Positions 1 through 64,000 of a stretch of 64,000 nt of DNA are shown in pieces. The first letter of the stretch is position 1. Every line of letters begins with the position of its first letter. Both the position numbers and the translations under genes were made by a program. A model generated the notes under the pieces. It was given only the letters and a program-made list of their open reading frames with translations, had not been told where the DNA came from and made no database searches. Source of the stretch: Planctomycetota bacterium (GTDB taxonomy: Bacteria > Planctomycetota > UBA1135 > JAKEFM01); contig JAKEFM010000003.1 in the NCBI GenBank assembly GCA_022616055.1, positions 1-64,000 on the forward strand. Direction: 5' to 3'.

Positions 1-1
1 C

Positions 2-541
2 CTCTCGCGGTGCGACCTCGTCGTCCTGGCGAAGGTCGAGGGCGCGGCGGAGGTGGGGGCTGCGACCGTCGGCCGGCTCAAGGTCGAGCGGGCGCTCGAC
101 GGAGGGTCGCCCGCTCCGAAGGTCTCCGTCCTCGCCCCGCGGGGCTCGCTGGGGGAGCCCGACGCCTCCCACCTCTACTTCCTCGACCGGAAGGGGGAGG
201 AGCGCTACGGACTCGTCGGGCGAGTCGCCGCGACGGACCCCGACTTCGCCTCGAAGGTCCTCCTTGCGCAGGAGACGCTGCGGATCGCGGCCCTTCGCCT
301 GCCGGCGGAGCGCCTCGCCCGCGCGCGGGAGATGCTCCACCGGCACCTCGCCGGCGAGGATCCCTACCTCCGGTCGAACGCGATCCTCGAGCTCGAGCGC
401 TGGGCGAAGCGCTTCCCGCGCCGGCTCGGGAAGGAGGACCCCGGCCGGATCCGCGAGGTCGCGGGGGCCGCCCGCGATCCCATCCAGCGACGCCGCCTCG
501 AGTCGCTCGCGCGCGCCGTCGAGGGGGCGGTCGGCTCGTAG
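2..541 (+). CDS. C-terminal part of an unknown protein (5' end outside the window)
   Basis: The frame is open to the left edge of the window, so this is the tail of a longer gene; a GTG at 53 is internal and not needed as a start. About 180 residues are visible. The first part is short beta-like sequence ending in a segment HLYFLDRKGEERYGL. The rest is helical and rich in Arg, Leu and Glu, with a piece around LRSNAILELERWAKRF that resembles a HEAT-type helix pair. I do not recognise a family and see no catalytic motif. It is followed after 54 bases by the TolC-like gene, which has its own ribosome binding site. Confidence 0.6.
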   Translation, partial: LSRCDLVVLAKVEGAAEVGAATVGRLKVERALDGGSPAPKVSVLAPRGSLGEPDASHLYFLDRKGEERYGLVGRVAATDPDFASKVLLAQETLRIAALRLPAERLARAREMLHRHLAGEDPYLRSNAILELERWAKRFPRRLGKEDPGRIREVAGAARDPIQRRRLESLARAVEGAVGS

Positions 542-581
542 CCGGCCCATTCCCCCGCCGCTCCCCCGTATCCTGCGGCCC

Positions 582-594
582 GGAGGATCCCTCC
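582..594 (+). promoter_or_regulatory. Ribosome binding site inside a small hairpin before the TolC-like gene
   Basis: GGAGG at 582-586 lies nine bases before the ATG at 596 and fixes that start. It is followed at once by CCTCC at 590-594, so the site can pair with itself across a three-base ATC loop. Such pairing would lower initiation unless opened. That effect is inference; only the complementarity is seen. Confidence 0.45.
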
Positions 595-595
595 C

Positions 596-2101
596 ATGAC
601 CATCCCCCTCTTTCTCCTCCTGCTCCTCCCCTCGGCTCCCTCCGCCACCGGCGCGCCCCGGCGCAGGATCCCCCTGACGCTCGAGGACTGCCTCGTGCGG
701 GCGCTGCGCTACGAGGCGAGCCTCCAGGCGCGGGGCCATCTGGCCTCCGCCGCGGAGGCGCGCATCGAGGAGGCGCACGGGATCTTCGACCCCGTCTCGA
801 ACACCCGGGGGAGCTGGACGGACGAGAAGACCCCTCAGCAGCCGGTCCAGGTCGGACCCCAGCTCTTCGACCAGGAGAGCGACCAGGTGAACATCTTCGC
901 CAGCACCGGGATCACCCAGGCCCTCGCGACCGGCGGGACCTACGATCTCCTCTTCCAGGCGAGCCGCTTCCGCAGCCGGTTCACGACCGTGAACACGCTC
1001 GTCGTGCCCGCCGTCGTCGACGTCGACCACGTCGAGTTCTCCACGACGAACCTCAGCCTCTCGATCCGCCAGCCCCTCCTGCGGGGGGGATGGACCTCGA
1101 TCGGTCTCGAGCCGGTCCGTCGGGCCGAGTTCGAGCGGGACGCGGCGGTCGCCGACCGCGCGGTGGCGGAGCAGACCCTCCTCTACGACGTCCACGTCGC
1201 CTACTGGAACCTCGTCTTCACGAGGGACGACAAGGAGGTGAAGCAGCTCTCCCTCGGCCTCGCCGAGCGGCTCCTCGAGATCAACCGCCGGAAGGTCGAG
1301 GTCGGGGCCTCGGCTCCCGTCGAGGTCTACCAGGCGGAGACGGAGATCGCGATGCGGAGGGAGGCGCTGATCACGTCCGACCACGCGATCCTCGCCGCGG
1401 AGGACCGGCTGAAGGCGCTCCTCTACCCGTTCGTCGAGCGCGGGGAGTGGGACTTCGAGATCGTCCCCTCGACGGAGCCTCCCCCCCCCTGGAGCGGTCC
1501 CCTCCCCTCCTGGGAGGACGTCTTCGAGAATGCCCGGGAATCGAGGCCCGATCTCGAGAAGGCCCGGGCGGAGGTCGCGCGCGCGGAGCTCGCCCTCCAC
1601 ACGGCGGAGAACGGCACGCTCCCGAGGCTCGACCTCGAGGGACAGATCGGGACCGCCGGCACCGACGACCGGATCCGCCGGACCTACGACGACACCTTCT
1701 CGGGGGACTTCCCCATCCACTCCGTGGGCCTCTTCCTCTCCTTCCCCTTCGGAAACGTCGGACCGCGGGCGAGGGAGGCGGCCGCGCGGGAGGACCTCGC
1801 CGCCGCCCGGGTGTCCCTGCGGGGGCTCGAGAACACGGTCGCCGAGGAGACGCGCGCCGCCGTCCGGCAGCTGCGCTTCCTCCAGGAGAAGCAGGAGGCC
1901 TCTCGCAAGAGCCGCGAGCTGGCGAAGCGCCAGCTCGACGCGGGGGAGGTCAAGTTCGACGCGGGGGCGGCGACGAACTACGAGGTCCTCGGCCTGCAGG
2001 AGGACCTCGCCGAGGCGATGACGAACGAGAAGCTGACGATCCTCACCCACGCGAAGGCGCTCGCGAATCTGGAGAAGGTGCAGGGGACGCTTCGGCCGTG
2101 A
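596..2101 (+). CDS. TolC-family outer membrane efflux protein
   Basis: A 501-residue protein of the outer membrane factor family, the trimeric channel that takes substrates from a type I secretion or RND/ABC efflux pump across the outer membrane. Residues 1-20 form a signal peptide. The mature start LTLEDCLVRALRYEASLQ is the usual first helix of the family. Two homologous alpha-helical repeats follow, each with long coiled-coil stretches (about 180-280 and 370-500), separated by beta strands. Typical family length is 420-520. No membrane fusion protein or inner-membrane pump is in view, so the substrate is unknown. The stop overlaps the next gene by GTGA, which suggests translational coupling. 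Confidence 0.85.
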   Translation: MTIPLFLLLLLPSAPSATGAPRRRIPLTLEDCLVRALRYEASLQARGHLASAAEARIEEAHGIFDPVSNTRGSWTDEKTPQQPVQVGPQLFDQESDQVNIFASTGITQALATGGTYDLLFQASRFRSRFTTVNTLVVPAVVDVDHVEFSTTNLSLSIRQPLLRGGWTSIGLEPVRRAEFERDAAVADRAVAEQTLLYDVHVAYWNLVFTRDDKEVKQLSLGLAERLLEINRRKVEVGASAPVEVYQAETEIAMRREALITSDHAILAAEDRLKALLYPFVERGEWDFEIVPSTEPPPPWSGPLPSWEDVFENARESRPDLEKARAEVARAELALHTAENGTLPRLDLEGQIGTAGTDDRIRRTYDDTFSGDFPIHSVGLFLSFPFGNVGPRAREAAAREDLAAARVSLRGLENTVAEETRAAVRQLRFLQEKQEASRKSRELAKRQLDAGEVKFDAGAATNYEVLGLQEDLAEAMTNEKLTILTHAKALANLEKVQGTLRP

Positions 2102-3606
2102 GCGGGGGGCGGGCGCGCACCCTGGCCCTCGCGCTCGCCGGATGCCTGCCCGCCCTCGCCCTCTACCGCCCCTCGACGCCCCCCTCCTTCCTCGGAGGCC
2201 CGGAGCTCGCCTATTTCGGGCTCCCCGACCTGCGGGGCCCGGACCACTGGCAGGTCCGCGTCCGGATGAATCCCGCCGTGGAGGGACCCTACTGGAGGCC
2301 CCTCGAGGGGGTCGCCCTCCTCGGGCTGAACAAGATCACGGGCGACCGGCCCGGTCCCCTCCTCGTCGCGAAGGCTCTCCTCCACGGCGCCGTCGCCACC
2401 CTCCTCGGCGCCCTGGCCCTGCGGCTCACGGGGGATCCTCGATTCGGGCTCGCGTCGGCGGCCCTGTTCGCCGTCCATCCGGTCGCGACGCAGGGCGCGG
2501 CGTGGCTCGTCTCCCTGAACGAGCAGTTCGTCTCCCTCGCGATCCTCGGGTCGATCCTCCTCTTCCTCCGGGGCCTCGCCACGGGCTCGTGGCCGTGCCG
2601 GGTCGGGGCTCCTCTCGCCTGCGGTGCAGGGCTCCTCTTCAAGGAGGTCGCCGCCGTCGCCCCCCTCCTCGCGATCGGAGCGGGGCTCACAGCTCGCGCC
2701 GGCGGACAGAGGCGTCTCCTGCGGGCCGCCTCCCCGATGCTGGCGGTCGTCGCCGCCTACGGGTTCGTCCGCCTCCTCACCCGCGGGGCCGGCCCGGATG
2801 TGGCGCGCTCGCTCGCTCCGGTTCAGTCCCTCGGCGAGGCCATGGCGGACATCCTCGTCCGCCCCTGGGTGGGGTTCCTCCTCCCGATCCAACCCGACGC
2901 CCTTGGCCCCTGGCCGCCGATCGTGCGATGGATCCCGGCCGCCCTTCTCCTCGGCGCGGGGCTGGTCGCCCTCCTGCACCGGCGCCCGTCCGGGAGGCTC
3001 GCGACGTTCGCGGCGGCCGTCGTTCCTCTCGCCGCCGTGACGGCGATCGGCAGGCTCCGCGCCCCGACGGGGGAGATCCTCTTCTGGAGGCTCTACCTCC
3101 CCTCGGCGGGTCTCGCTCTCCTCGAGGCGGCCCTCCTGGTCCCCATCGGCCCCGTGAGGGGGAAGGCCCTCTCGGCCGTCGCGCCCTCCCTCGCCGTCCT
3201 TCTCCTCGGGATCTCGGCGTCAGCCAACGCCGGCGCGTGGAGGGAGGCGCGGGCGACCTTCGCCCGGTTCCACGGGGAGCTTCGCGCGGCGAGACCTCCC
3301 TCCCTGGTGGAAGGGCGGGCTCTCCTCGTCCTCCAGTCGGCGCCGATCCTCGTGCGAGGCGTCCGGACGGGGGCAGACGACCCCCTCACCTGCGCGAGCG
3401 CGTGGTCCCCTCCGTTCGATGGCTCGGCCCTCCTTCGGGGAGGCGCCGCCGCGTTCCCGCTCCGGGTCCTCTCCCTGGACGGCAGCCGACCCCTCGACGC
3501 CGCCGAGCTGGGGCGGGTCTACGGAGCGGGCCTGCGCTGGTTCGCCTTTCGCTGGGACGGGGCGAGACGCCGGCTCGAGCCCGTGGGCCAGGGCCGCACG
3601 GGATAG
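2098..3606 (+). CDS. Polytopic membrane protein resembling PMT/TMTC-type glycosyltransferases
   Basis: A 502-residue integral membrane protein starting at a GTG that overlaps the TolC stop (GTGA). About ten hydrophobic segments run from residue 7 to about 365. The segment LFAVHPVATQGAAWLVSLNEQF (about 128-149) is the hallmark HP-x-x-x-x-A-W-x-x-x-x-E/N pattern seen in loop 1-2 regions of TMTC and bacterial O-mannosyltransferase-like GT-C proteins. The C-terminal 130 residues are soluble and probably periplasmic. A clear acidic DE catalytic pair near the first span is not obvious, so glycosyltransferase activity is only suggested. Donor and acceptor are unknown. Confidence 0.55.
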   Translation: MSGGRARTLALALAGCLPALALYRPSTPPSFLGGPELAYFGLPDLRGPDHWQVRVRMNPAVEGPYWRPLEGVALLGLNKITGDRPGPLLVAKALLHGAVATLLGALALRLTGDPRFGLASAALFAVHPVATQGAAWLVSLNEQFVSLAILGSILLFLRGLATGSWPCRVGAPLACGAGLLFKEVAAVAPLLAIGAGLTARAGGQRRLLRAASPMLAVVAAYGFVRLLTRGAGPDVARSLAPVQSLGEAMADILVRPWVGFLLPIQPDALGPWPPIVRWIPAALLLGAGLVALLHRRPSGRLATFAAAVVPLAAVTAIGRLRAPTGEILFWRLYLPSAGLALLEAALLVPIGPVRGKALSAVAPSLAVLLLGISASANAGAWREARATFARFHGELRAARPPSLVEGRALLVLQSAPILVRGVRTGADDPLTCASAWSPPFDGSALLRGGAAAFPLRVLSLDGSRPLDAAELGRVYGAGLRWFAFRWDGARRRLEPVGQGRTG

Positions 3607-3618
3607 GGCGCGGCCCCG

Positions 3619-5022
3619 TCACTTCTCGACGAACCGCCGGAACGCCGCAGTCGAGGCGACCGCCTCGGCGAGCGCCTGGGCGATGCGGCGGTGACCCTCA
3701 GGATCGGGATGGATCACGTCGCCGGGGATCATCGGGGGGGAGGCCGGGCGGGGAGGAAGTAGACGCGTGATGGTGAGCGCTTCCGGAGAGGGAAGGTCGT
3801 GGAAGAAGAACTGGCGGCTCCGGATGAGCCCCGGGGCTTCGGGAACGTGAGAGGCGGGGACGAAGGCGAACTCGATCCGCGAAGCGGGGAAGGGACCGGC
3901 GAGGAGGAGGGAGTGGACGCCGTCGCCGGCCTTCTCGTCCCCCTCGGCCCCGTCGTCGCGGAGGCGCAGGAGGTGGAGTCGCGGGCTCCCCGGCCCGTCC
4001 CGCACACCGGCGACGTCCCAGACCTCGTCCCTCGAGCCGCGCATCCGCAGGAGGAGGGCGGCCGAGGACCCCCCCGCTCGATCGCCGGCGGCCTCGAGGC
4101 CGACCTCCGGCCCTTCCTCGGCGGGGATCGCCCCCCCAGGGAAAAGGAGGTCGCGCACGGCCAGGAGCGGGGCGCCCTCCGACGCACGCCGGAACGCAGC
4201 GCGACCGTGTCCCGACGGGATGTTCTGGTCGACGAGGACGACGTCGGCGCCCGCTCCCCGTGCCCTCGCCGCCAGGGATCGGAGGTTCGCCTCCATCTTC
4301 TCGGAGGAGACTCGCCGGACGTCCATCCGAGGCGAGGAGTCGGCCGGGCGGGGAGGGCGGATCGCCGCGCGCTTCGCCGCGATCCAGCGGTAGAGGTAGG
4401 AGTCGGAGAGGAGCCGGCGCAGCCGCCAGCCGAGGAGGCTCTCGGGATTCGCCCGCCGGCTCGCGTGGAGGACCTCCTCGTCCTCGAAGAGGTCCGAATC
4501 GTTGAACCCGTAGGCGAGCACGACGACGTCGGGCCGCAGGGGGAGGGCGTCCTCGAGGACGAAGCGCGCCCGGAAGGTCGTGTGCTCGGGGGCGCCGAAG
4601 TTGAGCGCCTCGACTCGCCGCCCCGCGGCGCGGGACTCGAGAAGGCTCGCGAGGAGGGAGGCGTAGGCCTCCTCCTCCCGCACCATCCAGCCGAAGGTCG
4701 TCGAGTCTCCGAGGCAGGCGACGCGAAACGAGCCCGGCGGCTTGTCGGGGGAGGGGTCGGGCCCTCGGTAGCCGAGCCGATTGATGCGGACGGGAATCGA
4801 GGTCGCTCCCCCGAGGAGGTTGAAGTCGAGCCGGGAGCCGGGGACGAACCTGCGGCCGAGATCGGGATCGGGTCTCGTGAGGAGGTCCCAGTCGGGGGGG
4901 AGCGGGATGCCGCCGTACTTCGCCCGGCAGAGGATCTCTCCCGCCCCCAGGAGAAGCGCCGGCAGGAGGAGGCCGAGGGCCGCGGCGAGGCGCCTCCTGC
5001 GCCCCGGGACGGAGGGGCCCAA
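3619..5022 (-). CDS. Membrane-anchored SGNH/GDSL-family hydrolase
   Basis: A 467-residue protein starting at a TTG one base after the dus stop, so it is the second gene of a dus operon. Residues 12-30 form a membrane anchor or signal sequence. The SGNH blocks are all present: GDST with nucleophile Ser107, a Gly-containing block II near NFGAPEHTT, GFND near 173, and D-x-x-H in VIHPDPEGHRRIA near the C-terminus. A beta-sandwich-like insert precedes the last block. The family covers lipases and carbohydrate O-acetyl esterases; the substrate cannot be told. The long form with a leading RPDPDLGRRFVPGS segment resembles exported SGNH proteins of planctomycetes. Confidence 0.8.
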   Translation of the reverse strand: MGPSVPGRRRRLAAALGLLLPALLLGAGEILCRAKYGGIPLPPDWDLLTRPDPDLGRRFVPGSRLDFNLLGGATSIPVRINRLGYRGPDPSPDKPPGSFRVACLGDSTTFGWMVREEEAYASLLASLLESRAAGRRVEALNFGAPEHTTFRARFVLEDALPLRPDVVVLAYGFNDSDLFEDEEVLHASRRANPESLLGWRLRRLLSDSYLYRWIAAKRAAIRPPRPADSSPRMDVRRVSSEKMEANLRSLAARARGAGADVVLVDQNIPSGHGRAAFRRASEGAPLLAVRDLLFPGGAIPAEEGPEVGLEAAGDRAGGSSAALLLRMRGSRDEVWDVAGVRDGPGSPRLHLLRLRDDGAEGDEKAGDGVHSLLLAGPFPASRIEFAFVPASHVPEAPGLIRSRQFFFHDLPSPEALTITRLLPPRPASPPMIPGDVIHPDPEGHRRIAQALAEAVASTAAFRRFVEK

Positions 5023-5023
5023 G

Positions 5024-6073
5024 TCAGGCGGCCGCGGTCCGCGACGGCTCGCCGCCCGGCGCCGGCGTCCGCTCGCGCTCGGGGGTGAAGAAGGCGCGGG
5101 CGAGCGCCTCGAGATCGGCGAGCGTCTCGATGTGGACCGCCGCCTCCCGGAAGCGCGCCCCGTCGCGGAAACCCTTGGCGAAGTCGCAGGAGAGCTTCCG
5201 CATCAGCCGGATCCCCGTGTACTCCCCGCGCAGGCGCGAGAGGTCGCGGGCGAGCCCGAGGAGGTGGTCGCGGACCTCCTCCGCGGCCGGTGGGGGAGGG
5301 GCCTCCCCGGTCCGGAGGACGGCGAGGATGTCCCGGAAGATCCAGGGGGTGCCGAGCGCGCCCCGCCCGATCACGATCCCGTCGCAGCCCGTCTCCCGGA
5401 ACATGCGCAGCGCCTTCCCGGGGGAGTCGACGTCCCCGTTCCCGAGGACGGGGATCGGGACGGAGCGCTTCACCTCGGCGATGATCGAGAGGTCGGCCCG
5501 CCCCGAGTAGAGCTGCGCGCGCGTGCGGCCGTGGACGGTGACGGCCGCGGCGCCCGCGGAGGCGACCGCGCGCGCGACATCGGGGGCGTTGCGCCGCTCC
5601 TCGTCCCAGCCCGCGCGCATCTTGACCGTCACCGGGATCGAGACCGCCCGGGCCATCGCCTCGATGACGGCGGCCGCGTCGCGGGGATCCTTCATGAGGG
5701 AGCACCCGGCGCCGGAGCCGGCGATCTTCGGGACCGGGCAGCCCATGTTCACGTCGACGAGGTGGAAGCCCGCCCCCTCGATCGCGCGCGCCGCCTCCGC
5801 CATCTCCGCGGGGACGGTCCCGAAGACCTGGGCCGACAGGGGCTCCTCGAGGGGGCTGCGCTCGAGGAGGCTCCAGGTCTTGCCGTCGCGGAAGGAGAGG
5901 GCCTTCGCGCTCACCATCTCCGTCACGGTGAGCCCCGCTCCGAACCGGCGGCAGAGCATCCGGTAGGGGAGGTTCGTCGCCCCGGCCATCGGCGCGAGGG
6001 CGAGAGGAACCGGGACGGTGACGGGCCCGATCCGGAGCGGACCGGGCGCTGGGAGCGGGGAAACGAGGTCCAA
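5024..6073 (-). CDS. dus: tRNA-dihydrouridine synthase (DusB-like)
   Basis: An FMN enzyme that reduces a uridine in the tRNA D-loop to dihydrouridine using NADPH. The protein of about 349 residues shows the family signature in order: APMAGATNLPYRMLCRRFGA at the start, EMVSAKAL, the NMGCPVPKI motif with the catalytic Cys, KMRAGW, VHGRTRAQLYSG, GNGDV and GRGALGTPWIF. The TTG at 6073 is the only reasonable start in front of the first conserved strand and gives a normal length. A TATAGT element ends seven bases before it, so the transcript may be leaderless. It reads divergently from the HEAT lipoprotein and is followed by the SGNH hydrolase. Confidence 0.9.
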   Translation of the reverse strand: MDLVSPLPAPGPLRIGPVTVPVPLALAPMAGATNLPYRMLCRRFGAGLTVTEMVSAKALSFRDGKTWSLLERSPLEEPLSAQVFGTVPAEMAEAARAIEGAGFHLVDVNMGCPVPKIAGSGAGCSLMKDPRDAAAVIEAMARAVSIPVTVKMRAGWDEERRNAPDVARAVASAGAAAVTVHGRTRAQLYSGRADLSIIAEVKRSVPIPVLGNGDVDSPGKALRMFRETGCDGIVIGRGALGTPWIFRDILAVLRTGEAPPPPAAEEVRDHLLGLARDLSRLRGEYTGIRLMRKLSCDFAKGFRDGARFREAAVHIETLADLEALARAFFTPERERTPAPGGEPSRTAAA

Positions 6074-6080
6074 GCCGGGG

Positions 6081-6088
6081 ACTATAGT
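6081..6088. promoter_or_regulatory. Palindromic -10 element shared by two divergent genes
   Basis: ACTATAGT is a perfect palindrome that supplies TATAGT on both strands. On the plus strand it ends six bases before the ATG at 6095. On the minus strand it ends seven bases before the TTG at 6073. Only 21 bases separate the two start codons. Both transcripts would be leaderless. No convincing -35 is visible on either side. Confidence 0.5.
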
Positions 6089-6094
6089 GGGCCG

Positions 6095-7765
6095 ATGCGC
6101 GGACGGGCGATCCTCCTCGCGGTCTCTCTCGGCGCGGCGGGATGCGGCCGGCATGAGGCGGAGCCGAAGGCCGCGCCGCCGCCGCCGAAGCCGGAGGTCC
6201 CGCGGGAGTTCGCGGTCGTCCATCGCCACCCCCGCCTCTACGAGAGGGACACGGCCGACCTCTTCTCCGCCTGGACGGAGAAGATGTCCGGGTCGGCCGG
6301 AGCCGAGGTCCTCCCGTGGGCCCGGGAGCGCCTGGCGGAGGCGGGCGTGGCGGCCCTCCCGGCGATCCGGAACGCCTTCACCCTCGCCTACGGGAGGCCC
6401 GAGAACGCGCCGACCCTGTCGAACCTCTGCGAGGTCCTCGGCCTCATGCGTTCCCCGGAGGGCGTCGGGCCGCTGCGCGAGGCCCTCACGCATCCGAACG
6501 GAGGGGTGCGGGAGAGCGCGATGCGCTCGCTCGCCGCCATCGGCTCGCCCGAGGCGGTCGGGGATCTCGGGGTCGTCTTCGAGCAGGATCCCCTCCCCGC
6601 CCACCGTCGCGCCTGCCTCCGCGCGATGGCCGCGGCCCGGTCGCAGGACGCCGCGGGCTTCCTCCGCAGCGTCCTCGCGAACCCCGGCTTCCTCGAGTTC
6701 CACCGGGACGCGGTGGACCTCCTCGCCGCGTTCCCCGGACCCCTCGCCCGGCCGGGTTTCCGCGAGGCGCTGGCGCGGAGGGAGCGGGTGCTCCAGCTCG
6801 CCGCCGCGAAGGGCCTCGCCGTCCACGGCGACCCGGAGGCGATCGCGAAGCTCGAGGAGTTCGCCCGTTCGCCGGAGCCGGGGGAGCGGGTCGAGGCGGC
6901 CGCGGGGCTCGGCGCGGCCCGGCGCCTCGACCTCCTCGCGCCTCTCTCCCGCGACCAAATCTGGATGGTGCGCGCGGCCGTCGCCGCCGCCGTCGGGATC
7001 GCCACGGGGACGCCTCCGCAGCTCACCGCGCCCCGCCCGCCCTGGATGGCGCCTCCTCCCGCTCCCTGGCCCGAGGGGAAGGAGGCGGGCGTCGCGATCC
7101 TGCGATCGCTCCTCGGGGACGGGGAGCCGGGCGTCCGGACCGAGGCGTGTCGCCGACTCTGCGCTCTGGGGGAGCGCGACGCCCTGAAGCGCTACCTCGA
7201 CGCCCTGAACTCCCCCGACGCGACGCAGGTGCGGGAGGCGCTGGAGGTCCTCGTCGAGCCGTCCATCCGTGGGGTCGAGGCGATCCCGGCGATCCTCGCG
7301 CGGCTCGGGACGACGCAGGGGGCGCAGCGGCGCCCGTACCTCCAGGCGCTGGGCCACCTGCGGGATCCGCGAGGGGCGGAGGTGCTCGCGAAGGACATGC
7401 GCGAGGCGATCGCCGTCCGGACGGACGAGGGGACCCTCGCCGACTACGCCGCCCTCATGCTCTCGAACCTCGGGGAGGCGGCGATCCCCTACATCCAGGC
7501 GGCTCTCGCCCTGGGCCAGGACCCGGACCTGCGGCGGCGAGCCGCGAGGGCGGCCACGTTCATGCCGGTCCCGGCGGCGGGGGACCTCCTCCTCGAGGTC
7601 GCGACGCGGATCGGGGAGGACCCGACCCTGCGCGCGATCGCGATCCGGGCGGCCCCGCGTGTCGCCGGCCCGAGGGCGGCGGCCCCCCTCAAGCGCGCCC
7701 TCTACGCCGAGCCGGACCCCGCCATCCGGAACTACCTCAACTGCGTCCTTCACGATTTCTTCTGA
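6095..7765 (+). CDS. HEAT-repeat lipoprotein
   Basis: A 556-residue exported protein. The signal peptide ends in a lipobox (LGAAGC, Cys17), followed by a Pro/Lys-rich linker to about residue 40. The rest is alpha-helical repeat: units such as GVGPLREALTHPNGGVRESA and GAEVLAKDMREAI show the PBS-lyase/HEAT pattern of about 30 residues with D/N-x-x-V-R-x-x-A. Repeats of this sort bind proteins; no enzyme motif is seen. Start is the first ATG, placed six bases behind a TATAGT element without a ribosome binding site. Its 3' end overlaps the convergent pseudopilin gene by 29 bases. Partner and role are unknown. Confidence 0.75.
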   Translation: MRGRAILLAVSLGAAGCGRHEAEPKAAPPPPKPEVPREFAVVHRHPRLYERDTADLFSAWTEKMSGSAGAEVLPWARERLAEAGVAALPAIRNAFTLAYGRPENAPTLSNLCEVLGLMRSPEGVGPLREALTHPNGGVRESAMRSLAAIGSPEAVGDLGVVFEQDPLPAHRRACLRAMAAARSQDAAGFLRSVLANPGFLEFHRDAVDLLAAFPGPLARPGFREALARRERVLQLAAAKGLAVHGDPEAIAKLEEFARSPEPGERVEAAAGLGAARRLDLLAPLSRDQIWMVRAAVAAAVGIATGTPPQLTAPRPPWMAPPPAPWPEGKEAGVAILRSLLGDGEPGVRTEACRRLCALGERDALKRYLDALNSPDATQVREALEVLVEPSIRGVEAIPAILARLGTTQGAQRRPYLQALGHLRDPRGAEVLAKDMREAIAVRTDEGTLADYAALMLSNLGEAAIPYIQAALALGQDPDLRRRAARAATFMPVPAAGDLLLEVATRIGEDPTLRAIAIRAAPRVAGPRAAAPLKRALYAEPDPAIRNYLNCVLHDFF

Positions 7766-8351
7766 CGGGAGGGACGAAGGGGCGCCACTCCTCCGCGTCG
7801 GCGCCGAAGCGCCTCGTCTTGCGGGGGCCCGCGGCCGTCGGGTCGGGCGGCACCTCCGCGGCCGTTACGGGAAGGGGAGAGTCGAGCCCCCCGTAGCGGC
7901 GCCGCCCGTTGCGGGTCTCGTAGCCGGTCCCGGTCTCGTCCATCCAGAAGGCGGCGTTGCCGGTGCGGCCGTACTCGAGCGGCCAGGCGAGGATCACGTA
8001 GCCCGCGGCGGGAGCCGAGGCCGCGCCCTCGGGCCGGGGGCGCTGGGTCAGGCGGAAGAGATAGCCCTCCGCCTCGAGGATCCCCTCCGCCGGCGCCCGC
8101 GCGCCGCGGAGCCGGGGGACGTCGAGCGCCCCGATCGAGTCGGGCGGGCCGCCCTCCGCGCTCGCCCGCGCCTTCGCGGCGGCGGCGATCTCCGAGAGGA
8201 CCTTGACCGCGGCCGCCTCCTTCCGGGCCAGGCTCTTCCCCCTCCAGCGGGGGTAGGAGACGGCCCCGAGGAGGAGGAGAATCGAGGCGGTGAGCAGCGC
8301 CTCGATCCTCGTCAAGCCGGCCGCGCGGCGGCGCCTGGGATCTCCCCGCAT
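7737..8351 (-). CDS. Type IV pilin-like (pseudopilin) protein
   Basis: A 204-residue protein with a class III signal: a basic leader of 12 residues, then the prepilin peptidase site G|LTRIE, with Gly12 at -1 and Glu17 at +5, followed by the hydrophobic helix ALLTASILLLLGAVSYP. The C-terminal domain (about 45-200) has the DPWGxxY-like late-pseudopilin flavour in FWMDETGTGYETRNGRRRYGG. Related proteins are minor pilins or type II secretion pseudopilins. No other pilus gene is nearby, so it is an isolated subunit, as is common for DUF1559-like and other pseudopilins in planctomycetes. The ATG at 8351 is the only start that keeps the short leader. Confidence 0.75.
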   Translation of the reverse strand: MRGDPRRRRAAGLTRIEALLTASILLLLGAVSYPRWRGKSLARKEAAAVKVLSEIAAAAKARASAEGGPPDSIGALDVPRLRGARAPAEGILEAEGYLFRLTQRPRPEGAASAPAAGYVILAWPLEYGRTGNAAFWMDETGTGYETRNGRRRYGGLDSPLPVTAAEVPPDPTAAGPRKTRRFGADAEEWRPFVPPVRRNREGRS

Positions 8352-8369
8352 GGACGGGCTGGGGCCGGG

Positions 8370-8375
8370 ATTGTA
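8370..8375 (-). promoter_or_regulatory. Candidate -10 element of the pseudopilin gene
   Basis: TACAAT on the minus strand ends 18 bases before the pseudopilin ATG and matches the sigma-70 -10 consensus at five of six positions. No good -35 lies 16-18 bases upstream, where the sequence belongs to the divergent nucleotidyltransferase gene. Confidence 0.35.
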
Positions 8376-8388
8376 GGGGAGGGGGAGG

Positions 8389-9771
8389 ATGGAGCGAGAG
8401 CCGCCTTCCCGGTTCGACCCCTCCGCGCTCGCCGCCTCCCGGCGCGGAGGCGGGGCCGAGGCGTCGGAGGTCGTCGCGCGCCTCAGGCGCGCGGGCCACG
8501 AGGCCCACCTCGCCGGCGGAGCCGTCCGCGACCTCCTCCTCGGCCGCGAGCCCGGGGACTTCGACGTCGCCACCTCCGCCCGCCCCGAGGAGGTCGCCCT
8601 CCTCTTCCCGAAGACCGTCCCGGTCGGCGTCGCGTTCGGGACGATCGCCGTGGTCGGGGAGAAGGAGACGGTGCAGGTCACGACCTTCCGGACGGACGGG
8701 AGGTACGTCGACGCCCGCCACCCCGAGAGCGTCGCCTTCGGGGACGCGCGCGGGGACGCGCTGCGGCGGGACTTCACCGTGAACGGCCTCTTCGGGGACC
8801 CCGAGAGCGGGGAGGTCCTCGACTTCGTGGAGGGGCTCGCCGACCTCCGCGCCCGGAGGATCCGCGCGATCGGCGAGCCGCTCGAGCGGTTCCGGGAGGA
8901 CGCGCTGCGGATCGTGCGCCTGCCCCGCTTCGCGGCGGAGCTCGACTTCGGGCTCGATCCGGCGACGGAGGAGGCGGCGAGGGCGAGCGCCCCCCTCCTC
9001 ACCCGGATCAGCGCCGAGCGGCTGCGCGACGAGATCGTGAAGGTCCTCACCTCCCCGGCCCCGGGTCGCGGGCTGCGGCTCCTCGATCGCCTCGGGATCC
9101 TCCCGGTCCTCCTCTCCGAGGTCGCCGCGATGAAGGGGGTCGCCCAGCCCCCGCAGTTCCATCCGGAGGGGGACGTCTTCGAGCACACCTGCCTCGTCCT
9201 CGACCACCTCGAGCCCCGCACGGTCGTCCTGGCCCTCGCCGCCCTCCTCCACGACGTCGGCAAGCCTCCGACGTATCGCGAGGCGGAGCGGATCCGCTTC
9301 GACGGACACGCGAAGCTCGGGGGGGAGATGGCCGCGCGGATCCTCCGGCGCCTCCGGTTCTCGAACCGGCAGGTCGAGGCGGTCGCGCGCCTCGTGGCGG
9401 ACCACCTCCGGATGCCCGACGTTCCCAAGATGCGCGAGGGGCGGCGCCGCCTCTTCCTCCGGCGCCCGGACTTCGAGGACCTCCTCGCGCTCCACCGGGC
9501 CGACTGCCTCGGCTGCCACGGGGACCTCGACGTCCACCGCGGGGTGAGCGAGGCGCGCGCCCGGCTCCGGGAGGAGGAGCTGCGTCCGCCCCGCCTGCTC
9601 ACGGGGGCGGACCTCCTCGCCCTCGGGTACCGTCCCGGTCCGCGGATGGGGGAGATGCTCCGCGCCCTCGAGGTCGCCCAGCTGGAGGGGGAGGTCCCGG
9701 ACCGCGAGGCGGCGCTCGCCTGGGTGCGCGCGGCCTACCCTCTCAAGGGCACGGAGGGGGGCGGCCGATAG
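8389..9771 (+). CDS. CCA-adding enzyme / poly(A) polymerase family protein with HD domain
   Basis: A 460-residue class II nucleotidyltransferase. It has the N-terminal polymerase core with LAGGAVRDLLLG (43-48 is GGAVRD), the metal-binding DFDV pair Asp57/Asp59, the RRDFTVNGL motif near 127-133 and the RFREDALRIVRLPRFAAEL neck helix. A C-terminal HD phosphohydrolase domain follows, with HTCLVLDHL near 266 and LHDVGK (His288, Asp289). It therefore either completes or repairs the tRNA 3' CCA end or adds poly(A). Class II members cannot be separated reliably by reading; the fused HD domain favours the CCA-repair type. The start ATG sits directly behind a run of GGGGAGG. Confidence 0.85.
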   Translation: MEREPPSRFDPSALAASRRGGGAEASEVVARLRRAGHEAHLAGGAVRDLLLGREPGDFDVATSARPEEVALLFPKTVPVGVAFGTIAVVGEKETVQVTTFRTDGRYVDARHPESVAFGDARGDALRRDFTVNGLFGDPESGEVLDFVEGLADLRARRIRAIGEPLERFREDALRIVRLPRFAAELDFGLDPATEEAARASAPLLTRISAERLRDEIVKVLTSPAPGRGLRLLDRLGILPVLLSEVAAMKGVAQPPQFHPEGDVFEHTCLVLDHLEPRTVVLALAALLHDVGKPPTYREAERIRFDGHAKLGGEMAARILRRLRFSNRQVEAVARLVADHLRMPDVPKMREGRRRLFLRRPDFEDLLALHRADCLGCHGDLDVHRGVSEARARLREEELRPPRLLTGADLLALGYRPGPRMGEMLRALEVAQLEGEVPDREAALAWVRAAYPLKGTEGGGR

Positions 9772-9779
9772 GGCGACCC

Positions 9780-10235
9780 ATGTCGGGTCGCCAGGGCACC
9801 TTCGAGTCGTTTCGATCGCAGCGCGGTCCCCGCGGCGCCCGCCGTGGGCGCGAGGGACGCCCGACGCCGGCCAAGGCGGAGCTCCTGAAGCTCCTCGAGT
9901 CGGCCGAGAAGCAGGACCTCCTCGATCGCCAGCTCAAGCGGGAGATGGAGGAGTTCTTCGAGGACTCGGCGCGCCTGGCGGCGCAGGCGCTGCGCAAGCT
10001 CACCGACGCCGAGCGCAAGCGGATCGAGCAGAAGGTCGTCGGGGAGCTGCGCGAGTTCCTGGAGGAAGCGCGCCGCCGCTCGGGCGACCTCGCGGCTCGG
10101 TTGAAGGCGCACGAGGACCGCCGGCGCGGCAACGGGGGCGGAGAGGAGCGCGCCAAGGGATCCGAGGGACGGCCGGGCAACGGGGGGGGGACCTCCCCGG
10201 AGCCGACCAAGGCCGGACGCTCCGGGCTCCCCTGA
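9780..10235 (+). CDS. Small, charged, helical protein of unknown function
   Basis: A 151-residue protein starting at ATG eight bases after the stop of the nucleotidyltransferase, so it is probably the second gene of that operon. The N-terminal 30 residues are Arg/Gly-rich and disordered. Residues about 31-115 form long amphipathic helices (AELLKLLESAEKQDLLDRQL and onward), probably a coiled coil. The tail is again Gly/Arg-rich. There are no Cys, no signal peptide and no membrane span. Its basic arms suggest nucleic-acid or ribosome contact, but that is only inference. No family is recognised. Confidence 0.55.
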   Translation: MSGRQGTFESFRSQRGPRGARRGREGRPTPAKAELLKLLESAEKQDLLDRQLKREMEEFFEDSARLAAQALRKLTDAERKRIEQKVVGELREFLEEARRRSGDLAARLKAHEDRRRGNGGGEERAKGSEGRPGNGGGTSPEPTKAGRSGLP

Positions 10236-10251
10236 TCGCGTCCCCACGCCT

Positions 10252-11115
10252 TCAGGTCGGGGGATACCGCCGGGCGAGCGCTCGCGCGAGGGGATAGAGG
10301 AGGAGGAGCCCCAGCGCCGGCGCGAGGTAGCCGCTCGCGACGGCGATCGAAGCGTCGAGCAGGATCGTCCCCCCGAGGAGGCGGCCCACGACCCGCTCGA
10401 CCGCGCCTCTTGTCCAATCGCGGATCCGGACGAGAGGCCGCGCGAGGAGCGCGGCGAAGGCCGCTGCCGCCACCGCGCCTTCCAGGGAGCGAAGGGAGAG
10501 GGCGGGAAGGAGGAGGCTCGAGGGGGCCGCCAGGGCGAGGATCCTCGCCGCCCCGGCCCGCACGACTGTGTCCTCCATCCGCGCCAGATGAGAGACGAGG
10601 AACACGTAGAGGCCGTAGGCCGCCGCGGGGAGGAGGAGGGCTGCGCCGTAGGAGGGGGGGGCGGAGCAGGCGGCGCCGAGGAGCAGGTTGAGAGCGCGGC
10701 AGGCGCCGAGAATCGGGGGCCCCGTCCAGGCGGATCGCTTCGCGGCGAAGTCGTAGGCGAGGACGAGGAGGGAGAGGGTTCCGGCCACGCGCAGGACCTC
10801 CGGCCCCGCGCAGGCCGCCAGGAGGACGGAGGCGGCGAGGCCGGCGAGGCCGATGGCGAGCGCGAGGCGGGGGGGAAAGGCCCCGGAGGGGATCGGCCGG
10901 TCCGGACGGGCTCGCGCGTCGATCCGCCGGTCGGCGAAGTCGTTGAGCGCCATCCCCGCGTGGTAGACGCACAGCGAGGCGGCGGCTCCCAGCGCCAGGG
11001 TGCCGGCCCGGAAGGATCCTCCCGCCGCGAGGCCCGCGCAGGACCCCGCCACCACGTCGGCGAAGGCCGAGGGAGCGAGGGAGATCCGGAGGAGCCGCGC
11101 GAGCGCCTGCGCCAC
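10252..11115 (-). CDS. UbiA-family membrane prenyltransferase-like protein
   Basis: A 287-residue membrane protein with about eight spans. The first aspartate-rich motif of UbiA enzymes is intact: N58-D59-x-x-D62-x-x-x-D66 followed by RPDRPIPSG. This site binds the Mg-diphosphate of the prenyl donor. The second motif, normally D-x-x-x-D, is degenerate here (LVLAYDFAAKR), as in the EboC-like subgroup, so the acceptor and even the activity are uncertain. It starts at a GTG four bases after the rseP stop, placing it third in a dxr-rseP operon; dxr makes precursors for the isoprenoid donor, which fits. Confidence 0.7.
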   Translation of the reverse strand: MAQALARLLRISLAPSAFADVVAGSCAGLAAGGSFRAGTLALGAAASLCVYHAGMALNDFADRRIDARARPDRPIPSGAFPPRLALAIGLAGLAASVLLAACAGPEVLRVAGTLSLLVLAYDFAAKRSAWTGPPILGACRALNLLLGAACSAPPSYGAALLLPAAAYGLYVFLVSHLARMEDTVVRAGAARILALAAPSSLLLPALSLRSLEGAVAAAAFAALLARPLVRIRDWTRGAVERVVGRLLGGTILLDASIAVASGYLAPALGLLLLYPLARALARRYPPT

Positions 11116-11119
11116 CCCT

Positions 11120-12985
11120 CTACAGGAACAACTTGTCGATGTCGTTCCAGGTGACGAACAGGACGAGGCCCCCGATGACGACCAGCCCCGCCACCTGGGC
11201 GATCGTGAGCGCCCGCTCGCTCAGGGGGGAGCCCTTCACCTTCTCGATGGCGAGGAAGAGGAGGTGCCCCCCGTCGAGGAGGGGGATCGGGAGGAGGTTG
11301 ATCAGCGCGAGGTTGACGCTGAGGACGCCGAGGAAGAAGAGGAACTTCGCGAAGGAGATCTGGGTGAACCGGTAGGAGAAGCTCACGATCGAGACGATCC
11401 CCGAGAGGTTCGTCGCGGACATCTCGCGCCGCACCATGCGCCGGATGGCGAGGGCGAAGTTCTGGACCTCCCCGAACGTCGCCCTCCACCCTAGGGCGCA
11501 GGCCGAGGCGAGACCCGAGGCGCGCACGACGTGCGTCGCCGGACGCGGCTGGAGGCCGTACTCGGGCTCCGTGCGGCGCACCGGCTCGATCCGGATCGGG
11601 TCGAGCCGCCTCCCGTCCCGCTCGACCTCGAGGCGGATCGGGTTCGATCCGGCGCGGGAGATCGCCGCGAAGATCTCCTCCCAGCGCTCGACCGGCTTGC
11701 CGTCGATCGAGGCGATCCGGTCGCCCGGCTGGATCCCGGCCCGCTCCGCGGGGAGCCCCGGGATCGGGACGACCCGGGTTCCGTCGCTCCCGAGCGCGAG
11801 AGCCTCGATGAGGCGAGCACGCGCGCGGGGGGTCGGCGCCGGCTGCTCGACCGTGTAGCGCCCGCCTCCCTCCCGCTCGAAGGCGAGGACGAGGGACGGG
11901 TCGGTCGAGGCGCGCGCGGCCCTCCGGTCCGGGTCCCCGGGGATCTTTCGGCCGTCGATCTCGAGGAGGCGATCCCCCTCGCGGATGGGGGCGTCGCGGA
12001 GGGGCTCGCGGACCGCCCGGACCCTCGCCAGGAAGGGGGCGATCCCGACCTGGAAGCCCTTTGTCTCGCGCTTCCGCGGCTGGACCTCGATCTCGAGGGT
12101 CGACGGGGGAACGCCGTCCTTCCCGTCGCGGAGCACCCGCAGGCGCAGCGGCTCGCCTCCGCGGGTCGCTCGCGCGAGCTCGTCGAGGAGCCCGGAGAGG
12201 ACCCCTTCCCCCGCGACGTCGTTGAGGGAGACGAGCCGGTCCCCGGACCGAAGCCCCGCGAGGAACGCCGGGCTCCCGTCCTCGACGTCGATCCGGTGCT
12301 CCCGGTCGGCGGCGTGATTCACCTGGATCACGCGGAAGCCCTGCTCGGGATCCCATTCGGGGTAGACCTCGACGTCCTTCTCGACCTCGACCCCCTCCTC
12401 TCCCCCGGGCACCCGCACGCGCATCCGCAGCGGCCGCCCCTCGCCGGAGTCCGCGAGGGCGACGACCGCGCGGATCTGCTCGAAGGAATAGATCGGGGTC
12501 TCGTTGATCGAGAGGATGCGGGTCCCGGGGTCGATCCCGGCCCGCCAGGCCGGCCCGCCGGGGGCGGTCTCCCCGACGAGGGGCTCGAGGAAGGGGACCC
12601 CCGCGGCGAAGAGGATCGGGAAGAGGACCAGGGTGAGGAGGGCGTTGAAGGCGATCCCGGCGAGGAAGATCGCGGCGCGCCACCGCGCCTTCTTCGAGGC
12701 GAGCTCGTCGGGAGCCCTCGTCCCCTCGCCTCCCGGCGACTCCCCGGCGAGCTTCACGTACCCGCCGAGGGGGACCGCCGAGACGCGGTAGTCCGTCGGG
12801 CCCCGCTTCCAGCCGAGGAGCCTCGGCCCGAAGCCGAGGGAGAAGGTCTCGACGCGCACCCCCGCGAGCCTCGCCACGACGTAGTGCCCGAACTCGTGGA
12901 AGAGGATCAGGAAGCTCACCCCGAAGAGGACCTCGAGGAAGCCGAGGCTGAAGACGACCTCGAAGATCGAGCGCAGGGCGCTCAC
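11120..12985 (-). CDS. rseP: Site-2 (RseP-type) intramembrane zinc metalloprotease with extra PDZ domains
   Basis: A 621-residue inner-membrane protease that cuts transmembrane segments of substrates such as anti-sigma factors. The first span carries the zinc site HEFGH (His30, Glu31, His34). The last part has NLLPIPLLDGGHLLF, whose LDGG Asp is the third ligand, and a final span. Between them lie four PDZ-like modules recognised by their GDRI/L-x-S/x-I/L-x-x-x cores: GTRILSINETPIY, GDRLVSLNDVAG, GDRLLEIDGRKIPG and GDRIASIDGKPVER. Escherichia coli RseP has two and about 450 residues. The GTG start overlaps the dxr stop as GTGA. The dxr-rseP pair is a known conserved order. Confidence 0.88.
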   Translation of the reverse strand: MSALRSIFEVVFSLGFLEVLFGVSFLILFHEFGHYVVARLAGVRVETFSLGFGPRLLGWKRGPTDYRVSAVPLGGYVKLAGESPGGEGTRAPDELASKKARWRAAIFLAGIAFNALLTLVLFPILFAAGVPFLEPLVGETAPGGPAWRAGIDPGTRILSINETPIYSFEQIRAVVALADSGEGRPLRMRVRVPGGEEGVEVEKDVEVYPEWDPEQGFRVIQVNHAADREHRIDVEDGSPAFLAGLRSGDRLVSLNDVAGEGVLSGLLDELARATRGGEPLRLRVLRDGKDGVPPSTLEIEVQPRKRETKGFQVGIAPFLARVRAVREPLRDAPIREGDRLLEIDGRKIPGDPDRRAARASTDPSLVLAFEREGGGRYTVEQPAPTPRARARLIEALALGSDGTRVVPIPGLPAERAGIQPGDRIASIDGKPVERWEEIFAAISRAGSNPIRLEVERDGRRLDPIRIEPVRRTEPEYGLQPRPATHVVRASGLASACALGWRATFGEVQNFALAIRRMVRREMSATNLSGIVSIVSFSYRFTQISFAKFLFFLGVLSVNLALINLLPIPLLDGGHLLFLAIEKVKGSPLSERALTIAQVAGLVVIGGLVLFVTWNDIDKLFL

Positions 12986-14127
12986 CGCGTCCACCGCGCG
13001 GCGCGCTCCCGCGCCCAGGCGTCGGCGGCGAAGACGCCCCGGAGGGTCGGCTCGAAGGAGGGGCGGGGGGCGTCGAGGGCGGCGCGGACGCACGCGACGA
13101 TGTCGGGGAAGGCGATCTCGCGCGCGAGGAACCGGTGGACGGCGACCTCGTCGGCGGCGTTGAGGATCGCGCCGGAGGGGCCCCCCTCCCGGACGCAGCG
13201 GTACCCGAGGGCGACGGAGGGGAACCGCGCGGGCTCGAGCGCCTCGAACGAGAGGCGCGCGAAGCGGGTCGGGTCGAAGGCGCTCAACCCGTTTTCGGGG
13301 CGCTCGGGGTAGGCGAGGGCGTAGTGGATGGGGATGCGCATGTCGGGGAGACCGAGCTGGGCGAGGATCGAGCCGTCGCGGAACTCGACCATCGAGTGGA
13401 CGAGGGACTGGGGGTGGAGGAGGACCTCGATCCGTTCCGGGGGGAGCGCGAAGAGGTGGTGGGCCTCGATCACCTCGAAGGCCTTGTTCATCATCGTCGC
13501 GGAGTCGACGGTGATCCGGGGGCCCATGGACCAGGTGGGGTGGCGCAGCGCCTCCTCCGGCGTGACGGAGGCGAAGGATTCGAGCGGCGTGTCCCGGAAG
13601 GCGCCCCCCGAGGCCGTGAGATAGACGCGCCGGACCTCCCCGATCCTCTCCCCCCGGAGGCACTGGAAGATGGCGTTCGGCTCGGAGTCGACCGGGAGGA
13701 TCTCCGCGCCGGAGGCGCGCGCCAGGGGCATCAGGACCTCGCCGGCCGCGACGAGGGACTCCTTGTTCGCGAGGGCGATCCGGCTCCCCCGCTCGACGAG
13801 GGCGTGGGTCGAGGGGAGGGCGGCGGCCCCGCTGATCGCCTGCACCGCGACGTCGAACCGGGTCTCCGCGGCGAGCCGCACGGCGGCGTCGGGGCCCTCG
13901 AGGAGGCGGCAGGAGGCGGCGATCTCGCGGCGGACCGCGGCGGCCGACGGCGCCTCCTCGATCGCGACGGCCTCCGGGCGGAACCGGCGGACCTGCTCGA
14001 GGAGCTTCGGGGCGCTTCGCCGGGCCGCCAGCGCGACGACACGGAAGGCCCCCGGGCTCCCCTCCACGATCCGCAGGGTGCTCTCGCCGACGGACCCGGT
14101 CGACCCGAGGAGGAGGATCGACTTCAA
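12982..14127 (-). CDS. dxr: 1-deoxy-D-xylulose 5-phosphate reductoisomerase
   Basis: Converts DXP to 2-C-methyl-D-erythritol 4-phosphate with NADPH, the committed step of the MEP isoprenoid pathway. The 381 residues begin with the dinucleotide site LLGSTGSVGESTLRI. The active-site motifs follow: NKESLVAAGE, the metal/substrate segment PVDSEPNAIFQCL, LTASGGAFRDTP, HPTWSMGPRITVDSATMMNKAFEVIEAHHLF and the flexible-loop segment. Length fits the family (about 385-400). The start is the TTG just ahead of the first beta strand; no ATG or GTG is available without adding a non-conserved extension. rseP and the UbiA-like gene follow in the same operon. Confidence 0.92.
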   Translation of the reverse strand: MKSILLLGSTGSVGESTLRIVEGSPGAFRVVALAARRSAPKLLEQVRRFRPEAVAIEEAPSAAAVRREIAASCRLLEGPDAAVRLAAETRFDVAVQAISGAAALPSTHALVERGSRIALANKESLVAAGEVLMPLARASGAEILPVDSEPNAIFQCLRGERIGEVRRVYLTASGGAFRDTPLESFASVTPEEALRHPTWSMGPRITVDSATMMNKAFEVIEAHHLFALPPERIEVLLHPQSLVHSMVEFRDGSILAQLGLPDMRIPIHYALAYPERPENGLSAFDPTRFARLSFEALEPARFPSVALGYRCVREGGPSGAILNAADEVAVHRFLAREIAFPDIVACVRAALDAPRPSFEPTLRGVFAADAWARERAARWTR

Positions 14128-14273
14128 GGGAGGAACCCGCGGTGAGCCGGGGGCGGGACCGCGGAGGGGTGGGGGGCGCGGGGATTCACGGATCGCGAAG
14201 CGCGCAAGATAGCACAGGGACGGAGCGCTTCTCTCCCTCCTCGCGCCGCGTTTCCTCCGCCCCCCCACGTGGA

Positions 14274-14279
14274 TATAAG
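14274..14279 (+). promoter_or_regulatory. Candidate -10 element before the NUDIX gene
   Basis: TATAAG ends 11 bases before the NUDIX ATG at 14291. It matches the sigma-70 -10 consensus at five of six positions. Seventeen bases upstream lies TTTCCT, a poor -35. The transcript leader would be very short. The 163-base gap to dxr otherwise shows no further signal. Confidence 0.4.
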
Positions 14280-14290
14280 GGGCCGCCGGG

Positions 14291-14824
14291 ATGTGGAACG
14301 ACGAGCCGGTCTTCTGCCCGAAATGCGCAGGGCGGCTCCGCTCCCGCCGGGTCGAGGGGCGCGTGCGCCCCTCGTGCGCCTCCTGCACCTACGTGTTTTT
14401 CCGCATGCCAGCCTCCGCCTCGGCCGCCGTCGTGCTCGATCGCGGGGCGGTCCTCCTCGTCAAGCGCAGGAACGAGCCCTACCGCGGCGCCTGGACCTTC
14501 CCCGCCGGCTACCAGGAGGTGGGGGAGACCCCCGCGGAGACCGCCATCCGCGAGGCGCGGGAGGAGACGGGGATCAGGGTCGCCGTGACCCGGCTCCTCG
14601 ACGTCCTCTACACGAGGGACGACCCGAGGAAGCCGGGGAACCTCGCCGCCTTCCTCTGCCGGCCGAGGGGAGGGAGGCTGCGGGCCGGCGACGACGCCGA
14701 GGAGGTCGCCTACTTCCCCCTCCGCGCGGTGCCCCGGGAGATCGGGTTCCGGAACAACCGGATCCTCCTCGAGAGGGTCCGCCGCGAGTTCGAGGCGGGG
14801 AACGGCCGGAGGCGCACCCGGTGA
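14291..14824 (+). CDS. NUDIX hydrolase with N-terminal zinc ribbon
   Basis: A 177-residue hydrolase of nucleoside diphosphates linked to another group. Residues 9-32 form a small zinc ribbon (Cys9-x-x-Cys12 and Cys29-x-x-Cys32), as in the NudC-like and ADP-ribose-type subgroups. The Nudix box is complete: G-x5-E-x7-REAREETGI, beginning at GYQEVGETPAETAIREA with the catalytic REEx-x-E core. Substrate cannot be told from sequence. The TGA stop overlaps the GTG of purM, so the two are coupled; the pairing of this type of NUDIX protein with purM may be only operon packing. Confidence 0.85.
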   Translation: MWNDEPVFCPKCAGRLRSRRVEGRVRPSCASCTYVFFRMPASASAAVVLDRGAVLLVKRRNEPYRGAWTFPAGYQEVGETPAETAIREAREETGIRVAVTRLLDVLYTRDDPRKPGNLAAFLCRPRGGRLRAGDDAEEVAYFPLRAVPREIGFRNNRILLERVRREFEAGNGRRRTR

Positions 14825-15864
14825 CGGGACGACCCCTCACCTACCGCGACGCCGGCGTCGACATCGAGAGGAAGGTCCGCGCCACCCGCGCGGCGCTCGG
14901 GGCGATCCGGCAGACCTTCACCCCGAACGTCCTCTCGGACATCGGGCTGTTCGGGGGGCTCTTCCGCGTCGACCCCTCCTGGAAGGAGCCGGTCCTCGTC
15001 GCGACGACCGACGGCGTGGGGACCAAGCTCAAGGTCGCCCTCCTCGCCGGGCGGCACGACACGGTGGGGATCGACCTCGTGAACCACTGCGTGAACGACG
15101 CCCTCGTCCAGGGGGCGCGGCCCCTCTTCTTCCTCGACTACATCGGGATGGGGAGGGTGGAGGAGGGGGTGATCCGCTCGCTCCTCGAGGGGTGCGCCGC
15201 CGCCTGCCGGGCGAACGGCTGCGCCCTGATCGGCGGGGAGACGGCCGAGCTCCCCGAGCTCTACCCGGCGGGGGAGTACGACCTCGTCGGATTCCTCGTC
15301 GGGGTGGTCGAGCGCGCGAGGATCGTCGACGGCTCTGGCGTCCGGGCGGGCGACCGGCTCCTCGGGGTCCCCTCGAGCGGCCTCCACACGAACGGCTACT
15401 CCCTCGCCCGCAAGATCGTCTTCGACCGCCTCGGGCTCTCGGTCTCCTCCAGGGTGGATCGGCTCGGGACGACGGTGGGGGAGGCGCTCCTCCGCACCCA
15501 CCTCTCCTACCTCCCCGCCGTGGGGCCCCTCCTCGACGCCGGGGTCCCGATCCGGGGGATGGCCCACATCACGGGCGGGGGCCTCCTCGACAACCTCCCG
15601 CGCATCCTCCCGAAGGGGCTGCGCGCGCGCGTCCTGAAGGGCTCCTGGCCGATCCCGGAGCTCTTCGCATGGCTCGTCTCGGCCGGGGACGTTCCGGAGG
15701 AGGAACGCTACCGGGTCTTCAACATGGGGATCGGTCTCGTCCTCGTCCTCCCGCCGGAGGCGCTCCCCCGCGCCCGCTCGATCCTGCGGGAGGGCGGCTT
15801 CGAGTCCCACGAGATCGGCGAGATCGTCCCGGGAGAGGGAGGGGTCGAGCTCCTCCAGCCGTGA
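14821..15864 (+). CDS. purM: Phosphoribosylformylglycinamidine cyclo-ligase (AIR synthetase)
   Basis: Closes the imidazole ring in purine synthesis, turning FGAM and ATP into AIR. The 347 residues follow the family throughout: LTYRDAGVDI at the start, SDIGLFGGLF, TTDGVGTKLKVA, HCVNDALVQGARPLFFLDY, IGGETAELP, SSGLHTNGYSLAR and HITGGGLLDNLPR. Start is the GTG overlapping the NUDIX stop (GTGA). The other purine genes here, purC and purE, lie 14 kb away in a separate operon. Confidence 0.93.
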   Translation: MTGRPLTYRDAGVDIERKVRATRAALGAIRQTFTPNVLSDIGLFGGLFRVDPSWKEPVLVATTDGVGTKLKVALLAGRHDTVGIDLVNHCVNDALVQGARPLFFLDYIGMGRVEEGVIRSLLEGCAAACRANGCALIGGETAELPELYPAGEYDLVGFLVGVVERARIVDGSGVRAGDRLLGVPSSGLHTNGYSLARKIVFDRLGLSVSSRVDRLGTTVGEALLRTHLSYLPAVGPLLDAGVPIRGMAHITGGGLLDNLPRILPKGLRARVLKGSWPIPELFAWLVSAGDVPEEERYRVFNMGIGLVLVLPPEALPRARSILREGGFESHEIGEIVPGEGGVELLQP

Positions 15865-15931
15865 TATCCCATCCGCCTGCGCCCCGGCACGGGGTTAGCA
15901 TCCGGCCAGGCGAAGGCCCCGGAGACCCTCG

Positions 15932-17260
15932 ATGATCCTTCTCGCCCTGTTCCTCCCCCTCCTCTGCGCCCAGGCTCCGGCGAGCGCGCCAACCCCTCCC
16001 AAGCAGGTCTGGTCAGCGGACGAGCGGACGAAGGTCGCCGACCTGATCCGGAAGCTGGACGAGGCGCGGCAGAAGGAGAAGGGGGAGAAGGAGGCGAGGG
16101 AGAACCTGGTCAAGGGGCTGGACGCCATGGGCAAGAAGTACAAGGCGGACCCCCTCTCCTTCGTCGGCGACCTCCAGGAGGTCCTCGAGGAGATCCCGAA
16201 GTACAAGAGCCACGCCTCGCACCCGGCGATCGGCAAGGAGGCGCTCCACAGGCCCGAGGGCGAACCCAGGGCGGGGGGGTTCCAGTTCATCCTTCGGCTG
16301 CCGAAGGGGTACGACGCCAAGCGCCCCTGGCCCTTCCTCCTCGTGATCCCTCCGGTGGGGGAGAAGCCCGACGCCTACCTGCGCTCGGCGTGGAAGGACG
16401 AGGGCCTCCTCGCCACGACGATCCTCGCCGCGCCGGAGATGCCGGCGAAGGTCGCCGAGTGGCGCCAGCTCGAGGGGGGGGTCACCGCCGCGATGAAGAC
16501 GTTCGGCGAGGCCCTCTCCCAGTTCAACGTGGACCGGGACCGCGTCGTCGTCGCGGGCGGGAAGGATGGGGGGGCGTTCGCGATCACCCTCGCCTCCTAC
16601 TACCCGGACCGGTTCGCCGGGGCGGTCTCCCGTCTCGGGGGCGGGGAAGGGGCCGCGCTCGTGAACCTCGGGAACGTCCCGACCTACTTCACGGGGGGGA
16701 GCGACGTGACGAAGAAAGTCTCCGACGCGGCGAAGGAGCTGCGGCGCGACAGCGTGAAGGTCGCCGAGGCGGACGAACTCGCCGAGATCGCGAAGTGGAT
16801 CGGGGAGCGCGCCCGCAATCCCGTCCCGGCCGAGGTGGTCTTCTCCCCGGTCCAGGCGTTCACGCGCAACGCCTACTGGTTCAAGATCGAGAACTTCGAG
16901 ATCGCCACCGACTACTTCGGGACCCCCGTCAACGAGCGGCCCCTCCTCTCCGCGAAGATCGCCCGGGGCACGAACACGGCGGAGTTCGAGGCGCGCGGGA
17001 TCACCGACTTCTGGATCTTCCTCTCCGACGCCCTCCTCGACCTCGACAAGCCGATCAAGGTGGTGGTGAACGGGAAGCCCTGGGAGGGGAGCTACAAGCG
17101 GGAGCTCGAGAAGTTCCTCGAGTCGCGGCGGCTGCGCGCCGACCCCCGGATGACCTTCGTCGCCTGGCACGTGAGCTCCGTCCCGAAGGCCGGGAACGGG
17201 AACACCCCCCCCAAGGTCGCCGGGCCGCCGGAAAACCCTCCCACGCGCCCTGGGCGCTGA
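15932..17260 (+). CDS. Exported alpha/beta-hydrolase-like protein
   Basis: A 442-residue protein with a signal peptide (about 1-16) and a Lys/Glu-rich helical segment at 25-70. Residues about 115-275 look like an esterase/dienelactone-hydrolase fold: the oxyanion strand WPFLLVIPP, a family-like RDRVVVAGGKDGGAFAITLA with GGKDGG where G-x-S-x-G would stand, and YYPDRFAGAVSRLGG after it. The nucleophile Ser is thus replaced by Asp/Gly, so it is probably not an active serine hydrolase. The C-terminal 130 residues form a second, beta-rich domain with NGKPWEGSY. GGAGA seven bases upstream supports the ATG. Function unknown. Confidence 0.6.
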   Translation: MILLALFLPLLCAQAPASAPTPPKQVWSADERTKVADLIRKLDEARQKEKGEKEARENLVKGLDAMGKKYKADPLSFVGDLQEVLEEIPKYKSHASHPAIGKEALHRPEGEPRAGGFQFILRLPKGYDAKRPWPFLLVIPPVGEKPDAYLRSAWKDEGLLATTILAAPEMPAKVAEWRQLEGGVTAAMKTFGEALSQFNVDRDRVVVAGGKDGGAFAITLASYYPDRFAGAVSRLGGGEGAALVNLGNVPTYFTGGSDVTKKVSDAAKELRRDSVKVAEADELAEIAKWIGERARNPVPAEVVFSPVQAFTRNAYWFKIENFEIATDYFGTPVNERPLLSAKIARGTNTAEFEARGITDFWIFLSDALLDLDKPIKVVVNGKPWEGSYKRELEKFLESRRLRADPRMTFVAWHVSSVPKAGNGNTPPKVAGPPENPPTRPGR

Positions 17261-17279
17261 CGCGGGCATCCCCCCCCGC

Positions 17280-18875
17280 GTGACCCAGGGCACGGAGCGG
17301 CCTGCCTCCCCTCCCCCGCGGGCCGGGGCCGTCCTCCTCGCCGCCGGCTTCGCCGGCTTCGCCGGGATGTCGGTCGAGCTTGCCGCGGTCCGGCTCCTCG
17401 CGCCGCACTTCGGGGCGACGGTCTTCGTCTGGACGAACGTGATCGGCGTCGTCCTCGCCGCCCTCGCCGCGGGGACCTTCGTCGGGGGGACGCTCGCCGA
17501 CCGCCGGGAGCCGGGCCGCCTCCTGCGAGGCAGTCTCGCCGTGGCCGGCCTCCTGTGCCTCCTCGCCCCGTTCCTCGCGCGCCCCCTCGGCGAACTCCTC
17601 ATCCCTGCCGAGGCGGGCCTGCGCCTGGAGGACTCCCTCCCCGTCGTCACGGGAGGCTCCCTCGCCGTCTCCCTCGCCCTCTTCGCGCCCCCCCTCTTCT
17701 TCCTCGGGGCCCTCTCGCCGGTCGCCGTCCGGACGATCGCCGCGACCGGCACCGGCGTCGGCCGGGCGGCGGGATCGGTCTTCGCCCTCTCGACGGTCGG
17801 CTCCCTCCTCGGCACCTTCGGGACGACCCACCTCCTCGTCCCCCTGGCGGGCGTGCGGAACACATTCTTCCTCTCGGGAGGGATCCTCCTCCTCGCCTCC
17901 CTCCTCGTCGCCCCCCGCCGCGCCGCGGCGTTCGCCCCGCTTCTCGGCCTCCCGGTCCTCGCCGCGCTGACCGGTGGGGGCGGGGCCGCTCGGGCGCTCG
18001 CGGCGGGGGAGGAGAGGCTCTGGGCGGCGGACACCCCCTACCAGTACGTCGAGCTCGTCCGCCAGGGACCGAGGCGCATCCTCCGGGTGAACGAGGGCCT
18101 CGACTCCTTCCAGTCCCTCCTCGTCGACGGGACCCCCTGGACCGAGGCCTACTACGACCTCCTCCCGCTCGCTCCCCTCCTCGCGGAGGTGGGGGAGGGG
18201 GAGCCGCTGCGTGTCCTCGTCGTCGGCCTCGGCGGGGGGACGGTGAGCCGGCTCTACCACGCCCTCTTCGCCTCGAACCGCGACCTCTCGATCGAGGGGA
18301 TCGAGATCGATCCCGGCCTCATCGAGTCGGCCCGCGCCCGCTTCGACCTCACGGCGGACCTCCATCCCCGCCTTCGGATCCACGGAGGCGTCGACGGGCG
18401 GGTCGCGCTCCGCGCGCTGCGCGGCCCCTACGACGTCATCGTGCTGGACGCCTACGCGCAGCAGCTCCACATCCCGCCTCACCTCGCTTCCCTCGAGGCC
18501 TTCGAGGCGGCCCGCGAGCGCCTCGCGCCGGGCGGCATCCTGGCGGCGAACGTCGACGGCTTCGGCTTCGAGGACCCCGTGGTCGCCGCCATCGGCGGGA
18601 CCCTCGCCGCCGCCTTCCCGACCGTCGAGGCGGTCCGGGTGCGGGACACCCGCAACGTCGTCATCTTCGCCCGGAAGGAGGGGCCGCTCGACTGGGAGGG
18701 CGCGCGCCGTCGGGCTTCCGATCCGGAACTCCTCCAGCGCGCCGGGTACGCCGCCTGCCCGCCCGTCCGCCGCATCTACCCTCCCGCGCCGGAGGGGGAC
18801 CGGCTCCGGGATTCCGCCTCCCGGCTCGACCTCCTCCTGATCCGCTCGCTCTGGCGCGCGGCGCTCCGCACGTGA
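17280..18875 (+). CDS. Membrane protein fused to a spermidine-synthase-like domain
   Basis: A 531-residue two-part protein. Residues about 18-235 hold six or seven membrane spans with GTFGTTHLLVPLAGVRNTFF near 178-197, as in the MFS-like half of fused MFS/spermidine synthase proteins. Residues about 250-530 form a Rossmann methyltransferase/aminopropyltransferase fold: VLVVGLGGGTVSRLYH (SAM site), IEIDPGLIESAR, and DVIVLDAYAQQLHIPPHL. The key Asp of aminopropyl transfer (usually YDVI-x-x-D) is present as VLDAY. The actual substrate of such fused proteins is not established. GTG start; the stop overlaps the TPR gene as GTGA. Confidence 0.75.
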   Translation: MTQGTERPASPPPRAGAVLLAAGFAGFAGMSVELAAVRLLAPHFGATVFVWTNVIGVVLAALAAGTFVGGTLADRREPGRLLRGSLAVAGLLCLLAPFLARPLGELLIPAEAGLRLEDSLPVVTGGSLAVSLALFAPPLFFLGALSPVAVRTIAATGTGVGRAAGSVFALSTVGSLLGTFGTTHLLVPLAGVRNTFFLSGGILLLASLLVAPRRAAAFAPLLGLPVLAALTGGGGAARALAAGEERLWAADTPYQYVELVRQGPRRILRVNEGLDSFQSLLVDGTPWTEAYYDLLPLAPLLAEVGEGEPLRVLVVGLGGGTVSRLYHALFASNRDLSIEGIEIDPGLIESARARFDLTADLHPRLRIHGGVDGRVALRALRGPYDVIVLDAYAQQLHIPPHLASLEAFEAARERLAPGGILAANVDGFGFEDPVVAAIGGTLAAAFPTVEAVRVRDTRNVVIFARKEGPLDWEGARRRASDPELLQRAGYAACPPVRRIYPPAPEGDRLRDSASRLDLLLIRSLWRAALRT

Positions 18876-19429
18876 GGTTCCCCGCCTCGATCCTCCTCTC
18901 CCTGCTCGGTGGGACGCAGGAGGAGGCCGCGAGGCTCGCGGCGGAGGTCTTCGCCCTCGAGCGGTCCGACCCCTCGCGCGCGCTCGCCGCTCTCGATCGC
19001 GCTCTCGCGCTCGCGCCGTCCGACCCCGAGGTGAAGAAGGCGGCGCTGTACCTGCGCCTGCGGCTGCGCGACCTCGAAGGAGCCGAGGAGGTCGGGCGAT
19101 CCTTCCTGGCCGGGCGGACCCCGGACCCGCTCCCCTGGATCTGGCTCGGAAACGTCGCCTTCTGGCGGCGGGACCTCGAGGCGGCCGATGCGCGCTACCG
19201 GGAGGCGCTGCAGCGGGCGGGAGAAGGCCCGGCGGCCGAGGACGCGAGGGCGAAGCTCGCCCAGGTCGCGGAGGAGCGGGCCTATCGGGATCGCGCGGGA
19301 GCGATCGCGCGGAGGTCCCTCGCGCTCGGCGCGGGCGCGCTCCTCTTCCTCCTCGGTGGGTGCGCGGCGCTCCTGCGGTTCGCGCGCGCGGGATCGTCCC
19401 GGCCGGGACGGGCGAGACCTCCGGGTTAG
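18872..19429 (+). CDS. TPR protein with C-terminal membrane anchor
   Basis: A 185-residue protein beginning at a GTG inside the stop of the fused spermidine-synthase gene. A hydrophobic start (FPASILLSLLG) may be a signal sequence. Residues about 35-130 form two to three tetratricopeptide repeats: RALAALDRALALAPSDPEVK and DLEAADARYREAL show the W/L-G-Y-A-F-A-P pattern. Residues about 150-167 (SLALGAGALLFLLGGCAALL) are a membrane span. It probably serves as a protein-binding adaptor for its membrane-bound neighbour, which is inference from gene coupling only. Confidence 0.65.
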   Translation: MRFPASILLSLLGGTQEEAARLAAEVFALERSDPSRALAALDRALALAPSDPEVKKAALYLRLRLRDLEGAEEVGRSFLAGRTPDPLPWIWLGNVAFWRRDLEAADARYREALQRAGEGPAAEDARAKLAQVAEERAYRDRAGAIARRSLALGAGALLFLLGGCAALLRFARAGSSRPGRARPPG

Positions 19430-19474
19430 GCGAGTCGACCGCGGGCCGGAAGCATCCCACCCGGCGAGCCCCCA

Positions 19475-20290
19475 TCACGTGGGAGCCGGGGCGCTCACCA
19501 GGTCGAGGAGCCACCGGGCGCGAACCGGGCTCCCCGCGACCCCGGGGTAGGCGTCCCGGAGGCGGGGAGGGGAGAGGTCGAAACCCTCGATGGGGGAGCC
19601 GTCGAATCGGAGCAGGACCCCTCCGGCCTCGCGCAGGATGAGGGCCGCCGCGGCCAGATCGTGGCAGCGCGCCGTCTCGTCGAGACCGGCGTCGAAGGCG
19701 TCGCTCGCGACGGCGAGGAGGTGGAGGACCGCCGAGCCGAGGCGCCGGAACTTCCCGACCTGACCCAGGAAGCGGGGGAGATAGGGCCGCATCCCGCGCC
19801 GCGACTGGAGACCCACGATCGGCGAGGGAGCGGGGGGGCGATCCTGAAGGTGGAGGCGTCGGGCCCCCTTCCACGCCCCGCCTCCCCGCTCCGCCCGGTA
19901 GGCGACCCGCTCGAGTGCGGAGAAGGCGGCCGTCGCGACGGGGGCGCGCTCGTGGAGGAGGGCGATCGAGACGGCGAAGAGGGGAAGGCCCGCGGCGAAG
20001 TTCCCCGTCCCGTCGATTGGGTCGACGACCCAGGTGAAGGGTCGCTCCGGGGCGAGGAAGCCACTCTCCTCCCCGTAGAGCCCGTGGTCGGGGTACTTCG
20101 CGGCGATCTCGGCGAAGATCCGCCTCTCGACGGCGAGGTCGGCGTCGGTGACCGGGTCGTCGGGCGATCCCTTCGGCCTCGCGAGGGAGGGCCGCAGGCC
20201 GGCGAGGATCGCCTTCCCCTCCCGCCCGGCGAGCCTCGCGGCGAATCGGGAGGCGTCCCGGAGGAAGGCGCGGGAAGGGAGGGGGGTCAA
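19475..20290 (-). CDS. Inositol-monophosphatase-family phosphatase
   Basis: A 271-residue Mg-dependent sugar/nucleotide phosphatase. The metal-site motifs are all visible: SPDDPVTDADLAVE (Asp pair), YGEES, WVVDPIDGTGNFAAGLP (D-P-I-D-G-T) and, late, CHDLAAAALILREAGG in place of the usual W-D-x-A-A-G. Substrate could be inositol phosphate, fructose bisphosphate, histidinol phosphate or PAP; sequence alone does not decide. The TTG at 20290 gives the usual N-terminal length and lies ten bases behind a TAGACT element, which supports this start. No Shine-Dalgarno site is present. Confidence 0.8.
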   Translation of the reverse strand: MTPLPSRAFLRDASRFAARLAGREGKAILAGLRPSLARPKGSPDDPVTDADLAVERRIFAEIAAKYPDHGLYGEESGFLAPERPFTWVVDPIDGTGNFAAGLPLFAVSIALLHERAPVATAAFSALERVAYRAERGGGAWKGARRLHLQDRPPAPSPIVGLQSRRGMRPYLPRFLGQVGKFRRLGSAVLHLLAVASDAFDAGLDETARCHDLAAAALILREAGGVLLRFDGSPIEGFDLSPPRLRDAYPGVAGSPVRARWLLDLVSAPAPT

Positions 20291-20300
20291 TTCGCCGCGC

Positions 20301-20306
20301 AGTCTA
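20301..20306 (-). promoter_or_regulatory. Candidate -10 element of the IMPase-like gene
   Basis: TAGACT ends ten bases before the TTG start of the phosphatase, so the transcript would have almost no leader. The same hexamer stands eight bases before the patatin gene start at 58064. No convincing -35 is seen. Confidence 0.35.
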
Positions 20307-20338
20307 CGCGGGCGGGACCCTCGATCGGCGGGGGGCGA

Positions 20339-21112
20339 TCAGCAGCAGAGGCAGCGCGCGGTCGCAAGAGGGAGGACCTCGCTCTCGCGGGTCCGGGGCT
20401 CGTCCGCGAGCTTCCGGATATCGACGGTCCACTCCTCGCCGGACGGACGCGCGATCCACTCGAAGGCGCCGGTCCACTCGAGCTCGAAGGGCGCCCGCAG
20501 GAGGGAGGGCTCGCCGTGGGTCCGGACGGCGAGGGTCGACCCGACGGACAGCGCGCGGAACACCCGGGAGAGGACGGCCGGCCGTTCCCACGCCGGGATC
20601 TCCCGGAGATCGAGGCGTCCCCACTGCGGCTCGCCCGCGATCGGGGCCTGCGGGACTCCCACGGCCTCGATCCACCGGACGGCCCGCTCCAGCTCTCGCC
20701 GGTCCCCCGGCGTGAGCATGCGGAAAGCGGTCGGGAAGAGGACGCGGTGCTCCGCCTCCATGTGCTTGCGCAGGAGCGAGACGAGGGCGCCGCTCGCGTA
20801 CCTCACCCTGGCGGGGTCGGCGGTCCGCACGGCCCCGGCGATCGTCGCGAGGAGGCTCCGGGCCGTTGCGTGATCCTGCCGGAGGATGTCGATCGGCCCC
20901 TTCGGGATCCGGCGGAGGAGGATGGGGAAGAGGGCCTTCTCCTCCAGGTCGAAGTGCAGGGGAAGGTCTCGCTCCAGGAGCCGGACGACCTCCCGCAGCC
21001 GTTCCGGGAAGACGTCTCCCGGCTCACGGAGGAGGGAACCGAGTTCCTCGACGAGAGGACCGAACTCCAGGTCCTCCGATTCGATCCGATGCACCGTGTC
21101 TCTCGCCGTCAT
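20339..21112 (-). CDS. Hemerythrin-domain protein with C-terminal DUF2249
   Basis: A 257-residue cytoplasmic protein. Residues about 1-145 are a four-helix HHE bundle; the iron-ligand His and Glu residues appear in FDLEEKALFP, RQDHATARSL and LLRKHMEAEHRVLFPTAFRML. Such domains bind a diiron centre for O2/NO sensing or iron-sulfur repair. Residues about 160-245 match DUF2249 (LDLREIPAWERPAVLSRVFRAL and later EWTVDIRK). The last residues are CLCC, an unusual Cys cluster. GGAGG seven bases before the ATG at 21112 decides the start over more distal ones. Likely role: stress-linked di-iron protein. Confidence 0.78.
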   Translation of the reverse strand: MTARDTVHRIESEDLEFGPLVEELGSLLREPGDVFPERLREVVRLLERDLPLHFDLEEKALFPILLRRIPKGPIDILRQDHATARSLLATIAGAVRTADPARVRYASGALVSLLRKHMEAEHRVLFPTAFRMLTPGDRRELERAVRWIEAVGVPQAPIAGEPQWGRLDLREIPAWERPAVLSRVFRALSVGSTLAVRTHGEPSLLRAPFELEWTGAFEWIARPSGEEWTVDIRKLADEPRTRESEVLPLATARCLCC

Positions 21113-21270
21113 GGTTGCCTCCGGAGGGTTCGCGGGGAGGGAGCCCCCCGGGTGCATCAATCCGCGCGCCGGGCCGGGCGGGGCGGGACTCCACATCCGG
21201 GGCGGCGGGTCCGCCCGAAAAAAAGCGCCGGGCGCGGAAAGGTTTCTCCTCCGGCGGCGGTCGGGGGCGG

Positions 21271-21299
21271 TTGCCGGCCCCCCCGGCGACCGATATGAG
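21271..21299 (+). promoter_or_regulatory. Promoter of the histidine phosphatase gene (leaderless)
   Basis: TTGCCG at 21271-21276 and TATGAG at 21294-21299 are separated by exactly 17 bases. The -10 ends six bases before the ATG at 21306, and there is no ribosome binding site. An A7 tract at 21218-21224 lies about 50 bases upstream of the -35. The -35 form TTGCC(G/C) with 17-base spacing recurs before purC and the arginine decarboxylase gene. Confidence 0.6.
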
Positions 21300-21305
21300 G
21301 GCGGG

Positions 21306-21941
21306 ATGACGGGGCCGACACGGTTCCTCTGGATCCGGCACGGCGAGGTCGATCCGGCCTGGGGAGCCCGCGTCTACGGCGATCTCGACGTCCCCCTCTC
21401 GGACCGCGGTCGGGCCCAGGCGAAGGAGGTCGCCGGTTGGCTCTCGGGAACCCGCCTGGACGCGGTCGTCTCGACCGACCTCGCCCGGTCGCGGTTCGGG
21501 GCCGAGGCGATCGCCTCCGCCCACGGCCTTCCGGTCACGCTCGAGCGCGACCTTCGCGAGCTCGACCGCGGGGCCTGGCGCGGGCTGACCTGGGAGGAGG
21601 TCGAGGGGAAGTTCCCCGGCGGGAGGCGGCGCTTCCTCGAGGACCCCGACTGGCGCGAGCACGGGGGGGAGAGCCTGAACCAGGTGGGGGGGAGGATCGT
21701 CCCGGCGGTGGGGCGGCTGGCGGCCCGCCACGCGGGGGGGACGATCGCGGTCGTTGGGCACCTCTGGCCGATCCGGATCGCGATCGCCTCGGCGCTGCGC
21801 CTTCCCCTCTCCCGCGTGATCCACCTCCAGGTCGAGCCGGGGACGATCGGGGTCGTCGACCTCCACGACCGGGGCGGCGTCCTCCTCGGCCTGAACCTCC
21901 GGCAGCCGCCCCCCGCGATTCCCTCCGAGTCGCCTCCCTAG
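21306..21941 (+). CDS. Histidine phosphatase family protein (phosphoglycerate-mutase-like)
   Basis: A 211-residue branch-1 histidine phosphatase. The catalytic motif LWIRHGEVD places the phospho-histidine at RHG near residue 11. LSDRGRAQAKEVA, STDLARSRFGAEAIA and RELDRGAWRGLTWEEVE follow the alpha-ribazole phosphatase/PhoE-like pattern. The second catalytic His is in VVGHLWPIRIAIA. The protein is of normal length and cytoplasmic. Substrate is uncertain: alpha-ribazole phosphate, phosphoglycerate or another phosphomonoester. The stop shares CTAG with the convergent MaoC gene. The start is the ATG, positioned only six bases from a -10 element. Confidence 0.82.
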   Translation: MTGPTRFLWIRHGEVDPAWGARVYGDLDVPLSDRGRAQAKEVAGWLSGTRLDAVVSTDLARSRFGAEAIASAHGLPVTLERDLRELDRGAWRGLTWEEVEGKFPGGRRRFLEDPDWREHGGESLNQVGGRIVPAVGRLAARHAGGTIAVVGHLWPIRIAIASALRLPLSRVIHLQVEPGTIGVVDLHDRGGVLLGLNLRQPPPAIPSESPP

Positions 21942-22429
21942 GAGACCTCGGCGCGGGCCGAGGCGCGGCGCTTCATCAGGACGACCCAGTGTCCCTCGAC
22001 GACCGCCTCGCCCCGCTGGTTTCGCACCGTCGTCCCGAAGACGACGACGCCGCGGCGAGGGGAGGTCGCCTCGCGCTTCTCCGCGACGGTGAGCTCGAGG
22101 TGGATCGTGTCCCCGAAGAGGACCGGGTCCTTGTACCGGATCACCATCTCGAGGAGGGCGAGGGTCGTCCCGTCGAACAGTCCCGTCTGGTTCCCGAGGC
22201 CGGAGGCGATCGAGTTGACGAGCATCCCGTGGGCGATCCGGCGCCGGAAGGGAGTGCGCTTCGCGAATTCCTCGTCGGTGTGGAGCGGGTTCCAGTCGCC
22301 GGAGAGCCCGGCGAAGGCGACGACATCGGCCTCGGTGATCGTCCTCCCGGGCGAGAGGAAGCGCTCCCCGATCTCGAACTCGTCGAAGTGCTTGCCCCGC
22401 GGGTCCGCGGGAGGGAGGGGGGAGGCCAA
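21938..22429 (-). CDS. MaoC-like hot-dog dehydratase
   Basis: About 163 residues with a single hot-dog domain. The hydratase-2 motif is clear: FAGLSGDWNPLHTDEEFAKRT then RRRIAHGMLVNSIASGL (catalytic Asp and His of the D-x4-H-xn-G motif). Enzymes of this form hydrate (R)-enoyl-CoA or act in degradation of aromatic or branched acyl-CoAs. The gene lies directly downstream of aldehyde dehydrogenase in the same direction but has its own TAGAAT element. The TTG at 22429 is the best available start; the true start could be a few codons later. It converges with the histidine phosphatase, sharing CTAG. Confidence 0.78.
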   Translation of the reverse strand: MASPLPPADPRGKHFDEFEIGERFLSPGRTITEADVVAFAGLSGDWNPLHTDEEFAKRTPFRRRIAHGMLVNSIASGLGNQTGLFDGTTLALLEMVIRYKDPVLFGDTIHLELTVAEKREATSPRRGVVVFGTTVRNQRGEAVVEGHWVVLMKRRASARAEVS

Positions 22430-22455
22430 GGGGCGGGGAGGGGCGGGCAGGTGAG

Positions 22456-22461
22456 ATTCTA
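22456..22461 (-). promoter_or_regulatory. Candidate -10 element of the MaoC gene
   Basis: TAGAAT on the minus strand, 26 bases before the TTG start. The extended match TAGAATC recurs at nearly the same distance before the aldehyde dehydrogenase gene, which suggests joint control of the two. No TTGACA-like -35 is seen 17 bases upstream. Confidence 0.4.
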
Positions 22462-22473
22462 CCCCTGGGGTCC

Positions 22474-23922
<1,449 letters not shown>

Positions 23923-23949
23923 AGGGGGGGTCGCAGGGGGACGGGCGGG

Positions 23950-23955
23950 ATTCTA
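23950..23955 (-). promoter_or_regulatory. Candidate -10 element of the aldehyde dehydrogenase gene
   Basis: TAGAAT on the minus strand, 27 bases before the ATG of the aldehyde dehydrogenase. It overlaps the last codons of the upstream cupredoxin-like gene. The extended sequence TAGAATC is the same as before the MaoC gene. Confidence 0.4.
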
Positions 23956-24699
23956 CCGGGAGCGGCCCCGGCGGAAGGCGAACTCGATGCGCCGGCTCTC
24001 CCCGGGGCCGAGTGAAAGGGCCTGCGACTGCTCCCCGAGCGTCTCGTGCCAGGCGAAGATCTCGAGCTCGCCGGGCGGCAGGTCGGGAAGGTCGAACGCC
24101 CCTGCCTCGCCCGTCACCGCGAAGAACGGGGTCGAGAGGACCGCGATCCAGGCGCCCGTCCAGGTGTGGACGTTGTCCTCGATCCGGATTCCGACTTCCT
24201 CCTGGTCGAACCTCCGCACGACCTCCTCGTCCGGCTTGGGGAGAGTCAGGTTGAACCCGAGGTTCTTCCGCGGAGCGCACTTCAGGTTGAACCCGCAGGT
24301 CGACCGATTCCGGACCGCCACCGGCTGCCCGGCCCGCAACGCGAGGACGTGGGGACGGAGCAATCCTCCCCGGACCTCGAGCGGCACAGGCGCTGCGGGA
24401 CTCGAGAACTTATGGCCGGCGAGCGCGGGCGAGGTCGCGCGGACGAAGACGACCGCGTCCCGGACGGTCCCATTCGGATTCACGATCAGGTCCTCGCGGG
24501 CGATCGCCTTCCCGGCGTTCTCCGCGGCGCAGCTCGGACAGGAGGCGAAGTCGATCAGCCCCGGCCTCGGCGGGTCGCCGAGGACCTTGACGAGTCCGGA
24601 GAGCCGCGCGCCCGCGGAATTCCGAGCCGAGTTCGCCGCAGGGCAGAGGGCCGGCGCGAGGACCACGATCGCAAACACGGCCAGCGAGCCGGGTAGCAT
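23953..24699 (-). CDS. Exported cupredoxin-like protein with degenerate copper site
   Basis: A 248-residue exported protein; residues 1-24 are a signal peptide. GGGAGG eight bases before the ATG at 24699 fixes the start over an upstream ATG. The layout follows a secreted plastocyanin-like/carboxypeptidase-regulatory family: an N-terminal strand GLVKVLGDPP, C-P-S-C at about 50-53, DLIVNPNGTVRDAVVFV, PHVLALRAGQPVAVRN, then a final Ig-like domain FAVTGEAGAFDLPDLPPGEL-EIFAWHE. Family members usually carry type 1 copper ligands in HN-x-H and C-x-V-H-P-W-M. Here these read GFNLKC and DNVHTWTGAW, so several ligands seem lost. Function is unknown. Confidence 0.6.
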   Translation of the reverse strand: MLPGSLAVFAIVVLAPALCPAANSARNSAGARLSGLVKVLGDPPRPGLIDFASCPSCAAENAGKAIAREDLIVNPNGTVRDAVVFVRATSPALAGHKFSSPAAPVPLEVRGGLLRPHVLALRAGQPVAVRNRSTCGFNLKCAPRKNLGFNLTLPKPDEEVVRRFDQEEVGIRIEDNVHTWTGAWIAVLSTPFFAVTGEAGAFDLPDLPPGELEIFAWHETLGEQSQALSLGPGESRRIEFAFRRGRSR

Positions 24700-24864
24700 G
24701 CGTGCACCTCCCTCGGGATCGTTGCGCCGGAGGAAGGCGGCCAGGGCAGGGGCGGGAATCCACCGGATTTCCACGGGCGTCCGGCGGTGTTTTCCACAAA
24801 GGGCTCAACTCACCGCCAACCATCTCGGAGCGCGGGGCTTGCGGCCGACCCGCGCCGGACCGTT

Positions 24865-24899
24865 CGCACAACATAATCATCCTTATCGGACGTTGTGCG
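24865..24899. repeat. Inverted repeat with an AT-rich loop
   Basis: Perfect 8-base arms CGCACAAC (24865-24872) and GTTGTGCG (24892-24899) enclose 19 bases that include an AT-rich stretch, rare in this DNA. It lies 39 bases after the stop of the unknown 555-residue gene and upstream of the cupredoxin-like gene on the same strand. It has no T-run, so it is either a weak terminator hairpin or an operator. The 24700-24937 gap holds nothing else that I recognise. Confidence 0.45.
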
Positions 24900-24937
24900 G
24901 ATCGCTCTTCGGGGAGCGAGAACGGGCAGGAAGGCCC

Positions 24938-26605
24938 TCAGTCGGAGCCGCGAAGCCCCGCCGGAAGGAGCTCGCTCACGCGCAGGTCGCGCGGCGTTCC
25001 CGCCTCCGGGGAGAGCGTCCCGGCGAGGAGGTCGCCCTCGCGCAGGTGCGGCGCCAGGGCGAGGTCGACGCGGGCGTGGATCGGGTCCGCCGAGGACCCG
25101 TCGGCCGGATCGACGACGAGTTCCCCGGCGCCGGAGGCCGGGGCGAGCCGGACGAGGAAGCGGCTCGAGGCGGCAGGCGGTCGCCGGGCGGAGGAGGCAT
25201 TGACGGCCCGGAAGGCGAAGGCTCGGCGAAGGTCGGAATCGAGGGTGCGCAGGGCGGGCTCGCAGCGGCCGAAGGCGTCGATCCCCTGCTCGGCCCTCCC
25301 CCACCGGAGGAACTCCTCGACGGCGGCGAGGGTCTGGAGGGCCTCCTGCTGGGCGGGGGGGCCGGGGGCGGGATGGAGCACGTCGAGGGCGAAGCGCCGC
25401 AGGTGCTCGGGCTCGAGACGCTCGAGGAGGTCGAGGGGCGGGACGATCCGCTCGGAGAGGTAGCGGCCGAAGGAGCGAAGTCCCGCCTCCCGGGCCGAAG
25501 GCACGGGGGAGGCCCCGCGGGAGCGTTCCCAGAGGTGCTCCTCGATGAGGGGCGCCAGGTTTCCGGCGGTCCCCTCGAGGGCGGGGTCGGGGGGCTCCTC
25601 CGCCTCGGGCTCCCCCTCGAGGTCGAGGTCGCGCTCGAGCCGATCGAACAGTTCCTCCAGGTTCTCGCCCCGCGCCCGGCCGCGTTCGAACGCCTCGACG
25701 GCGGCACAGGCATCCCGGGGGCGTTCGTCGTCTCGGCGACGGACGGCGGGGGTCGCGCCGGGCTCGGAGACCTCCCGGCGGGTCTCCTCCCACAGCGCCC
25801 ACAGCGCGGTGCGCGCCCGGTCGAGGTCGACGCGGGTCTCGAACGCGAGCCGGTCGAGAAGCGGCCCGATCACCATCCCCGGCCGCCCGGCCTCGGCGAA
25901 CATCCGCCGGAGGTCCTCGACACCAAGCCCGGCGAGGCCGTCGGCACCGAGGAGCGCGCGGAGCTCCGCCTCCGGCCCGTCCCCCCCGCCAGGCGGCACG
26001 GGCCAGAGGAGCCGCTCGATCTCGCGCTGGGAGAGCCGCGCCGTCGGATCGGCCGCGTGCGCGCGGGCAAGGTCCGCCCCGAGGGCGTCGCGCAGCTCCT
26101 TGCTCCGGAAGCAGGCGACGGCCCCCGAGAGGAGGAACTCCTCCCCCTCGAGCCCGGAGGTGCCGGGGATCGGGAAGAGCCGCCCGACGAGGGTGTCGCC
26201 GACCTCGACGAGCGCCTGCGCCTGGTCCTCGCGGAGGGCGATCGTGCGGCCCCGCAGGAGGTCGGTCACCGTCATCCCGGACCCCGGCGCGAGGGACTCG
26301 ATCTCGAAGACCCCGAAGACGTTCTCCGCCATTCCCTCGAGCATGTCGCGCAGGTGGACGGGGAGGTCCTCCGCCGAGCGCCGAAGGAAGGTGAGGTAGG
26401 GGACCTCGCCGTAGCGCGCGCTCGGCCGCTCGAAGAGGAACCATTCGAGGAAGCGCGCCTCCGCGACCCCCGACGGCGCGCTCGGAGCGCCGAAGTACTC
26501 CATCCGGGCGGGGGCGACCTCCTCGGAGAGGTCCTCGTCCTGCTCGAGGAAGGAGCGCAGGCTGCGGAGGCAGTTCTCGAGGAGGTCGCGCGCGGCGAAT
26601 TTCAT
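24938..26605 (-). CDS. Unknown 555-residue helical protein
   Basis: No family is recognised. The protein has no signal peptide and no membrane span, so it is probably cytoplasmic. It is almost entirely helical and acidic, with blocks such as MKFAARDLLENCLRSLRSFL at the start, PVHLRDMLEGMAENVFGVFE and LAPLIEEHLWERSRG in the middle. The C-terminal 110 residues may be beta-rich (SSRFLVRLAPASGAGELVVD). There are few Cys. It is the last gene of an operon TPR lipoprotein-galE-MBL hydrolase, 55 bases behind the MBL stop. ATG at 26605 is preferred over a TTG three codons upstream; no ribosome site is clear for either. Confidence 0.55.
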   Translation of the reverse strand: MKFAARDLLENCLRSLRSFLEQDEDLSEEVAPARMEYFGAPSAPSGVAEARFLEWFLFERPSARYGEVPYLTFLRRSAEDLPVHLRDMLEGMAENVFGVFEIESLAPGSGMTVTDLLRGRTIALREDQAQALVEVGDTLVGRLFPIPGTSGLEGEEFLLSGAVACFRSKELRDALGADLARAHAADPTARLSQREIERLLWPVPPGGGDGPEAELRALLGADGLAGLGVEDLRRMFAEAGRPGMVIGPLLDRLAFETRVDLDRARTALWALWEETRREVSEPGATPAVRRRDDERPRDACAAVEAFERGRARGENLEELFDRLERDLDLEGEPEAEEPPDPALEGTAGNLAPLIEEHLWERSRGASPVPSAREAGLRSFGRYLSERIVPPLDLLERLEPEHLRRFALDVLHPAPGPPAQQEALQTLAAVEEFLRWGRAEQGIDAFGRCEPALRTLDSDLRRAFAFRAVNASSARRPPAASSRFLVRLAPASGAGELVVDPADGSSADPIHARVDLALAPHLREGDLLAGTLSPEAGTPRDLRVSELLPAGLRGSD

Positions 26606-26660
26606 CGGCCGCAATTCTCGGACGGGCGCAGGGCCGATTCAAAGGCCCGGGGGGCTCGGC

Positions 26661-27416
26661 TCAGATCGCGAAGCGGTCCCCCTCGGCCGCGAGCCAGGCC
26701 GGGCCCTTGAATTCCGCCCGGACGCGCCCGAGGAGGTCGACGCCGTCGCACTCGGGATAGAAGTGCGTGAGGAGGAGGCGCCGCACGCCCGCCCCCTGCG
26801 CGAGCCGCCCCGCCTGGGTCGGTGTGAGGTGACCCTCGACCGCCGCCTCCTCGGGGAAGGAGCACTCGCAGAGGAAGAGGCCGACCCCGCGGACCAGGGC
26901 GGCGACGTCGGGGTGCTCGGGGGTGTCCCCGCTGTAGGCGAAGGAGGCGCCCCCTTCGAACTCGAATCGGTAGGCGAGGGCGTGGTCGGTGTGGTGGGTC
27001 TTCGCGACGCGCAGGAGGCATCCCTGCAGGGCGTGCTCCCCCGGGCCCACCTCGCGCACGCTCGCCCCCGGGTCGCGGACCCATCCGCCGAACATCCCCT
27101 CCGCCGCCTTCAGGAGTCGCGCGGTCCCCGCGGGGCCGACGATCTCGAGGGGACCCGCGCCGGAGAGCCGCGGGTTGCGTCGCGCGAAGAGGATGGCGAG
27201 GAGGTCGAGGCAGTGGTCGGGGTGGAAGTGCGTGACGAAGATCCGCCGGATCTCCTCGAGCGCGAGGCCGCAGGGGGCGAGCCGACGGATGGTTCCCGGG
27301 CCTGGATCGACGAGGAAGACCTCCCCCGCGGCCACGCGGAGCGCGTAGCCCGCCGGCCCCCGCCGGGGGTGCGGGAGGATCGAACCGGTGCCGAGGACGA
27401 GAAGCTCGACGCTCAA
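26661..27416 (-). CDS. MBL-fold metallohydrolase (RNase Z-like)
   Basis: A 251-residue metallo-beta-lactamase-fold hydrolase. LGTGSILPHPRRGPAGYAL at the start, the zinc motif THFHPDHCLDL (H-x-H-x-D-H), FAYSGDTPEHPDVAALVRG (bridging Asp), LCECSF and VEGHLTPTQAG, and LLLTHFYPE give the RNase Z/arylsulfatase-like pattern. It lacks the flexible exosite arm typical of tRNA 3' endonucleases, so RNase Z activity is unproven and a small-molecule ester or phosphodiester substrate is as likely. The TTG start overlaps the galE stop (TTGA), which places it in the same coupled operon. Confidence 0.8.
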   Translation of the reverse strand: MSVELLVLGTGSILPHPRRGPAGYALRVAAGEVFLVDPGPGTIRRLAPCGLALEEIRRIFVTHFHPDHCLDLLAILFARRNPRLSGAGPLEIVGPAGTARLLKAAEGMFGGWVRDPGASVREVGPGEHALQGCLLRVAKTHHTDHALAYRFEFEGGASFAYSGDTPEHPDVAALVRGVGLFLCECSFPEEAAVEGHLTPTQAGRLAQGAGVRRLLLTHFYPECDGVDLLGRVRAEFKGPAWLAAEGDRFAI

Positions 27417-28414
27417 CGGGACGAGCGCCCGCCCCGATCCCCGAACCCGTCGGGGTGCGCGCGGTGCCAGGCCCAGGCCGTCCCGACGATCTCCTCGAGG
27501 CGCGGGAACCGCGGGGCCCATCCGAGCGTCGCGCGCGTCCGGGCGCCGTCGGCGACGAGGATCGCCGGGTCTCCGGGTCGTCGCGCGCGCACCTCGACCC
27601 GGAGGGAGGCCCCCGTCGATTTCTGGCAGGCCTCGATCACCTCCCGAACGGAGTGGCCGGTTCCGGTCCCGAGATTGAGGGGGGCGCAGGCGCCTCCCGC
27701 GTCGAGGTGGCGCAGCGCGAGGATGTGGGCCTCGGCGAGGTCGTCCACGTGGATGTAGTCCCGCACGCAGGTGCCGTCGGGGGTCGGGTAGTCCGTCCCG
27801 TAGATCTCGACGAGGGGCTCCTTCCCGAGGGCCGCCTGGAGGACGCGCGGGATCAGGTGGGACTCGGGCGCGTGGTCCTCCCCGAGGTCCCCCTCCGGGG
27901 AGGCCCCTGCCGCGTTGAAGTAGCGGAGCGCGATCCAGCGCAGGCCGTAGGCGCGGGAGTACTCCCCCATCGCCCGCTCCGCCGCCGCCTTCGTCGAGGC
28001 GTAGGGGTTGATCGGCGCCACCGGATGGGTCTCGTCGATCGGCGTGCGGATTGGGTCTCCGTAGAGGGAGCAGGTCGAGGAGAAGACGAGCCGGTCGCAC
28101 CCTCCCTCCCGCATCGCGTCGAGGAGGACGAGGGTGTTCCCGAGGTTGTTGCGCCAGTACTTGGCCGGATCGCTGACCGATTCGCCGACGAGGCAGGAGG
28201 CGGCGAAGTGGATCACGGCCCGCGGCTTCCTCTCGAGGAAGAGGCGCCGCAGACCCTCCCGGTCCCCGAGGTCGCCGCGCACGAACGGTCCCCTCACCGC
28301 CGCCGCGTGGCCCTCGGAGAGGTCGTCGAGGACGACGGTCTCGAACCCCTGGGCGCGGAGGCGCCGCACCGTGTGGCTCCCGATGTAGCCCGCCCCGCCC
28401 GTGACGAGGATCAC
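27413..28414 (-). CDS. galE: UDP-glucose 4-epimerase
   Basis: A 333-residue short-chain dehydrogenase that interconverts UDP-glucose and UDP-galactose with bound NAD. The nucleotide site is TGGAGYIGSH (residues 5-14). FSSTCSLYG gives the active Ser/Thr, and Tyr138-x-x-x-Lys142 (YASTK) is the catalytic pair. RYFNAAGASPEGDLGEDH, YGTDYPTPDGTCVRDYIHV and NLGTGTGHSVREVI are typical GalE blocks. Start is the GTG at 28414, inside the upstream stop (GTGA), with GGGAGG about six bases ahead. It likely supplies sugar for envelope polysaccharide. Confidence 0.92.
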   Translation of the reverse strand: MILVTGGAGYIGSHTVRRLRAQGFETVVLDDLSEGHAAAVRGPFVRGDLGDREGLRRLFLERKPRAVIHFAASCLVGESVSDPAKYWRNNLGNTLVLLDAMREGGCDRLVFSSTCSLYGDPIRTPIDETHPVAPINPYASTKAAAERAMGEYSRAYGLRWIALRYFNAAGASPEGDLGEDHAPESHLIPRVLQAALGKEPLVEIYGTDYPTPDGTCVRDYIHVDDLAEAHILALRHLDAGGACAPLNLGTGTGHSVREVIEACQKSTGASLRVEVRARRPGDPAILVADGARTRATLGWAPRFPRLEEIVGTAWAWHRAHPDGFGDRGGRSSR

Positions 28415-29823
28415 CGCGCTCCTCCCTCCCGCGCGGGGGGCCGCGGAGCGCCCCGCGCCTCGAGCCACGCCCGGGCCCGCCGCGCCGCCTCCCGCCGCGG
28501 GGCGGGATCGGGTGAAGAGGGATCCCCGAGGAAGAAGGCGCGCTCGGCGATCGACTCGACCGCCCGGCAGGCCGCCTCGGCGAGGGGGGATTCCCCCGCC
28601 TCCATCGCCGCGACGAGATCGGGAAGCGCCTCCTCGACGCGCCACCGGCCGAGCCCCTCGCAGGTGGCGGCGCGGACGCGCAGATCGGGGTCGGACCGCA
28701 GGAGCGCGGGGAGGACCCGGGCCGCTAGCGCCCGGGAGCGCGCCCCGGCCTCCCGGGCCGCGAGGGCCCGCACCGAAGGATCCGCGTCCCGCAGCGCCTC
28801 CTGGAGGACCCGCGCGAGGCCCGGCACCTCGGCGCCGCACAGCGCCGAGAGCGCCTCCGCGCGCCGCTCGGGGGAAGGATCGCCGCGGAGCACCGCGAGG
28901 ACGTCGTCCGCGGAGGCGGTCCGGCGGCCGCTGCGCAGCTCCTCCCGGATCTCCTCGAGGGCGAGGTCGATCTCCGCGCGCGGGACCCGCGCGAGGAACT
29001 CCGGGCTCGCCTCGGCGGCCGTGCGCTCGAGGAGCGCGAGGGCGCGCTCGAGGCGGCCCGCCCTCCGGTAGAGGCCCGCCAGCTCGTAGAGGACGGCGGC
29101 GTCGAGTCGGCCGGTCCGAAGGAGCGCCTCGACTTCGGCGGCGGCCTCCTCCGGACGCCCCGCGGCGAGGATCGCCTGCGCGAGCCGGATCCGGGCGCGG
29201 ACGTTCGAGGGATCGCGCTCGAGGGCGCCCCGGAGGAGGGCGACCGCCTCCTCCGGCCTCCCCTCGTCGAGCGCGCGCCCGGCGAGCCAGAGCGCGGCGC
29301 GGGCGCCCTCCCCGTCCCTCCGGAGGAGATCCTCCGCCTCCCGCCGCGCCCCATCCCGATCCCCCGCGGACTCGAGGGCCCGCACGAGGAGGTACCTCGC
29401 CTCGAGGAAGCCCGGATCGAGGCAGAGCGCCGTCCGCAGCCGGGCGATCGCGGCCGGCAGCCGGCCCTGCTCGAGGTCGATCGAGCCGAGCCCGAGGTGG
29501 GGATGCGGGAACCGCGGGTCGGCCGCGATCGAGGCCTCGAACTCGAACGCCGCCTCCTCGAGCCGGCCCGCCCGCGCGAGCGCGCGGCCGCGGAGGTAGG
29601 CGCCCGCGGCGTCCCCGCGCTGCGGCACCGGGTAGCGCTCGACCACCTCGACCGGGGCGAGCCCCGAGGAGAAGAGGGCGTCCTGCTCCACCTCGAGGCG
29701 CTCGGCGCGCGCGCGCGTCCCCTCCTCCCCCGCCGCCGGCGCGCGGGGAGAGGCGGGGGAAGCGCAGGCGGCCGCCAGGAGCCAGAGGGGGAGCGGGGAA
29801 GGGAGCGCCCAGGACCGATCCAT
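28411..29823 (-). CDS. TPR/HEAT-repeat lipoprotein
   Basis: A 470-residue exported lipoprotein. The signal peptide ends with the lipobox LAAAC near residue 20. Residues about 60-260 are tetratricopeptide repeats (GRLEEAAFEFEASIAADPRF, GRPEEAVALLRGALERDPSN and others), and residues about 300-430 are HEAT-type repeats with D/S-P-x-x-R-A-x-A. ATG at 29823 is chosen over an ATG nine bases upstream because GTAAAT ends seven bases before it and TTGATC stands 17 bases further, a leaderless promoter arrangement seen elsewhere here. It heads the operon with galE, whose GTG overlaps its stop. Binding partner unknown. Confidence 0.72.
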   Translation of the reverse strand: MDRSWALPSPLPLWLLAAACASPASPRAPAAGEEGTRARAERLEVEQDALFSSGLAPVEVVERYPVPQRGDAAGAYLRGRALARAGRLEEAAFEFEASIAADPRFPHPHLGLGSIDLEQGRLPAAIARLRTALCLDPGFLEARYLLVRALESAGDRDGARREAEDLLRRDGEGARAALWLAGRALDEGRPEEAVALLRGALERDPSNVRARIRLAQAILAAGRPEEAAAEVEALLRTGRLDAAVLYELAGLYRRAGRLERALALLERTAAEASPEFLARVPRAEIDLALEEIREELRSGRRTASADDVLAVLRGDPSPERRAEALSALCGAEVPGLARVLQEALRDADPSVRALAAREAGARSRALAARVLPALLRSDPDLRVRAATCEGLGRWRVEEALPDLVAAMEAGESPLAEAACRAVESIAERAFFLGDPSSPDPAPRREAARRARAWLEARGAPRPPAREGGAR

Positions 29824-29830
29824 CGCGCTC

Positions 29831-29859
29831 ATTTACGGCGGGCGCGCGTCCTCGATCAA
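29831..29859 (-). promoter_or_regulatory. Candidate promoter of the TPR lipoprotein-galE operon
   Basis: On the minus strand TTGATC (29859-29854) is followed after 17 bases by GTAAAT (29836-29831), which ends seven bases before the ATG at 29823. The -10 is weak, but spacing and position match the leaderless promoters in this window. It is back to back with the purC promoter. Confidence 0.4.
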
Positions 29860-29883
29860 GCGCGGGGACCAGCGCGCCGCGCG

Positions 29884-29912
29884 TTGCCCCGTCTCCTCCC
29901 CGCCGCTACTGT
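29884..29912 (+). promoter_or_regulatory. Promoter of purC (leaderless)
   Basis: TTGCCC at 29884-29889 and TACTGT at 29907-29912 are separated by 17 bases. The -10 ends eight bases before the purC ATG at 29921, with no Shine-Dalgarno sequence. Predicted transcription start is close to the A of the ATG. Confidence 0.55.
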
Positions 29913-29920
29913 CCCGCCGC

Positions 29921-30802
29921 ATGAGCGAGATCTACCTCGGCGGCGGCGTCGAGGGATTGCCTCGGGCGAGGGCGGGGAAGGTCCGGGACCTCTACGAGGC
30001 CGACGGGACGCTCCTCCTCGTCGCGACGGACCGGCTCTCCGCGTTCGACCACGTCCTGCGCGAGGGGATCCCGGGCAAGGGGAAGATCCTGACGCGCCTC
30101 TCGGCCTTCTGGTTCGCGCGCACGGCCGACGTGGTCCCGAACCACCTCCTCGGGACCGACGTCGATTCGGTCCCCGGCCTCCCCCCCGCGGCCCGCGAGC
30201 GCCTGCGCGGGCGCACGATGGTCGTCCGCAAGGCGGAGGTCCTCCCGTTCGAGTTCGTCGTCCGGGGCTACCTCACCGGCTCGGGACTCGCCTCCTACCG
30301 GGAGACGGGGGAGGTCTGCGGCGTGCGCCTCCCTCCCGGGCTCGGCGAGGCGAGCGCGCTCCCCGCCCCCATCCTGACGCCGACGACGAAGTCGACGAAG
30401 GACGTCCCGGTCACCTTCGAGGAGGTCGAGCGGGCGATCGGCTCGCCCCTCGCGCGCCGCGCGAGGGAGGCCGCGCTCGCCGTCTACCGGAGCGCGTCGG
30501 TCCACGCGCGGGAGCGGGGGATCCTGCTGGCCGACACGAAGTTCGAGTTCGGCGTCGCCGGCGGGGAGCTTCTCCTCGTCGACGAGTGCCTGACGCCCGA
30601 TTCCTCGAGGTTCTGGCCGGCGGCGGGGTACACCCCCGGGAAGCCGCAGCCCTCCTTCGACAAGCAGGTCGTGCGCGACTACCTCCTGAAGACGGGCTGG
30701 GACCGGCGCTCGCCTCCCCCGCCGCTGCCGCCGGAGGTGGTCGCGCGGACCGCCTCCCTCTACGCCGAGATCTGCGAGCGCCTGACCGGATCCTGCGCGT
30801 GA
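29921..30802 (+). CDS. purC: Phosphoribosylaminoimidazole-succinocarboxamide synthase
   Basis: Joins CAIR and aspartate with ATP to give SAICAR in purine synthesis. The 293 residues contain the family blocks: RAGKVRDLYE at the start (ATP site), TDRLSAFDHVLREGIPGKG, PFEFVVRGYLTGSG, PILTPTTKSTK, LLADTKFEFGV, VDECLTPDSSRFWPA and FDKQVVRDYL. This is the longer, yeast-like form, about 290-310 residues. First gene of a purC-purE-mtnA operon; its TGA overlaps the purE GTG. Confidence 0.94.
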   Translation: MSEIYLGGGVEGLPRARAGKVRDLYEADGTLLLVATDRLSAFDHVLREGIPGKGKILTRLSAFWFARTADVVPNHLLGTDVDSVPGLPPAARERLRGRTMVVRKAEVLPFEFVVRGYLTGSGLASYRETGEVCGVRLPPGLGEASALPAPILTPTTKSTKDVPVTFEEVERAIGSPLARRAREAALAVYRSASVHARERGILLADTKFEFGVAGGELLLVDECLTPDSSRFWPAAGYTPGKPQPSFDKQVVRDYLLKTGWDRRSPPPPLPPEVVARTASLYAEICERLTGSCA

Positions 30803-31320
30803 GCGGATCCCCCTCTCCCACCGTCGCCGTCCTGCTCGGCTCGGACTCCGATCTGCCGAAGCTCCAGGGATGCTTCGAGGCCCTGGAATCGCTCGGGATC
30901 GCCTACGAGGTCCGCCTCCTCTCGGCCCACCGCTCTCCCGAGGCCCTCGAGGAATTCGTCGCGCAGGCACCTTCCCGAGGAACGCGCGTCTTCCTCTGCG
31001 CGGCGGGGGGCGCCGCCCACCTCGCAGGGACGGTCGCCGCGCGCACGGTCCTTCCCGTGATCGGGATCCCCGTCGAGGGGCCCCCCCTCGGCGGTCTCGA
31101 CGCCCTCCTCTCGACCGTCCAGATGCCGGGCGGAGTCCCCGTCGCGACGGTCGGCGTCGGCGGCGGAGGGCCGAAGAACGCGGGGTTGCTCGCCGCGCGG
31201 ATGCTCGCCCTCGCGGACGAGGACCTCGCCCGGCGCCTGACGGAGGAGCGCTCGAGGATGGCCTCCGCCGTCCTCGAGAAGGATCGGGCCATCCGGGAGA
31301 AGCGCGGCCGCGGGCGCTGA
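30799..31320 (+). CDS. purE: N5-carboxyaminoimidazole ribonucleotide mutase (PurE class I)
   Basis: A 173-residue enzyme that moves the carboxyl group of N5-CAIR to give CAIR, the substrate of PurC. VAVLLGSDSDLPKLQGCFE holds the nucleotide loop, LLSAHRSPEAL has the catalytic His, and GGAAHLAGTVAARTVLPVIGIPV follows the class I form. A partner PurK is not in view. GTG start overlapping the purC stop as GTGA shows coupling. The C-terminal tail is basic and variable. Confidence 0.93.
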   Translation: MSGSPSPTVAVLLGSDSDLPKLQGCFEALESLGIAYEVRLLSAHRSPEALEEFVAQAPSRGTRVFLCAAGGAAHLAGTVAARTVLPVIGIPVEGPPLGGLDALLSTVQMPGGVPVATVGVGGGGPKNAGLLAARMLALADEDLARRLTEERSRMASAVLEKDRAIREKRGRGR

Positions 31321-31327
31321 ATCTCCC

Positions 31328-32401
31328 TTGCTCCCCCCGACGCTCGCCTGGGAGGGGGAAGTCCCGGGCCGGGTGCGGCTCCTCGACCAGACGCTTCTCC
31401 CGGGCGAGATCGCCCTCCTCGAGATCCGGACCGCCTCGGGGATGGCGGACGCGATCCGCCGCCTCGCGATCCGGGGCGCGCCCGCGATCGGCGTGGCCGG
31501 CGCCTTTGGGCTGGTTCTCGGTCTCCAGGAAGAGGACGTCCCCGACGCCGCCGCGCTCCTCGCCCTCGGGCGCCGCACGGCCTCGTTCCTTCGCGCCACC
31601 CGGCCGACGGCGGTCTCCCTGGTCCGGGGCCTCGACCGCACGCTCGCCCGGGTGGAGCGCGAGTCGGCGGCCGGAGCCGCTCCCGACGCGCTCCGGCGCG
31701 CCGCCCTCGCGGAGGCCCGGGCGATCCTCGAGGAGGACCGGGAGGCCTGCCGGCGGATCGCGGAGGAGGGGTCCTCGCTCCTGAGGGACGGACAGGGTGT
31801 CCTCACCCACTGCAACACAGGCGCGCTCGCGACGACCGGGATCGGGACGGCCCTCGGGATCGTCCTGCATGCCCACGAGCGAGGGATGCGCCTGCGGGTC
31901 TTCGTCGGGGAGACGCGCCCCCTCCTCCAGGGCTCCCGCCTCACCGCCCTCGAGCTGCGGGCCGCGGGCGTGGAGGTGACCCTCCTCCCCGACTCCGCGG
32001 CCGGGAGCCTGCTCCGCTCCGGGAGGATCGGGGTCGTCCTCGTAGGGGCCGACCGGATCGCGCGCAACGGCGACGTCGCGAACAAGATCGGCACCTATCC
32101 CCTCGCGCTCCTCGCGCGCGAGCACGACGTCCCCTTCCACGTCGCCGCCCCGATCGAGACGATCGACCCGCGGATCGCCGCCGGCTCCGCGATCCCGGTC
32201 GAGGAGCGGGGCGAGGAGGAGGTCCTCTCCCTCGGCGGGAGGAGGGTCGCGCCCGAGGGGGTAAAGGTTTTCAATCCGGCGTTCGATGTAACGCCCGCGC
32301 GACTGGTGACCGGGATCGTGACGGAGGCGGGGCGGATCCCCGCTCCGGACGAGGGGAGGGTAGTCGAGTTCCTCCACCGGTGCGGTCGCGCGAGGGAATA
32401 G
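31328..32401 (+). CDS. mtnA: S-methyl-5-thioribose-1-phosphate isomerase
   Basis: Isomerises the aldose MTR-1-P to the ketose in methionine salvage. The 357 residues have RGAPAIGVAGAFGL (49-62), the catalytic Cys162 in THCNTGALAT and Asp242 in GADRIARNGDVANKIGTYPLA. FNPAFDVTPARLVTGIVTE near the C-terminus is typical of MtnA rather than the eIF2B-like relatives. The TTG start lies seven bases after purE, so it is cotranscribed with purC-purE. No other methionine-salvage gene is in the window; MtnA may serve a partial or alternative 5-deoxyribose route. Confidence 0.9.
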   Translation: MLPPTLAWEGEVPGRVRLLDQTLLPGEIALLEIRTASGMADAIRRLAIRGAPAIGVAGAFGLVLGLQEEDVPDAAALLALGRRTASFLRATRPTAVSLVRGLDRTLARVERESAAGAAPDALRRAALAEARAILEEDREACRRIAEEGSSLLRDGQGVLTHCNTGALATTGIGTALGIVLHAHERGMRLRVFVGETRPLLQGSRLTALELRAAGVEVTLLPDSAAGSLLRSGRIGVVLVGADRIARNGDVANKIGTYPLALLAREHDVPFHVAAPIETIDPRIAAGSAIPVEERGEEEVLSLGGRRVAPEGVKVFNPAFDVTPARLVTGIVTEAGRIPAPDEGRVVEFLHRCGRARE

Positions 32402-32487
32402 GGGCGCCGGCCCTCTCGGGAAGGGGAGGGCTCCGCGGAGCGATCCGCCGGGGCGAGGCCGGCCCTTCGAACACGAGGGAAACGACG

Positions 32488-32733
32488 ATGGGACGTCCCC
32501 GCAAGCGGATGAAGAAGGAAGCCGAGACTCCGAACCCGGAGTCGACGCTCCTCCTCGATCAGGACTCGGAGCCGACCGAGGCCGAGGCGGAGGTCCAGTC
32601 CGAGGAGACCCTCGAGTTCATCCGGGCGATCGACGAGTACCGCCGGATGAAGAACCGCCCCTTCCCGACCTGGACGGAGGTCTTCGGGATCCTCCGCTCC
32701 CTCGGATACCGCAAGGGGCCGGCGGCGGACTAG
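32488..32733 (+). CDS. Small protein with an AT-hook-like N-terminus
   Basis: An 81-residue protein. It begins [11 protein letters not shown], a GRPRKR core like an AT-hook, which binds the minor groove of AT-rich DNA. The middle is acidic and disordered (residues 12-42). The C-terminal part, [20 protein letters not shown] followed by [14 protein letters not shown], is a compact predicted helix pair. From memory this layout is common and well conserved in planctomycete genomes without an assigned function. GAGGGA about seven bases upstream of the ATG at 32488 marks the start. It shares CTAG with the convergent glyA stop. Confidence 0.75.
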
Positions 32734-34049
32734 GAGGCGTCCTTCCCCGCCCGTCCGAGGGCGGCGCCATAGCCGGCGTAGATCGGGAACCGGCGGCAGA
32801 GGTCCCGGACCTTCTCGCCGAGGTCCCGGCGGACCGCCTCGTCGTCGCGGGCGCGGAGGCGTCCGTCGATGAGCCCGGCGATCTCGGCCATCTCCCCCTC
32901 CCCCATCCCCCGGGTCGTCAGCGCGGGGGTGCCGAGCCGCAGGCCGCTCGTCTCCCGCGGCGAGCGCTCGTCGAACGGGATCAGGTTCTTGTTGACCGTG
33001 ATCCCGATCGCGCCGAGCGCGTCCTCCGCCTCCCGGCCGCTCATCCCGGCGGGGCGCAGGTCGAGGAGGAATAGGTGGGTGTCGGTCCCCCCCGAGACGA
33101 TCCGGTGGCCGCGCTCCGCGAGCGCCGCCGCCAGGACCGCGGCGTTGCGCACGACGGCGGCCTGGTAGCGGCGGAAGGGCTCCCCGGCCGCCTCGAGGAA
33201 CGCGACCGCCTTCGCCGCGATCACGTGCATCAGGGGCCCCCCCTGGATGCCGGGAAAGACCGCCGAGTCGAGCTTCTTGCCGATGTCGGCCCGGCACAGG
33301 ACGGCGCCCCCCCGCGGGCCGCGCAGGGTCTTGTGCGTCGTGAAGGTGACGACGTCGGAGACGGGGACGGGGCTCTCGTGCACGCCGGCCGCCACGAGCC
33401 CCGCGATGTGGGCCATGTCGACCATGAGTCGAGCGCCGACTTCCGTCGCGATCTCGGCGAAGGCTCCGAAATCGAGCCGCCGCGGATAGGCGCTCGCCCC
33501 CGCGAGGATCACGCGGGGCTTCCCCTCCCGGGCGAGGCGCCGCACCTCCGCCATGTCGATCGTCTCGCTCACCCGGGAGACGCCGTAGTGGACGATCTTG
33601 TAGGTCCGCCCCGCGAAGTTCTTCGGGTGCCCGTGCGAGAGGTGTCCGCCGTGGGCGAGGTCGAGGGAGAGGATCGTCTCCCCCGGCTCGGCGATCGCCA
33701 TCAGCGCCCCCATGTTCGCCTGGGTCCCCGAGTGGGGCTGGACGTTGACGTGCTCTCCGCCGAAGAGGGCCCGGGCGCGATCCCGGGCGAGGGTCTCGAC
33801 GCGGTCGGCGGGCCCGCATCCCCCGTAGTAGCGGGCGCCCGGGTACCCCTCCGCGTACTTGTTCGTGAGGAGCGAGCCGGTCGCCGCGAGGACGGCGGGG
33901 CCGACGTGGTTCTCCGAGGCGATGAGCTCGAGTCCCTCCTCCTCGCGCCGCCACTCCTCCGTCAGGGCCTCGTGGACCTCCGGGTCGAGCCGGGCGAGGG
34001 CCCGGAGGGGATCCCAGGCGTTGGGAGAGGAGGGGGCGGGGGCGCCCAT
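32730..34049 (-). CDS. glyA: Serine hydroxymethyltransferase
   Basis: A PLP enzyme that converts serine and tetrahydrofolate to glycine and methylene-THF, the main one-carbon source for purines. The 439 residues show [57 protein letters not shown] (Asp211, His214) and the PLP lysine Lys240 in [25 protein letters not shown] and [12 protein letters not shown] follow the family. ATG at 34049 is used; a GTG two codons upstream at 34055 overlaps the preceding stop as GTGA and is an equally good start. Confidence 0.94.
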
Positions 34050-34051
34050 GA

Positions 34052-34288
34052 TCACCGCTTCGCCGGAGCCGGCGTCCGGAACCAGGGCTCCTCGGGAGGG
34101 CGGACCCGCGGGAGGGGGGGAACCGCGATCCGCAGGTCGTCGACGGCACGCCGGTCCGCCTCCCGCTTCTCCTTCTCCAGGCTTTCGGCACCCGCCGGCG
34201 GCGCGAGGAGCGCGCCGACCGAGCCGACGGCGACGAGGACGGCGAAGAGGAGGCAGGTCCGCGCGACCAGCTTCTCGCGGGGGCTCAA
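34052..34288 (-). CDS. Small single-span membrane or exported protein
   Basis: A 78-residue protein directly upstream of glyA and overlapping its alternative GTG start. It opens at a TTG. Residues about 11-30 ([20 protein letters not shown]) are one membrane span or a signal peptide. A short charged helix ([18 protein letters not shown]) and a Pro-rich tail follow. No family recognised. Codon use and the tight coupling to glyA make it likely to be real, but a chance frame cannot be excluded. Confidence 0.45.
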
Positions 34289-34345
34289 GGGGGGGGCGAG
34301 AGGCGGCGCACTCTAGCGGGGCGGGGAGGCATTTCAACGCGCCCG

Positions 34346-34374
34346 GTGACCCCTCCGCCGCGCCCCGCTAATAA
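34346..34374 (+). promoter_or_regulatory. Candidate promoter of the DUF1573 lipoprotein gene
   Basis: GTGACC at 34346-34351 and TAATAA at 34369-34374 are 17 bases apart. The stretch TAATAAT stands out as AT-rich in this sequence. The GTG start is 33 bases downstream, so this transcript would have a leader. Confidence 0.45.
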
Positions 34375-34407
34375 TCGCTCGATCCCCGACCCCGGAGCCC
34401 CTCGCCC

Positions 34408-35523
34408 GTGCGCCTCCCCCGTCCTGCCGGCCCGATCCTCTCCTCCTTCCTCCTCCTCGGGGCCCCCTCGTGCTCGAAGGGGGGGAACGGGCCCCGCCTG
34501 GAGTTCGAGGCGACCTTCCACGACTTCGGGACCCTCGCGACCGAGGACAAGGGCGCCCACGTCTACCGGGGGTGGAATACCGGGGGCGCCGAGCTGGTGA
34601 TCCGGACGGCCCGCGCCTCCTGCGGGTGCGCCGTGCCCGATCTCGTCGCGATCGGGAAGGACGGGCTCGAGCGGCGCGGGGCGACGGAGCGCACCGGGGA
34701 CGTCCTGCGCCTCGCGCCCGGGGAGACCCTCGAGGTGAGGCTCGCCGTCGATCCCAGGGTCGGGGCGGCCTCCGGGGTGCCGGAGATCCACGGGAACGTC
34801 CTCCTCGAGACGAGCGAGGTCGGCCGGCCCTACCTCCGGCTCGAGTTCCACGTCCGGTTCGACGTGCCCGTCAACGTGACCCCCCCGAGCATCGACGTCG
34901 AGGCCGTCGGCCGCCGGGAGAGGGTCGTGAAGGAGATCCTCCTCGTTCCGACGCTCGGGCGGACCTTCGACATCTCCCCGCCCGACTCGCTCCCTCCCGG
35001 CGTGACGGCGGACCTGCGGCTCGAGGAGCGGCCCGGGAAGGGCGGGGCGACGCTGCGGACCTACCGGCTCCGCGTGACGCTCGGGCCGGGGCTCCCGGAG
35101 GGGTTCCTGTCGACCGTCCTCCTCCTCCCCACCGGCTACCGGGAGGGGCACCGGATCGAGATCCCGCTGCGCGCCCGGGTCGTCGGCGACCTCCTCCTCC
35201 ACCCCGCCGGCTTCGAGCTGGGGATCGTCCGTCCGTCCTCGGCCGACGACCCGACCCCCTCGCCCGGTCGCAGGGTCGCGGTCCGCTACACCCCCGCCGG
35301 GAAGACGCTGCGCCTCGGCGAGCCTCGGGTCGAGGGGGACGAGTCGGCCCACCTCAAGGCAAGCCTCCGCGAGATCGAGGTCGGGCGGAGGTTCGAGGTC
35401 CTCCTCGAGCCCGGCCCCGGGATCGCCGCCCCTGTGTTCAAGGGCTCCGTCGTGATCCCGACGGACGATCCGGAGAACCCGGAGATCAAGATCCCCTACC
35501 GCGGCTTCGCGCGGGAGGGGTGA
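34408..35523 (+). CDS. DUF1573-domain lipoprotein
   Basis: A 371-residue exported protein with a probable lipobox at Cys22 (LLLGAPSC). Residues about 32-150 are a DUF1573 Ig-like domain: FHDFGTLATEDKGAHVYRGW, then NTGGAELVIRTARASCGC with the conserved Cys-Gly-Cys, then LRLAPGETLEVRLAVDPR. Two further beta-sandwich domains follow, the last ending GSVVIPTDDPENPEIKIPY, again DUF1573-like. The family is abundant in planctomycetes and Bacteroidetes, and its function is unknown. GTG start. It reads divergently from the small membrane gene and glyA. Confidence 0.78.
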   Translation: MRLPRPAGPILSSFLLLGAPSCSKGGNGPRLEFEATFHDFGTLATEDKGAHVYRGWNTGGAELVIRTARASCGCAVPDLVAIGKDGLERRGATERTGDVLRLAPGETLEVRLAVDPRVGAASGVPEIHGNVLLETSEVGRPYLRLEFHVRFDVPVNVTPPSIDVEAVGRRERVVKEILLVPTLGRTFDISPPDSLPPGVTADLRLEERPGKGGATLRTYRLRVTLGPGLPEGFLSTVLLLPTGYREGHRIEIPLRARVVGDLLLHPAGFELGIVRPSSADDPTPSPGRRVAVRYTPAGKTLRLGEPRVEGDESAHLKASLREIEVGRRFEVLLEPGPGIAAPVFKGSVVIPTDDPENPEIKIPYRGFAREG

Positions 35524-35747
35524 GAGGGCTTTCCCGCGCGTGCGGGGAGGCGCCAGAGTTCCCTCGTCTCCTCGCGGGTCTCGAGGGACCGGTGGCGAGG
35601 TCCACAGGGCGGGGCGCGAGCTCCCGATCCGGCTGCACGCCTGTATCCAAGGGTTCGCCTGCCGCATAGGCTTGCTCCCGCTTCCTGCACGGAGTCCAGG
35701 TCGGTTCGATGTAGGCCGGGCCCGCCCTTCGATCGCCCGAGGAGGAA

Positions 35748-35763
35748 CTCGCGCATGCGCGAG
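35748..35763. promoter_or_regulatory. Perfect 16-bp palindrome upstream of the exported repeat protein
   Basis: CTCGCGCATGCGCGAG is a perfect palindrome 32 bases before the ATG at 35796 and 20 bases before a strong AGGAGGT ribosome site (35784-35790). The position suggests an operator for a dimeric repressor or a leader hairpin. The rest of the 35524-35795 gap shows no convincing promoter. Confidence 0.45.
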
Positions 35764-35795
35764 GAGCAGAGCGGCCGGCGATGAGGAGGTAGTCC

Positions 35796-38315
35796 ATGAG
35801 GATCTGGAATGCCGTCGCCTCCGCCTTCGTGGGGCTCGCCTCGCTCGCAAGCCTGGCATCGACGGGCCCGAACCCCGCCCCCGCGTTCCGGCCTCCCCAC
35901 ACCGGAAACGGATCGCCTCCGGACCCCAGCGCCTCCCAGGTCCGACGCGAACCTGCGATTCCCCCGTCGGCCTCACGGGACACGCGCCCCGCGCTAGCGG
36001 AATTGCGCGGCCGATTCCTTCTCCCCGAGGGGGCTGGGCCCGCCGCGGGAGCCCGCGTACGACTCCACGGCTGGCCCGGAAACGACGAGCTCGTCATGCG
36101 CTACGGACTCCCGAAAGACTGGAAGGACCTCGACGCGGAGACGGACTCCGAGGGGAGGTTCTCGTTCCGGTTCGATCCGCCGCGCGCCTACCAGTTCACG
36201 CTGGACGCGAAGCACCCCGGCCATGCGGAGGCCAGCTGGCGCTGGGGAGATCTGCCGCCGGGCGAGGTCGTCGACATAGGGGAGATTCCCCTTGTCCGGA
36301 CGGGCTCGATCGCCGGCCGCGTCGTGAATCGGGAGGGGAAGCCGGCGGGCGGGGACTGGCATGTCTACGCCGACACGGCGTACCGACAGCCGGGGGAAGG
36401 CGGTGACACCACGACGGTGCGGGGCCCGGCGGATCCGGTGACGGGCGAGTTCCGGCTCGAGGACCTGCCCGCCGGTCCCGCGGAACTGAAGGCATTCTCT
36501 CGGATCGCGAACTGGATCGACGGCCCGACGGTGAACGTGGAGATCGGCAAGGAGGCGCGGGCCGACATCGTCTATGAGGGTCCCGACAACAGCCGTCGGA
36601 TCACCGTCGTCGCCTTCACGGGACTCTTCCACATCTTCTCGCACGAGGTCCGCTCGATCACGCTCCTCGGGTCTCTCCGGGGCCCGATCGTCGCGACGGA
36701 GATCGAGGGCTCTTCCCAGAGCTGGAGCTTCGACGACCTCGAGCCGGGGACGTACACGATCGAGATCCGGGATCCGCGCTTCAAGCCCTGGGTCCGCGAG
36801 GGCGTGTCCCCCGGCGAGTCCGTGGACGCCCAGTTGGTGGGAAGCGCGGCCTTCTCTCTAACGGTAGTGGACGGCGCAGGCGCTCCCGTTCACGACTACC
36901 GGCTCAAGCTCCGCTACCGGTTCTCCGACCGATCCGGCTCGTCGCAGGAGTTCGAACTGCGGAGTCGCGGCCAGCCCGAGCCCGAGGGGGGCCTCTATTC
37001 AGGCATCGTCCCCGGGGACTGCACCGTCGTCGTCGAGGCCCCCGGCCAGGCGGTCGCGGAGGTTCCCGTCGATCGCCTGAAGTCGGACGAGACCCGCATC
37101 GTCAACGTGCGCCTCGAGGCGGGAACGACGGTCGCGGGGGTCGTCGTGCTGGCCGACGGCAAGACACCGTTGGGGAGCGTGAAGGTCCGGCTCTGCCCCT
37201 GGGAAGCCTCCCCCTCCGAGGGCGTCCGAGTCGTAGACCACGGTTCGGAGAGCGGACCGGAGACGCAGACGGACGCCTCGGGGCGGTTCGAATTCCGGAA
37301 CGTGTCGGACGGCCGCTATCGGATCGTCGCCGAGGTGAATCCCCTCGTCACGGAGGAGCGAGTGGTCGGCGTCGACGCGTCGCGATCGCCGGATCCCATC
37401 CGGATCCTGCTCCCTGGCTTCGGCTCCCTGAGGGGAAGGGTCCTCGGTCCCCCGGGCGCGCGGTTCGGCGGCTTCCAGGTGAGCGCGCGCCCGGACGAGG
37501 ACCACCCGGACGAGCCGTTCTACTGGCACGAGCACGAGCCGCCGGTCGCCGAGGTCGCCGCCGACGGCTCCTTCCGCGTGGGGCCGGTCCCCGCCGGCCG
37601 CGTCCGCGTCTCCGCCCGCCTAGGGCAGGCCTTACTTCCCGAGGGCTTCAACTCGAGGTGGGGAACGGAAGGCGCGACCCTCGAGCTCGGCCGCGTCGAG
37701 GTCCGCGAGGGTCCGGACACGGAGGCCGAATTCGACCTGCGCGAACGCTTCCCGGGCTTCCTCCTCGTGACGGCGACCGTCGACGGCCAGCCGGCGCCAG
37801 GACTGGTCGTCGAGCTGGCCGGCCACCTCGGAGAGACGGGAGGCCAGCTCGGCGCAGACGGGACGGCGCGCTTGGGTCCCCTGTTCGCGGGGGAGTGGAT
37901 TCCCTGGGTCCGGCCCATCGAGGGAGGGTGGATCGCGTCGTCGGCTCCGGTCGAGGTGCCCCCCGCCGGCGAGGCGAGCGTGCGGATCGACGTGAAGCTC
38001 GTCGAGGGATCTCTCCTTGTGCTCGACGCGGAGTCGGGCAAGCCCCTGGCGAACCGATACGTCGACATGCTCTTCACCCGGGAGCTGGGCAGAGGCCGGG
38101 CCGTGCGCTGGCCCAACAGGGCCAAGACGGACGGAAAGGGAATCGTGACCTTCCGTCTCCCCCCGGGCACCCACGGCCTCGCCGACGGAGGTGACGGGAA
38201 GGGCTTCTTCGTTCCCGGCGCGGGTCCTGTCGAGGTCCGATGGCCTCCCCCCGGCGGGCCCCCGCTCGAAGTCAGGATCCGAAAGGCGACGGCGATCCAA
38301 CGGCCGGGGAGGTAG
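35796..38315 (+). CDS. Large exported protein of carboxypeptidase-regulatory-like Ig repeats
   Basis: An 839-residue exported protein. Residues 1-27 are a signal peptide, followed by a Pro/Ser-rich linker to about 65. The remainder is a string of beta-sandwich modules of the CarboxypepD_reg/SdrD-B type, recognisable by G-x-V/F-x-x-x-x-G-x-P-x-x-G-A-x-V and D-x-x-G-x-F-x-F: for example RGRFLLPEGAGPAAGARVRL with TDSEGRFSFRF, and GSIAGRVVNREGKPAGGDW. No enzyme motif is seen. Similar modules form the exported half of the two sigma fusions at 53.5-61.6 kb. AGGAGGT fixes the ATG. Role probably in envelope or surface binding. Confidence 0.72.
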   Translation: MRIWNAVASAFVGLASLASLASTGPNPAPAFRPPHTGNGSPPDPSASQVRREPAIPPSASRDTRPALAELRGRFLLPEGAGPAAGARVRLHGWPGNDELVMRYGLPKDWKDLDAETDSEGRFSFRFDPPRAYQFTLDAKHPGHAEASWRWGDLPPGEVVDIGEIPLVRTGSIAGRVVNREGKPAGGDWHVYADTAYRQPGEGGDTTTVRGPADPVTGEFRLEDLPAGPAELKAFSRIANWIDGPTVNVEIGKEARADIVYEGPDNSRRITVVAFTGLFHIFSHEVRSITLLGSLRGPIVATEIEGSSQSWSFDDLEPGTYTIEIRDPRFKPWVREGVSPGESVDAQLVGSAAFSLTVVDGAGAPVHDYRLKLRYRFSDRSGSSQEFELRSRGQPEPEGGLYSGIVPGDCTVVVEAPGQAVAEVPVDRLKSDETRIVNVRLEAGTTVAGVVVLADGKTPLGSVKVRLCPWEASPSEGVRVVDHGSESGPETQTDASGRFEFRNVSDGRYRIVAEVNPLVTEERVVGVDASRSPDPIRILLPGFGSLRGRVLGPPGARFGGFQVSARPDEDHPDEPFYWHEHEPPVAEVAADGSFRVGPVPAGRVRVSARLGQALLPEGFNSRWGTEGATLELGRVEVREGPDTEAEFDLRERFPGFLLVTATVDGQPAPGLVVELAGHLGETGGQLGADGTARLGPLFAGEWIPWVRPIEGGWIASSAPVEVPPAGEASVRIDVKLVEGSLLVLDAESGKPLANRYVDMLFTRELGRGRAVRWPNRAKTDGKGIVTFRLPPGTHGLADGGDGKGFFVPGAGPVEVRWPPPGGPPLEVRIRKATAIQRPGR

Positions 38316-38433
38316 GTCCTCAGGGTCGTCGTCAGGGACGATCCCCGCGCCGCCCCCCGCCTCCCGCTCGCGATCCGCGCCATGCCTGGCCCGCGCCGGC
38401 GCGTCGCCCTCCACGATGGAAGCGAGATCCGCT

Positions 38434-40002
38434 TCAGACGTACTTGCGCGTCCTCGCGAAGGCCTCGCGGAGCGGGAGGCGCGGCCTGCGCGCGACGAAG
38501 AGGCGGAGGCGGCGCTCGTACGGCATCGCCAGGGGATGGTCGTGCTGCCCCACCTCTTCGACCTCGCCGAACTCCTCCAGGTGGCCCTCCCGCTCTCCCC
38601 CCACGATGAGGACCACCTCGAGCGGACGGTCCGGCAGTCCCCAGAGGAAGTAGTTGTTGTGTCCGCTGCACACGGGCGGGAGCGGGAACTCGCGCGAGAA
38701 GTACTCGAGCGCGCCCGCCTCCCCGTAGTTCTGGACGTAAACCACGCAGCGCGCGCTCTCCTCCTCGGGCAGGGCTGCGTAGACCCGCGAGACGGCCTGC
38801 GCCAGCTCGCGCCAGCCGAAGCAGTCGGCGGAGTGCTGGGGCAACGCCCCCGCTTCGTGGCGCTCGTCGCGGGGCGGCTCGATGCCGACGCCGCGCGCGT
38901 AGGCGAGGAAGCGCTCGGGGGAGAGGACCGGAAGCGCGAACGGCACGGTCGCGAGGCCGGCCGCCGCGAGCGTGCCTCCGTAGGCGAGGGCGACGGCACT
39001 TCGCGCGCGCGTCGTGAGCCGGCGCTCGACCGCCACGGCCCCGCCGGCGAACAGGAGCGAGTACAGGGGCGCCAGGTAGTAGGACTTCGCCTGGAGAGCC
39101 ATCATCCCTCCCGTCGTCACGAGCGCCGCGATCCCGAGTCCTCGGTACGGCCGCATCGAGGGCGCCGCGAGGAGGGCCGCGAGCCCGACGAGGGCGAGTC
39201 CCGCACCGAGCGGGTTCGCGTTGAGGAACTGCCCCTGGAGGAACTCGAGCGGGGTCACCGGGGCGTTCTTGAGCGCGGCGGCGTTGCGCAGGAACTCGAG
39301 CGTCGGCCAGCCGTGGCGGGCCTGCCACGCGAGGTGGGGCGCGACCACCAGGGCCGCGAGCGCGAGCGCGCCGAGGAACCCGCGGCTGGCGAAGCGCGCG
39401 CGGAGAGGCGTCGCGAGCGCCCCCGCGAGGAGCGCGAGCACGAAGAAGGCGACGCTGTGCTTGGTGAGCATTCCGACGCCGGCGAGGAGGCCGATCGCGA
39501 GCCATGCGCGCTCCCCCGCACCGCGCGCGAGCCGCGCGAGGAGAAACGCGAGCCCCGTCCAGACGAGCGGCTCGAATGCGTTCATCGAATAGACCGCGCA
39601 GATCCCCCGATTCACGGGTGCGGCCGCGACCGCCAGGGCGGACAGCGCCTGCGCGCGGCGTCCGCCGCCGAGCTCGCGCGCGAGAGCCGCCCCGAGCACG
39701 ACGAGCGCCCCGCCCGCGAGGGCGGGGATCCACCGCAGCGCCAGGAGGCCCTCCCCGAAGAGCGCGCGGTCGAGGGCGAGGATCGCGATCGAGACCGGCG
39801 GGTGATCGACGTAGCCCCAGGCGAGCCTGCGGGCGCACGCGAGGTAGTAGAACTCGTCGCGGAAGACCCCGTACGCCGTCGCGACCGCGACGAGGTGCAG
39901 CGCGACGACGGCGGCCGCGACCCACCCCGCGCCGCGCGAGAGGGTTGGCCGAGCCGCGGCGGCCTCGGCCGGGAAAGGAGGCGGCTCGCCGATCGCGCTC
40001 AC
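38434..40002 (-). CDS. GT39/ArnT-like membrane glycosyltransferase
   Basis: A 522-residue GT-C protein with 10-12 spans. The first periplasmic loop has the catalytic acidic pair and context YGVFRDEFYYLACARRLAWG followed by YVDHPPVSI, the hallmark of ArnT/PMT_2 enzymes that use polyprenyl-phosphate sugars. GMLTKHSVAFFVLAL and FLQGQFLNANPLGAGLAL are further family blocks. The C-terminal 130 residues are soluble. It would glycosylate a lipid or protein on the outer face of the inner membrane. GTG start with GGGAAGG just upstream. Its base use looks slightly different from the neighbours. Confidence 0.8.
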   Translation of the reverse strand: MSAIGEPPPFPAEAAAARPTLSRGAGWVAAAVVALHLVAVATAYGVFRDEFYYLACARRLAWGYVDHPPVSIAILALDRALFGEGLLALRWIPALAGGALVVLGAALARELGGGRRAQALSALAVAAAPVNRGICAVYSMNAFEPLVWTGLAFLLARLARGAGERAWLAIGLLAGVGMLTKHSVAFFVLALLAGALATPLRARFASRGFLGALALAALVVAPHLAWQARHGWPTLEFLRNAAALKNAPVTPLEFLQGQFLNANPLGAGLALVGLAALLAAPSMRPYRGLGIAALVTTGGMMALQAKSYYLAPLYSLLFAGGAVAVERRLTTRARSAVALAYGGTLAAAGLATVPFALPVLSPERFLAYARGVGIEPPRDERHEAGALPQHSADCFGWRELAQAVSRVYAALPEEESARCVVYVQNYGEAGALEYFSREFPLPPVCSGHNNYFLWGLPDRPLEVVLIVGGEREGHLEEFGEVEEVGQHDHPLAMPYERRLRLFVARRPRLPLREAFARTRKYV

Positions 40003-40048
40003 CCCTTCCCGTGGCGGGTGCCGTCGATCCTCGGGGTCCGCCGTGCGT

Positions 40049-41503
40049 TCATCGGTCGCGCAGCGCCTTCACGTCGGTCCGAAGGGCCTCCAGCCTCTCC
40101 TCGATGCGCCTCAGGTGGCCCGACACATCAGTATCCAATTTGGCTTCCGCCTCGCGCGGAGCGACGCGATCGAGATCCGCGCGCAGCACGTAGCCGGGCG
40201 GGGTCGTGCTCCACGGCTCCCGGCGATCCATCAGGCCCTTCCCGAGCAGGAACAGCCGCTCCGTGTCGTCCGGGTTGAACGCGTCGACGGAGAGCTCGAG
40301 CCCGTCCGGCATCGTCTGGAACCGGAACTCCGCGCCCCAGGCGCGCGTCAACATGTACAGGTGCAGGACATGCTCCGACACCATCGTGTAGCTCATCATC
40401 GTGACCGTCCGCAGGGCGATCGCGAGCGTGTCGCGCTGCACTTCCACGGGGCGCGCTCGGAGGGAACCGTTGTGGATCACGTAGAGCGTCGCGTCGACGT
40501 CGTCCCAGCTCATCCCCGCACGGTCCGCCGACAGGTATCCGTCGAACACGTTCTGCGGAATGAAGAGGGGTCGGACCACCGCCCCGTCGACGTGGAGCTC
40601 GTCCCTCCGACCGTGGGTGAACCGCACGGGCGGGTACACCACCGGTATCGCGGCCGATGCGGCCAGCACGTCCCGGAATAGCTCCAGAGCTTCCGGGCCG
40701 CCGCGCGACGCGATCGCGCCGAGATCCCAGACGCAGAAGTGCCCGACGTCGAGATTGGTCGAGCCGACCCAGCACCGCCGGCCCTCGGCGTGTCGCGCGG
40801 CGACGGCCTGCAACAGCGACTCGTCGACGGCCCGCGCGATCGAGGCGCGGAGCGGGGAATTGTCCGCGAGCGACTCGTCCCACAGCACGGAGGGCATCAA
40901 CCCCTTCTCGCGGTGCAGGTCGCCGGGCTGGATGCGCCGGAACAGCTCCTCGAGCCGGTCGTCGAACGCGGGGCCCGCGAAGGCGAACGGCGCCATCAGG
41001 GCTCCCACGCTGACCCCGGTCACGCACCGGAAGTCCGGACGGTCGCCCCGGGCCGTCCAGGCCGTGAGGATGCCCGCGCCGAACGCGCCGTTCACGCCTC
41101 CCGAGCTGAGCACCAGCATGTCGAAATCGCGGCGTCCGTCGGCCGGCACGGGGAGGCGCGCGAACTGCGCGACGGCGTCGTCGAACGAGGCCTGGAACGC
41201 TTCGCTGGGGTACCCGTCGACCGCGCGCACATCCGCGAACGCAGGAAGGGGTTCGACTTGGCCCGGATGGTCCGGGAGCGTGGCGAACCGCGTCGGCCAG
41301 CCGCACCCTCCCCCGGCGAGGCCCGCCGCCAGCGCCACGGTGAACCTGTTGGACGCCGCCATGCGGAGAGCGACGGGTCTTCGATCGACGGCCTCGAGCG
41401 CCCGCTTCGCCTCGCTCGGGAGCGTGGGGCGCTCCTCCGGCGAGTGCGGATGGGCCGCGGCCGACTCCTCCGCGAGAAACAGCTTGTAGATCGGTCGTGA
41501 CAT
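40049..41503 (-). CDS. Patatin-like phospholipase
   Basis: A 484-residue patatin-family lipid acyl hydrolase. SGGVNGAFGAGIL (134-146) is the oxyanion loop, GVSVG carries nucleophile Ser165, and LHVDGAVV holds the catalytic Asp of the D-G-A motif. AGAGAGG about seven bases ahead supports the ATG at 41503. A second possible start is Met48 at 41362, which would give MAASNRFTVALAAGLAGG, a lipoprotein-like signal; in that case the first 47 residues are not made. Lipid substrate unknown. It follows GT39 in order but has no clear functional link. Confidence 0.78.
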   Translation of the reverse strand: MSRPIYKLFLAEESAAAHPHSPEERPTLPSEAKRALEAVDRRPVALRMAASNRFTVALAAGLAGGGCGWPTRFATLPDHPGQVEPLPAFADVRAVDGYPSEAFQASFDDAVAQFARLPVPADGRRDFDMLVLSSGGVNGAFGAGILTAWTARGDRPDFRCVTGVSVGALMAPFAFAGPAFDDRLEELFRRIQPGDLHREKGLMPSVLWDESLADNSPLRASIARAVDESLLQAVAARHAEGRRCWVGSTNLDVGHFCVWDLGAIASRGGPEALELFRDVLAASAAIPVVYPPVRFTHGRRDELHVDGAVVRPLFIPQNVFDGYLSADRAGMSWDDVDATLYVIHNGSLRARPVEVQRDTLAIALRTVTMMSYTMVSEHVLHLYMLTRAWGAEFRFQTMPDGLELSVDAFNPDDTERLFLLGKGLMDRREPWSTTPPGYVLRADLDRVAPREAEAKLDTDVSGHLRRIEERLEALRTDVKALRDR

Positions 41504-42097
41504 CGCATGCCTCTCTCTGGAGGTTATCCGGGCGACGACGCTCATCGACCACGCTCCATGTCCTGCAGCGCTCCGACCTTACTTGGCCGGGCCGTGAAGC
41601 GCGAAGACGGCCCGCGGCGCCGATTCGAGACGAGGGTCGCCGTCGGGGATGAGAGCGGGTCGGAGGGGACATCCTGCGGTCGTCTTCGCGGACGGCGGGC
41701 CTCCGTCTCAATCTATCCCCTCTGTCTCCAGCCCCGCGACGAGTCGATCCTCGGACGGGGCGTCCCACCCGGGCTCAGGTCGCACCGAGCCGGTGGGTCC
41801 CCATGGCGTCCTTGCGGGGGGGGGCCAGCCTCTCCTCCTCGAACCTCCCGGCGAGCGGCGCGCCCGCACCCCCTTCCGCGCCCGCGCTCCGGAGGTTGCC
41901 GCGCGCCGCGCCCGCCGGCCGGGAGGTGGGCTCCGCCCGCCGGCCACCCAGGGTTCCAGGGGGCGTAGAAACGGCCGGCACGCGCGGGAGGCTCCGGCGG
42001 ACTCGGATGCCGCGCGTCGCGGCCGTTCTCGGGGTGTCTCGAGGGGCGGGCGACCGCCCCGGTCCACCCTGCCGGACCTCCGGTTCGGGCTGGAGGG
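41504..42097. other. Long intergenic region without a recognisable gene
   Basis: No frame here has the codon pattern or any family motif of the neighbouring genes; open frames on both strands are Arg/Pro/Ser-rich shadows. A direct repeat GCCCGCCGGCC is found at 41910-41920 and 41935-41945. The part next to the patatin gene (41504-41760) is the least GC-rich. A possible hairpin spans the end of the next gene. No RNA gene was recognised. Confidence 0.5.
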
Positions 42098-42106
42098 TCA
42101 GGGACC
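42061..42106 (-). terminator. Imperfect hairpin across the stop of the ZnuB-HEAT gene
   Basis: GGT/ACC, CCCTG/CAGGG (42067-42071 with 42099-42103) and CCTCC/GGAGG (42077-42081 with 42092-42096) can form one interrupted stem with a ten-base loop at the 3' end of the operon. There is no T-run. It is a weak terminator candidate only. Confidence 0.25.
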
Positions 42107-43558
42107 GAAGACCTTCCGCTCCGGGTCGTAGCGGAGCCCTTCGCGCTCCTTCTCCCACCACTCCCGCAGCGCCGCGAGCGCCTGTTTGGCCGCCGGGCCG
42201 TCCGGGTCGGAGAGGCGGGCCGCCTTCTCCTCGCGCGCGCGCAGGCAGCGGTTCGCCGCCTCGAGGCGAACCAGTCTCGCCTCTCCCCTCTCGGCGAGGT
42301 CGAGGAGGGGAGGGATCCCGGCGGTGGATCCGAGATCGAGGAGCGCCGCCGCGATCCGGAGCCTCACCCACTCGTCGTCGATCCCCCGGTCGAGGGCGGC
42401 GCGCAGCGAGGGGACGGCCGAATCGTCGCCGAGCGCCCCGAGCGCCTCGGCCGCCTTCTCGACGACCCCCGGCTCAGGATCCGCGAGGGCCTTCGCGAGG
42501 GCGGGGACCGCCTCGCGCGCGCCCCGCTTCGCCAACTCCTCGGCCGCGTGAGCGCGGACGTTCGCGTGCTCGTCGCCAAGCTGGTGGAGGAGTTCCGCCA
42601 CGCTCGTTCCGAGGCCGTGCTCGGGCTCCCCGTGGGGGTGGCCGTGGTCGATCCCCTCGGCCCGCTCCCCCCCGGGAAGGACGAGGAGGAGGAGACCCAC
42701 GGCCGCGGCGGTGCACCCGATCGCCCCGCCGGAGCGGGAGAGACGGGACGCCCCTCTCCGAGCCGCTCGTGCGGCGGCCGCGAGGAGGAGCGCCGCCGCG
42801 AAGCAGACCATGATCGTCGGTCCGCTCGGACGGTCGTAGGAGACGAGGAGTCCGGCTCCGCTCACGAGGGCGCCGACGGTCCACCCGACCGCCAGGCGCG
42901 CCCCGATCCCCCCGGCGAGGAGGGCCGCGAAGACCGCCGGGGCGATCAGGTAGCAGAAGACGAGGAGCACCCCCGCGATCTGGACGCTGCTCGTGATGAC
43001 GACCGCGAAGGTGAGATAGAAGACGAAGTCCCAGACGCGGACGCGGAGGCCGCGGCGATAGGCCTCCTCCGGATCGAGGGAGATCAGGAGGAAGCGGCGG
43101 CGAAGCGCGAAGTGGAGGGCCCCGATCGCGGCGTAGAGGGCCGCGGTCTTGCCGACCTGCGCCGGGGTCACCCAGACGATGCTCCCGGCGAGGAGGTTCT
43201 TCAGGTGCTCCGCACCGTGGGGCGAGCGCGCGGCGAGGAGGATCGCGGCGGCGCTCGCGACCGCGTAGGTGAGGCCGATCACCGCCTCCTGCGGCACGCG
43301 CTCGGTCCGGGTCCGCGTGAGGGCGAAGACGGCCGCCCCCCCCACCGCGAACAGGAGCGACCAGAGGTAGGCGGGTAGTCCGGTGGGGTCGTCTCCACGC
43401 AGGAACGCGACCGACCCGCCGAGGGCCGCGATCTGCGCGAGCGCGATGTCGACGAAGATGACCTTCCGCGCGAGCACGTGGATCCCGAGGTAGACGTGGA
43501 TCCCCGTGAGGACGAGGCAGGCGAGGAAGGGGAGGGCGAGGATCTCGAGACGGTTCAT
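42098..43558 (-). CDS. ZnuB/ABC-3 type metal permease fused to His-rich linker and HEAT repeats
   Basis: A 486-residue fusion. Residues 1-267 are an ABC-3 family permease for Zn or Mn: GIHVLARKVIFVDIALAQIAALG near 25-47, the ATPase-coupling segment DPEEAYRRG near 162-170, and VVITSSVQIAGVLLVFCYLI. An additional span lies at 278-294. A His-rich linker DHGHPHGEPEHGL follows at 304-316, and residues 318-470 are HEAT repeats (GTSVAELLHQLGDEHANVRAH, AREAVPALAKALADPEPGVV). Normal ZnuB has about 270 residues. Its ATG overlaps the ZnuA stop (ATGA). The ATPase subunit is not encoded in the operon. Confidence 0.82.
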   Translation of the reverse strand: MNRLEILALPFLACLVLTGIHVYLGIHVLARKVIFVDIALAQIAALGGSVAFLRGDDPTGLPAYLWSLLFAVGGAAVFALTRTRTERVPQEAVIGLTYAVASAAAILLAARSPHGAEHLKNLLAGSIVWVTPAQVGKTAALYAAIGALHFALRRRFLLISLDPEEAYRRGLRVRVWDFVFYLTFAVVITSSVQIAGVLLVFCYLIAPAVFAALLAGGIGARLAVGWTVGALVSGAGLLVSYDRPSGPTIMVCFAAALLLAAAARAARRGASRLSRSGGAIGCTAAAVGLLLLVLPGGERAEGIDHGHPHGEPEHGLGTSVAELLHQLGDEHANVRAHAAEELAKRGAREAVPALAKALADPEPGVVEKAAEALGALGDDSAVPSLRAALDRGIDDEWVRLRIAAALLDLGSTAGIPPLLDLAERGEARLVRLEAANRCLRAREEKAARLSDPDGPAAKQALAALREWWEKEREGLRYDPERKVFGP

Positions 43559-44589
43559 CCGGGGGCGGCCAGAGCTCCCGCGACCTCCTCGACCACCTTC
43601 CCGTGGAAGGTGACGACGTCGCGCTCCCCTCCGAACCCGCCGACCTCGAGGGGGAGGACGAGGACGGAGACCCCCGTCTTCTCCTTCAGGTAGTCGGTCG
43701 AGCGGCGCTCGACGAAGGGGCGCGTGACGAGGAAGGGGATCTTCCCCCTCTCGAGGAGCTCGCGGACCTCCTCGCGGTGCTTCGCGGAGGGCTCGATCCC
43801 GGGCTTCGGCTCCACGTTCGCCGCGACCGTGAGCCCGAACCGCCGGGCGAAGTAGGACCAGTCGCGGTGGTAGGTGACGACCGACTTCCCGGCGTGGGGC
43901 GCCATCCTCGCCAGCCAGCCGCCGAGGGACTCGCGGAGGGGCTTCCCCGTCGCGCCCGGAAGGGCGAGGGCCTCCTCCAGCCGGCCCGACTCGGCGAGAC
44001 GGACGAGGCGGTCCCCCCCCACTTCCGCGAGGAGGGCCGGTCCGAAGAACGCCTCTTCCAGCCGTCGCCGGAACGCCTTGCGGCGCTCCTCGAAGTACCG
44101 GGCCTCGGCCGGCGCGGCGCGGGCAAGGGCGGAGGCGATCGTGTCCGCCACCGGAAGCGCGTTCAGTGGGTCCGTGAGGTAGTGCGGATTCCCGAACGGG
44201 TGGACGTCCCCCTCGGCGCGGCTCGCTCCCGCGGCCGGGACCTCGAGGACCGAGATCCCGGCGGAGCAGTCGACGAAGCCGCTCCCCCCTCGGACGATCC
44301 GGGGGTTCCGGGCCCCCTCCGTGATCGGCCCGAGCCATCCGACCTCGTAGTCGAGGCCGTTCACGAGGAGGAGGTCCGCGTCGCGCAGGGTCGCGATGAA
44401 GGAGGGCTTGGGGTCGAGGAAGTGAGGGTCCTGCCGGGGCGCACAGAGCGCCTCGACCGTGACGCGGTCCCCGCCGACCTCCTCGCAGATCGCCTTGAGA
44501 CTCGGCAGGGTCGCGACGACGCGGACCGGCGAGGCCGCGCTCGTGGCGGGGAGGAAGGAGACCAGGAGAGTCGAGATGAGGGTTTTCAT
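43555..44589 (-). CDS. ZnuA-like metal-binding ABC transporter lipoprotein/periplasmic protein
   Basis: A 344-residue cluster A-I solute-binding protein for Zn or Mn. Residues 1-18 are a signal peptide. PRQDPHFLDPKPSF carries the first metal His, VHPFGNPHYLTDPLN the second pair, and VTYHRDWSYFARRFGL the third His; VLPLEVGGFG stands near the C-terminal Asp/Glu. The His-rich loop of ZnuA is absent. It lies nine bases after a porin gene and overlaps the permease gene by ATGA, so delivery to that permease is clear. Metal choice cannot be told by reading. Confidence 0.86.
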   Translation of the reverse strand: MKTLISTLLVSFLPATSAASPVRVVATLPSLKAICEEVGGDRVTVEALCAPRQDPHFLDPKPSFIATLRDADLLLVNGLDYEVGWLGPITEGARNPRIVRGGSGFVDCSAGISVLEVPAAGASRAEGDVHPFGNPHYLTDPLNALPVADTIASALARAAPAEARYFEERRKAFRRRLEEAFFGPALLAEVGGDRLVRLAESGRLEEALALPGATGKPLRESLGGWLARMAPHAGKSVVTYHRDWSYFARRFGLTVAANVEPKPGIEPSAKHREEVRELLERGKIPFLVTRPFVERRSTDYLKEKTGVSVLVLPLEVGGFGGERDVVTFHGKVVEEVAGALAAPG

Positions 44590-44598
44590 CGGGATCCC

Positions 44599-45975
44599 TT
44601 AGAACTTGTGCGCCGCATGGGTGCCGATCAGGAACTCGAGCTGGAGGACGAAGGAGGAGACGAGGCGGTCGTCGAGGTGGGCGGCCCGGTCGAGCCCGTA
44701 CTCGAACCGCAGTTTCGAGAACTCCGTCGGGTACCAGGTGAGGGCGAGAGCGCCGCGAGCGCGTCGGTCCCTAAGGGGATCGTCCGACCGCGCAAGCCCT
44801 CCGTCCCCGTTCGCGTAGTCGACCCGCCCCCCCGCGGTCCATCGGTCGAAGAAGCCCCAGACGACCTGCGAGTAGCCTCCGAAGTCGTCCAGGGTCTCGT
44901 CGGGGGCCCCGGTCGACGGGTCGGCCGCCGCCTCGAGGTCGCGCCAGGCGGCCTCCGTCTGCCAGGAGACGAAGGGGAATCCCCGCCTCGCCTCGATCGG
45001 CTTCCAGCGCAGGTAGAGGTCGGCGCCGTAGATCGCCGTCCTCTCGTGCGGACCCGTCGCGTTGTCCCCGAACATCGCCGAGACCCCGCCGAGGAGGGTC
45101 GTCGTCTCGGAGAGGTCGGTCGAGGCGGAGAGGCGCAGCGTCGTGGCCAGGTCTCGCACCCCCTCGACGTCCTCGTCCAGGAGGGAGTGCCCCCCGAGGG
45201 TCTGCGTGGGGTCGGTCGGGTCGTCCGTGGGCTCGAAGGAGAAGCTCCTCCCGTTCTCCCCGTCGGCCTGCTGCAGGCTCGCGAGTCCCTCGAGGAAGAA
45301 GGAGGTCGGCGCGATCCAGGAGAGTTCTAGCCCGGGATTGCGGAAACCGTCCGGGCCGAAGAAGCGCGGCAGGAAGAGGGGGATGGTCGAGAACTCCCAC
45401 GCGTGGGCATGCATGGAGTTGTGCCGCCCGAAGTGGGTGAACCACTCGCCCGCGAGGAGGCGCAGGTTCCCCGGCAGCGCCCGGGTCTTCCCGTAGGCTT
45501 CCTCGAGCTCTAGCCCAGTCTCCCCCTCCTCGACCGACATCACCGGGATCACGGTGAGGTCGAAGTAGGGGTCGACCGCGTTCTCGAAGACGAACTCGAG
45601 GTTCGTGATCTTGAACCCTCGGGGGACCGGGTCGTGGCCGCCGAAGAGCCCGGGATCCTCCCTGGAGAAGGCGGCGGCGTCGAAGAGGAGGTCGACGGAG
45701 ATCCTCGGGTTGAGGAGGGAGGAGGCCTGCGGGGCGGCGGGGCCCGCCCCCGGGGCCTCGGAGGGCTTTGCGAGAAGGCGGTCGAGGGCTTCGTCGAGGC
45801 CCGACCGGGGGGCGGTCTCGGGTGTCCGCTGCGCCCCGAGCTCCCGCTCGAGGCGGCGGATGCGCTCCTCCGCGGCGCGAAGGCGCTCCTCGACCGTGGG
45901 CTCCTGCCCCTGCGCCCGCGAGAGCGGGGCGAGGAGGAGGCCTGCGGCGAGGCTCTGAAGGCGGAAACGGTCCAT
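44599..45975 (-). CDS. Porin-like outer membrane protein with N-terminal coiled coil
   Basis: A 458-residue outer membrane protein. Signal peptide at 1-20, then a short coiled coil at about 27-48 (RLRAAEERIRRLERELGAQR), typical of periplasmic peptidoglycan-linked porins. The remainder is amphipathic beta strands from about 90 to the C-terminal Phe (THAAHKF), with acidic turns such as ADGENGRSFSFEPTDD. AAGGAG nine bases before the ATG at 45975 fixes the start. Its place in front of znuA suggests metal passage across the outer membrane, as with other porins linked to ZnuABC systems; that function is inference. Confidence 0.75.
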   Translation of the reverse strand: MDRFRLQSLAAGLLLAPLSRAQGQEPTVEERLRAAEERIRRLERELGAQRTPETAPRSGLDEALDRLLAKPSEAPGAGPAAPQASSLLNPRISVDLLFDAAAFSREDPGLFGGHDPVPRGFKITNLEFVFENAVDPYFDLTVIPVMSVEEGETGLELEEAYGKTRALPGNLRLLAGEWFTHFGRHNSMHAHAWEFSTIPLFLPRFFGPDGFRNPGLELSWIAPTSFFLEGLASLQQADGENGRSFSFEPTDDPTDPTQTLGGHSLLDEDVEGVRDLATTLRLSASTDLSETTTLLGGVSAMFGDNATGPHERTAIYGADLYLRWKPIEARRGFPFVSWQTEAAWRDLEAAADPSTGAPDETLDDFGGYSQVVWGFFDRWTAGGRVDYANGDGGLARSDDPLRDRRARGALALTWYPTEFSKLRFEYGLDRAAHLDDRLVSSFVLQLEFLIGTHAAHKF

Positions 45976-46054
45976 GCGTGCGCGCTCCTTGAGAGGGAAG
46001 GCCGTGCCGCCCATGGACGGAGGGCGGGCAGGGAAGGGGACGACGCGGAGCGGG

Positions 46055-46408
46055 CTAGGCCGCGGGAGGAGCGCGCGCGTCGGCGAGCCGGACGCCGCAT
46101 CCGGCGGTGGGCGGCTCGGAGAGGGGCGGAGCGGCGGGCGAGTCGAGGGCGGGACCGGCGAGGAGGAGGGGCGCGACGAGCACGGGGCCCGCGTTCGCGC
46201 GGTACCAGCGACAGACCGGGCAGGTCCCTTCGAGGTGGACGTCGGGGGCGCCCGAGGAGCCGGCAGGGGCGAGCCGCGGATCGTGCGGGATCGCGTCCGC
46301 GTGGCGCGGCTCGGCGCCGAGGAGTCCGTGGGTCGAAGGGGCGCCGAGGAGGGCGAGGAGATAGAGCGCGAGGAGGAGGAGCGCCCCGGAGCCTCCGAGC
46401 CGGCGCAT
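46055..46408 (-). CDS. Small membrane protein with a C-x-x-C motif (DUF2946-like)
   Basis: A 117-residue protein. Residues 1-28 form a signal or first span. After His-containing sequence (RHADAIPHDPR), EGTCPVCRWYRAN holds a CxxC, followed by a second hydrophobic segment PVLVAPLLLAGPAL. The tail GCGVRLADARAPPAA is typical of DUF2946-like small proteins often found near metal or copper transport genes. It stands first in the porin-ZnuA-ZnuB operon. A metal-sensing or chaperone role is inference. No Zur-like palindrome was found in the 36-base gap ahead. Confidence 0.6.
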   Translation of the reverse strand: MRRLGGSGALLLLALYLLALLGAPSTHGLLGAEPRHADAIPHDPRLAPAGSSGAPDVHLEGTCPVCRWYRANAGPVLVAPLLLAGPALDSPAAPPLSEPPTAGCGVRLADARAPPAA

Positions 46409-46443
46409 GACGGGGGGATTCTTCGGTCGGCCTGGTTCCGGGG

Positions 46444-47637
46444 TCAAGCCTTGGGGGCGTGGCGGACCCGGAGGAAGCGGCGCTTGCCGACGTTGAGCAG
46501 GACCCCTCCCTCGGGGAGGGTCAGCTCCCCCTCGATCGAGTCGACGACGGCCCCGTCGACCCGGACCCCCCTCCCCGCGACGAGGCGGCGCGCCTCCGAG
46601 GTCGAGGGGGCGCACTTCGTCCGGACGAGCAGGTCGACGATCCCGATCCGCGCCTGCGGGAGGGAGACCTCGGGGATCTCGGAGGGGACCCCTCCCTCCC
46701 GGAAGACCCGGTCGAACTCCTCCTCCGCCCCCCTCGCGACCTCCGCGCCGTGGAACCCCGCCACGATCTCGCGGGCGAGCCGCGCCTTCGCCTTCCGCGG
46801 GTTCTCGCCGGGGGCGAGGAGCACCTTCACCTCCTCGTCGGGGAGGTCCGTGAGGAGGGAGAACCACGAGGGGAGGAGACGGTCGGGGATCGACATCACC
46901 TTGCCGAACACCTCGCGAGGGGGCTCGAGGACCCCGATGAAGTTCCCGTAGGTCTTCGACATCTTGCGCCCGTCGGTCCCCTCGAGGATGGGCGTCGTCA
47001 GGCAGACCTGCGGCTCCTGTCCCTCCTCGGCCTGGAGGTCGCGGCCGACCAGGAGATTGAAGAGTTGCTCGGTCGCCCCGAGCTCGACGTCCGCGCGGAC
47101 CTTGACGGAGTCGTAGCCCTGCATCAGGGGATAGAGGAGCTCGTGGATCCCCACGGCGTCTCCCTTCTTCATCCGCTGCGCGAAGTAGTCGCGCTCGATC
47201 ATCCGGGCGACCGTCCCGCGCGCGGCGAGCCGGATCGTGTCCGCAAAGGTCATCGCGCGGAACCAGTCGCCGTTGCGGACGACCTCCGCCTTGCCGAGAT
47301 CGACGACCTTCCCCGCCTGCTCGCGGTAGCGCTCGAGGTTGCGGTCGATCTCCTCCGTCGTGAGGGCGGGGCGCTGCTTCTGCCGGCCCGTCGGGTCCCC
47401 CACCATCGCCGTCCCGTCCCCGATGATCAGGACCGCCTGGTGACCGAGGTCCTGGAACGCGCGGAGCTTCCGGAGGACGACGCCGTGGCCGAGGTGGACC
47501 TCGGGGCCCGTCGGGTCCCAGCCGAGCTTGACGCGCAGGCGCCGGCCGGAGGCGAGCCGGCGGCGCAGTTCCTCACCCGTGACGAGGTCGACCGTCCCCC
47601 GCCGGAGGATCTCGAAGGGGTCGGCTCGGTCCTTCAC
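46444..47637 (-). CDS. tyrS: Tyrosyl-tRNA synthetase
   Basis: A 397-residue class I synthetase. The HIGH motif is HLGH (48-51) in DPTGPEVHLGHGVVLRKL; KMSKT (LEGTDGRKMSKTYGN) is the KMSKS motif. GDGTAMVGDPTG and PLMQGYDSVKV shape the tyrosine site, in the TyrZ-like form. A C-terminal S4-like RNA-binding domain is present (GVRVDGAVVDSIEGEL). The GTG start overlaps the upstream lipoprotein stop as GTGA. Downstream lies the metal operon after 35 bases. Confidence 0.93.
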   Translation of the reverse strand: MKDRADPFEILRRGTVDLVTGEELRRRLASGRRLRVKLGWDPTGPEVHLGHGVVLRKLRAFQDLGHQAVLIIGDGTAMVGDPTGRQKQRPALTTEEIDRNLERYREQAGKVVDLGKAEVVRNGDWFRAMTFADTIRLAARGTVARMIERDYFAQRMKKGDAVGIHELLYPLMQGYDSVKVRADVELGATEQLFNLLVGRDLQAEEGQEPQVCLTTPILEGTDGRKMSKTYGNFIGVLEPPREVFGKVMSIPDRLLPSWFSLLTDLPDEEVKVLLAPGENPRKAKARLAREIVAGFHGAEVARGAEEEFDRVFREGGVPSEIPEVSLPQARIGIVDLLVRTKCAPSTSEARRLVAGRGVRVDGAVVDSIEGELTLPEGGVLLNVGKRRFLRVRHAPKA

Positions 47638-48626
47638 CGCGGGGCGGGAGCGCTCGCCACGGACTCGAGGCGCGCGCGCCAGATCTCGGGATCGGGGGGG
47701 AGGTCGTCCCGGCGCAGCAGGATCCGCAGCGCCGCCGCGGCGCCGCGCTGCCGCCTCGGATCGGCCCCGGAGAGCGCGACCGCGCAGGCGGCGACCGCCT
47801 CCTCCCTCTGCGCGTCGGTCACGAAGGCCGCGGCGAGGAGGACGTGACGGTCGAACCGGGGCGAGGGGGAGGAGAGGGCGAGGCGCAGGGACTCGAGGGG
47901 CCGCTCCGCGACCCCTCGGTACCCCGGCGGGCAGACCCGGATCCGGCAGGGCCGGAACCGCACGCGCTGGAGCGGCAGGGCCCCCCCTCCCGCCACGAAG
48001 GCCGCTGGACGCAGCTCCGCGGAGATCTCGACCTCCCGCAGCGCGTAGGCCGCCCCGGGCGGGGTCGGGATCTCCTGGAGGACGCTCGCCTCTCCGCCGG
48101 CGGCGACGTCGAGGGGGCCGATCGTGAAGGGCCGGGTTTCCCGCTCCCGGAGGTCGGTCCCGTCGACCCGCCGCTCGACGGAGGAGATGTCGAAGATCCC
48201 CGCCCCACCCCGCCCTCCCTCGCCGCCGGGGATGGCGATGGGGACGGGTCCGTCGTTCCGCACGCGGAGCGCCAGCCTCATCGGCTCGCCCGCCTCGACG
48301 ACCTCGCTCGCCGGCTCGAGGCGCGCGCCCGACTCCAGGCGCGCCCTCCACTCCTCCCCTTCGAGGAGGGCGGCGAGCCCCCGGATGGTCGGGGCTAGCT
48401 CGGCGGGCGCTTCTCCCTCCTGGAGACGCTCCACGCGGTCGCGGGCCGCCTCGAGGTCCCCTTCCCGCAGGAAGCGGGCGGCCTCGTCGATCGCCCGCCG
48501 GACGAGCGCCTCGCGGACCGCTTCCTCGGAGGAGGGAGCGGGAGGCGGCGAAGGGGGGCGGGCTCCCGCCCGGTCGCTCCGGCAGGCGAGCGCTCCGAGG
48601 AGGAGGAGGGCCGACCCGCGCCGCAC
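47634..48626 (-). CDS. Lipoprotein of unknown function
   Basis: A 330-residue exported protein. Lipobox LGALAC at Cys15, then a Pro/Ser-rich linker. Residues about 35-95 are helical (TPR-like), and residues about 100-215 are a beta-sandwich with PMRLALRVRNDGPVPIAIPG, which resembles the Ig-like fold of NEW3/CARDB-type domains. The C-terminal 90 residues are helical, HEAT-like. No catalytic residues are seen. Starts at GTG ten bases after rpsA; its stop is coupled to tyrS. Confidence 0.6.
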   Translation of the reverse strand: MRRGSALLLLGALACRSDRAGARPPSPPPAPSSEEAVREALVRRAIDEAARFLREGDLEAARDRVERLQEGEAPAELAPTIRGLAALLEGEEWRARLESGARLEPASEVVEAGEPMRLALRVRNDGPVPIAIPGGEGGRGGAGIFDISSVERRVDGTDLRERETRPFTIGPLDVAAGGEASVLQEIPTPPGAAYALREVEISAELRPAAFVAGGGALPLQRVRFRPCRIRVCPPGYRGVAERPLESLRLALSSPSPRFDRHVLLAAAFVTDAQREEAVAACAVALSGADPRRQRGAAAALRILLRRDDLPPDPEIWRARLESVASAPAPR

Positions 48627-48636
48627 GCGGGAGGGC

Positions 48637-50487
48637 CTAGGCCGGGGTAGCGCCCGGGACGTTCGGCTCGTCGGGGTCCGCAGGGGCGGGCTCGACCGGG
48701 GCCCCCTCGGCCGCGGCGGGGGCCTCCGCGGACTCGTCCTTCCCGGGGGTCTGCTTCGCGGCCTCGGCGGCCGCCTTCTGGGCGGCGCGCGCCTTCTTGC
48801 GCTCCGCCTTCTCCCGCTCGCGCCGGTCGATCTCCTCGTTCTCCGCGAAGTCCGCGTGGACGAAGGAGAGCCCGATCTTGCGCTCGTCCCGGTCGAGGCG
48901 GATCACCCGGACCTCGACCTTGTAGCCGACCTTCACGACCTCCTCGGGGGTGGCGATCTTGCGGTCGGAGAGCTCGGAGATGTGGAGGAGCCCCTCGAGG
49001 TCCTCCTCGAGCCGGACGAACGCGCCGAAGGAGGTGATCTTCGTCACCGTCCCGGTGACGAGGTCCCCGACGTGGTAGTTCGCGGGGATCTGGTCCTGCC
49101 AGGGGTCGGGGAGGAGCTGCTTCATCCCGAGCGAGATCCGCTTCTTGTCCGCGTCGAGGGCGAGCACGACGCACTTCACCGTGTCCCCCTTCTTCAGCAC
49201 CTCGGAGGGGTGGGTGACCTTCTTCGTCCAGGACATGTCGGAGATGTGGAGGAGGCCGTCGATCCCCTCCTCGATCTCGACGAACGCCCCGTAGTTCGTG
49301 AGGTTGCGGACCTTCCCCTCGAGGACCGTCCCCGGCCCATAGCGCCCCTCGACGCCGATCCAGGGGTTCTGCTCGGCCTGCTTCATGCCGAGCGAGATCT
49401 CCTGCTTGTCCTTGTTGATGTCGAGGACGACGACCTCGACGGGGTCGCCCGCCTTGACGATCTCGCTCGGGTGGTTGACGCGGCGCGTCCAGGACATCTC
49501 CGAGACGTGGACGAGCCCCTCGACGCCGTCCTCGAGCTTCACGAACGCGCCGTAGGACATCAGGTTGACGACCGAGCCCTTGTGCCGGGAGCCGGCGGGG
49601 TACTTCGTCTCGATGTCCTCCCACGGGGAGCGGGACTTCTGCTTCAGGCCGAGCGCGATCCGCTCGCGCTCCTTGTCGATCCGCAGCACGCGGACCTCGA
49701 TCTCCTCCCCCTCCTTCACGATCTCGGAGGGGTGGCCGATCCGGCCCCAGGACATGTCCGTGACGTGGAGCAGGCCGTCGATCCCGCCGAGGTCGACGAA
49801 GGCGCCGAACTCCGCGATGTTCTTGACGATCCCGCGGCGCATCTGCCCCTCGGCGACCTCCGTCAGGAGCTTCTCCTTCGCCTCCGCGCGCTGGCGCTCG
49901 AGGAGCCGGCGGCGGGAGACGACGATGTTCATCCGCTCGGGGTCGATCTTGATGATCTCGGCCTCGACCTCCCGCCCGATGAACTCCCCGACGTCCTGGA
50001 TCCGGCGCGTGTTCACCTGCGAGGCGGGGAGGAAGACCGGGACGTGGTCGACGTCGACGAGGAGGCCTCCCTTGATCTTCCGCTGCACGGTCCCCTTGAT
50101 CGTGTCCCCCTCGTGGTAGGTCTTGACGACCCGCTCCCAGGCGCGCAGGCGGTCCGCCCGCCGCTTGCTGACCATCGCGGTGTTCGTCTCGTCGTTCATC
50201 CCCTCGTAGAGGATCTCGAAGGTCTCCCCCACCGCGGGCGCCGGGCCGTCCCGGAACTCCTCGGCCGGCACGGTCCCCTCGGCCTTCCCGCCGAAGTCGA
50301 CGACCGCCCCCTCCGGGGTCACCTCGATCACGCGGGCCGAGACGATCGCCCCCGTGGCGACGTCCTTCACCGTGTCCTCGAGGGTCTTCGTGAGGCTCTC
50401 GACCGGGAGGGTGAGGGCGGCGCCCGCCCGCCGCGCCAGCTCCTCCTCGGGGAGATCGAACTTCCGGACCAGCTCCCGACCGCGCAT
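48637..50487 (-). CDS. rpsA: 30S ribosomal protein S1
   Basis: A 616-residue RNA-binding protein with six S1 (OB-fold) domains, which brings mRNA to the 30S subunit. Each repeat is visible by its G-x-V-x-x-I-x-x-F-G-A-F-V-x-L core, for example GIVKNIAEFGAFVDLGGIDG, GSVVNLMSYGAFVKLEDGVE and GTVTKITSFGAFVRLEEDLE, followed by LLHISDMSW-type strands. The last 75 residues are an Ala/Pro/Glu-rich tail with a Lys-rich helix. Start ATG eight bases after cmk; cmk-rpsA is a widely conserved order. Leaderless mRNAs, which seem frequent here, do not need S1. Confidence 0.95.
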   Translation of the reverse strand: MRGRELVRKFDLPEEELARRAGAALTLPVESLTKTLEDTVKDVATGAIVSARVIEVTPEGAVVDFGGKAEGTVPAEEFRDGPAPAVGETFEILYEGMNDETNTAMVSKRRADRLRAWERVVKTYHEGDTIKGTVQRKIKGGLLVDVDHVPVFLPASQVNTRRIQDVGEFIGREVEAEIIKIDPERMNIVVSRRRLLERQRAEAKEKLLTEVAEGQMRRGIVKNIAEFGAFVDLGGIDGLLHVTDMSWGRIGHPSEIVKEGEEIEVRVLRIDKERERIALGLKQKSRSPWEDIETKYPAGSRHKGSVVNLMSYGAFVKLEDGVEGLVHVSEMSWTRRVNHPSEIVKAGDPVEVVVLDINKDKQEISLGMKQAEQNPWIGVEGRYGPGTVLEGKVRNLTNYGAFVEIEEGIDGLLHISDMSWTKKVTHPSEVLKKGDTVKCVVLALDADKKRISLGMKQLLPDPWQDQIPANYHVGDLVTGTVTKITSFGAFVRLEEDLEGLLHISELSDRKIATPEEVVKVGYKVEVRVIRLDRDERKIGLSFVHADFAENEEIDRREREKAERKKARAAQKAAAEAAKQTPGKDESAEAPAAAEGAPVEPAPADPDEPNVPGATPA

Positions 50488-50495
50488 GTTCGCCC

Positions 50496-51242
50496 TCAGC
50501 GTCCTTTCCGGGACCGTCCCTGCGAGGAGGATCCCCGTTTCACCGGTCTTGGCGCCGCGGTCGCCGTCCGCCGGCGGCGCTCCACCTCGTCGAGCACCCG
50601 CTGGACGACCGCCCAGGCCGGCGTCTCCGTCGTGTCGATCGCGATCGCGTCCTCCGCCCTCCGCAGGGGGGAAGTCTTCCGGGACGAGTCGGAGCGGTCC
50701 CGCACCGCCATCTCCTCCTCGACCTCGTCGAGCGCGACCGCCTCTCCCTCGGCGAGGAAGTCGCTCGTCCGGCGGCGCGCCCGCTCGGAGAGGGAGGCGT
50801 CGAGGTAGAACTTCGCGGACGCCTCGGGGAACACGACCGTCGTCGTGTCCCGCCCCTCGGCGACGACCCCGCGGGCGCGCTTGGCGATCGCCCGCTGGAG
50901 GGCGACCATCTTGCGGCGCACCGCCGGCAGCGCCGAGGCCTGGGAGACCCTGGAGGTCACCTTGCCGGAGCGGATCTCGCGCGTCACGTCCTCGCCGTTC
51001 AGCGAAATGCGTCCTTCCTCTTCCAGGTCGATCTCGATCTCGTCCAGGGCCCGGCGCACCGCCGGGCCGTCCCGAAGGTCGACGCCCCGGCGGACGAAGT
51101 GGAGCGTCACGGCGCGGTACATCGCCCCCGTGTCGAGGTAGACGTAGCCGAGTCGAGAGGCGACTTCGCGGGCCACCGTGCTCTTGCCCGCGCCGGAGGG
51201 CCCGTCGATCGCGACCACTTCGGTCCGGGGAGGGGGGCCCAT
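50496..51242 (-). CDS. cmk: Cytidylate kinase
   Basis: Phosphorylates CMP and dCMP with ATP. The 248 residues start with VVAIDGPSGAGKSTVAREVA (Walker A) and LGYVYLDTGAMYRAVTL, followed by the CMP-binding insert, GVVAEGRDTTTVVFPEASAKFYLDASLSERARRR and RDRSDSSRKTSPLRRAEDAIAIDTT. In GRDTTTVVFP the usual GRDIGTVVFP has Thr-Thr for Ile-Gly, a small change. The C-terminal 30 residues are a basic tail not seen in E. coli. ATG at 51242 is chosen; longer upstream starts lack conservation. Confidence 0.93.
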   Translation of the reverse strand: MGPPPRTEVVAIDGPSGAGKSTVAREVASRLGYVYLDTGAMYRAVTLHFVRRGVDLRDGPAVRRALDEIEIDLEEEGRISLNGEDVTREIRSGKVTSRVSQASALPAVRRKMVALQRAIAKRARGVVAEGRDTTTVVFPEASAKFYLDASLSERARRRTSDFLAEGEAVALDEVEEEMAVRDRSDSSRKTSPLRRAEDAIAIDTTETPAWAVVQRVLDEVERRRRTATAAPRPVKRGSSSQGRSRKGR

Positions 51243-51327
51243 GGCTTCGCGTCGGGGTCCTGCCACGCTACCCGGAGCGGCCTGGCCGTTCGGGAGGGGA
51301 AGGAGCATAGGAGAATCCGCGCCCCCG

Positions 51328-52089
51328 TCAAGGCGCGCGGGGGAGGAGGACCTCCCCGGGCCTTCCCTCCCCGTCGGTCGCCCGCAGCTGCCCGCCGATC
51401 TCGGCCGCGCCCCCCCCCCCGTCGCCCCAGGCGGGGAGGACCAGCAGAGTCACCTCCCCCACCCTCCGCAGGCTCGGGGCGTGGGCGTGCCCGCAGATCA
51501 CGAGGGTGCATCCCTTCCCGGCCGCGGCGCCCTCGGCGGCCTCGAGGACGATCGACTTCGTCTCCGGGAGCTTCGCCGCCACCGCTGCCGTGCTCTTGGC
51601 CCGGAGCCCCCCGGCCAGCGCCCCCGCGATCGACCCCGGGACGAGCCGGGCGAGGGCCCGGACGGGCCCCGAGCGGACGACCTTTCTGTACCTCTGGTAG
51701 GCGAGGTCCCGGGTGCAGAGCGTGTCCCCGTGGACCAGCAGGGCCCGGCGGCCCGCAACCTGCGTCACCATCTCCTCCCCCCGCATCCGGACCCCGGTCC
51801 GTCTCTCGAACGACCCGTCCAGGAGAAAGTCCCGGTTCCCGACGACCGCCTCGACGGCCGCCCCCCGTCCAGTCGTCCGAGAAAGGGCCTCGAGGACGGG
51901 GGCGAAGCCCGGCACCCGGAGGCTCCGGGGCCCCAGCCAGACGTCGAAGAGGTCCCCCAGGACGAAGAGCCTCTCCCCGGCCCGCAGACCCGAGAGGAAC
52001 GCCGCGAGGCGCGCGATCGCCTCCCCTTCCTCCGGCCGAAGGTGCAGATCCGCGAGGAAGAAGGATCGGGGAGCGCTCCCGCCCGTCAG
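51328..52089 (-). CDS. LpxH-like UDP-2,3-diacylglucosamine pyrophosphatase
   Basis: A calcineurin-like metallophosphoesterase of about 253 residues that would cut UDP-2,3-diacylglucosamine to lipid X in lipid A synthesis. Motifs: FFLADLHL (Asp14, His16), FVLGDLFDVWLG (Asp46, Asp49), VVGNRDFLL with the GNRDF form characteristic of LpxH, LVHGDTLCTRD, YQRYRKVVR and CGHAHAP (GHxH). The only start that keeps strand 1 is a CTG at 52089, overlapping the regulator stop as CTGA, with GGAGG close upstream. A later start would cut into the fold. Other lipid A genes are not in the window. Confidence 0.82.
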   Translation of the reverse strand: MTGGSAPRSFFLADLHLRPEEGEAIARLAAFLSGLRAGERLFVLGDLFDVWLGPRSLRVPGFAPVLEALSRTTGRGAAVEAVVGNRDFLLDGSFERRTGVRMRGEEMVTQVAGRRALLVHGDTLCTRDLAYQRYRKVVRSGPVRALARLVPGSIAGALAGGLRAKSTAAVAAKLPETKSIVLEAAEGAAAGKGCTLVICGHAHAPSLRRVGEVTLLVLPAWGDGGGGAAEIGGQLRATDGEGRPGEVLLPRAP

Positions 52090-53492
52090 GCCTCCGCCTC
52101 CTCGCCGGGGGCCCCTTCCTCGTCCTCCCCCGCTCCACGTCCCCGGTCCGTGTCCAGACCGTGATTCCTGAGCTTCTCCCAGAGGACCTTTCGGCTCACC
52201 CCTAGGAGCTTCGCCGCCTGCGCCCGGTGGCCCCCGGTCTTCTCGAGGACCCGCTTCAGGTGCTCGCGCTCGGACTCCTCGATGACCGCCCGCAGCGGAC
52301 GGACCTCGTCGTGGATCTCGAAGGCCCCGCGCCACTCCCCCGACATCGGCAGGAGGTGCTCGCGCTTGAGGCACTCCGCCTCCCCCGCGAGCGCGACGGC
52401 CCGCTGCACCGAGTTCTCCAGTTCCCGGACGTTCCCCGGCCAGGGGTAACGCTCCATCGCCTCCATGTCCTCCGGCCGGACGCGGTAGCGGCGGTCCTTC
52501 GCATACAGGCCCAGGAAGTGCTCGACGAGGAGCGGCAGATCCCCCGTCCGCGCCCGCAGGGGCGGCAGCGTGATCGGGACGACGTTCAGCCGCCAGAAGA
52601 GGTCCTCCCGGAACCGCTTCTCGGCGATGCGCTTCCTCAGCTGCACCTTCGTGGCGGAGACGACCCTCACCTCGACCTTGATCGGCTTCTCCCCCCCGAC
52701 CCGCTCGAAGGTCTTCTCCTGGAGGACCCGCAGCAGCTTCACCTGCGTCGCCGCCGGGGCGTCGTCGATGTCGTCGAGGAACATCGTGCCGCCGTTCGCC
52801 AGCTCGAAGCGCCCGCGCTTCTCCCGGTGGGCGTCGGTGAAGGCCCCCTTCTCGTGGCCGAACAATTCGTCCTCGATCATCGTCTCGGGGAGCGCGGCGC
52901 AGGAGAAGGGGACGAACGCGCCGGAGCCCCGCGCGCTCGCCTTGTGGATCGCGCGCGCGACGCGCTCCTTCCCCGTTCCCGACTCTCCTTCAATCAGCAC
53001 CGCAGCGTCGCTCGGCGCGACCCGGGCGATCGTCTGGAAGAGCTCCCGCATGAGGGGGGAGGTCCCGACGATCTCCCCGAAGGCCGGGCGCTTGCCCAGT
53101 TCCGAGACGAGCCGGACGTTCTCCCGCCCGATCGCCCGCACTTTCTCGAGACGGGCGAGCTTCTCGACCACCGCCTCGTTGACGAAGGGCTTCTGGAGGT
53201 AGTCGATCGCGCCCGCCCGCATCGCCTCGACGGCGTGCTCGATCGTCGCGTAGGCGGTCATCACGACGACCTCGGGGGGATCGGGGAGCGCCCGCGCCTT
53301 GCGCAGGACCTCCATCCCATCCGCGCCCGGCAGCCGGACGTCGGTGACGACGCAGTCGAACGCCTCCTTCTCGAGGAGCCCGATGGCCTCGGCTCCGTCG
53401 GCTACGGTCTTCACCTTGTGGCCGGCGGCGGAGAGGGAGTCGCCCAGGGTGACGGCGATCGAGCGCTCGTCTTCGACGAGGAGGACGTTCAC
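52086..53492 (-). CDS. NtrC-family sigma-54-dependent response regulator
   Basis: A 468-residue activator with three domains. Receiver: Asp51 (VTDVRLPGADG), Thr79 and Lys101. AAA+ domain: Walker A GESGTGKE (169-176), the sigma-54 contact loop ELFGHEKGAFTDA (GAFTDA at 216-221 in place of GAFTGA), Walker B FLDDIDD, REDLFWRLNVVPITLPPLR and YPWPGNVRELEN. A Fis-type helix-turn-helix (RAQAAKLLGVSRKVLWEKL) ends it. It would activate -24/-12 promoters on phosphorylation. No histidine kinase is adjacent. GTG start behind a TACCCT element; the stop overlaps the lpxH-like gene by CTGA. Confidence 0.92.
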   Translation of the reverse strand: MNVLLVEDERSIAVTLGDSLSAAGHKVKTVADGAEAIGLLEKEAFDCVVTDVRLPGADGMEVLRKARALPDPPEVVVMTAYATIEHAVEAMRAGAIDYLQKPFVNEAVVEKLARLEKVRAIGRENVRLVSELGKRPAFGEIVGTSPLMRELFQTIARVAPSDAAVLIEGESGTGKERVARAIHKASARGSGAFVPFSCAALPETMIEDELFGHEKGAFTDAHREKRGRFELANGGTMFLDDIDDAPAATQVKLLRVLQEKTFERVGGEKPIKVEVRVVSATKVQLRKRIAEKRFREDLFWRLNVVPITLPPLRARTGDLPLLVEHFLGLYAKDRRYRVRPEDMEAMERYPWPGNVRELENSVQRAVALAGEAECLKREHLLPMSGEWRGAFEIHDEVRPLRAVIEESEREHLKRVLEKTGGHRAQAAKLLGVSRKVLWEKLRNHGLDTDRGRGAGEDEEGAPGEEAEA

Positions 53493-53500
53493 GGCGGTCG

Positions 53501-53506
53501 AGGGTA
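53501..53506 (-). promoter_or_regulatory. Weak -10-like element before the NtrC-type gene
   Basis: TACCCT on the minus strand ends eight bases before the GTG start at 53492, at the same place as the -10 elements of leaderless genes in this window. The match to TATAAT is poor and there is no good -35. Confidence 0.25.
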
Positions 53507-53586
53507 CCGGAGCCGGTGGCGCCGGAAAAGGCGAGCCCCCCAGGGCGCTCCACGCTTCCTGGACGAAACGAGCGACGCCGCGGCAA

Positions 53587-55842
53587 TCACTTCTCCCGGA
53601 GCGCGATCGCCCCGAGATCCCTCACCTCTCCCGCGGACTCCAGGACGACCTCCATCGAGCGGCGCCGGAGCCCCGATTCGACGGCGAGGGTGAAGCGGCG
53701 CGCAGCGGGGAGCCCCCCCACGTCGAAGGAACCGTCCTGGCCGGAGCGCGCCCGGGCGAGGACCTGTACTGGCGGACAGTACGCGGTCACGTGGGCGCCC
53801 GGGATCGCCTCGCCGCGGTCGTCCACCGCCCGACCGCGAAGGCGACATTCAGGCTCGAGTTCGATCACGACCAGGCTCTCCTCCTCGTGGGGCTCGGGTC
53901 GGCGTGCGACCTCGGCCCATGCGTGGCGAGGCGCCGTGACCTCGAAGCCGGCCGTCTGTCTGGGTGCCGGACCGTAGCGGAACCCTCCGTCCGCGTCCGT
54001 CACGAACGTCGTCGGCTGGTACCACTTGGACCCGGCGTAGACCACCTCGACCCGGGCGCCGGCGACTGGGAGCCCCGTCGTACGCGAGCGAACGGTTCCG
54101 GCGAAAACCACCGGTCTTGTCGCGAGACAGAGGTCGCATTCCACTTCCGCGGCCTCGGGAATCTCGATCTCGCGCGCTTCGAGGAAGCCGGCGTGCATCG
54201 TCGCCACGCTCCAGACGCCGGGGGAGCAGAGCTGGTGGTAATACCGTCCCTCGGCGTCCGTCACCGCCTTGTTAGATTCTCTCGAGCGCGACTCGCGGTA
54301 GTCCCAGTACGCCTTCGCCGCCGCGCCGAGGACCGGATTCACGTACGGGACGCTGCGCGGGCCGTCGATCAGGACGGCGGCGCTAGGGACCGGCCGACCC
54401 TCGGCGTCGACGACCCGACCCTTCAGCCGGGGGAGCTCCTCCGGACGGGGAAGGCGGACCGTGAGGTCGTCCCGCGACTTCTGGACCTCGTGATGCCAGT
54501 AGGCGAGGACCGGTAGGTGCCCTTCCGCCTCGACGAGGAGATCCACCCCCGCGAGGTGGTCCGGGATCGGGCCGCCAAACGTCCCGTCCGGGCCGGCCAT
54601 CGCGACGAAGATCTGGGCCTCGATCCTCCTCGGCTCCTCCTCCCCGAGGACGAAATCGTCGCTGCGCGCGAACACCCGGGCTCCGGGAATGGTGCGATCC
54701 CCGAAGACTTCGACGACGCGCCCCTGGATCTCCCTCGGCCGATCGAGGAGGAGCATGACGTCCGAGATCTCGAAAGGGAGCGCGGAGACGCGGTCCGTAC
54801 GCCTCCCCGGCCAGGAGAGGAGGCCGTCCTTCGACGCCTCGATCCGGAGCGTCAGGGGTGGGGAGGATTCCCCCGCCTCTGCGCTGAGGTGGAAGGTTCC
54901 GCCGGCCCCGCTCTCCGTGGAGCCGAGTTCCTTCCCCGTCTCGAGCGCGACCAGCCGCACGTGGGCGCGCGCGACGGGATTGCCTCCCCTCTCCAGCACA
55001 GATCCGCGATAGCGAACGGCGCTCGAGCGCTCCCCCTGAGGTTGGGACTCAGGGGCCTGGACCCTGCTCGATTCGAGGGAGGATCTCGTCGGACTCGGCG
55101 ACTCCACCGCGGGCTCCGGGAAACGCGCGAGGATCTCCGGCACAGAGGGGAGTGCGGAGGATCGGGCAACCTCGGGGGCCGGGGACGGAGACTCCGGCCA
55201 GAAGGAGACCCCGAGGCCGATCAGCAGGGCGGCGGATATCGCAACCTTTGCACTCACGCTCATGGCTACGCCTCCGGCGAGGGCCCCGACGATTCCCGCC
55301 TTGGGAGCCGCGAACGGCGCGAGCGCCGCGCACCACGCCGGGCGGTCGCCTCCCCACTCGCGGTCGAGCCGTGCCCTCAATCGTGCGAGGCCGCGCTTCA
55401 GGCGCGTCCGGGCCGTCTCCACCGGCACGGCCAGTCTCTTCGCGATCGCCCGCGGCGGGAGGTCCTCGTAGAAGCGCAGGATCACCGCGGAGCGGTAGGG
55501 CTCCTCCAGCGCGAGCACCGCGTCCACGACCCGGCTGCGGGCCTCCTCGCGCGCGACGATCTCGTGGGTCGAGGGGACCGCTTCGGGGTGAGCCGCCGCC
55601 CTCTCCCGTCGTGCGCGCCGGGCGTCCGCGCGCGCGAACCGACGGGCGAAGTTGCGAAGGACGGTGAGCAGCCAGCCCCGCGGGGCCTCCGCCGACCCCG
55701 GGGGATGCTCCAGGACCGCGACCCAGGTCTCCTGCTCCAGGTCTTCCGCCCGGCCGGCGTCGCGGATGAGCGTGCGCGCCAGCGCCCGGACGAAGTCGGC
55801 GTCCGCGAGGAGGGCCCGAGGGTCGAGGGGAGCCCGCTCCAT
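53587..55842 (-). CDS. ECF sigma factor fused through one membrane span to an exported Ig-repeat domain
   Basis: A 751-residue single polypeptide. Residues about 10-75 are sigma region 2 (RAEDLEQETWVAVLEHP and GWLLTVLRNFARRFAR), and 104-160 are region 4 with the helix-turn-helix ILRFYEDLPPRAIAKRLAVP-VETARTRLKRGL. A conserved AWCAALAP follows at 169-176. Residues about 198-215 (KVAISAALLIGLGVSFW) are a membrane span with basic residues on the sigma side, so the rest is outside the inner membrane. From 260 on come carboxypeptidase-regulatory-like beta modules (GSVLERGGNPVARAHVRL, GRVVDAEGRPVPSAAVLI, GRAVDDRGEAIPGAHV). ATG at 55842; a TTG five codons earlier is possible. ECF proteins with long C-terminal membrane extensions are known from planctomycetes (ECF01-Gob type). 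Confidence 0.85.
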   Translation of the reverse strand: MERAPLDPRALLADADFVRALARTLIRDAGRAEDLEQETWVAVLEHPPGSAEAPRGWLLTVLRNFARRFARADARRARRERAAAHPEAVPSTHEIVAREEARSRVVDAVLALEEPYRSAVILRFYEDLPPRAIAKRLAVPVETARTRLKRGLARLRARLDREWGGDRPAWCAALAPFAAPKAGIVGALAGGVAMSVSAKVAISAALLIGLGVSFWPESPSPAPEVARSSALPSVPEILARFPEPAVESPSPTRSSLESSRVQAPESQPQGERSSAVRYRGSVLERGGNPVARAHVRLVALETGKELGSTESGAGGTFHLSAEAGESSPPLTLRIEASKDGLLSWPGRRTDRVSALPFEISDVMLLLDRPREIQGRVVEVFGDRTIPGARVFARSDDFVLGEEEPRRIEAQIFVAMAGPDGTFGGPIPDHLAGVDLLVEAEGHLPVLAYWHHEVQKSRDDLTVRLPRPEELPRLKGRVVDAEGRPVPSAAVLIDGPRSVPYVNPVLGAAAKAYWDYRESRSRESNKAVTDAEGRYYHQLCSPGVWSVATMHAGFLEAREIEIPEAAEVECDLCLATRPVVFAGTVRSRTTGLPVAGARVEVVYAGSKWYQPTTFVTDADGGFRYGPAPRQTAGFEVTAPRHAWAEVARRPEPHEEESLVVIELEPECRLRGRAVDDRGEAIPGAHVTAYCPPVQVLARARSGQDGSFDVGGLPAARRFTLAVESGLRRRSMEVVLESAGEVRDLGAIALREK

Positions 55843-55886
55843 GTCCGTACGCCACCACAAGCCCGGACGGACCGGAAGCGGTTCGG
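55843..55886 (-). promoter_or_regulatory. Conserved block before the first sigma fusion
   Basis: The minus-strand sequence directly before the ATG begins CCGAACCG and contains TTGTGGTGGCGTAC. The same block stands before the second fusion with the first element at the same distance of 37 bases from the A of ATG. GAACC is like the -35 of ECF promoters (GGAAC), and 16 bases further is GGCTTG. Autoregulation is a reasonable guess. Part of the block could also be coding. Confidence 0.45.
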
Positions 55887-55898
55887 CCCCGAGGCTCC

Positions 55899-58064
55899 CT
55901 AGAAGATTTGCCCGATGATCAGGAAGGCGGCCTTCTCCCCGTTCTCGGCGAGGCCGTAGCCGAGGTAGACCGGCCCGATCGGCGTCGCGAGTCCCGCGAA
56001 GGCGCTGCCGGCGAAGATGATCGAGTGGCTGTTCGTCGTGTCCCACCCGTCCCAGACCCCCCCCGCCTCGAACGAGCCTCCGAGGTAGACCCCCCCCATC
56101 TTGCGGTAGGTGATCAGGGAGGCGACCCCCCCTTCGGGGCCGGCGCGGGCGGTACCGCCGAGGCCGGTGAGACGGAAGAGGCCGCCGACGGCGAAGGCCT
56201 CGGGGACCTGCGTCTCGCCTCCCGTCTCGAACTGGAGGGAGGAGAGGAGGCCGACCGATTGGCCCGCGACCGTGGCGACGGCGTACCCCCCGACGTCGAC
56301 GACTTCGAAGTCCTCGTCCGCGCCGAGGGACTCGAAGCGCCGCTTCCACTTCGCCAGGGCCCGCACGCCCGACGTGGGGAAGATCGAGGCATTGAGGGTG
56401 TCGATCTCGAGGCTCGCGTGCAGCCCGTTGTCGTCGAAGTCCCCCTCGATCGAGGGGTGGACGTCGTCGAAGTCGAGGTCCCCCGCCTGGAAGTCGATGC
56501 CGAAGCGCAGCTCCGACCATCCCCCGAGGTGAGCGCCGGCGTCGAGCCGCCCTCCTCCGCGCTGGACGATCGCGTCGGTCTGGACGCCCCCGATGTCCGC
56601 CCGGACCGGGAAACGCTCGTAGCCGATGGCCGGCGCCACGAAGAGGCGGCGGCTCGACTCGAGGGGCTGGAACCACTCGCTCGCGAACGAGGTGTTCGTC
56701 CCGAGCCTCACCGCCGTCCGCCACTCCGCGTCGGTCTCGCCGATCAGCGCGTGGGTGTAGTTGAGACCGAGCGTCAGGGCCCCCGCGCCGTCGAAATCGG
56801 TCGAGGTGTCGAACCCGAAGCGCAGGTATCCGGGCCCCCAGCTCTTCTCGTCCGCCTTGATCTCGAGGATGTGGCTGCCGTCCGGTTGTCGCAGCAGGCG
56901 GAAGCGGACCTTCTCGAAGAGGTCCGACCCGTAGACGCGCTCGAGGTCCTTCTGCAGCCGCAGGAGGTCGAGGGGCTCGCCGACCTTCGTGCGGAGGTGG
57001 GACGCGACCGCCGCCCGAGACACCGCGGAGGTCGTCTCGATCCGGATCTCGGCGAGGACGGGGAGCGGCTTCGCGGGGCGCCGCTGGCGGGAGCGCCACC
57101 GCTCGTACTCCTCCGGCGACACCGAGTAGCGCGACAGCTCCTCGGCGCGGCTTCGCGCGTACGCCTTCCCGATCGCGATGAGCTCCGCGGCGCGCACGAA
57201 GTCGGAGGTCGAGAGATGCCCCAGGTCCGGCCGGATGAGCAGGTCCTGGGGCCCGAGGGACTCGACCGCCTCCCTCACGGGCCTCTCGAGCAGGATCGAG
57301 AACATCTGGGATGTGATCCCGAAAAGGTCGTTGATCTCCTCGCGCTTCAAGGGAGGCGTCCCGATGTCGACGGCGATCAGGCGCGCGGCCCCCATGGCGC
57401 GCGCGGCGTCGACCGGCAGGTTGTCGACGAGGAATCCGTCGACCAGCAGTCGATCTCCCCACTCGACGGGGGCGAAGATCCCCGGCAGCGACATGCTCGA
57501 GCGCATCGCGAGCGGCAGGTCGCCACGGTCGAACATGACCCGGCTCCCGTCCGCGATGTTCGTCGACACGCAGCGGAACGGGATCGGGAGGTCGTCGAAG
57601 GAGGCGAGGTCGTGGGCCTCGAGCGCGAGCTGGTCGAGGACGAGGCCGAGGTTCTGACCCTGGATCAGGCCCTTCGGCAGCGCGATCTTCCCGTCGCGCA
57701 CGCCGACCCGGGCCTGGACGAGGAAGTCGTACTCCTCCTGCTTGCGGCGGATCGTGAGGTCGGCCCGCCTCGGGAAGTCCTGCAGGATGTAGGGCCAGTC
57801 GACCGAGAGGACCCACCGCTCGATCTCCTCGGGGGCGAGTCCGTAGGCGTAGAGCCCGCCGACGATCGAGCCCATGCTCGTGCCGGCGATGCAGTCGACC
57901 GGCACGCGCAACTCCTCAAGGACCTCGAGGACGCCGATGTGCGCGAGGCCGCGCGCGCCTCCCCCGCTGAGGACGAGCCCGACACGCGGCCGGGGCTGAG
58001 TCTGCTGTGCGGGCAGGGCTGTCGCGACGAGCGCGCCGGAGAGGCCGAGGGGGAGGAGGAACAT
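55899..58064 (-). CDS. Patatin-POTRA-barrel protein (PlpD/type Vd-like)
   Basis: A 721-residue outer membrane protein. Signal peptide at 1-20. Patatin domain about 25-320: oxyanion GGGARGLAHIGVLE (from 34), nucleophile Ser63 in GTSMGS, and catalytic Asp209 in LLVDGFLVDNLPVD. Then a POTRA-like domain (about 345-420: IETTSAVSRAAVASHLRTKV, RVYGSDLFEKVRFRLL) and a BamA/FhaC-type 16-strand barrel to the C-terminal Phe (LIIGQIF). This is the PlpD plan, in which the barrel exports its own lipase. It lies between the two sigma fusions, same strand, 56 and 83 bases from them. TAGACT ends eight bases before its ATG. Confidence 0.87.
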   Translation of the reverse strand: MFLLPLGLSGALVATALPAQQTQPRPRVGLVLSGGGARGLAHIGVLEVLEELRVPVDCIAGTSMGSIVGGLYAYGLAPEEIERWVLSVDWPYILQDFPRRADLTIRRKQEEYDFLVQARVGVRDGKIALPKGLIQGQNLGLVLDQLALEAHDLASFDDLPIPFRCVSTNIADGSRVMFDRGDLPLAMRSSMSLPGIFAPVEWGDRLLVDGFLVDNLPVDAARAMGAARLIAVDIGTPPLKREEINDLFGITSQMFSILLERPVREAVESLGPQDLLIRPDLGHLSTSDFVRAAELIAIGKAYARSRAEELSRYSVSPEEYERWRSRQRRPAKPLPVLAEIRIETTSAVSRAAVASHLRTKVGEPLDLLRLQKDLERVYGSDLFEKVRFRLLRQPDGSHILEIKADEKSWGPGYLRFGFDTSTDFDGAGALTLGLNYTHALIGETDAEWRTAVRLGTNTSFASEWFQPLESSRRLFVAPAIGYERFPVRADIGGVQTDAIVQRGGGRLDAGAHLGGWSELRFGIDFQAGDLDFDDVHPSIEGDFDDNGLHASLEIDTLNASIFPTSGVRALAKWKRRFESLGADEDFEVVDVGGYAVATVAGQSVGLLSSLQFETGGETQVPEAFAVGGLFRLTGLGGTARAGPEGGVASLITYRKMGGVYLGGSFEAGGVWDGWDTTNSHSIIFAGSAFAGLATPIGPVYLGYGLAENGEKAAFLIIGQIF

Positions 58065-58072
58065 GGCGCGCG

Positions 58073-58078
58073 AGTCTA
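58073..58078 (-). promoter_or_regulatory. Candidate -10 element of the patatin-barrel gene
   Basis: TAGACT ends eight bases before the ATG at 58064, identical to the element before the IMPase-like gene. GGAACC, which is like an ECF -35, overlaps this region at about 58087-58092 on the minus strand, but its spacing to the start is short. Confidence 0.35.
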
Positions 58079-58147
58079 CTGTCGAGGGGTTCCCCCGGGC
58101 GACCTCGACGGCGTGGGAAGGGCGGCGACGGAGTGGCGGCCGGCCCG

Positions 58148-61100
58148 TCAGGGGATCTCGACGTCGACCTCCGGCCGTTCCCCGACTTCGATCGCGACCT
58201 CCTGCTCCCGCGGCTGCCCGCCCGGGGCCTCGACCCGTATGCGGTAATTCCCGGGGAGAAGCGTGGGATAGAGCCTCCCGTTCGTGCGACCATGGAGCGC
58301 ATAGGCCACCCGACCCGCGCTGTCCCGGATCTCCATGCGCACGGCCGTCTCCCCGATCGACACCCGCGCGCTCCGGAGGCGAACGTGGAGGCTCACGGCC
58401 GGCACGGCGTCGACGTCGTAGCGGATCTCTTCCTCCCCCTCGGGGACGTCGAGGTGGACCGGATGTCCCGAGGGGAGGTAGGGCCCGCCCCAGAGACGGA
58501 CGCGGTGCTTCCCCGGCCGGAATCCCGTCAGCCGGTACGAGCGGTCCTTCCCCAGATGGGTGCTCGGGCCATCTCTCTCGCCCTCCCGGCGGAATCCGAG
58601 TTCGAACTCCCCGTCCGCGGGCAGGCCCCGGACGAACCCCCGGACCGTCACCCCCCTGTCGAGGGACACGGCGATCGGATCGGGAGGGCTCCCCGGAGTC
58701 ACCGCGATCCCGGCTCGCTCCCAGGGAGCGAAACCCTCGGAGGTCACGCGCAGCGTCCACGTTCCGGCGGGCGCCTTGACCCTGAATCGGCCCGGCGCGG
58801 GCTTCTCGCCCTTCACGACGCGACTCCCATCCGAGAGCTCTACCTCGAAGTCGAGGAAGGGAGCGCCGCTCTCGGCGTCCCGCACCGTCCCCTCGACCGT
58901 CGCCGCGGCTGCGTCTTCCTCCTCCCCGGCCGGTACGCGGATGACGACGTCCTCCGCGTCCGTCCGGACGCCGGTCAGGACGGCGCGAACCTCCGACTCG
59001 TCCTCCTTCTTCCGCGGCCTCTTCCAGAGAGCGACCAGGGTGTAGGGGCCCTCGGGGAGGTCGCGGGCCTCGAAGGAGCCGTCCTCGCCCGAGATGGCGC
59101 TCCCGTAGACGCGCGGCCCGGGGAGGCCGGCGGCGTCCCCTCGGTCTCCCCGCTCGACCCTCGCGGCGGCGATCTGCCCGGTCGGGATCGCCGGATTCAC
59201 GACGTAGAGGGGGACGTCACGGGCCGGAGCGCCGTCCGGGAGGAGGACCCTGCCGGCCACTCGATGTCCGGGGGCGAGGACCACCCGGACTTCCGGGGGA
59301 TTCTCCGCCGAGGGGACGACGTCCGGCGTGCGGACGGGGCGGTATCCCGGCGCGCGGACGACCAGCCTCCTCGGATCGCGCTTCTCCCCCTCCTCCAGGA
59401 GCTGGAAGAAAACGCGGAGCCGCCCGTCCTCGCCGGTGACCGCCATGTCGATCGGATCGGGTCCCGAGGGCATCGCCCCTCCGACCGGGCGGCCCTGCTC
59501 GTCCACGACGACGAGGTCGATCGCCGGATCGGTCTTGAGGAGGATGTCGGCGACTTCCGTCTCCTCCCCCGCGCGGAGGGTCGCCCCGAGCTGCGAGCTC
59601 GTGCTCCCCGAGCCCTTCGCGCGAGCGAGGATCGTCACGCGGGAGGCGCTCGGGCTCGCCGGGATGTCGGAGATCGCGAATCGGCCCGCCGCATCCGTCA
59701 CGTCCGAGGGGTACCCGAGTCCAACGATCTCGAGCGAGGAGGCCTGCCGCCCCCGTTCGTGGCAGAAGGCGAGGACCGAGACCCCGGGGATCGGCGTTCC
59801 CCTCCCATCGACGACCCTTCCCCGGACCTTCGCGGAGCGCCACAGCCTCACGGTCGAGTCTGTGGCTTCCCCGTCCTTGACGTGGAGGACCTCATCGGAC
59901 CCCTCGGCGTAGCCCGCGGCCCTCGCCGTCACGAATCCGAGGATCGGCCCGCGCCGCCCGTGGACGTCGGTGCCGCGACGATGGAATCCCGCCGCCGGGA
60001 GATGTTCGATCCCGAAGGTGCCGTCGGCGGCGGAGACCCCCTCGGCGAGAAGGTGCGGATTCCAGGGACTCTGGATGTGCCTTCCGCCCAGGGAGAAGCT
60101 CCCGGTCCCGTCCCACCCCCACAGCCGCACCGTCGCACCAGCGATCGGGGAATCGCTCTCCGCTTCGACGACCCGGCCGCGGAGCGTCGCGCCGCGGATC
60201 AGGACGAGGTCGTGGCGAGCGCTCCCCTCCGTCTCGGGGGAGACGGGAGACCCGATCCGCAGGGGAGCGAAGCCGGCCGCCTCGACGTCGAGCGACCACG
60301 CCAGGCCCATGCCCGTCCCCTCCGTGGCGCGGGGGGAAGGGATCCCCTCGATCCGGTAGGAGCCGTCGGGACCCGAGACGGTCTGCCGCTCGACCTGCGC
60401 GCTGGCGAGGAGGCCCAGCCAGCGGATCCGGGCGCCCGCGACCGTGCGTCCCTCCCGGTCCGCGACGGTGCCAACGAAGGCACGGGCAGGGTCGAGGACG
60501 AGCCGGACGTCCCCTCCGGGCCGGAGCGAGGTCGCGATCTTCGGAGAGAACCCATCCGCCTCGACGAGGACGCTGAAGTAGGTCGACCTCCCCCCGAGCG
60601 GGACCTCGAACCGTCCCTTCGTGTCGGTCTCGGTCCTCTGGACCGGATCCGACTCCGGGTCGGGGGACAATCGGACCGCGCGTCCCAGGCTCTCCGGGTA
60701 GGAGAAGACGCGCGCGCCCCCGACCGGACGACCCCCCCGGTCGACGACGATGCCCGAGGCCCGGGGGCCTTCCTCTCCCAGCGGCCGGCGTTCGGCGCCG
60801 GGGGGGTTCGCCTGGTCCCGTTCGATTCCCACCTCCGGGGCGACCGCCAGCCTCGCATCCGCACTCGACGAGGGGCCGGGAGCGGCACCGACCTCGAGCA
60901 CGCGCGCGACCTGCGGCGGCGAAACCGAGCCCTCCGGCCAGAACGCGATGGAGAGTCCGAGGAGGAGGGCGGCGGCGATCGAGACCTTCGCGCCCGTCTT
61001 CATGGCGACGATTCCTCCCGCGAGGGCTCCCGGGAGCCCCGACTTCCTTGCCAGGAGCGGCGCGAGCGCCGCGCACCACGCCGAGCGGTCCCCGCCCCAC

Positions 61101-61585
61101 TCCCCGTCGAGCCGCGCTCGCAGCTGCGCGAGTCCGCGCTTGATCCTCGTCCGGGCGGTCTCGACGGGGACAGCGAGCCTCCTCGCGATCGCCCGCGGCG
61201 GGAGGTCCTCGTAGAAGCGCAGCACGATCGCCGACCGGTAGGGCTCCTCGAGGGCGAGCACGGCCTCGACGACCCGGCGGCGCGACTCCTCGCGGGCAAC
61301 GATGTCGTGGGACGAGGGGACCGGCTCGGGGCGCGCCGCCGCGCTCTCCCACCGTGTTCGACGGATCTCCGCGCGAGAGAGCCGGCGCGCGAGGTTGCGC
61401 AGGACGGTGAGGAGCCACCCGCGCGAGGACTCGACCGTCCGGGGGGGATGCTCCAGGGTCGCGACCCAGGTCTCCTGCGCGAGGTCGTCCGCCCTCGCCG
61501 CGTCGTGGACGAGGGTGCGCGCGAGGGCCCGGACGAAGTCCGCGTGCGCGAGCAGCGCTTGGGGATCGGGGGGGACGCGCCCCAT
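58148..61585 (-). CDS. ECF sigma factor fused to a very large exported Ig-repeat domain (paralogue)
   Basis: An 1145-residue paralogue of the fusion at 53587-55842. The sigma half is the same: region 2 with RADDLAQETWVATLEHP and GWLLTVLRNLARRLSR, region 4 with VLRFYEDLPPRAIARRLAVP and ETARTRIKRGL, then AWCAALAP and the span KVSIAAALLLGLSIAFW near 199-216. The exported half is longer, about 900 residues with eight or more carboxypeptidase-regulatory-like modules (GIVVDRGGRPVGGARVFS, GTVADREGRTVAGARIRW, GRVVEAESDSPIAGATVRL, GRVVDGRGTPIPGVSVLA, GRVLLPDGAPARDVPLYV). Over the first 176 residues the two agree at about 78% (hand count); the exported parts do not align by eye. ATG at 61585; a TTG five codons earlier is possible. 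Confidence 0.85.
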   Translation of the reverse strand: MGRVPPDPQALLAHADFVRALARTLVHDAARADDLAQETWVATLEHPPRTVESSRGWLLTVLRNLARRLSRAEIRRTRWESAAARPEPVPSSHDIVAREESRRRVVEAVLALEEPYRSAIVLRFYEDLPPRAIARRLAVPVETARTRIKRGLAQLRARLDGEWGGDRSAWCAALAPLLARKSGLPGALAGGIVAMKTGAKVSIAAALLLGLSIAFWPEGSVSPPQVARVLEVGAAPGPSSSADARLAVAPEVGIERDQANPPGAERRPLGEEGPRASGIVVDRGGRPVGGARVFSYPESLGRAVRLSPDPESDPVQRTETDTKGRFEVPLGGRSTYFSVLVEADGFSPKIATSLRPGGDVRLVLDPARAFVGTVADREGRTVAGARIRWLGLLASAQVERQTVSGPDGSYRIEGIPSPRATEGTGMGLAWSLDVEAAGFAPLRIGSPVSPETEGSARHDLVLIRGATLRGRVVEAESDSPIAGATVRLWGWDGTGSFSLGGRHIQSPWNPHLLAEGVSAADGTFGIEHLPAAGFHRRGTDVHGRRGPILGFVTARAAGYAEGSDEVLHVKDGEATDSTVRLWRSAKVRGRVVDGRGTPIPGVSVLAFCHERGRQASSLEIVGLGYPSDVTDAAGRFAISDIPASPSASRVTILARAKGSGSTSSQLGATLRAGEETEVADILLKTDPAIDLVVVDEQGRPVGGAMPSGPDPIDMAVTGEDGRLRVFFQLLEEGEKRDPRRLVVRAPGYRPVRTPDVVPSAENPPEVRVVLAPGHRVAGRVLLPDGAPARDVPLYVVNPAIPTGQIAAARVERGDRGDAAGLPGPRVYGSAISGEDGSFEARDLPEGPYTLVALWKRPRKKEDESEVRAVLTGVRTDAEDVVIRVPAGEEEDAAAATVEGTVRDAESGAPFLDFEVELSDGSRVVKGEKPAPGRFRVKAPAGTWTLRVTSEGFAPWERAGIAVTPGSPPDPIAVSLDRGVTVRGFVRGLPADGEFELGFRREGERDGPSTHLGKDRSYRLTGFRPGKHRVRLWGGPYLPSGHPVHLDVPEGEEEIRYDVDAVPAVSLHVRLRSARVSIGETAVRMEIRDSAGRVAYALHGRTNGRLYPTLLPGNYRIRVEAPGGQPREQEVAIEVGERPEVDVEIP

Positions 61586-61629
61586 GGCGGTACGCCACCA
61601 CAATCCCGGCCGAAGGGGAATCGGTTCGG
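61586..61629 (-). promoter_or_regulatory. Conserved block before the second sigma fusion
   Basis: Same layout as the block at 55843-55886: CCGAACCG starting 44 bases before the ATG, GGATTG 16 bases after GAACC, then TTGTGGTGGCGTAC. Eight substitutions separate the two blocks over the 45 bases that end with the ATG. The rest of the 61586-61813 gap holds only the palindrome listed next. Confidence 0.45.
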
Positions 61630-61784
61630 GGGCGCCCCGCCCCGCGCGGTTCGGGAAGGAACTCGGGCTCGGCTCGAGGCCGCCGACCTTCTCGAGGTCG
61701 CATCTCCACGGGGAGGGCCCCCCGCTCGATCCGGCCCGTGCCCTCGCTGGGCGGGATTCCAAAGCGGGCGGAGCCGGTAATCTC

Positions 61785-61813
61785 GTTGCCGAAATACCGT
61801 ACATTTTGGCAAC
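61785..61813. promoter_or_regulatory. Inverted repeat abutting the start of the ATPase remnant
   Basis: Arms GTTGCCGAAAT and ATTTTGGCAAC match at ten of eleven positions around a seven-base centre ACCGTAC. The repeat ends exactly at the base before the ATG at 61814. It contains TACATT, which ends eight bases before the ATG, and so could be an operator on a leaderless promoter. It is markedly AT-rich against its surroundings. Confidence 0.55.
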
Positions 61814-62152
61814 ATGCTGCCTCGAATTTGCAGGATCCCGGAGCGGCGGTCGTGCCGCCTCCTCGGACCTCGCCAGACGGGGAAGAGCTCCCTCCTCACC
61901 GGCCTCCTCCCCCGCCGGGCGTGGACCGGCGACCTCCCCTTCGAGCGCCACGGCCGCCTGCGGCTCGCCGCCGAGATCAAGGCGAAGCGCCACGTCGTGG
62001 GGGCCGACGTCGAGGGGCTGCGCTCCTTAGCCGAGGCCCACCCGGGGGACCCTCGCGCCGTCGTCGCCCTCGTCCCCGAACCCTACCGGTTCGAGGGGGT
62101 GGAAGTTCTCCCCTTCGCGCGGTTCTTCGAGCGGCTCGGGGAGCGACTCTAG
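61814..62152 (+). pseudogene. Remnant of a DUF4143-type AAA ATPase with an internal deletion
   Basis: The 112 codons are open but join two ends of a normally 370-400-residue ATP-binding protein. Residues 10-30 give ERRSCRLLGPRQTGKSSLL, the N-terminal strand and Walker A of the family. At about residue 36 the sequence jumps to the C-terminal DUF4143 end (GDLPFERHGRLRLAAEIKAK, then RHVVGADVEGLRSLAEAHPG and VALVPEPYRFEGVEVLPFARF). Walker B, sensor and most of the C-terminal domain are missing, so it cannot hydrolyse ATP normally. The start with its palindrome and the end (shared CTAG stop with speB) both look intact, which points to a clean in-frame deletion. Confidence 0.7.
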
Positions 62153-63069
62153 GGGTTCTTCTTCCCGCGCACGACCGACCCGATCGCGCGGTAGACGAGC
62201 CGGGCCGTCAGGAACTCGCAGGCGTGGAGCCCCGGCCGCGGCATCAGCTCGACGAAGTCCATCGCGACGATCCGGCGGGCGCGGGCGGCGGCGTCGATGA
62301 TCCGGAGGACGGGTTCCCAGAGGAGCCCCCCGGGCTCGGGCGTGCCCGTGGCGGGCATCAAGGAGGAGTCGAACCCGTCGACGTCGAAGGAGAGGTAGAT
62401 CGGGTCGGGGAGGCAGGAGGCGATCGCCGAGGGGAGGGCGTCGCCGAAGGAGGCAAGGTCGTGAGCGTAGAAGGTGAGGCACTCCCCCGCCGGCGGCTTC
62501 TCGACGGCGCCGGGCCGCGCGCGGCGGGTGATCGCCGCCTCCTCGGAGGAGAGGCTGCGGACCCCGACCTGGACGATCGCGACCTTCTCCTCGAGGACGC
62601 GGCGCATCACGCAGCCGTGGCCGTAGTTCGTCCCCTCGTACTCGTCGCGGAGGTCCCCGTGGGCGTCGAAGTGGAGGACGCCGACGGTCGGGAAGGCGCG
62701 CTTCACGGCGCGGAGAGGGCCGAGGGTGATCGAGTGCTCGCCCCCGAGGATCACGGGAACCTGGCCGCGGCCCAGGATCTCCCCCACCTTCTTCTCGAGG
62801 GCGGGGGCGAGGGCTTCGGGCGGGCCAGGGAACGGGAACGGAGGGAGCGTGGTGATCCCGGCCTCGTAGGGCTCGTCTTCCCCCCGCTCGTCGTAGAGCT
62901 CGACCTGGGCCGAGGCGGTGAGGATCGCGGCGGGCCCCTGCGCGGTCCCCTGCGCGTAGGTCGTCGTCTTCTCGTAGGGGACCGGGAGGACGGCGAAGCG
63001 GGCGCGGGCCGGGTCGCAGGCGGGGGGCTCGAGGCCGAGGAAGGCCCCCTCGGGCGGGAAGGAGGACAC
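62149..63069 (-). CDS. speB: Agmatinase
   Basis: A 306-residue ureohydrolase that splits agmatine into putrescine and urea. Mn ligands are in place: His112 (GGEHS), Asp135, His137 and Asp139 (FDAHGDLRD), Asp229 and Asp231 (LSFDVDGFDSSLMPATGTPEPGG). The residues fit the agmatinase pattern better than arginase or formiminoglutamase. GTG start three bases after the arginine decarboxylase stop, so the two steps arginine-agmatine-putrescine are in one operon. It converges with the ATPase remnant and shares CTAG. Confidence 0.92.
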   Translation of the reverse strand: MSSFPPEGAFLGLEPPACDPARARFAVLPVPYEKTTTYAQGTAQGPAAILTASAQVELYDERGEDEPYEAGITTLPPFPFPGPPEALAPALEKKVGEILGRGQVPVILGGEHSITLGPLRAVKRAFPTVGVLHFDAHGDLRDEYEGTNYGHGCVMRRVLEEKVAIVQVGVRSLSSEEAAITRRARPGAVEKPPAGECLTFYAHDLASFGDALPSAIASCLPDPIYLSFDVDGFDSSLMPATGTPEPGGLLWEPVLRIIDAAARARRIVAMDFVELMPRPGLHACEFLTARLVYRAIGSVVRGKKNP

Positions 63070-63072
63070 GGC

Positions 63073-63633
63073 TCAGCCGACGAGGACCGCGGCGGCGAGC
63101 ACGGTCGTCCACCAGCCGTTCTTCGCGCCCTGCGCGGTCTGGGTGATGTTCGTCGTCCGGTAGATCCGGTTCGAGATCTTCCAGAGGGCCTTGCGCTCGT
63201 CGTAGGAGGCGTCCGCGTCGTAGTCGACGCCGAGGACCGTGCAGAGCATCGAGGCGGCGAGGTCCTCCGCGTACTCCCCCGCCGATTCCTCGTCCTCCCC
63301 GTAGGAGTGGTGCTCGGAGAGGTAGCCGTACATCGCCGGGTCCTTCGGGATCGCGAGGCCGATCGAGGAGGAGATGAGGCGCCGGTTCTCGTTCGTCTCG
63401 CTGCGGGCCATCACGGAGAAGGTGACCTGCCCCGCCCGCATCTTCTTCAGCCCCTTCTCGATCGGGATCAGCTTGCAGTAGGGAGGGAAGATGCTCGAGA
63501 CGGAGACGAGGTTGTAGCAGGCGATCCGGGCCTTGCGCAGCGCCATCTCGAAGGAGGTGAGCCGCTCCTTGTGGATGCCCACCCCTTTCGTGAGGAAGAT
63601 CTCCCTCGCGGTGAATGGATTGCCTTCGGCCAT
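63073..63633 (-). CDS. Pyruvoyl-dependent arginine decarboxylase
   Basis: A 186-residue proenzyme that decarboxylates arginine to agmatine. It cleaves itself between Ser46 and Ser47 (NLVSVSSIFPPYCK), and Ser47 becomes the pyruvoyl group. GVGIHKERLTSFEMALRKA and GQVTFSVMARSETNENRR, EHHSYGEDEESAGEYAEDLA are typical of the PvlArgDC family. Normal length is 155-200. A strong promoter 71 bases upstream and the agmatinase three bases downstream make a two-gene putrescine operon. ATG start; the leader of about 65 bases is longer than in most genes here. Confidence 0.92.
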   Translation of the reverse strand: MAEGNPFTAREIFLTKGVGIHKERLTSFEMALRKARIACYNLVSVSSIFPPYCKLIPIEKGLKKMRAGQVTFSVMARSETNENRRLISSSIGLAIPKDPAMYGYLSEHHSYGEDEESAGEYAEDLAASMLCTVLGVDYDADASYDERKALWKISNRIYRTTNITQTAQGAKNGWWTTVLAAAVLVG

Positions 63634-63704
63634 GAACGTCGCGCCGCCCTCGCGGCGATTCGGGCCGACGCGGAAGGGCGCGCCGGGGCTCCTTGGGGCG
63701 GGCG

Positions 63705-63733
63705 CTTATACCGGATGCCCCGCGCAGCGGCAA
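63705..63733 (-). promoter_or_regulatory. Promoter of the arginine decarboxylase-agmatinase operon
   Basis: On the minus strand TTGCCG (63733-63728) and TATAAG (63710-63705) are separated by exactly 17 bases. It is the best sigma-70-type promoter in the window. The ATG lies 71 bases downstream. Confidence 0.65.
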
Positions 63734-63739
63734 CGAGGG

Positions 63740-64000
63740 CTAGACGCCCTCGCCGCCGACCGGCCGGGGATCGCGCGCGACGACGCGGTTGCCCCCGAGC
63801 GAGGCGGCTTCCCGCAGGCCCTCCTCGGCGGCGAAGACGAGCGCGTCGTAGAAGAGGGTGTTGCGGTCCCGGTAGCAGGCGACGCCGAGGCTCGCGGTGG
63901 CGCGGAAGGGCCTCCCCCCCTCGACGTCGACCTCGAGCGCGGCGAGGGCGGCCCGCACCCGCTCGGCGAGGGCGTGCGCCCCGTCGAGGTCGGTGTGCGG
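63740..64000 (-). CDS. C-terminal end of a GGDEF-domain protein (5' end outside the window)
   Basis: The frame is open to the right edge of the window. The visible 86 residues are the last part of a GGDEF fold: ALAERVRAALAALEVDVEGG, then RPFRATASLGVACYRDRNTL and AAEEGLREAASLGGNRVVA, matching the ERIR, T-x-S-x-G-V-A and AL-x-x-AK-x-x-G-R-N-x-V blocks. The G-G-D-E-F loop itself is outside, so diguanylate cyclase activity cannot be judged. The usual AKxxGRN reads REAASLGGNR, a slight departure. Confidence 0.75.
   Translation of the reverse strand, partial: PHTDLDGAHALAERVRAALAALEVDVEGGRPFRATASLGVACYRDRNTLFYDALVFAAEEGLREAASLGGNRVVARDPRPVGGEGV

Follow-up and report, generated by a model that had tools for sequence, protein, structure and literature searches.

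An ATPase-free clade of ABC-3 metal permeases that includes a permease fused to HEAT repeats

Introduction

The closest described systems to the locus analyzed here are the type II Mn/Zn importers PsaBC/MntBC and ZnuBC, which share with it the permease fold and a cluster A-I binding protein. Published accounts describe nine spans in PsaC (PMC9820375), a metal held by PsaC Asp46 and His50 (PMC11779740), and, in MntC, a triad of Asp47, His51, and Asp94 that is essential for transport, together with a C-terminal extension placed in the cytosol (PMC8487065). In the zinc ABC systems of Paracoccus, the interaction between binding protein and permease is described as highly specific (PMC7731109). Our literature search did not retrieve a ZnuBC structure paper, and the full text of open-licence papers yielded no description of a permease–HEAT fusion or of ATPase-free ABC-3 permeases.

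Uptake that is fed by a binding protein and independent of ATP is known from the TRAP transporters, which share this feature with the function proposed below; their membrane proteins are unrelated, their substrates are organic acids, and they are driven by sodium. The solitary BioY, an ECF-group permease that was reportedly found by Finkenwirth in 2013 to work without an ATPase module, is likewise a permease of an ATP-driven family acting, or seeming to act, alone; its fold is unrelated to that of the ABC-3 permeases, and it has no binding protein. ABC importers are defined by ATP, and a large natural set of permeases that lack the ATPase but retain the binding protein allows the contribution of the ATPase to be asked about directly, as well as whether the membrane half alone moves metal and by what route a pump turns into a carrier driven by a gradient. 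Here, we describe such a set, starting from a 64,000-nucleotide stretch of planctomycetote DNA (the window).

Results

The permease–HEAT fusion

Compared with PsaBC/MntBC and ZnuBC, the fusion operon in the window lacks an ATPase gene and has a charged coupling face, and its permease has an additional transmembrane span and a HEAT tail. The permease is encoded by a single minus-strand frame of 486 codons (42098–43558) without internal stops. Pfam assigned residues 6–262 to ABC-3 (PF00950, E 2e-28), which was also found in all 77 clade rows scanned, and residues 321–395 to HEAT_2 (E 2e-17), with 2 other HEAT models (HEAT_PBS and HEAT) also above the Pfam cut-off from residue 321 onward. A structure model of the fusion, built from nine related sequences (mean pLDDT 78), had ten long potential membrane-spanning helices, disorder at residues 295–317, and a helical repeat domain. 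On the minus strand, the fusion comprises (i) a permease core (residues 1–268; 42755–43558) of nine spans with a PsaC-like fold, for which a structure search with the predicted model gave a TM-score of 0.80 by target length against PsaC (7kyp); (ii) a tenth span (residues 272–293 in the model, about 272–294 by hydropathy; 42680–42745); (iii) a His-rich linker (residues 298–317; 42608–42667), predicted to be periplasmic and modeled with low confidence, the segment after the tenth span reading GIDHGHPHGEPEHG; and (iv) a domain of tandem HEAT repeats (residues 320–474; 42137–42601), also predicted to be periplasmic, which is recognized by Pfam and resembles artificial HEAT-like alphaRep proteins in the structure search.

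The fusion had been proposed in a preliminary description of the sequence, and it is borne out by the single frame, by the Pfam domains, and by its recurrence: the genome scan found the same domain order, read through, in separate assemblies (loci L033, L035, L036, and L037). L033 and L035, from records named Acidobacteria, are 54–55% identical to the fusion, and L037 is from a record named Myxococcales. Since the fusion recurs in separate assemblies, it is not a joining error. A stop between residues 267 and 300, the sign by which such an error was to be recognized, is absent; the in-frame TAG of the otherwise intact L034 fusion (L034 4095–4097) lies outside this interval, at about residue 162 within the coupling region, and may reflect an error, decay, or read-through. 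In 2 Nitrospinota records (L038 and L039), the permease has no tail.

The operon

The gene upstream of the permease (43555–44589, minus strand) encodes a cluster A-I metal-binding protein of the ZnuA type (Pfam PF01297, E 2e-42), in agreement with the partner named in the preliminary description; the end of this gene and the start of the permease gene share 4 bases. Alignment with solved relatives matched the metal-site histidines of its family. The first gene of this conserved trio (44599–45975, minus strand) had no Pfam match and was modeled as an outer-membrane beta-barrel porin (pLDDT 66, with low confidence in parts) similar to porins such as DcaP and OprP. Porin, binding protein, and permease were the only plausible genes that recur widely near the clade.

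Other neighbors are more scattered. Just upstream of the porin lies a gene for a small CPVC-motif protein (46055–46408, minus strand), weakly DUF2946-like (E 0.031; 15.5 bits, below the family cut-off of 23.7), and small proteins with Cys pairs also occur near the operon in L038, L039, L094, and L097. A gene for a patatin-like phospholipase (40049–41545) lies downstream of the fusion on the same strand. An additional co-occurring gene was rejected as a general partner, the LolD-type ATPase near the operon being present in one family only (L094, L096, and L097). In L094 (9232–13694) and L097 (2582–5284), this ATPase is accompanied by an FtsX/MacB-type permease; in L094, the pair comes after the porin and binding protein on the strand that does not carry the ATPase-free permease. 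L097, the one of these 3 loci covered by the Pfam scan, also has DUF3299. The genes of the 3 loci partly resemble the zinc-linked zrgBC described in PMC9820375, which makes no mention of DUF3299. A FecCD permease with its ATPase, a possible ATPase lender, lies directly upstream of the porin in L033 (182–2315), L035 (226–2050), and L040 (136–2032).

A clade without the ATPase gene

Of 392 genomes of the phylum searched with a permease-only profile (A2), 89 gave a match at E up to 1e-25; neighborhoods were fetched for 40 and then for 40 more. Clade membership was defined by E below 1e-45 (32 genomes), and the fragments L190 and L191 were added. The porin–binding protein–permease operon without an ATPase was present in 34 of the 392 genomes. 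Set 1 contained 39 loci with context (the window and 38 others, including seven distinct named loci; L036 was dropped before counting, as it is on the same contig as L093). At 38 of these loci, no more than about 153 bases separate the binding-protein stop from the start of the permease, the exception being L094, in which the binding protein is on the other strand. By contrast, in sister operons of the same phylum (e.g., L126 and L130–L132), which have the same porin, binding-protein, and permease families and are in some cases HEAT-tailed, the ATPase lies between binding protein and permease: in nine of nine sisters, 732–1048 bases separate the 2 genes and hold a ZnuC-like ATPase gene. An adjacent ATPase was likewise found in 37 of the 42 rows of a later batch, the other five comprising two with an ATPase further off, one contig end, and two clade fragments. 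L168 and L189, whose ATPase lies beyond the 600-base cut, were still counted among the ATPase-bearing rows, as was L166, at a contig end, with its ATPase unseen; the clade fragments L190 and L191 were removed from the ATPase-bearing set.

In a maximum-likelihood tree, 38 ATPase-free and 17 ATPase-bearing rows were separated by one change, on a branch supported at 100/100. The canonical Mn/Zn permeases fall on the ATPase-bearing side of this branch, and the loss of the ATPase is thus best read as a single event. L034 and L040, with incomplete frames, were left out of residue counts and trees, L119 was left out of this tree, and L114 was left out of alignment A6. In the second phylum, that of L037, the same profile matched 39 of 282 genomes at E up to 1e-50, including that of L037. 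Set 2 comprised 38 loci fetched from this phylum apart from L037; in 37 of them, i.e., all with the binding protein in sequence, the gap is −13 to 78 bases with no intervening ATPase. L225 has an opposite-strand ATPase about 1.1 kb downstream. Over both sets, the permease gene comes immediately after that of the binding protein at 75 of 77 loci, and a quick tree of 129 rows (76 ATPase-free and 53 ATPase-bearing) again required one change. Lack of the ATPase is fixed across the clade rather than a local accident, and the comparison of these rows showed the ATPase-free permeases to form one clade with an apparently single ATPase loss. Two nearly identical permeases (L110 and L112) come from genomes with different family codes (G114 and G130), which may reflect recent transfer or a binning mix-up.

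Search for the ATPase

The absence of an ATPase from the operon and the window, pointed out in the preliminary description, was confirmed: neither the operon nor its surroundings contain a dedicated ABC ATPase gene, and PF00005 gave zero matches on the contig of the window. The assembly (5.78 Mb, 394 contigs, 94.6% complete) has 55 ABC_tran matches, 20 of which were classified with NCBIfam. According to best matches, only one of these 20, on contig 169, reads as a type II importer ATPase (BtuD/Fec-like); the remainder resemble exporters, LptB, PstB, and a nitrate/taurine type. The contig-169 ATPase adjoins a binding protein and a FecCD permease that is the sole other ABC-3 match in the genome. 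It is also the best match of the genome to an ABC-3 ATPase profile (A3), at 160 bits; ATPases adjoining the sister permeases, several of which helped build the profile, score 227–409 bits. The suggestion to look for the ATPase gene elsewhere in the genome therefore led to no ABC-3-type ATPase in this 94.6% complete assembly.

Among the 32 clade genomes, our reading of the profile scores (ABC-3 versus heme-type model) gave no ABC-3-type ATPase in 18, including the genome of the window, and one elsewhere in the other 14. The heme-type model matched in 32 of 38 genomes searched, some of these matches being ABC-3-type ATPases, and most genomes carry some type II importer ATPase. Four clade genomes (G131, G244, G263, and G289) had neither an ABC-3-type nor a heme-type match; three of the four are only 80–82% complete, and G244 has a weaker match to the ABC-3 profile. 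A detached partner ATPase was considered and rejected: the neighborhoods of 11 ABC-3-type ATPases, read by eye, are mostly ordinary Mn/Zn systems in which a dedicated binding protein and permease accompany the ATPase (clear in L133, L134, and L136–L141, partial in L143, and ambiguous in L135 and L142). The remaining three of the 14 genomes (G003, G035, and G114) hold sister operons. Judged by their gene contexts, the ABC-3-type ATPases elsewhere in clade genomes are not obviously freed partners.

The coupling region

Residues 159–175 (43034–43084, minus strand) form a cytosolic loop that aligns with the stretch between spans of PsaC/MntC; in type II importers, the corresponding loop contacts the ATPase. 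In the clade, this coupling region is charged and variable. Relative to the rest of the protein, its mean identity is 0.77 for the clade, compared with 1.20 for 49 ATPase-bearing rows, and in a scan with a 17-residue window, starts at 150–160 ranked first for relative loss of conservation. Comparison between clade and sisters revealed that (i) residue 169 is charged in 62% versus 0% and apolar in 14% versus 84%; (ii) residues 165 and 168 are charged in 49% versus 2% and 43% versus 0%, respectively; (iii) Asp162 is retained in 20 of 39 versus 49 of 49 rows; and (iv) Arg was gained in the clade at positions 82, 153, and 221, which are cytosolic by span counting. For the face formed by residues 161, 165, 168, and 169, which were picked after set 1 was seen, the median hydropathy in set 1 is −2.17, compared with +1.25 in the sisters and +2.15 in eight canonical permeases; it exceeds zero in six of 38 set-1 rows. 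In set 2, it is −1.75 over 36 scored rows, a value that stands beside no ATPase-bearing controls from the second phylum. No score could be obtained for one row of set 1 and three rows of set 2. As the rows share ancestry, the values of the rank test do not represent probabilities of independent events.

Single residues prove little, because Escherichia coli ZnuB, an ATPase user, deviates at some face sites, with Asp at site 169 and no Asp at 162. Taken together, the alignments show a changed ATPase-receiving surface, apparently no longer conserved as a coupling region, in both phyla sampled. Ala166, Gly170, and Trp176-Asp177 near the loop remain conserved in the clade, and some cytosolic contact may therefore remain.

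Membrane residues and the metal site

The first 267 residues had been regarded as a normal ZnuB-type permease, a view that the charged coupling residues and the metal site do not support. In the alignment, the positions of the canonical Asp-His-Asp triad of MntC, and with them those of PsaC Asp46 and His50, are occupied by Ile38, Gln42, and Glu91, and the fusion has 2 new titratable residues, His27 and Asp37. His27 (codon 43478–43480, minus strand) is present in 78 of 78 ATPase-free rows and in 6 of 49 sisters, 40 of which have Phe or Tyr. Asp37 (43448–43450, minus strand) is likewise invariant (78/78) and is found in none of the 49 ATPase-bearing sisters, 45 of which have Gly. Glu91 (43286–43288, minus strand), aligned to Asp94 of Bacillus anthracis MntC, occurs in all 78 clade rows, and the sisters have Glu (33/49) or Asp (15/49). 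Gln42 occurs in 77 of 78 clade rows and Gln or Glu in the sisters. His27, Asp37, and Glu91 would cluster in space.

The ATPase-bearing sisters (L124–L132 and L153–L189) are also without the canonical Asp-His, with mostly Ile, Val, or Ala at 38 and Gln or Glu at 42; that part of the triad was thus lost before the ATPase. Loss of the triad as proof of ATP independence was dropped for this reason. The mean identity of the core is 0.46 in the clade versus 0.34 in the sisters.

The HEAT tail and His-rich linker

The core of the relatives ends in the cytosol, and with the extra span at residues 272–293, the linker and HEAT repeats should be periplasmic. Most of the tailed rows examined have 2–5 Lys/Arg and few acidic residues in the loop before the tenth span, as expected for the inner side. 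A tail (390 residues or more in total) is present in 44 and absent in 25 of 69 complete clade rows, the other 8 rows being cut, and its presence requires six changes on the 38-versus-17 tree. Pfam saw HEAT_2 in only 24 of 77 clade rows, and many tails are thus too diverged or of another kind. HEAT repeats were found in four of seven long ATPase-bearing sisters scanned (the L175 stretch ended before its tail). Docking of the ATPase by the tail was consequently not supported: it is unlikely for a tail that is predicted to be periplasmic, optional in the clade, and present in some ATPase-bearing sisters. The linker could possibly bind metal through its histidines; linker and tail appear to be an optional addition, which may retain metal or interact with the binding protein.

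Discussion

On balance, and by somewhat better than an even chance, we favor the reading that the clade lost the ATPase gene once and then the ATPase-receiving surface, and that its permeases are ATP-independent metal importers. The porin would let the metal ion into the periplasm, where the ZnuA-type protein would capture it and pass it to a permease dimer; the membrane potential or the proton gradient, rather than ATP, would drive the metal into the cell, along a path running past the putative titratable cluster of His27, Asp37, and Glu91. The membrane potential can draw a divalent cation inward without ATP, which makes such an importer physically reasonable. We infer the energy source, the dimer, the direction of transport, the identity of the metal, and the role of the tail; the metal is likely zinc by family, with scattered support from neighboring genes. 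The wider statement that, in a clade spanning at least 2 phyla, an ABC importer shed its ATPase, kept its binding protein, and became a secondary metal transporter with a new site at His27, Asp37, and Glu91 is tentative, and we place it a little short of even.

A rather unlikely alternative is that the permease works with a borrowed ATPase from another locus, much as a single ATPase serves several sugar importers; in this genome, the lender would be the BtuD/Fec-like ATPase on contig 169. A lender exists, given the ABC-3-type ATPase elsewhere in 14 of 32 clade genomes and the type II importer ATPase in most genomes, this one included; the matches to the heme-type model, the FecCD permease–ATPase pairs directly upstream of the porin at 3 loci, and the partly conserved coupling loop also fit borrowing. 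However, coupling residues with apolar side chains in the sisters and in canonical permeases are charged in the clade, and a lender would need to engage a surface that differs from the one on its own permease; the contig-169 ATPase adjoins its own FecCD permease; and 4 genomes had no matching lender, a point weakened by the incompleteness of three and the weaker match in G244. There is next to no probability that incomplete assemblies simply leave out the ATPase gene or that the fusion is an assembly error: most of the assemblies are indeed draft or metagenome assemblies, and that of the window is incomplete, but the permease immediately follows the binding protein at nearly all loci and the fusion recurs, by which this explanation is already refuted.

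The missing ATPase, the decayed coupling face, and the tail in 44 of 69 complete members would also suit a permease that has lost transport and serves as a membrane anchor or sensor: it would tether the loaded binding protein to the inner membrane, and the HEAT tail would provide a platform in the periplasm. This is improbable, as the core is more conserved than in the sisters, the invariant titratable residues adjoin the canonical metal sites, and 25 of 69 members have no tail. A tail that replaces or docks the ATPase is no more credible than the assembly explanation: tail and ATPase absence coincide in the window, but the tail is predicted to be on the wrong side of the membrane, and there are tail-less ATPase-free members as well as tailed ATPase-bearing ones. 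For the favored reading of an ATP-independent importer, the sister operons, which differ in their intervening ATPase, apolar coupling face, and Gly37 in place of Asp37, and share the porin and binding protein, are a ready control. Labeling these genes as ABC zinc transporters overstates present knowledge.

A tandem permease pair without an ATPase occurs in L121, L122, and L228. In L121 and L122, the first permease of the pair lacks most of the coupling motif, as if the 2 formed a heterodimer.

What the first reader, a model, noticed from the sequence alone, without database searches (positions are those of the whole stretch)
53587..61585. Two one-protein transmembrane signalling systems: ECF sigma factor, membrane span and exported sensor in one chain
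Both genes encode an intact sigma region 2 and 4, one membrane span near residue 200 and a large exported stretch of Ig-like modules. There is no separate anti-sigma factor gene. The sigma domain would be held at the membrane and needs cleavage to act on DNA far from it, or acts while tethered. Exported C-terminal ECF extensions are known in planctomycetes, but their signals and targets are mostly undescribed.
Basis: partly seen in the sequence, partly recalled or inferred. Interest (0 to 1): 0.82.

Follow-up and report, generated by a model that had tools for sequence, protein, structure and literature searches.

The report
Membrane sigma-factor genes with hidden start
These two genes belong to a large Planctomycetota family whose proteins join a gene-switching sigma factor to a membrane anchor and an exported arm in one chain, and most members carry a hidden second start signal inside the gene that should also make the anchored arm without the sigma factor, which would be a new way to tune such a sensor.

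Summary
Gene A (53587-55842, 751 aa) and gene B (58148-61585, 1145 aa) each encode intact sigma regions 2 and 4, one membrane helix near residue 200, and exported CarboxypepD_reg beta-sandwich repeats. They are two of at least 15 paralogs in this genome; the family occurs in 35 of 149 sampled Planctomycetota genomes, often in many copies.

(1) Most members carry an in-frame start codon just before the helix, often with a Shine-Dalgarno GGAG at -12. The glycine codon forming it is GGA in 70 of 82 members with a start codon, against 19 of 97 glycines in members without one and about 16% elsewhere. Two independent sets of 58 members confirm it. These genes probably make two products: sigma-anchor-arm, and the anchored arm alone.

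(2) Many members share an ECF-type promoter, TGAACCG-N13-CGG(G/C)AT, suggesting auto- or cross-regulation.

No anti-sigma gene or domain accompanies the 15 paralogs. Release of sigma by proteolysis is inferred, not shown. Related kinds are known (IutY, ECF48/52/53), but those carry an anti-sigma part, and I found no report of an internal start.

The parts
53587..55842 (-). Gene A: ECF sigma - membrane helix - exported CarboxypepD_reg repeats, 751 aa
55860..55885 (-). Gene A promoter-like site CGAACCG-N13-CGGGCT (family motif TGAACCG-N13-CGGSAT)
55618..55797 (-). Gene A sigma region 2 (residues 16-75)
55378..55533 (-). Gene A sigma region 4 (residues 104-155)
55309..55353 (-). Gene A conserved juxtamembrane linker motif GGDRPAWCAALAPFA (residues 164-178), predicted short helix
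55271..55275 (-). Gene A internal Shine-Dalgarno GGAGG (begins 12 bases before the internal ATG)
55261..55263 (-). Gene A internal start codon ATG (Met194); short product of 558 aa
55204..55257 (-). Gene A membrane helix (residues 196-213)
53590..55197 (-). Gene A exported part (residues 216-751): disordered stretch, then beta-sandwich repeats
58148..61585 (-). Gene B: same architecture, 1145 aa
61603..61628 (-). Gene B promoter-like site CGAACCG-N13-CGGGAT
61370..61549 (-). Gene B sigma region 2 (residues 13-72)
61121..61279 (-). Gene B sigma region 4 (residues 103-155)
61014..61018 (-). Gene B internal Shine-Dalgarno GGAGG (begins 15 bases before the internal ATG)
61001..61003 (-). Gene B internal start codon ATG (Met195); short product of 951 aa
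60938..60994 (-). Gene B membrane helix (about residues 198-216)
58151..60934 (-). Gene B exported part (about residues 218-1145), CarboxypepD_reg repeats

Best explanation
Genes A and B are members of a Planctomycetota-wide, highly multiplied family of self-contained transmembrane ECF sigma systems. The sigma part sits in the cytosol, a single helix crosses the membrane, and a stack of CarboxypepD_reg beta-sandwiches is exported. Transcription starts at an ECF-type promoter (TGAACCG-N13-CGGGAT) close before the sigma start, most simply recognised by the family's own sigma parts. Translation starts twice in one frame: at a sigma start with little Shine-Dalgarno, and at an internal Shine-Dalgarno/ATG just before the helix. 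This gives full-length sigma-anchor-arm and a sigma-less anchor-arm. On a signal to the exported part, sigma is most likely released by regulated proteolysis (site-2/RseP type) and activates its own gene and perhaps few others; the sigma-less form sets the ratio of arm to sigma. Shown by sequence: architecture, family spread, absence of an anti-sigma gene, selection for the internal start, shared promoter motif. Inferred: that both products exist in cells, autoregulation, proteolytic release, and the role of the short form.
For: Architecture in both genes and in 15 paralogs and 207 of 215 sampled members. No zf-HC2 gene near the 15 paralogs although 24 matches exist in the genome. Internal start: first set 35 of 51 with a Shine-Dalgarno 4-mer against 9.6 expected from synonymous redraws; order set 21 of 58 against 7.9, maximum 15 of 300; phylum set GGAG exactly at -12 in 19 members against 0.2 per other offset; GGA glycine codon 70 of 82, against 19 of 97 in members lacking a start codon; GTG replaces ATG in some members and keeps GGAG at -12 (5 of 6); predicted mRNA structure weakest at the site. 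Promoter: same motif found independently in other genomes. An M50 site-2-type protease is encoded in the window.
Against: No expression, proteomic or cleavage data. About 22% of members (45 of 207) have no start codon at the site and many of the rest no Shine-Dalgarno (16 of 44 have it in the order set), so the internal start is common but not universal. The promoter matches poorly in 4-6 of the 15 paralogs, and few matches lie before family genes in relatives under a strict pattern. M50 proteases occur in all control genomes, so presence says little.
Confidence: 0.62

Rival explanations
1. The sigma part acts while tethered. No cleavage occurs; a signal through the helix frees it to bind RNA polymerase at the membrane, as the membrane-bound regulators ToxR and CadC do (from own knowledge).
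For: No recognisable anti-sigma domain to be degraded; the linker is short and conserved; no cleavage site is evident.
Against: The characterised fused membrane ECF, IutY, is activated by proteolysis (PMC8999054). A long disordered stretch follows the helix in the AlphaFold model, residues about 214-269, which would suit a first protease cut.
Confidence: 0.25
2. The internal Shine-Dalgarno only slows elongating ribosomes so that the helix can be targeted to the membrane; no second product is made.
For: Shine-Dalgarno-like pauses help targeting of membrane proteins in E. coli (PMC4359368).
Against: The GGA codon is preferred only where a start codon follows at the right spacing (70 of 82 against 19 of 97), and GTG can replace ATG. 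In E. coli the pauses lie at codons 16-60 or before the second helix, and proteins with 80 or more residues before the first helix did not show the codon 16-36 enrichment.
Confidence: 0.08
3. The internal start is a relic of a past fusion between a sigma gene and a downstream secreted-protein gene, with no present use.
For: The site looks like an ordinary gene start with a signal anchor (M-K/S-x-x-x-K-hydrophobic); soluble sigma relatives exist.
Against: Kept at the level of single bases and codon choice across many families of the phylum at sigma identities of about 40-50%; a relic would have decayed.
Confidence: 0.06
4. The exported arm is the product that matters, a surface or envelope protein, and the attached sigma part reports on its own export and adjusts the arm's expression. 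The sigma-less form would be the bulk product.
For: The repeats resemble pilin and adhesin-type stacks; the internal start is stronger than the sigma start in 68 of 97 genes; arms vary while sigma cores are conserved.
Against: It does not explain why every arm keeps its own sigma in many paralogs rather than sharing one.
Confidence: 0.2

Closest known systems
[quoted passage not shown]
   Same: One chain: ECF sigma, membrane span and outside part; shown to be activated by proteolysis (Prc, RseP).
   Different: IutY's extension is a fused anti-sigma factor in an iron-starvation cell-surface signalling system. Here Pfam finds no anti-sigma domain, only a ~30-residue linker, then CarboxypepD_reg repeats; these are many-copied and carry an internal start.
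ECF48, ECF52 (SCO4117) and ECF53 of Actinobacteria (PMC8999054)
   Same: Sigma with a C-terminal extension holding one or two membrane helices and an outside part; expected to be released by proteolysis.
   Different: Those hold a zinc-finger (ZAS) anti-sigma domain and are actinobacterial; no such domain is found here.
ECF57 and other planctomycetal ECFs with C-terminal extensions (PMC8999054)
   Same: Planctomycetal host; large C-terminal extension; no anti-sigma gene.
   Different: ECF57 extensions are WD40-like repeats thought to act by protein interaction; here an exported CarboxypepD_reg stack.
Dual-start bacterial genes such as cheA, infB and clpB (own knowledge, not tested here)
   Same: One frame, two starts, the short form lacking the N-terminal domain.
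   Different: I know of none in an ECF sigma gene, nor one placed so that the short form begins exactly at its own membrane anchor.

Membership tests
ECF sigma factors (group IV sigma-70) | Sigma regions 2 and 4 without regions 1.1 and 3 | tested here: met
   Pfam Sigma70_r2 and Sigma70_r4_2 above cut-off, no other sigma region found; TIGR02937 above cut-off
ECF sigma factors (group IV sigma-70) | Promoter with AAC in the -35 and CGT in the -10 box (PMC8103513) | tested here: inconclusive
   GAACC found as -35; the -10 is CGG(G/C)AT, not plain CGT; recognition by this sigma not shown
ECF48/ECF52/ECF53 membrane-fused ECFs | Zinc-finger (ZAS) anti-sigma domain between sigma and membrane helix | tested here: not met
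   No zf-HC2 or other anti-sigma family in A, B or ten paralogs
ECF48/ECF52/ECF53 membrane-fused ECFs | C-terminal membrane helix with an outside part | tested here: met
IutY-type (ECF243) fusions | Fused anti-sigma factor of a cell-surface (TonB-linked) signalling system | tested here: not met
   No anti-sigma or TonB-linked domain in the proteins; no recurring neighbour gene
ECF57 | WD40-like repeats in the extension | tested here: not met
   PF13620 repeats instead
Groups of the 2021 ECF classification | Score above a group's model | not testable with these tools
   The group models are not in the libraries offered, and the paper is not held
Dual-start (two-product) genes | Conserved in-frame internal start codon with a properly spaced Shine-Dalgarno under selection | tested here: met
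Dual-start (two-product) genes | Both products present in cells | not testable with these tools
   No expression or proteomic data at hand
Regulated intramembrane proteolysis systems | Cleavage of the anchor by a site-2 protease releasing the cytosolic part | not testable with these tools
   M50 proteases exist in the genome, one in this window, but they are universal

The most novel reading that the evidence does not exclude
A phylum-wide class of signalling genes in which one frame encodes both a membrane-tethered sigma factor and, from an internal start placed exactly at the anchor, a sigma-less receptor. The sigma-less form is the more abundant one and gates the sigma-bearing form by co-assembly or competition, taking the place of an anti-sigma factor.
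Probability: 0.4. Interest if true: 0.86.

Novelty: new variant of a known kind. Interest (0 to 1): 0.76.

Why it matters
ECF sigma factors are normally held back by a separate or fused anti-sigma domain. Here is a many-copied family with no recognisable one, and with a hidden second start that uncouples receptor dose from sigma dose. It offers cheap, specific tests (change one base of the GGA or ATG), a predicted promoter to use as reporter, and a reason to reconsider the annotation of many planctomycetal genes as single products.

Tried and rejected
The stretch shared before A and B (read as LWWRTxM) was first considered N-terminal coding sequence; the same motif at constant distance before other paralogs showed it to be a promoter region. 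The exact word TTGTGGTGGCGTAC is not a genome-wide motif. A wider regulon was sought: of 11 matches with at most one mismatch in the genome 4 lie before family genes. Of the rest only one was looked at, which lies before a small membrane protein/LemA-like operon. In relatives the strict pattern is only modestly enriched over its control, so no regulon beyond the family is claimed. Conserved neighbours: none (largest cluster 7 loci). Sigma and membrane part as separate adjacent genes: none found; L108 and L118 are soluble sigma relatives followed by other DNA. Three classification or survey papers were not held. Literature searches for this architecture in Planctomycetes or for internal starts in sigma factors found nothing matching. 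Docking of the linker helix on sigma could not be inspected, because no coordinates are returned. Programmed frameshifting at the Shine-Dalgarno was considered and set aside: no slippery heptamer is evident in the sequences shown; not tested formally.

Full report
OBSERVATION. Gene A occupies 53587-55842 and gene B 58148-61585, both on the - strand, as open frames without a stop. Pfam places sigma regions 2 and 4 in the first 160 residues and CarboxypepD_reg repeats in the rest. NCBIfam recognises a generic ECF sigma. Hydropathy gives one membrane stretch in each, near residue 200. AlphaFold2 on a 91-member alignment gives the sigma helices at high confidence, a short helix 167-178, a low-confidence joint around 184-192 and the membrane helix 196-213. 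On full-length A it gives beta-sandwiches from about residue 275. Foldseek matches these to CNA-B, SdrD and pilin-type stacks, with low overall TM-scores.

FAMILY. The genome (5.78 Mb, 394 contigs) holds 15 close paralogs with open frames of about 780-1440 codons and one more distant likely member on C81. Nine of ten further paralogs scanned carry CarboxypepD_reg besides both sigma regions. In the same order 30 of 41 genomes have matches, up to 36 in one genome. Across the phylum 35 of 149 sampled genomes have matches at E below 1e-15. Named relatives are nearly all Planctomycetota, including the cultured strain Poly30, with a few hits outside (Paraliomyxa, a Binatia bin). Sigma cores are conserved while arms vary.

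NO ANTI-SIGMA. The genome has 24 zf-HC2 anti-sigma-type matches, several right beside other ECF genes (for example on C21, C179, C140, C76, C341), but none within several kilobases of the 15 paralogs. The distant C81 member has one about 1.7 kb away on the other strand. Between sigma4 and the helix there is only a short linker with a conserved motif, GGDRxAWxxALxPLA. No neighbour gene recurs strongly.

INTERNAL START, FIRST SET. A methionine stands just before the helix far more often than chance: in 51 of 91 members within four residues, against 7.5% of comparable windows. Upstream lies GGAG at a fixed distance. Of the 51, 35 have a Shine-Dalgarno 4-mer, against 9.6 expected when synonymous codons are redrawn (maximum 18 in 500 draws). 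Base frequencies at -12 to -9 are G 0.75, G 0.73, A 0.65, G 0.71, and pairing energy with the anti-Shine-Dalgarno exceeds that of other in-frame ATGs (p 4e-9). The 16S end GGATCACCTCCTGT was found in the genome.

INTERNAL START, INDEPENDENT SETS. I then fetched 58 new members from the order and 58 from other families of the phylum. In the order set, start plus Shine-Dalgarno occurs in 21 against 7.9 expected, maximum 15 of 300. GGAG sits exactly at -12 in 6 of 38 ATG and 5 of 6 GTG members, against 0.2 and 0.0 per other offset. In the phylum set it is at -12 in 19 members, against 0.2 elsewhere. The glycine codon four before the start is GGA in 32 of 38, 17 of 19 and 21 of 25 members of the three sets, against 15.7% elsewhere. 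In members without a start codon, glycines of the same region use GGA in only 19 of 97 cases. This coupling, and GTG in place of ATG, argue for translation initiation and against an elongation pause or a purely protein-level motif. One part of the test was weak: in the order set alone, Shine-Dalgarno presence in ATG against non-ATG members was not significant (p 0.2).

TWO PRODUCTS. Predicted mRNA folding is weakest at the site, though lower G+C there contributes. Anti-Shine-Dalgarno pairing is stronger at the internal start than at the sigma start in 68 of 97 genes, and in A and B clearly so (-9.5 and -10.0 against -4.9 kcal/mol). The frame stays open through the linker in nearly all members, so a full-length product is evidently kept too. 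I infer two products per gene. This rests on sequence selection only; no expression data were available.

PROMOTER. Before most of the 15 paralogs an ECF-like motif TGAACCG-N13-CGGGAT lies about 55-63 bases before the first sigma profile position. A search on 84 members from other genomes, without these, found the same motif and spacing. That matrix picks out the paralogs' upstream regions (combined p 6e-16, although 4-6 of 15 match poorly). It also scores above coding background in both further sets, with positions clustered at -52 to -63 (upstream and coding DNA differ in composition, so the clustering is the better evidence). In the whole genome 4 of 11 matches with at most one mismatch are before family genes. 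The likeliest meaning is auto- or cross-regulation. The distance to the sigma ATG implies a 5' leader of about ten bases (inference from usual -10 to start distances).

MECHANISM. Shown by sequence: architecture, selection for an internal start, shared promoter, absence of a recognisable anti-sigma. Inferred: transcription by the family's own sigma; both products in cells; a signal sensed by the exported stack; release by proteolysis, by analogy with IutY (Prc, RseP) and the expected mode of ECF48/52/53 (PMC8999054). An M50 protease is encoded in this window (11174-12928), but such proteases are universal. The sigma-less form could set receptor excess, co-assemble with, or compete with the sigma form. 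I put the internal-start claim at about 0.88, the promoter at 0.8, release by proteolysis at 0.55 and a gating role of the short form at 0.4.

PLACE AMONG THE KNOWN. It works like fused membrane ECFs but fails defining features of IutY and ECF48/52/53 (no anti-sigma domain) and of ECF57 (no WD40). Group assignment in the 2021 classification could not be tested. I call it a new variant of a known kind, with an internal start that I have not found described; the classification papers and much subscription literature were out of reach.

Noticed in passing
window 11174-12928 (-): An M50 (RseP-like) site-2 protease gene lies in the same window, one of about four in the genome.
   Followed up: partly
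L160:1501-2814 (genome C156:2699): The family's promoter motif stands about 27 bases before a small membrane-protein gene followed by a LemA-like gene (named from memory of the family); a possible target outside the family.
   Followed up: partly
window 55899-58154 (-): A patatin gene with a C-terminal Omp85-type barrel and a POTRA-like stretch lies between A and B.
   Followed up: no
window 61814-62152 (+): Short open frame with a Walker-A-like GPRQTGKSSLL and a C-terminal piece, looking like a shrunken ATPase gene on the opposite strand before gene B (not searched).
   Followed up: no
window 62149-63633 (-): Two adjacent genes look like agmatinase and pyruvoyl-dependent arginine decarboxylase (judged by eye only).
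   Followed up: no
L131 (Poly30, CP036434.1): The cultured strain Poly30 has two family members within 9 kb, both without a clear internal Shine-Dalgarno.
   Followed up: partly
L118 and L108: Sigma relatives that end in a stop without any membrane helix: soluble forms of the same sigma family.
   Followed up: partly
family alignment A3, residues 170 and 215 of A: Tryptophans are conserved in 76% of members both in the linker motif and at the outer end of the membrane helix; unexplained.
   Followed up: no
own genome, L190-L249 and L282-L350: Use of the internal Shine-Dalgarno differs between lineages: 9 of 11 start-bearing members in this genome, 16 of 44 in the order set, 34 of 45 in the phylum set.
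   Followed up: partly
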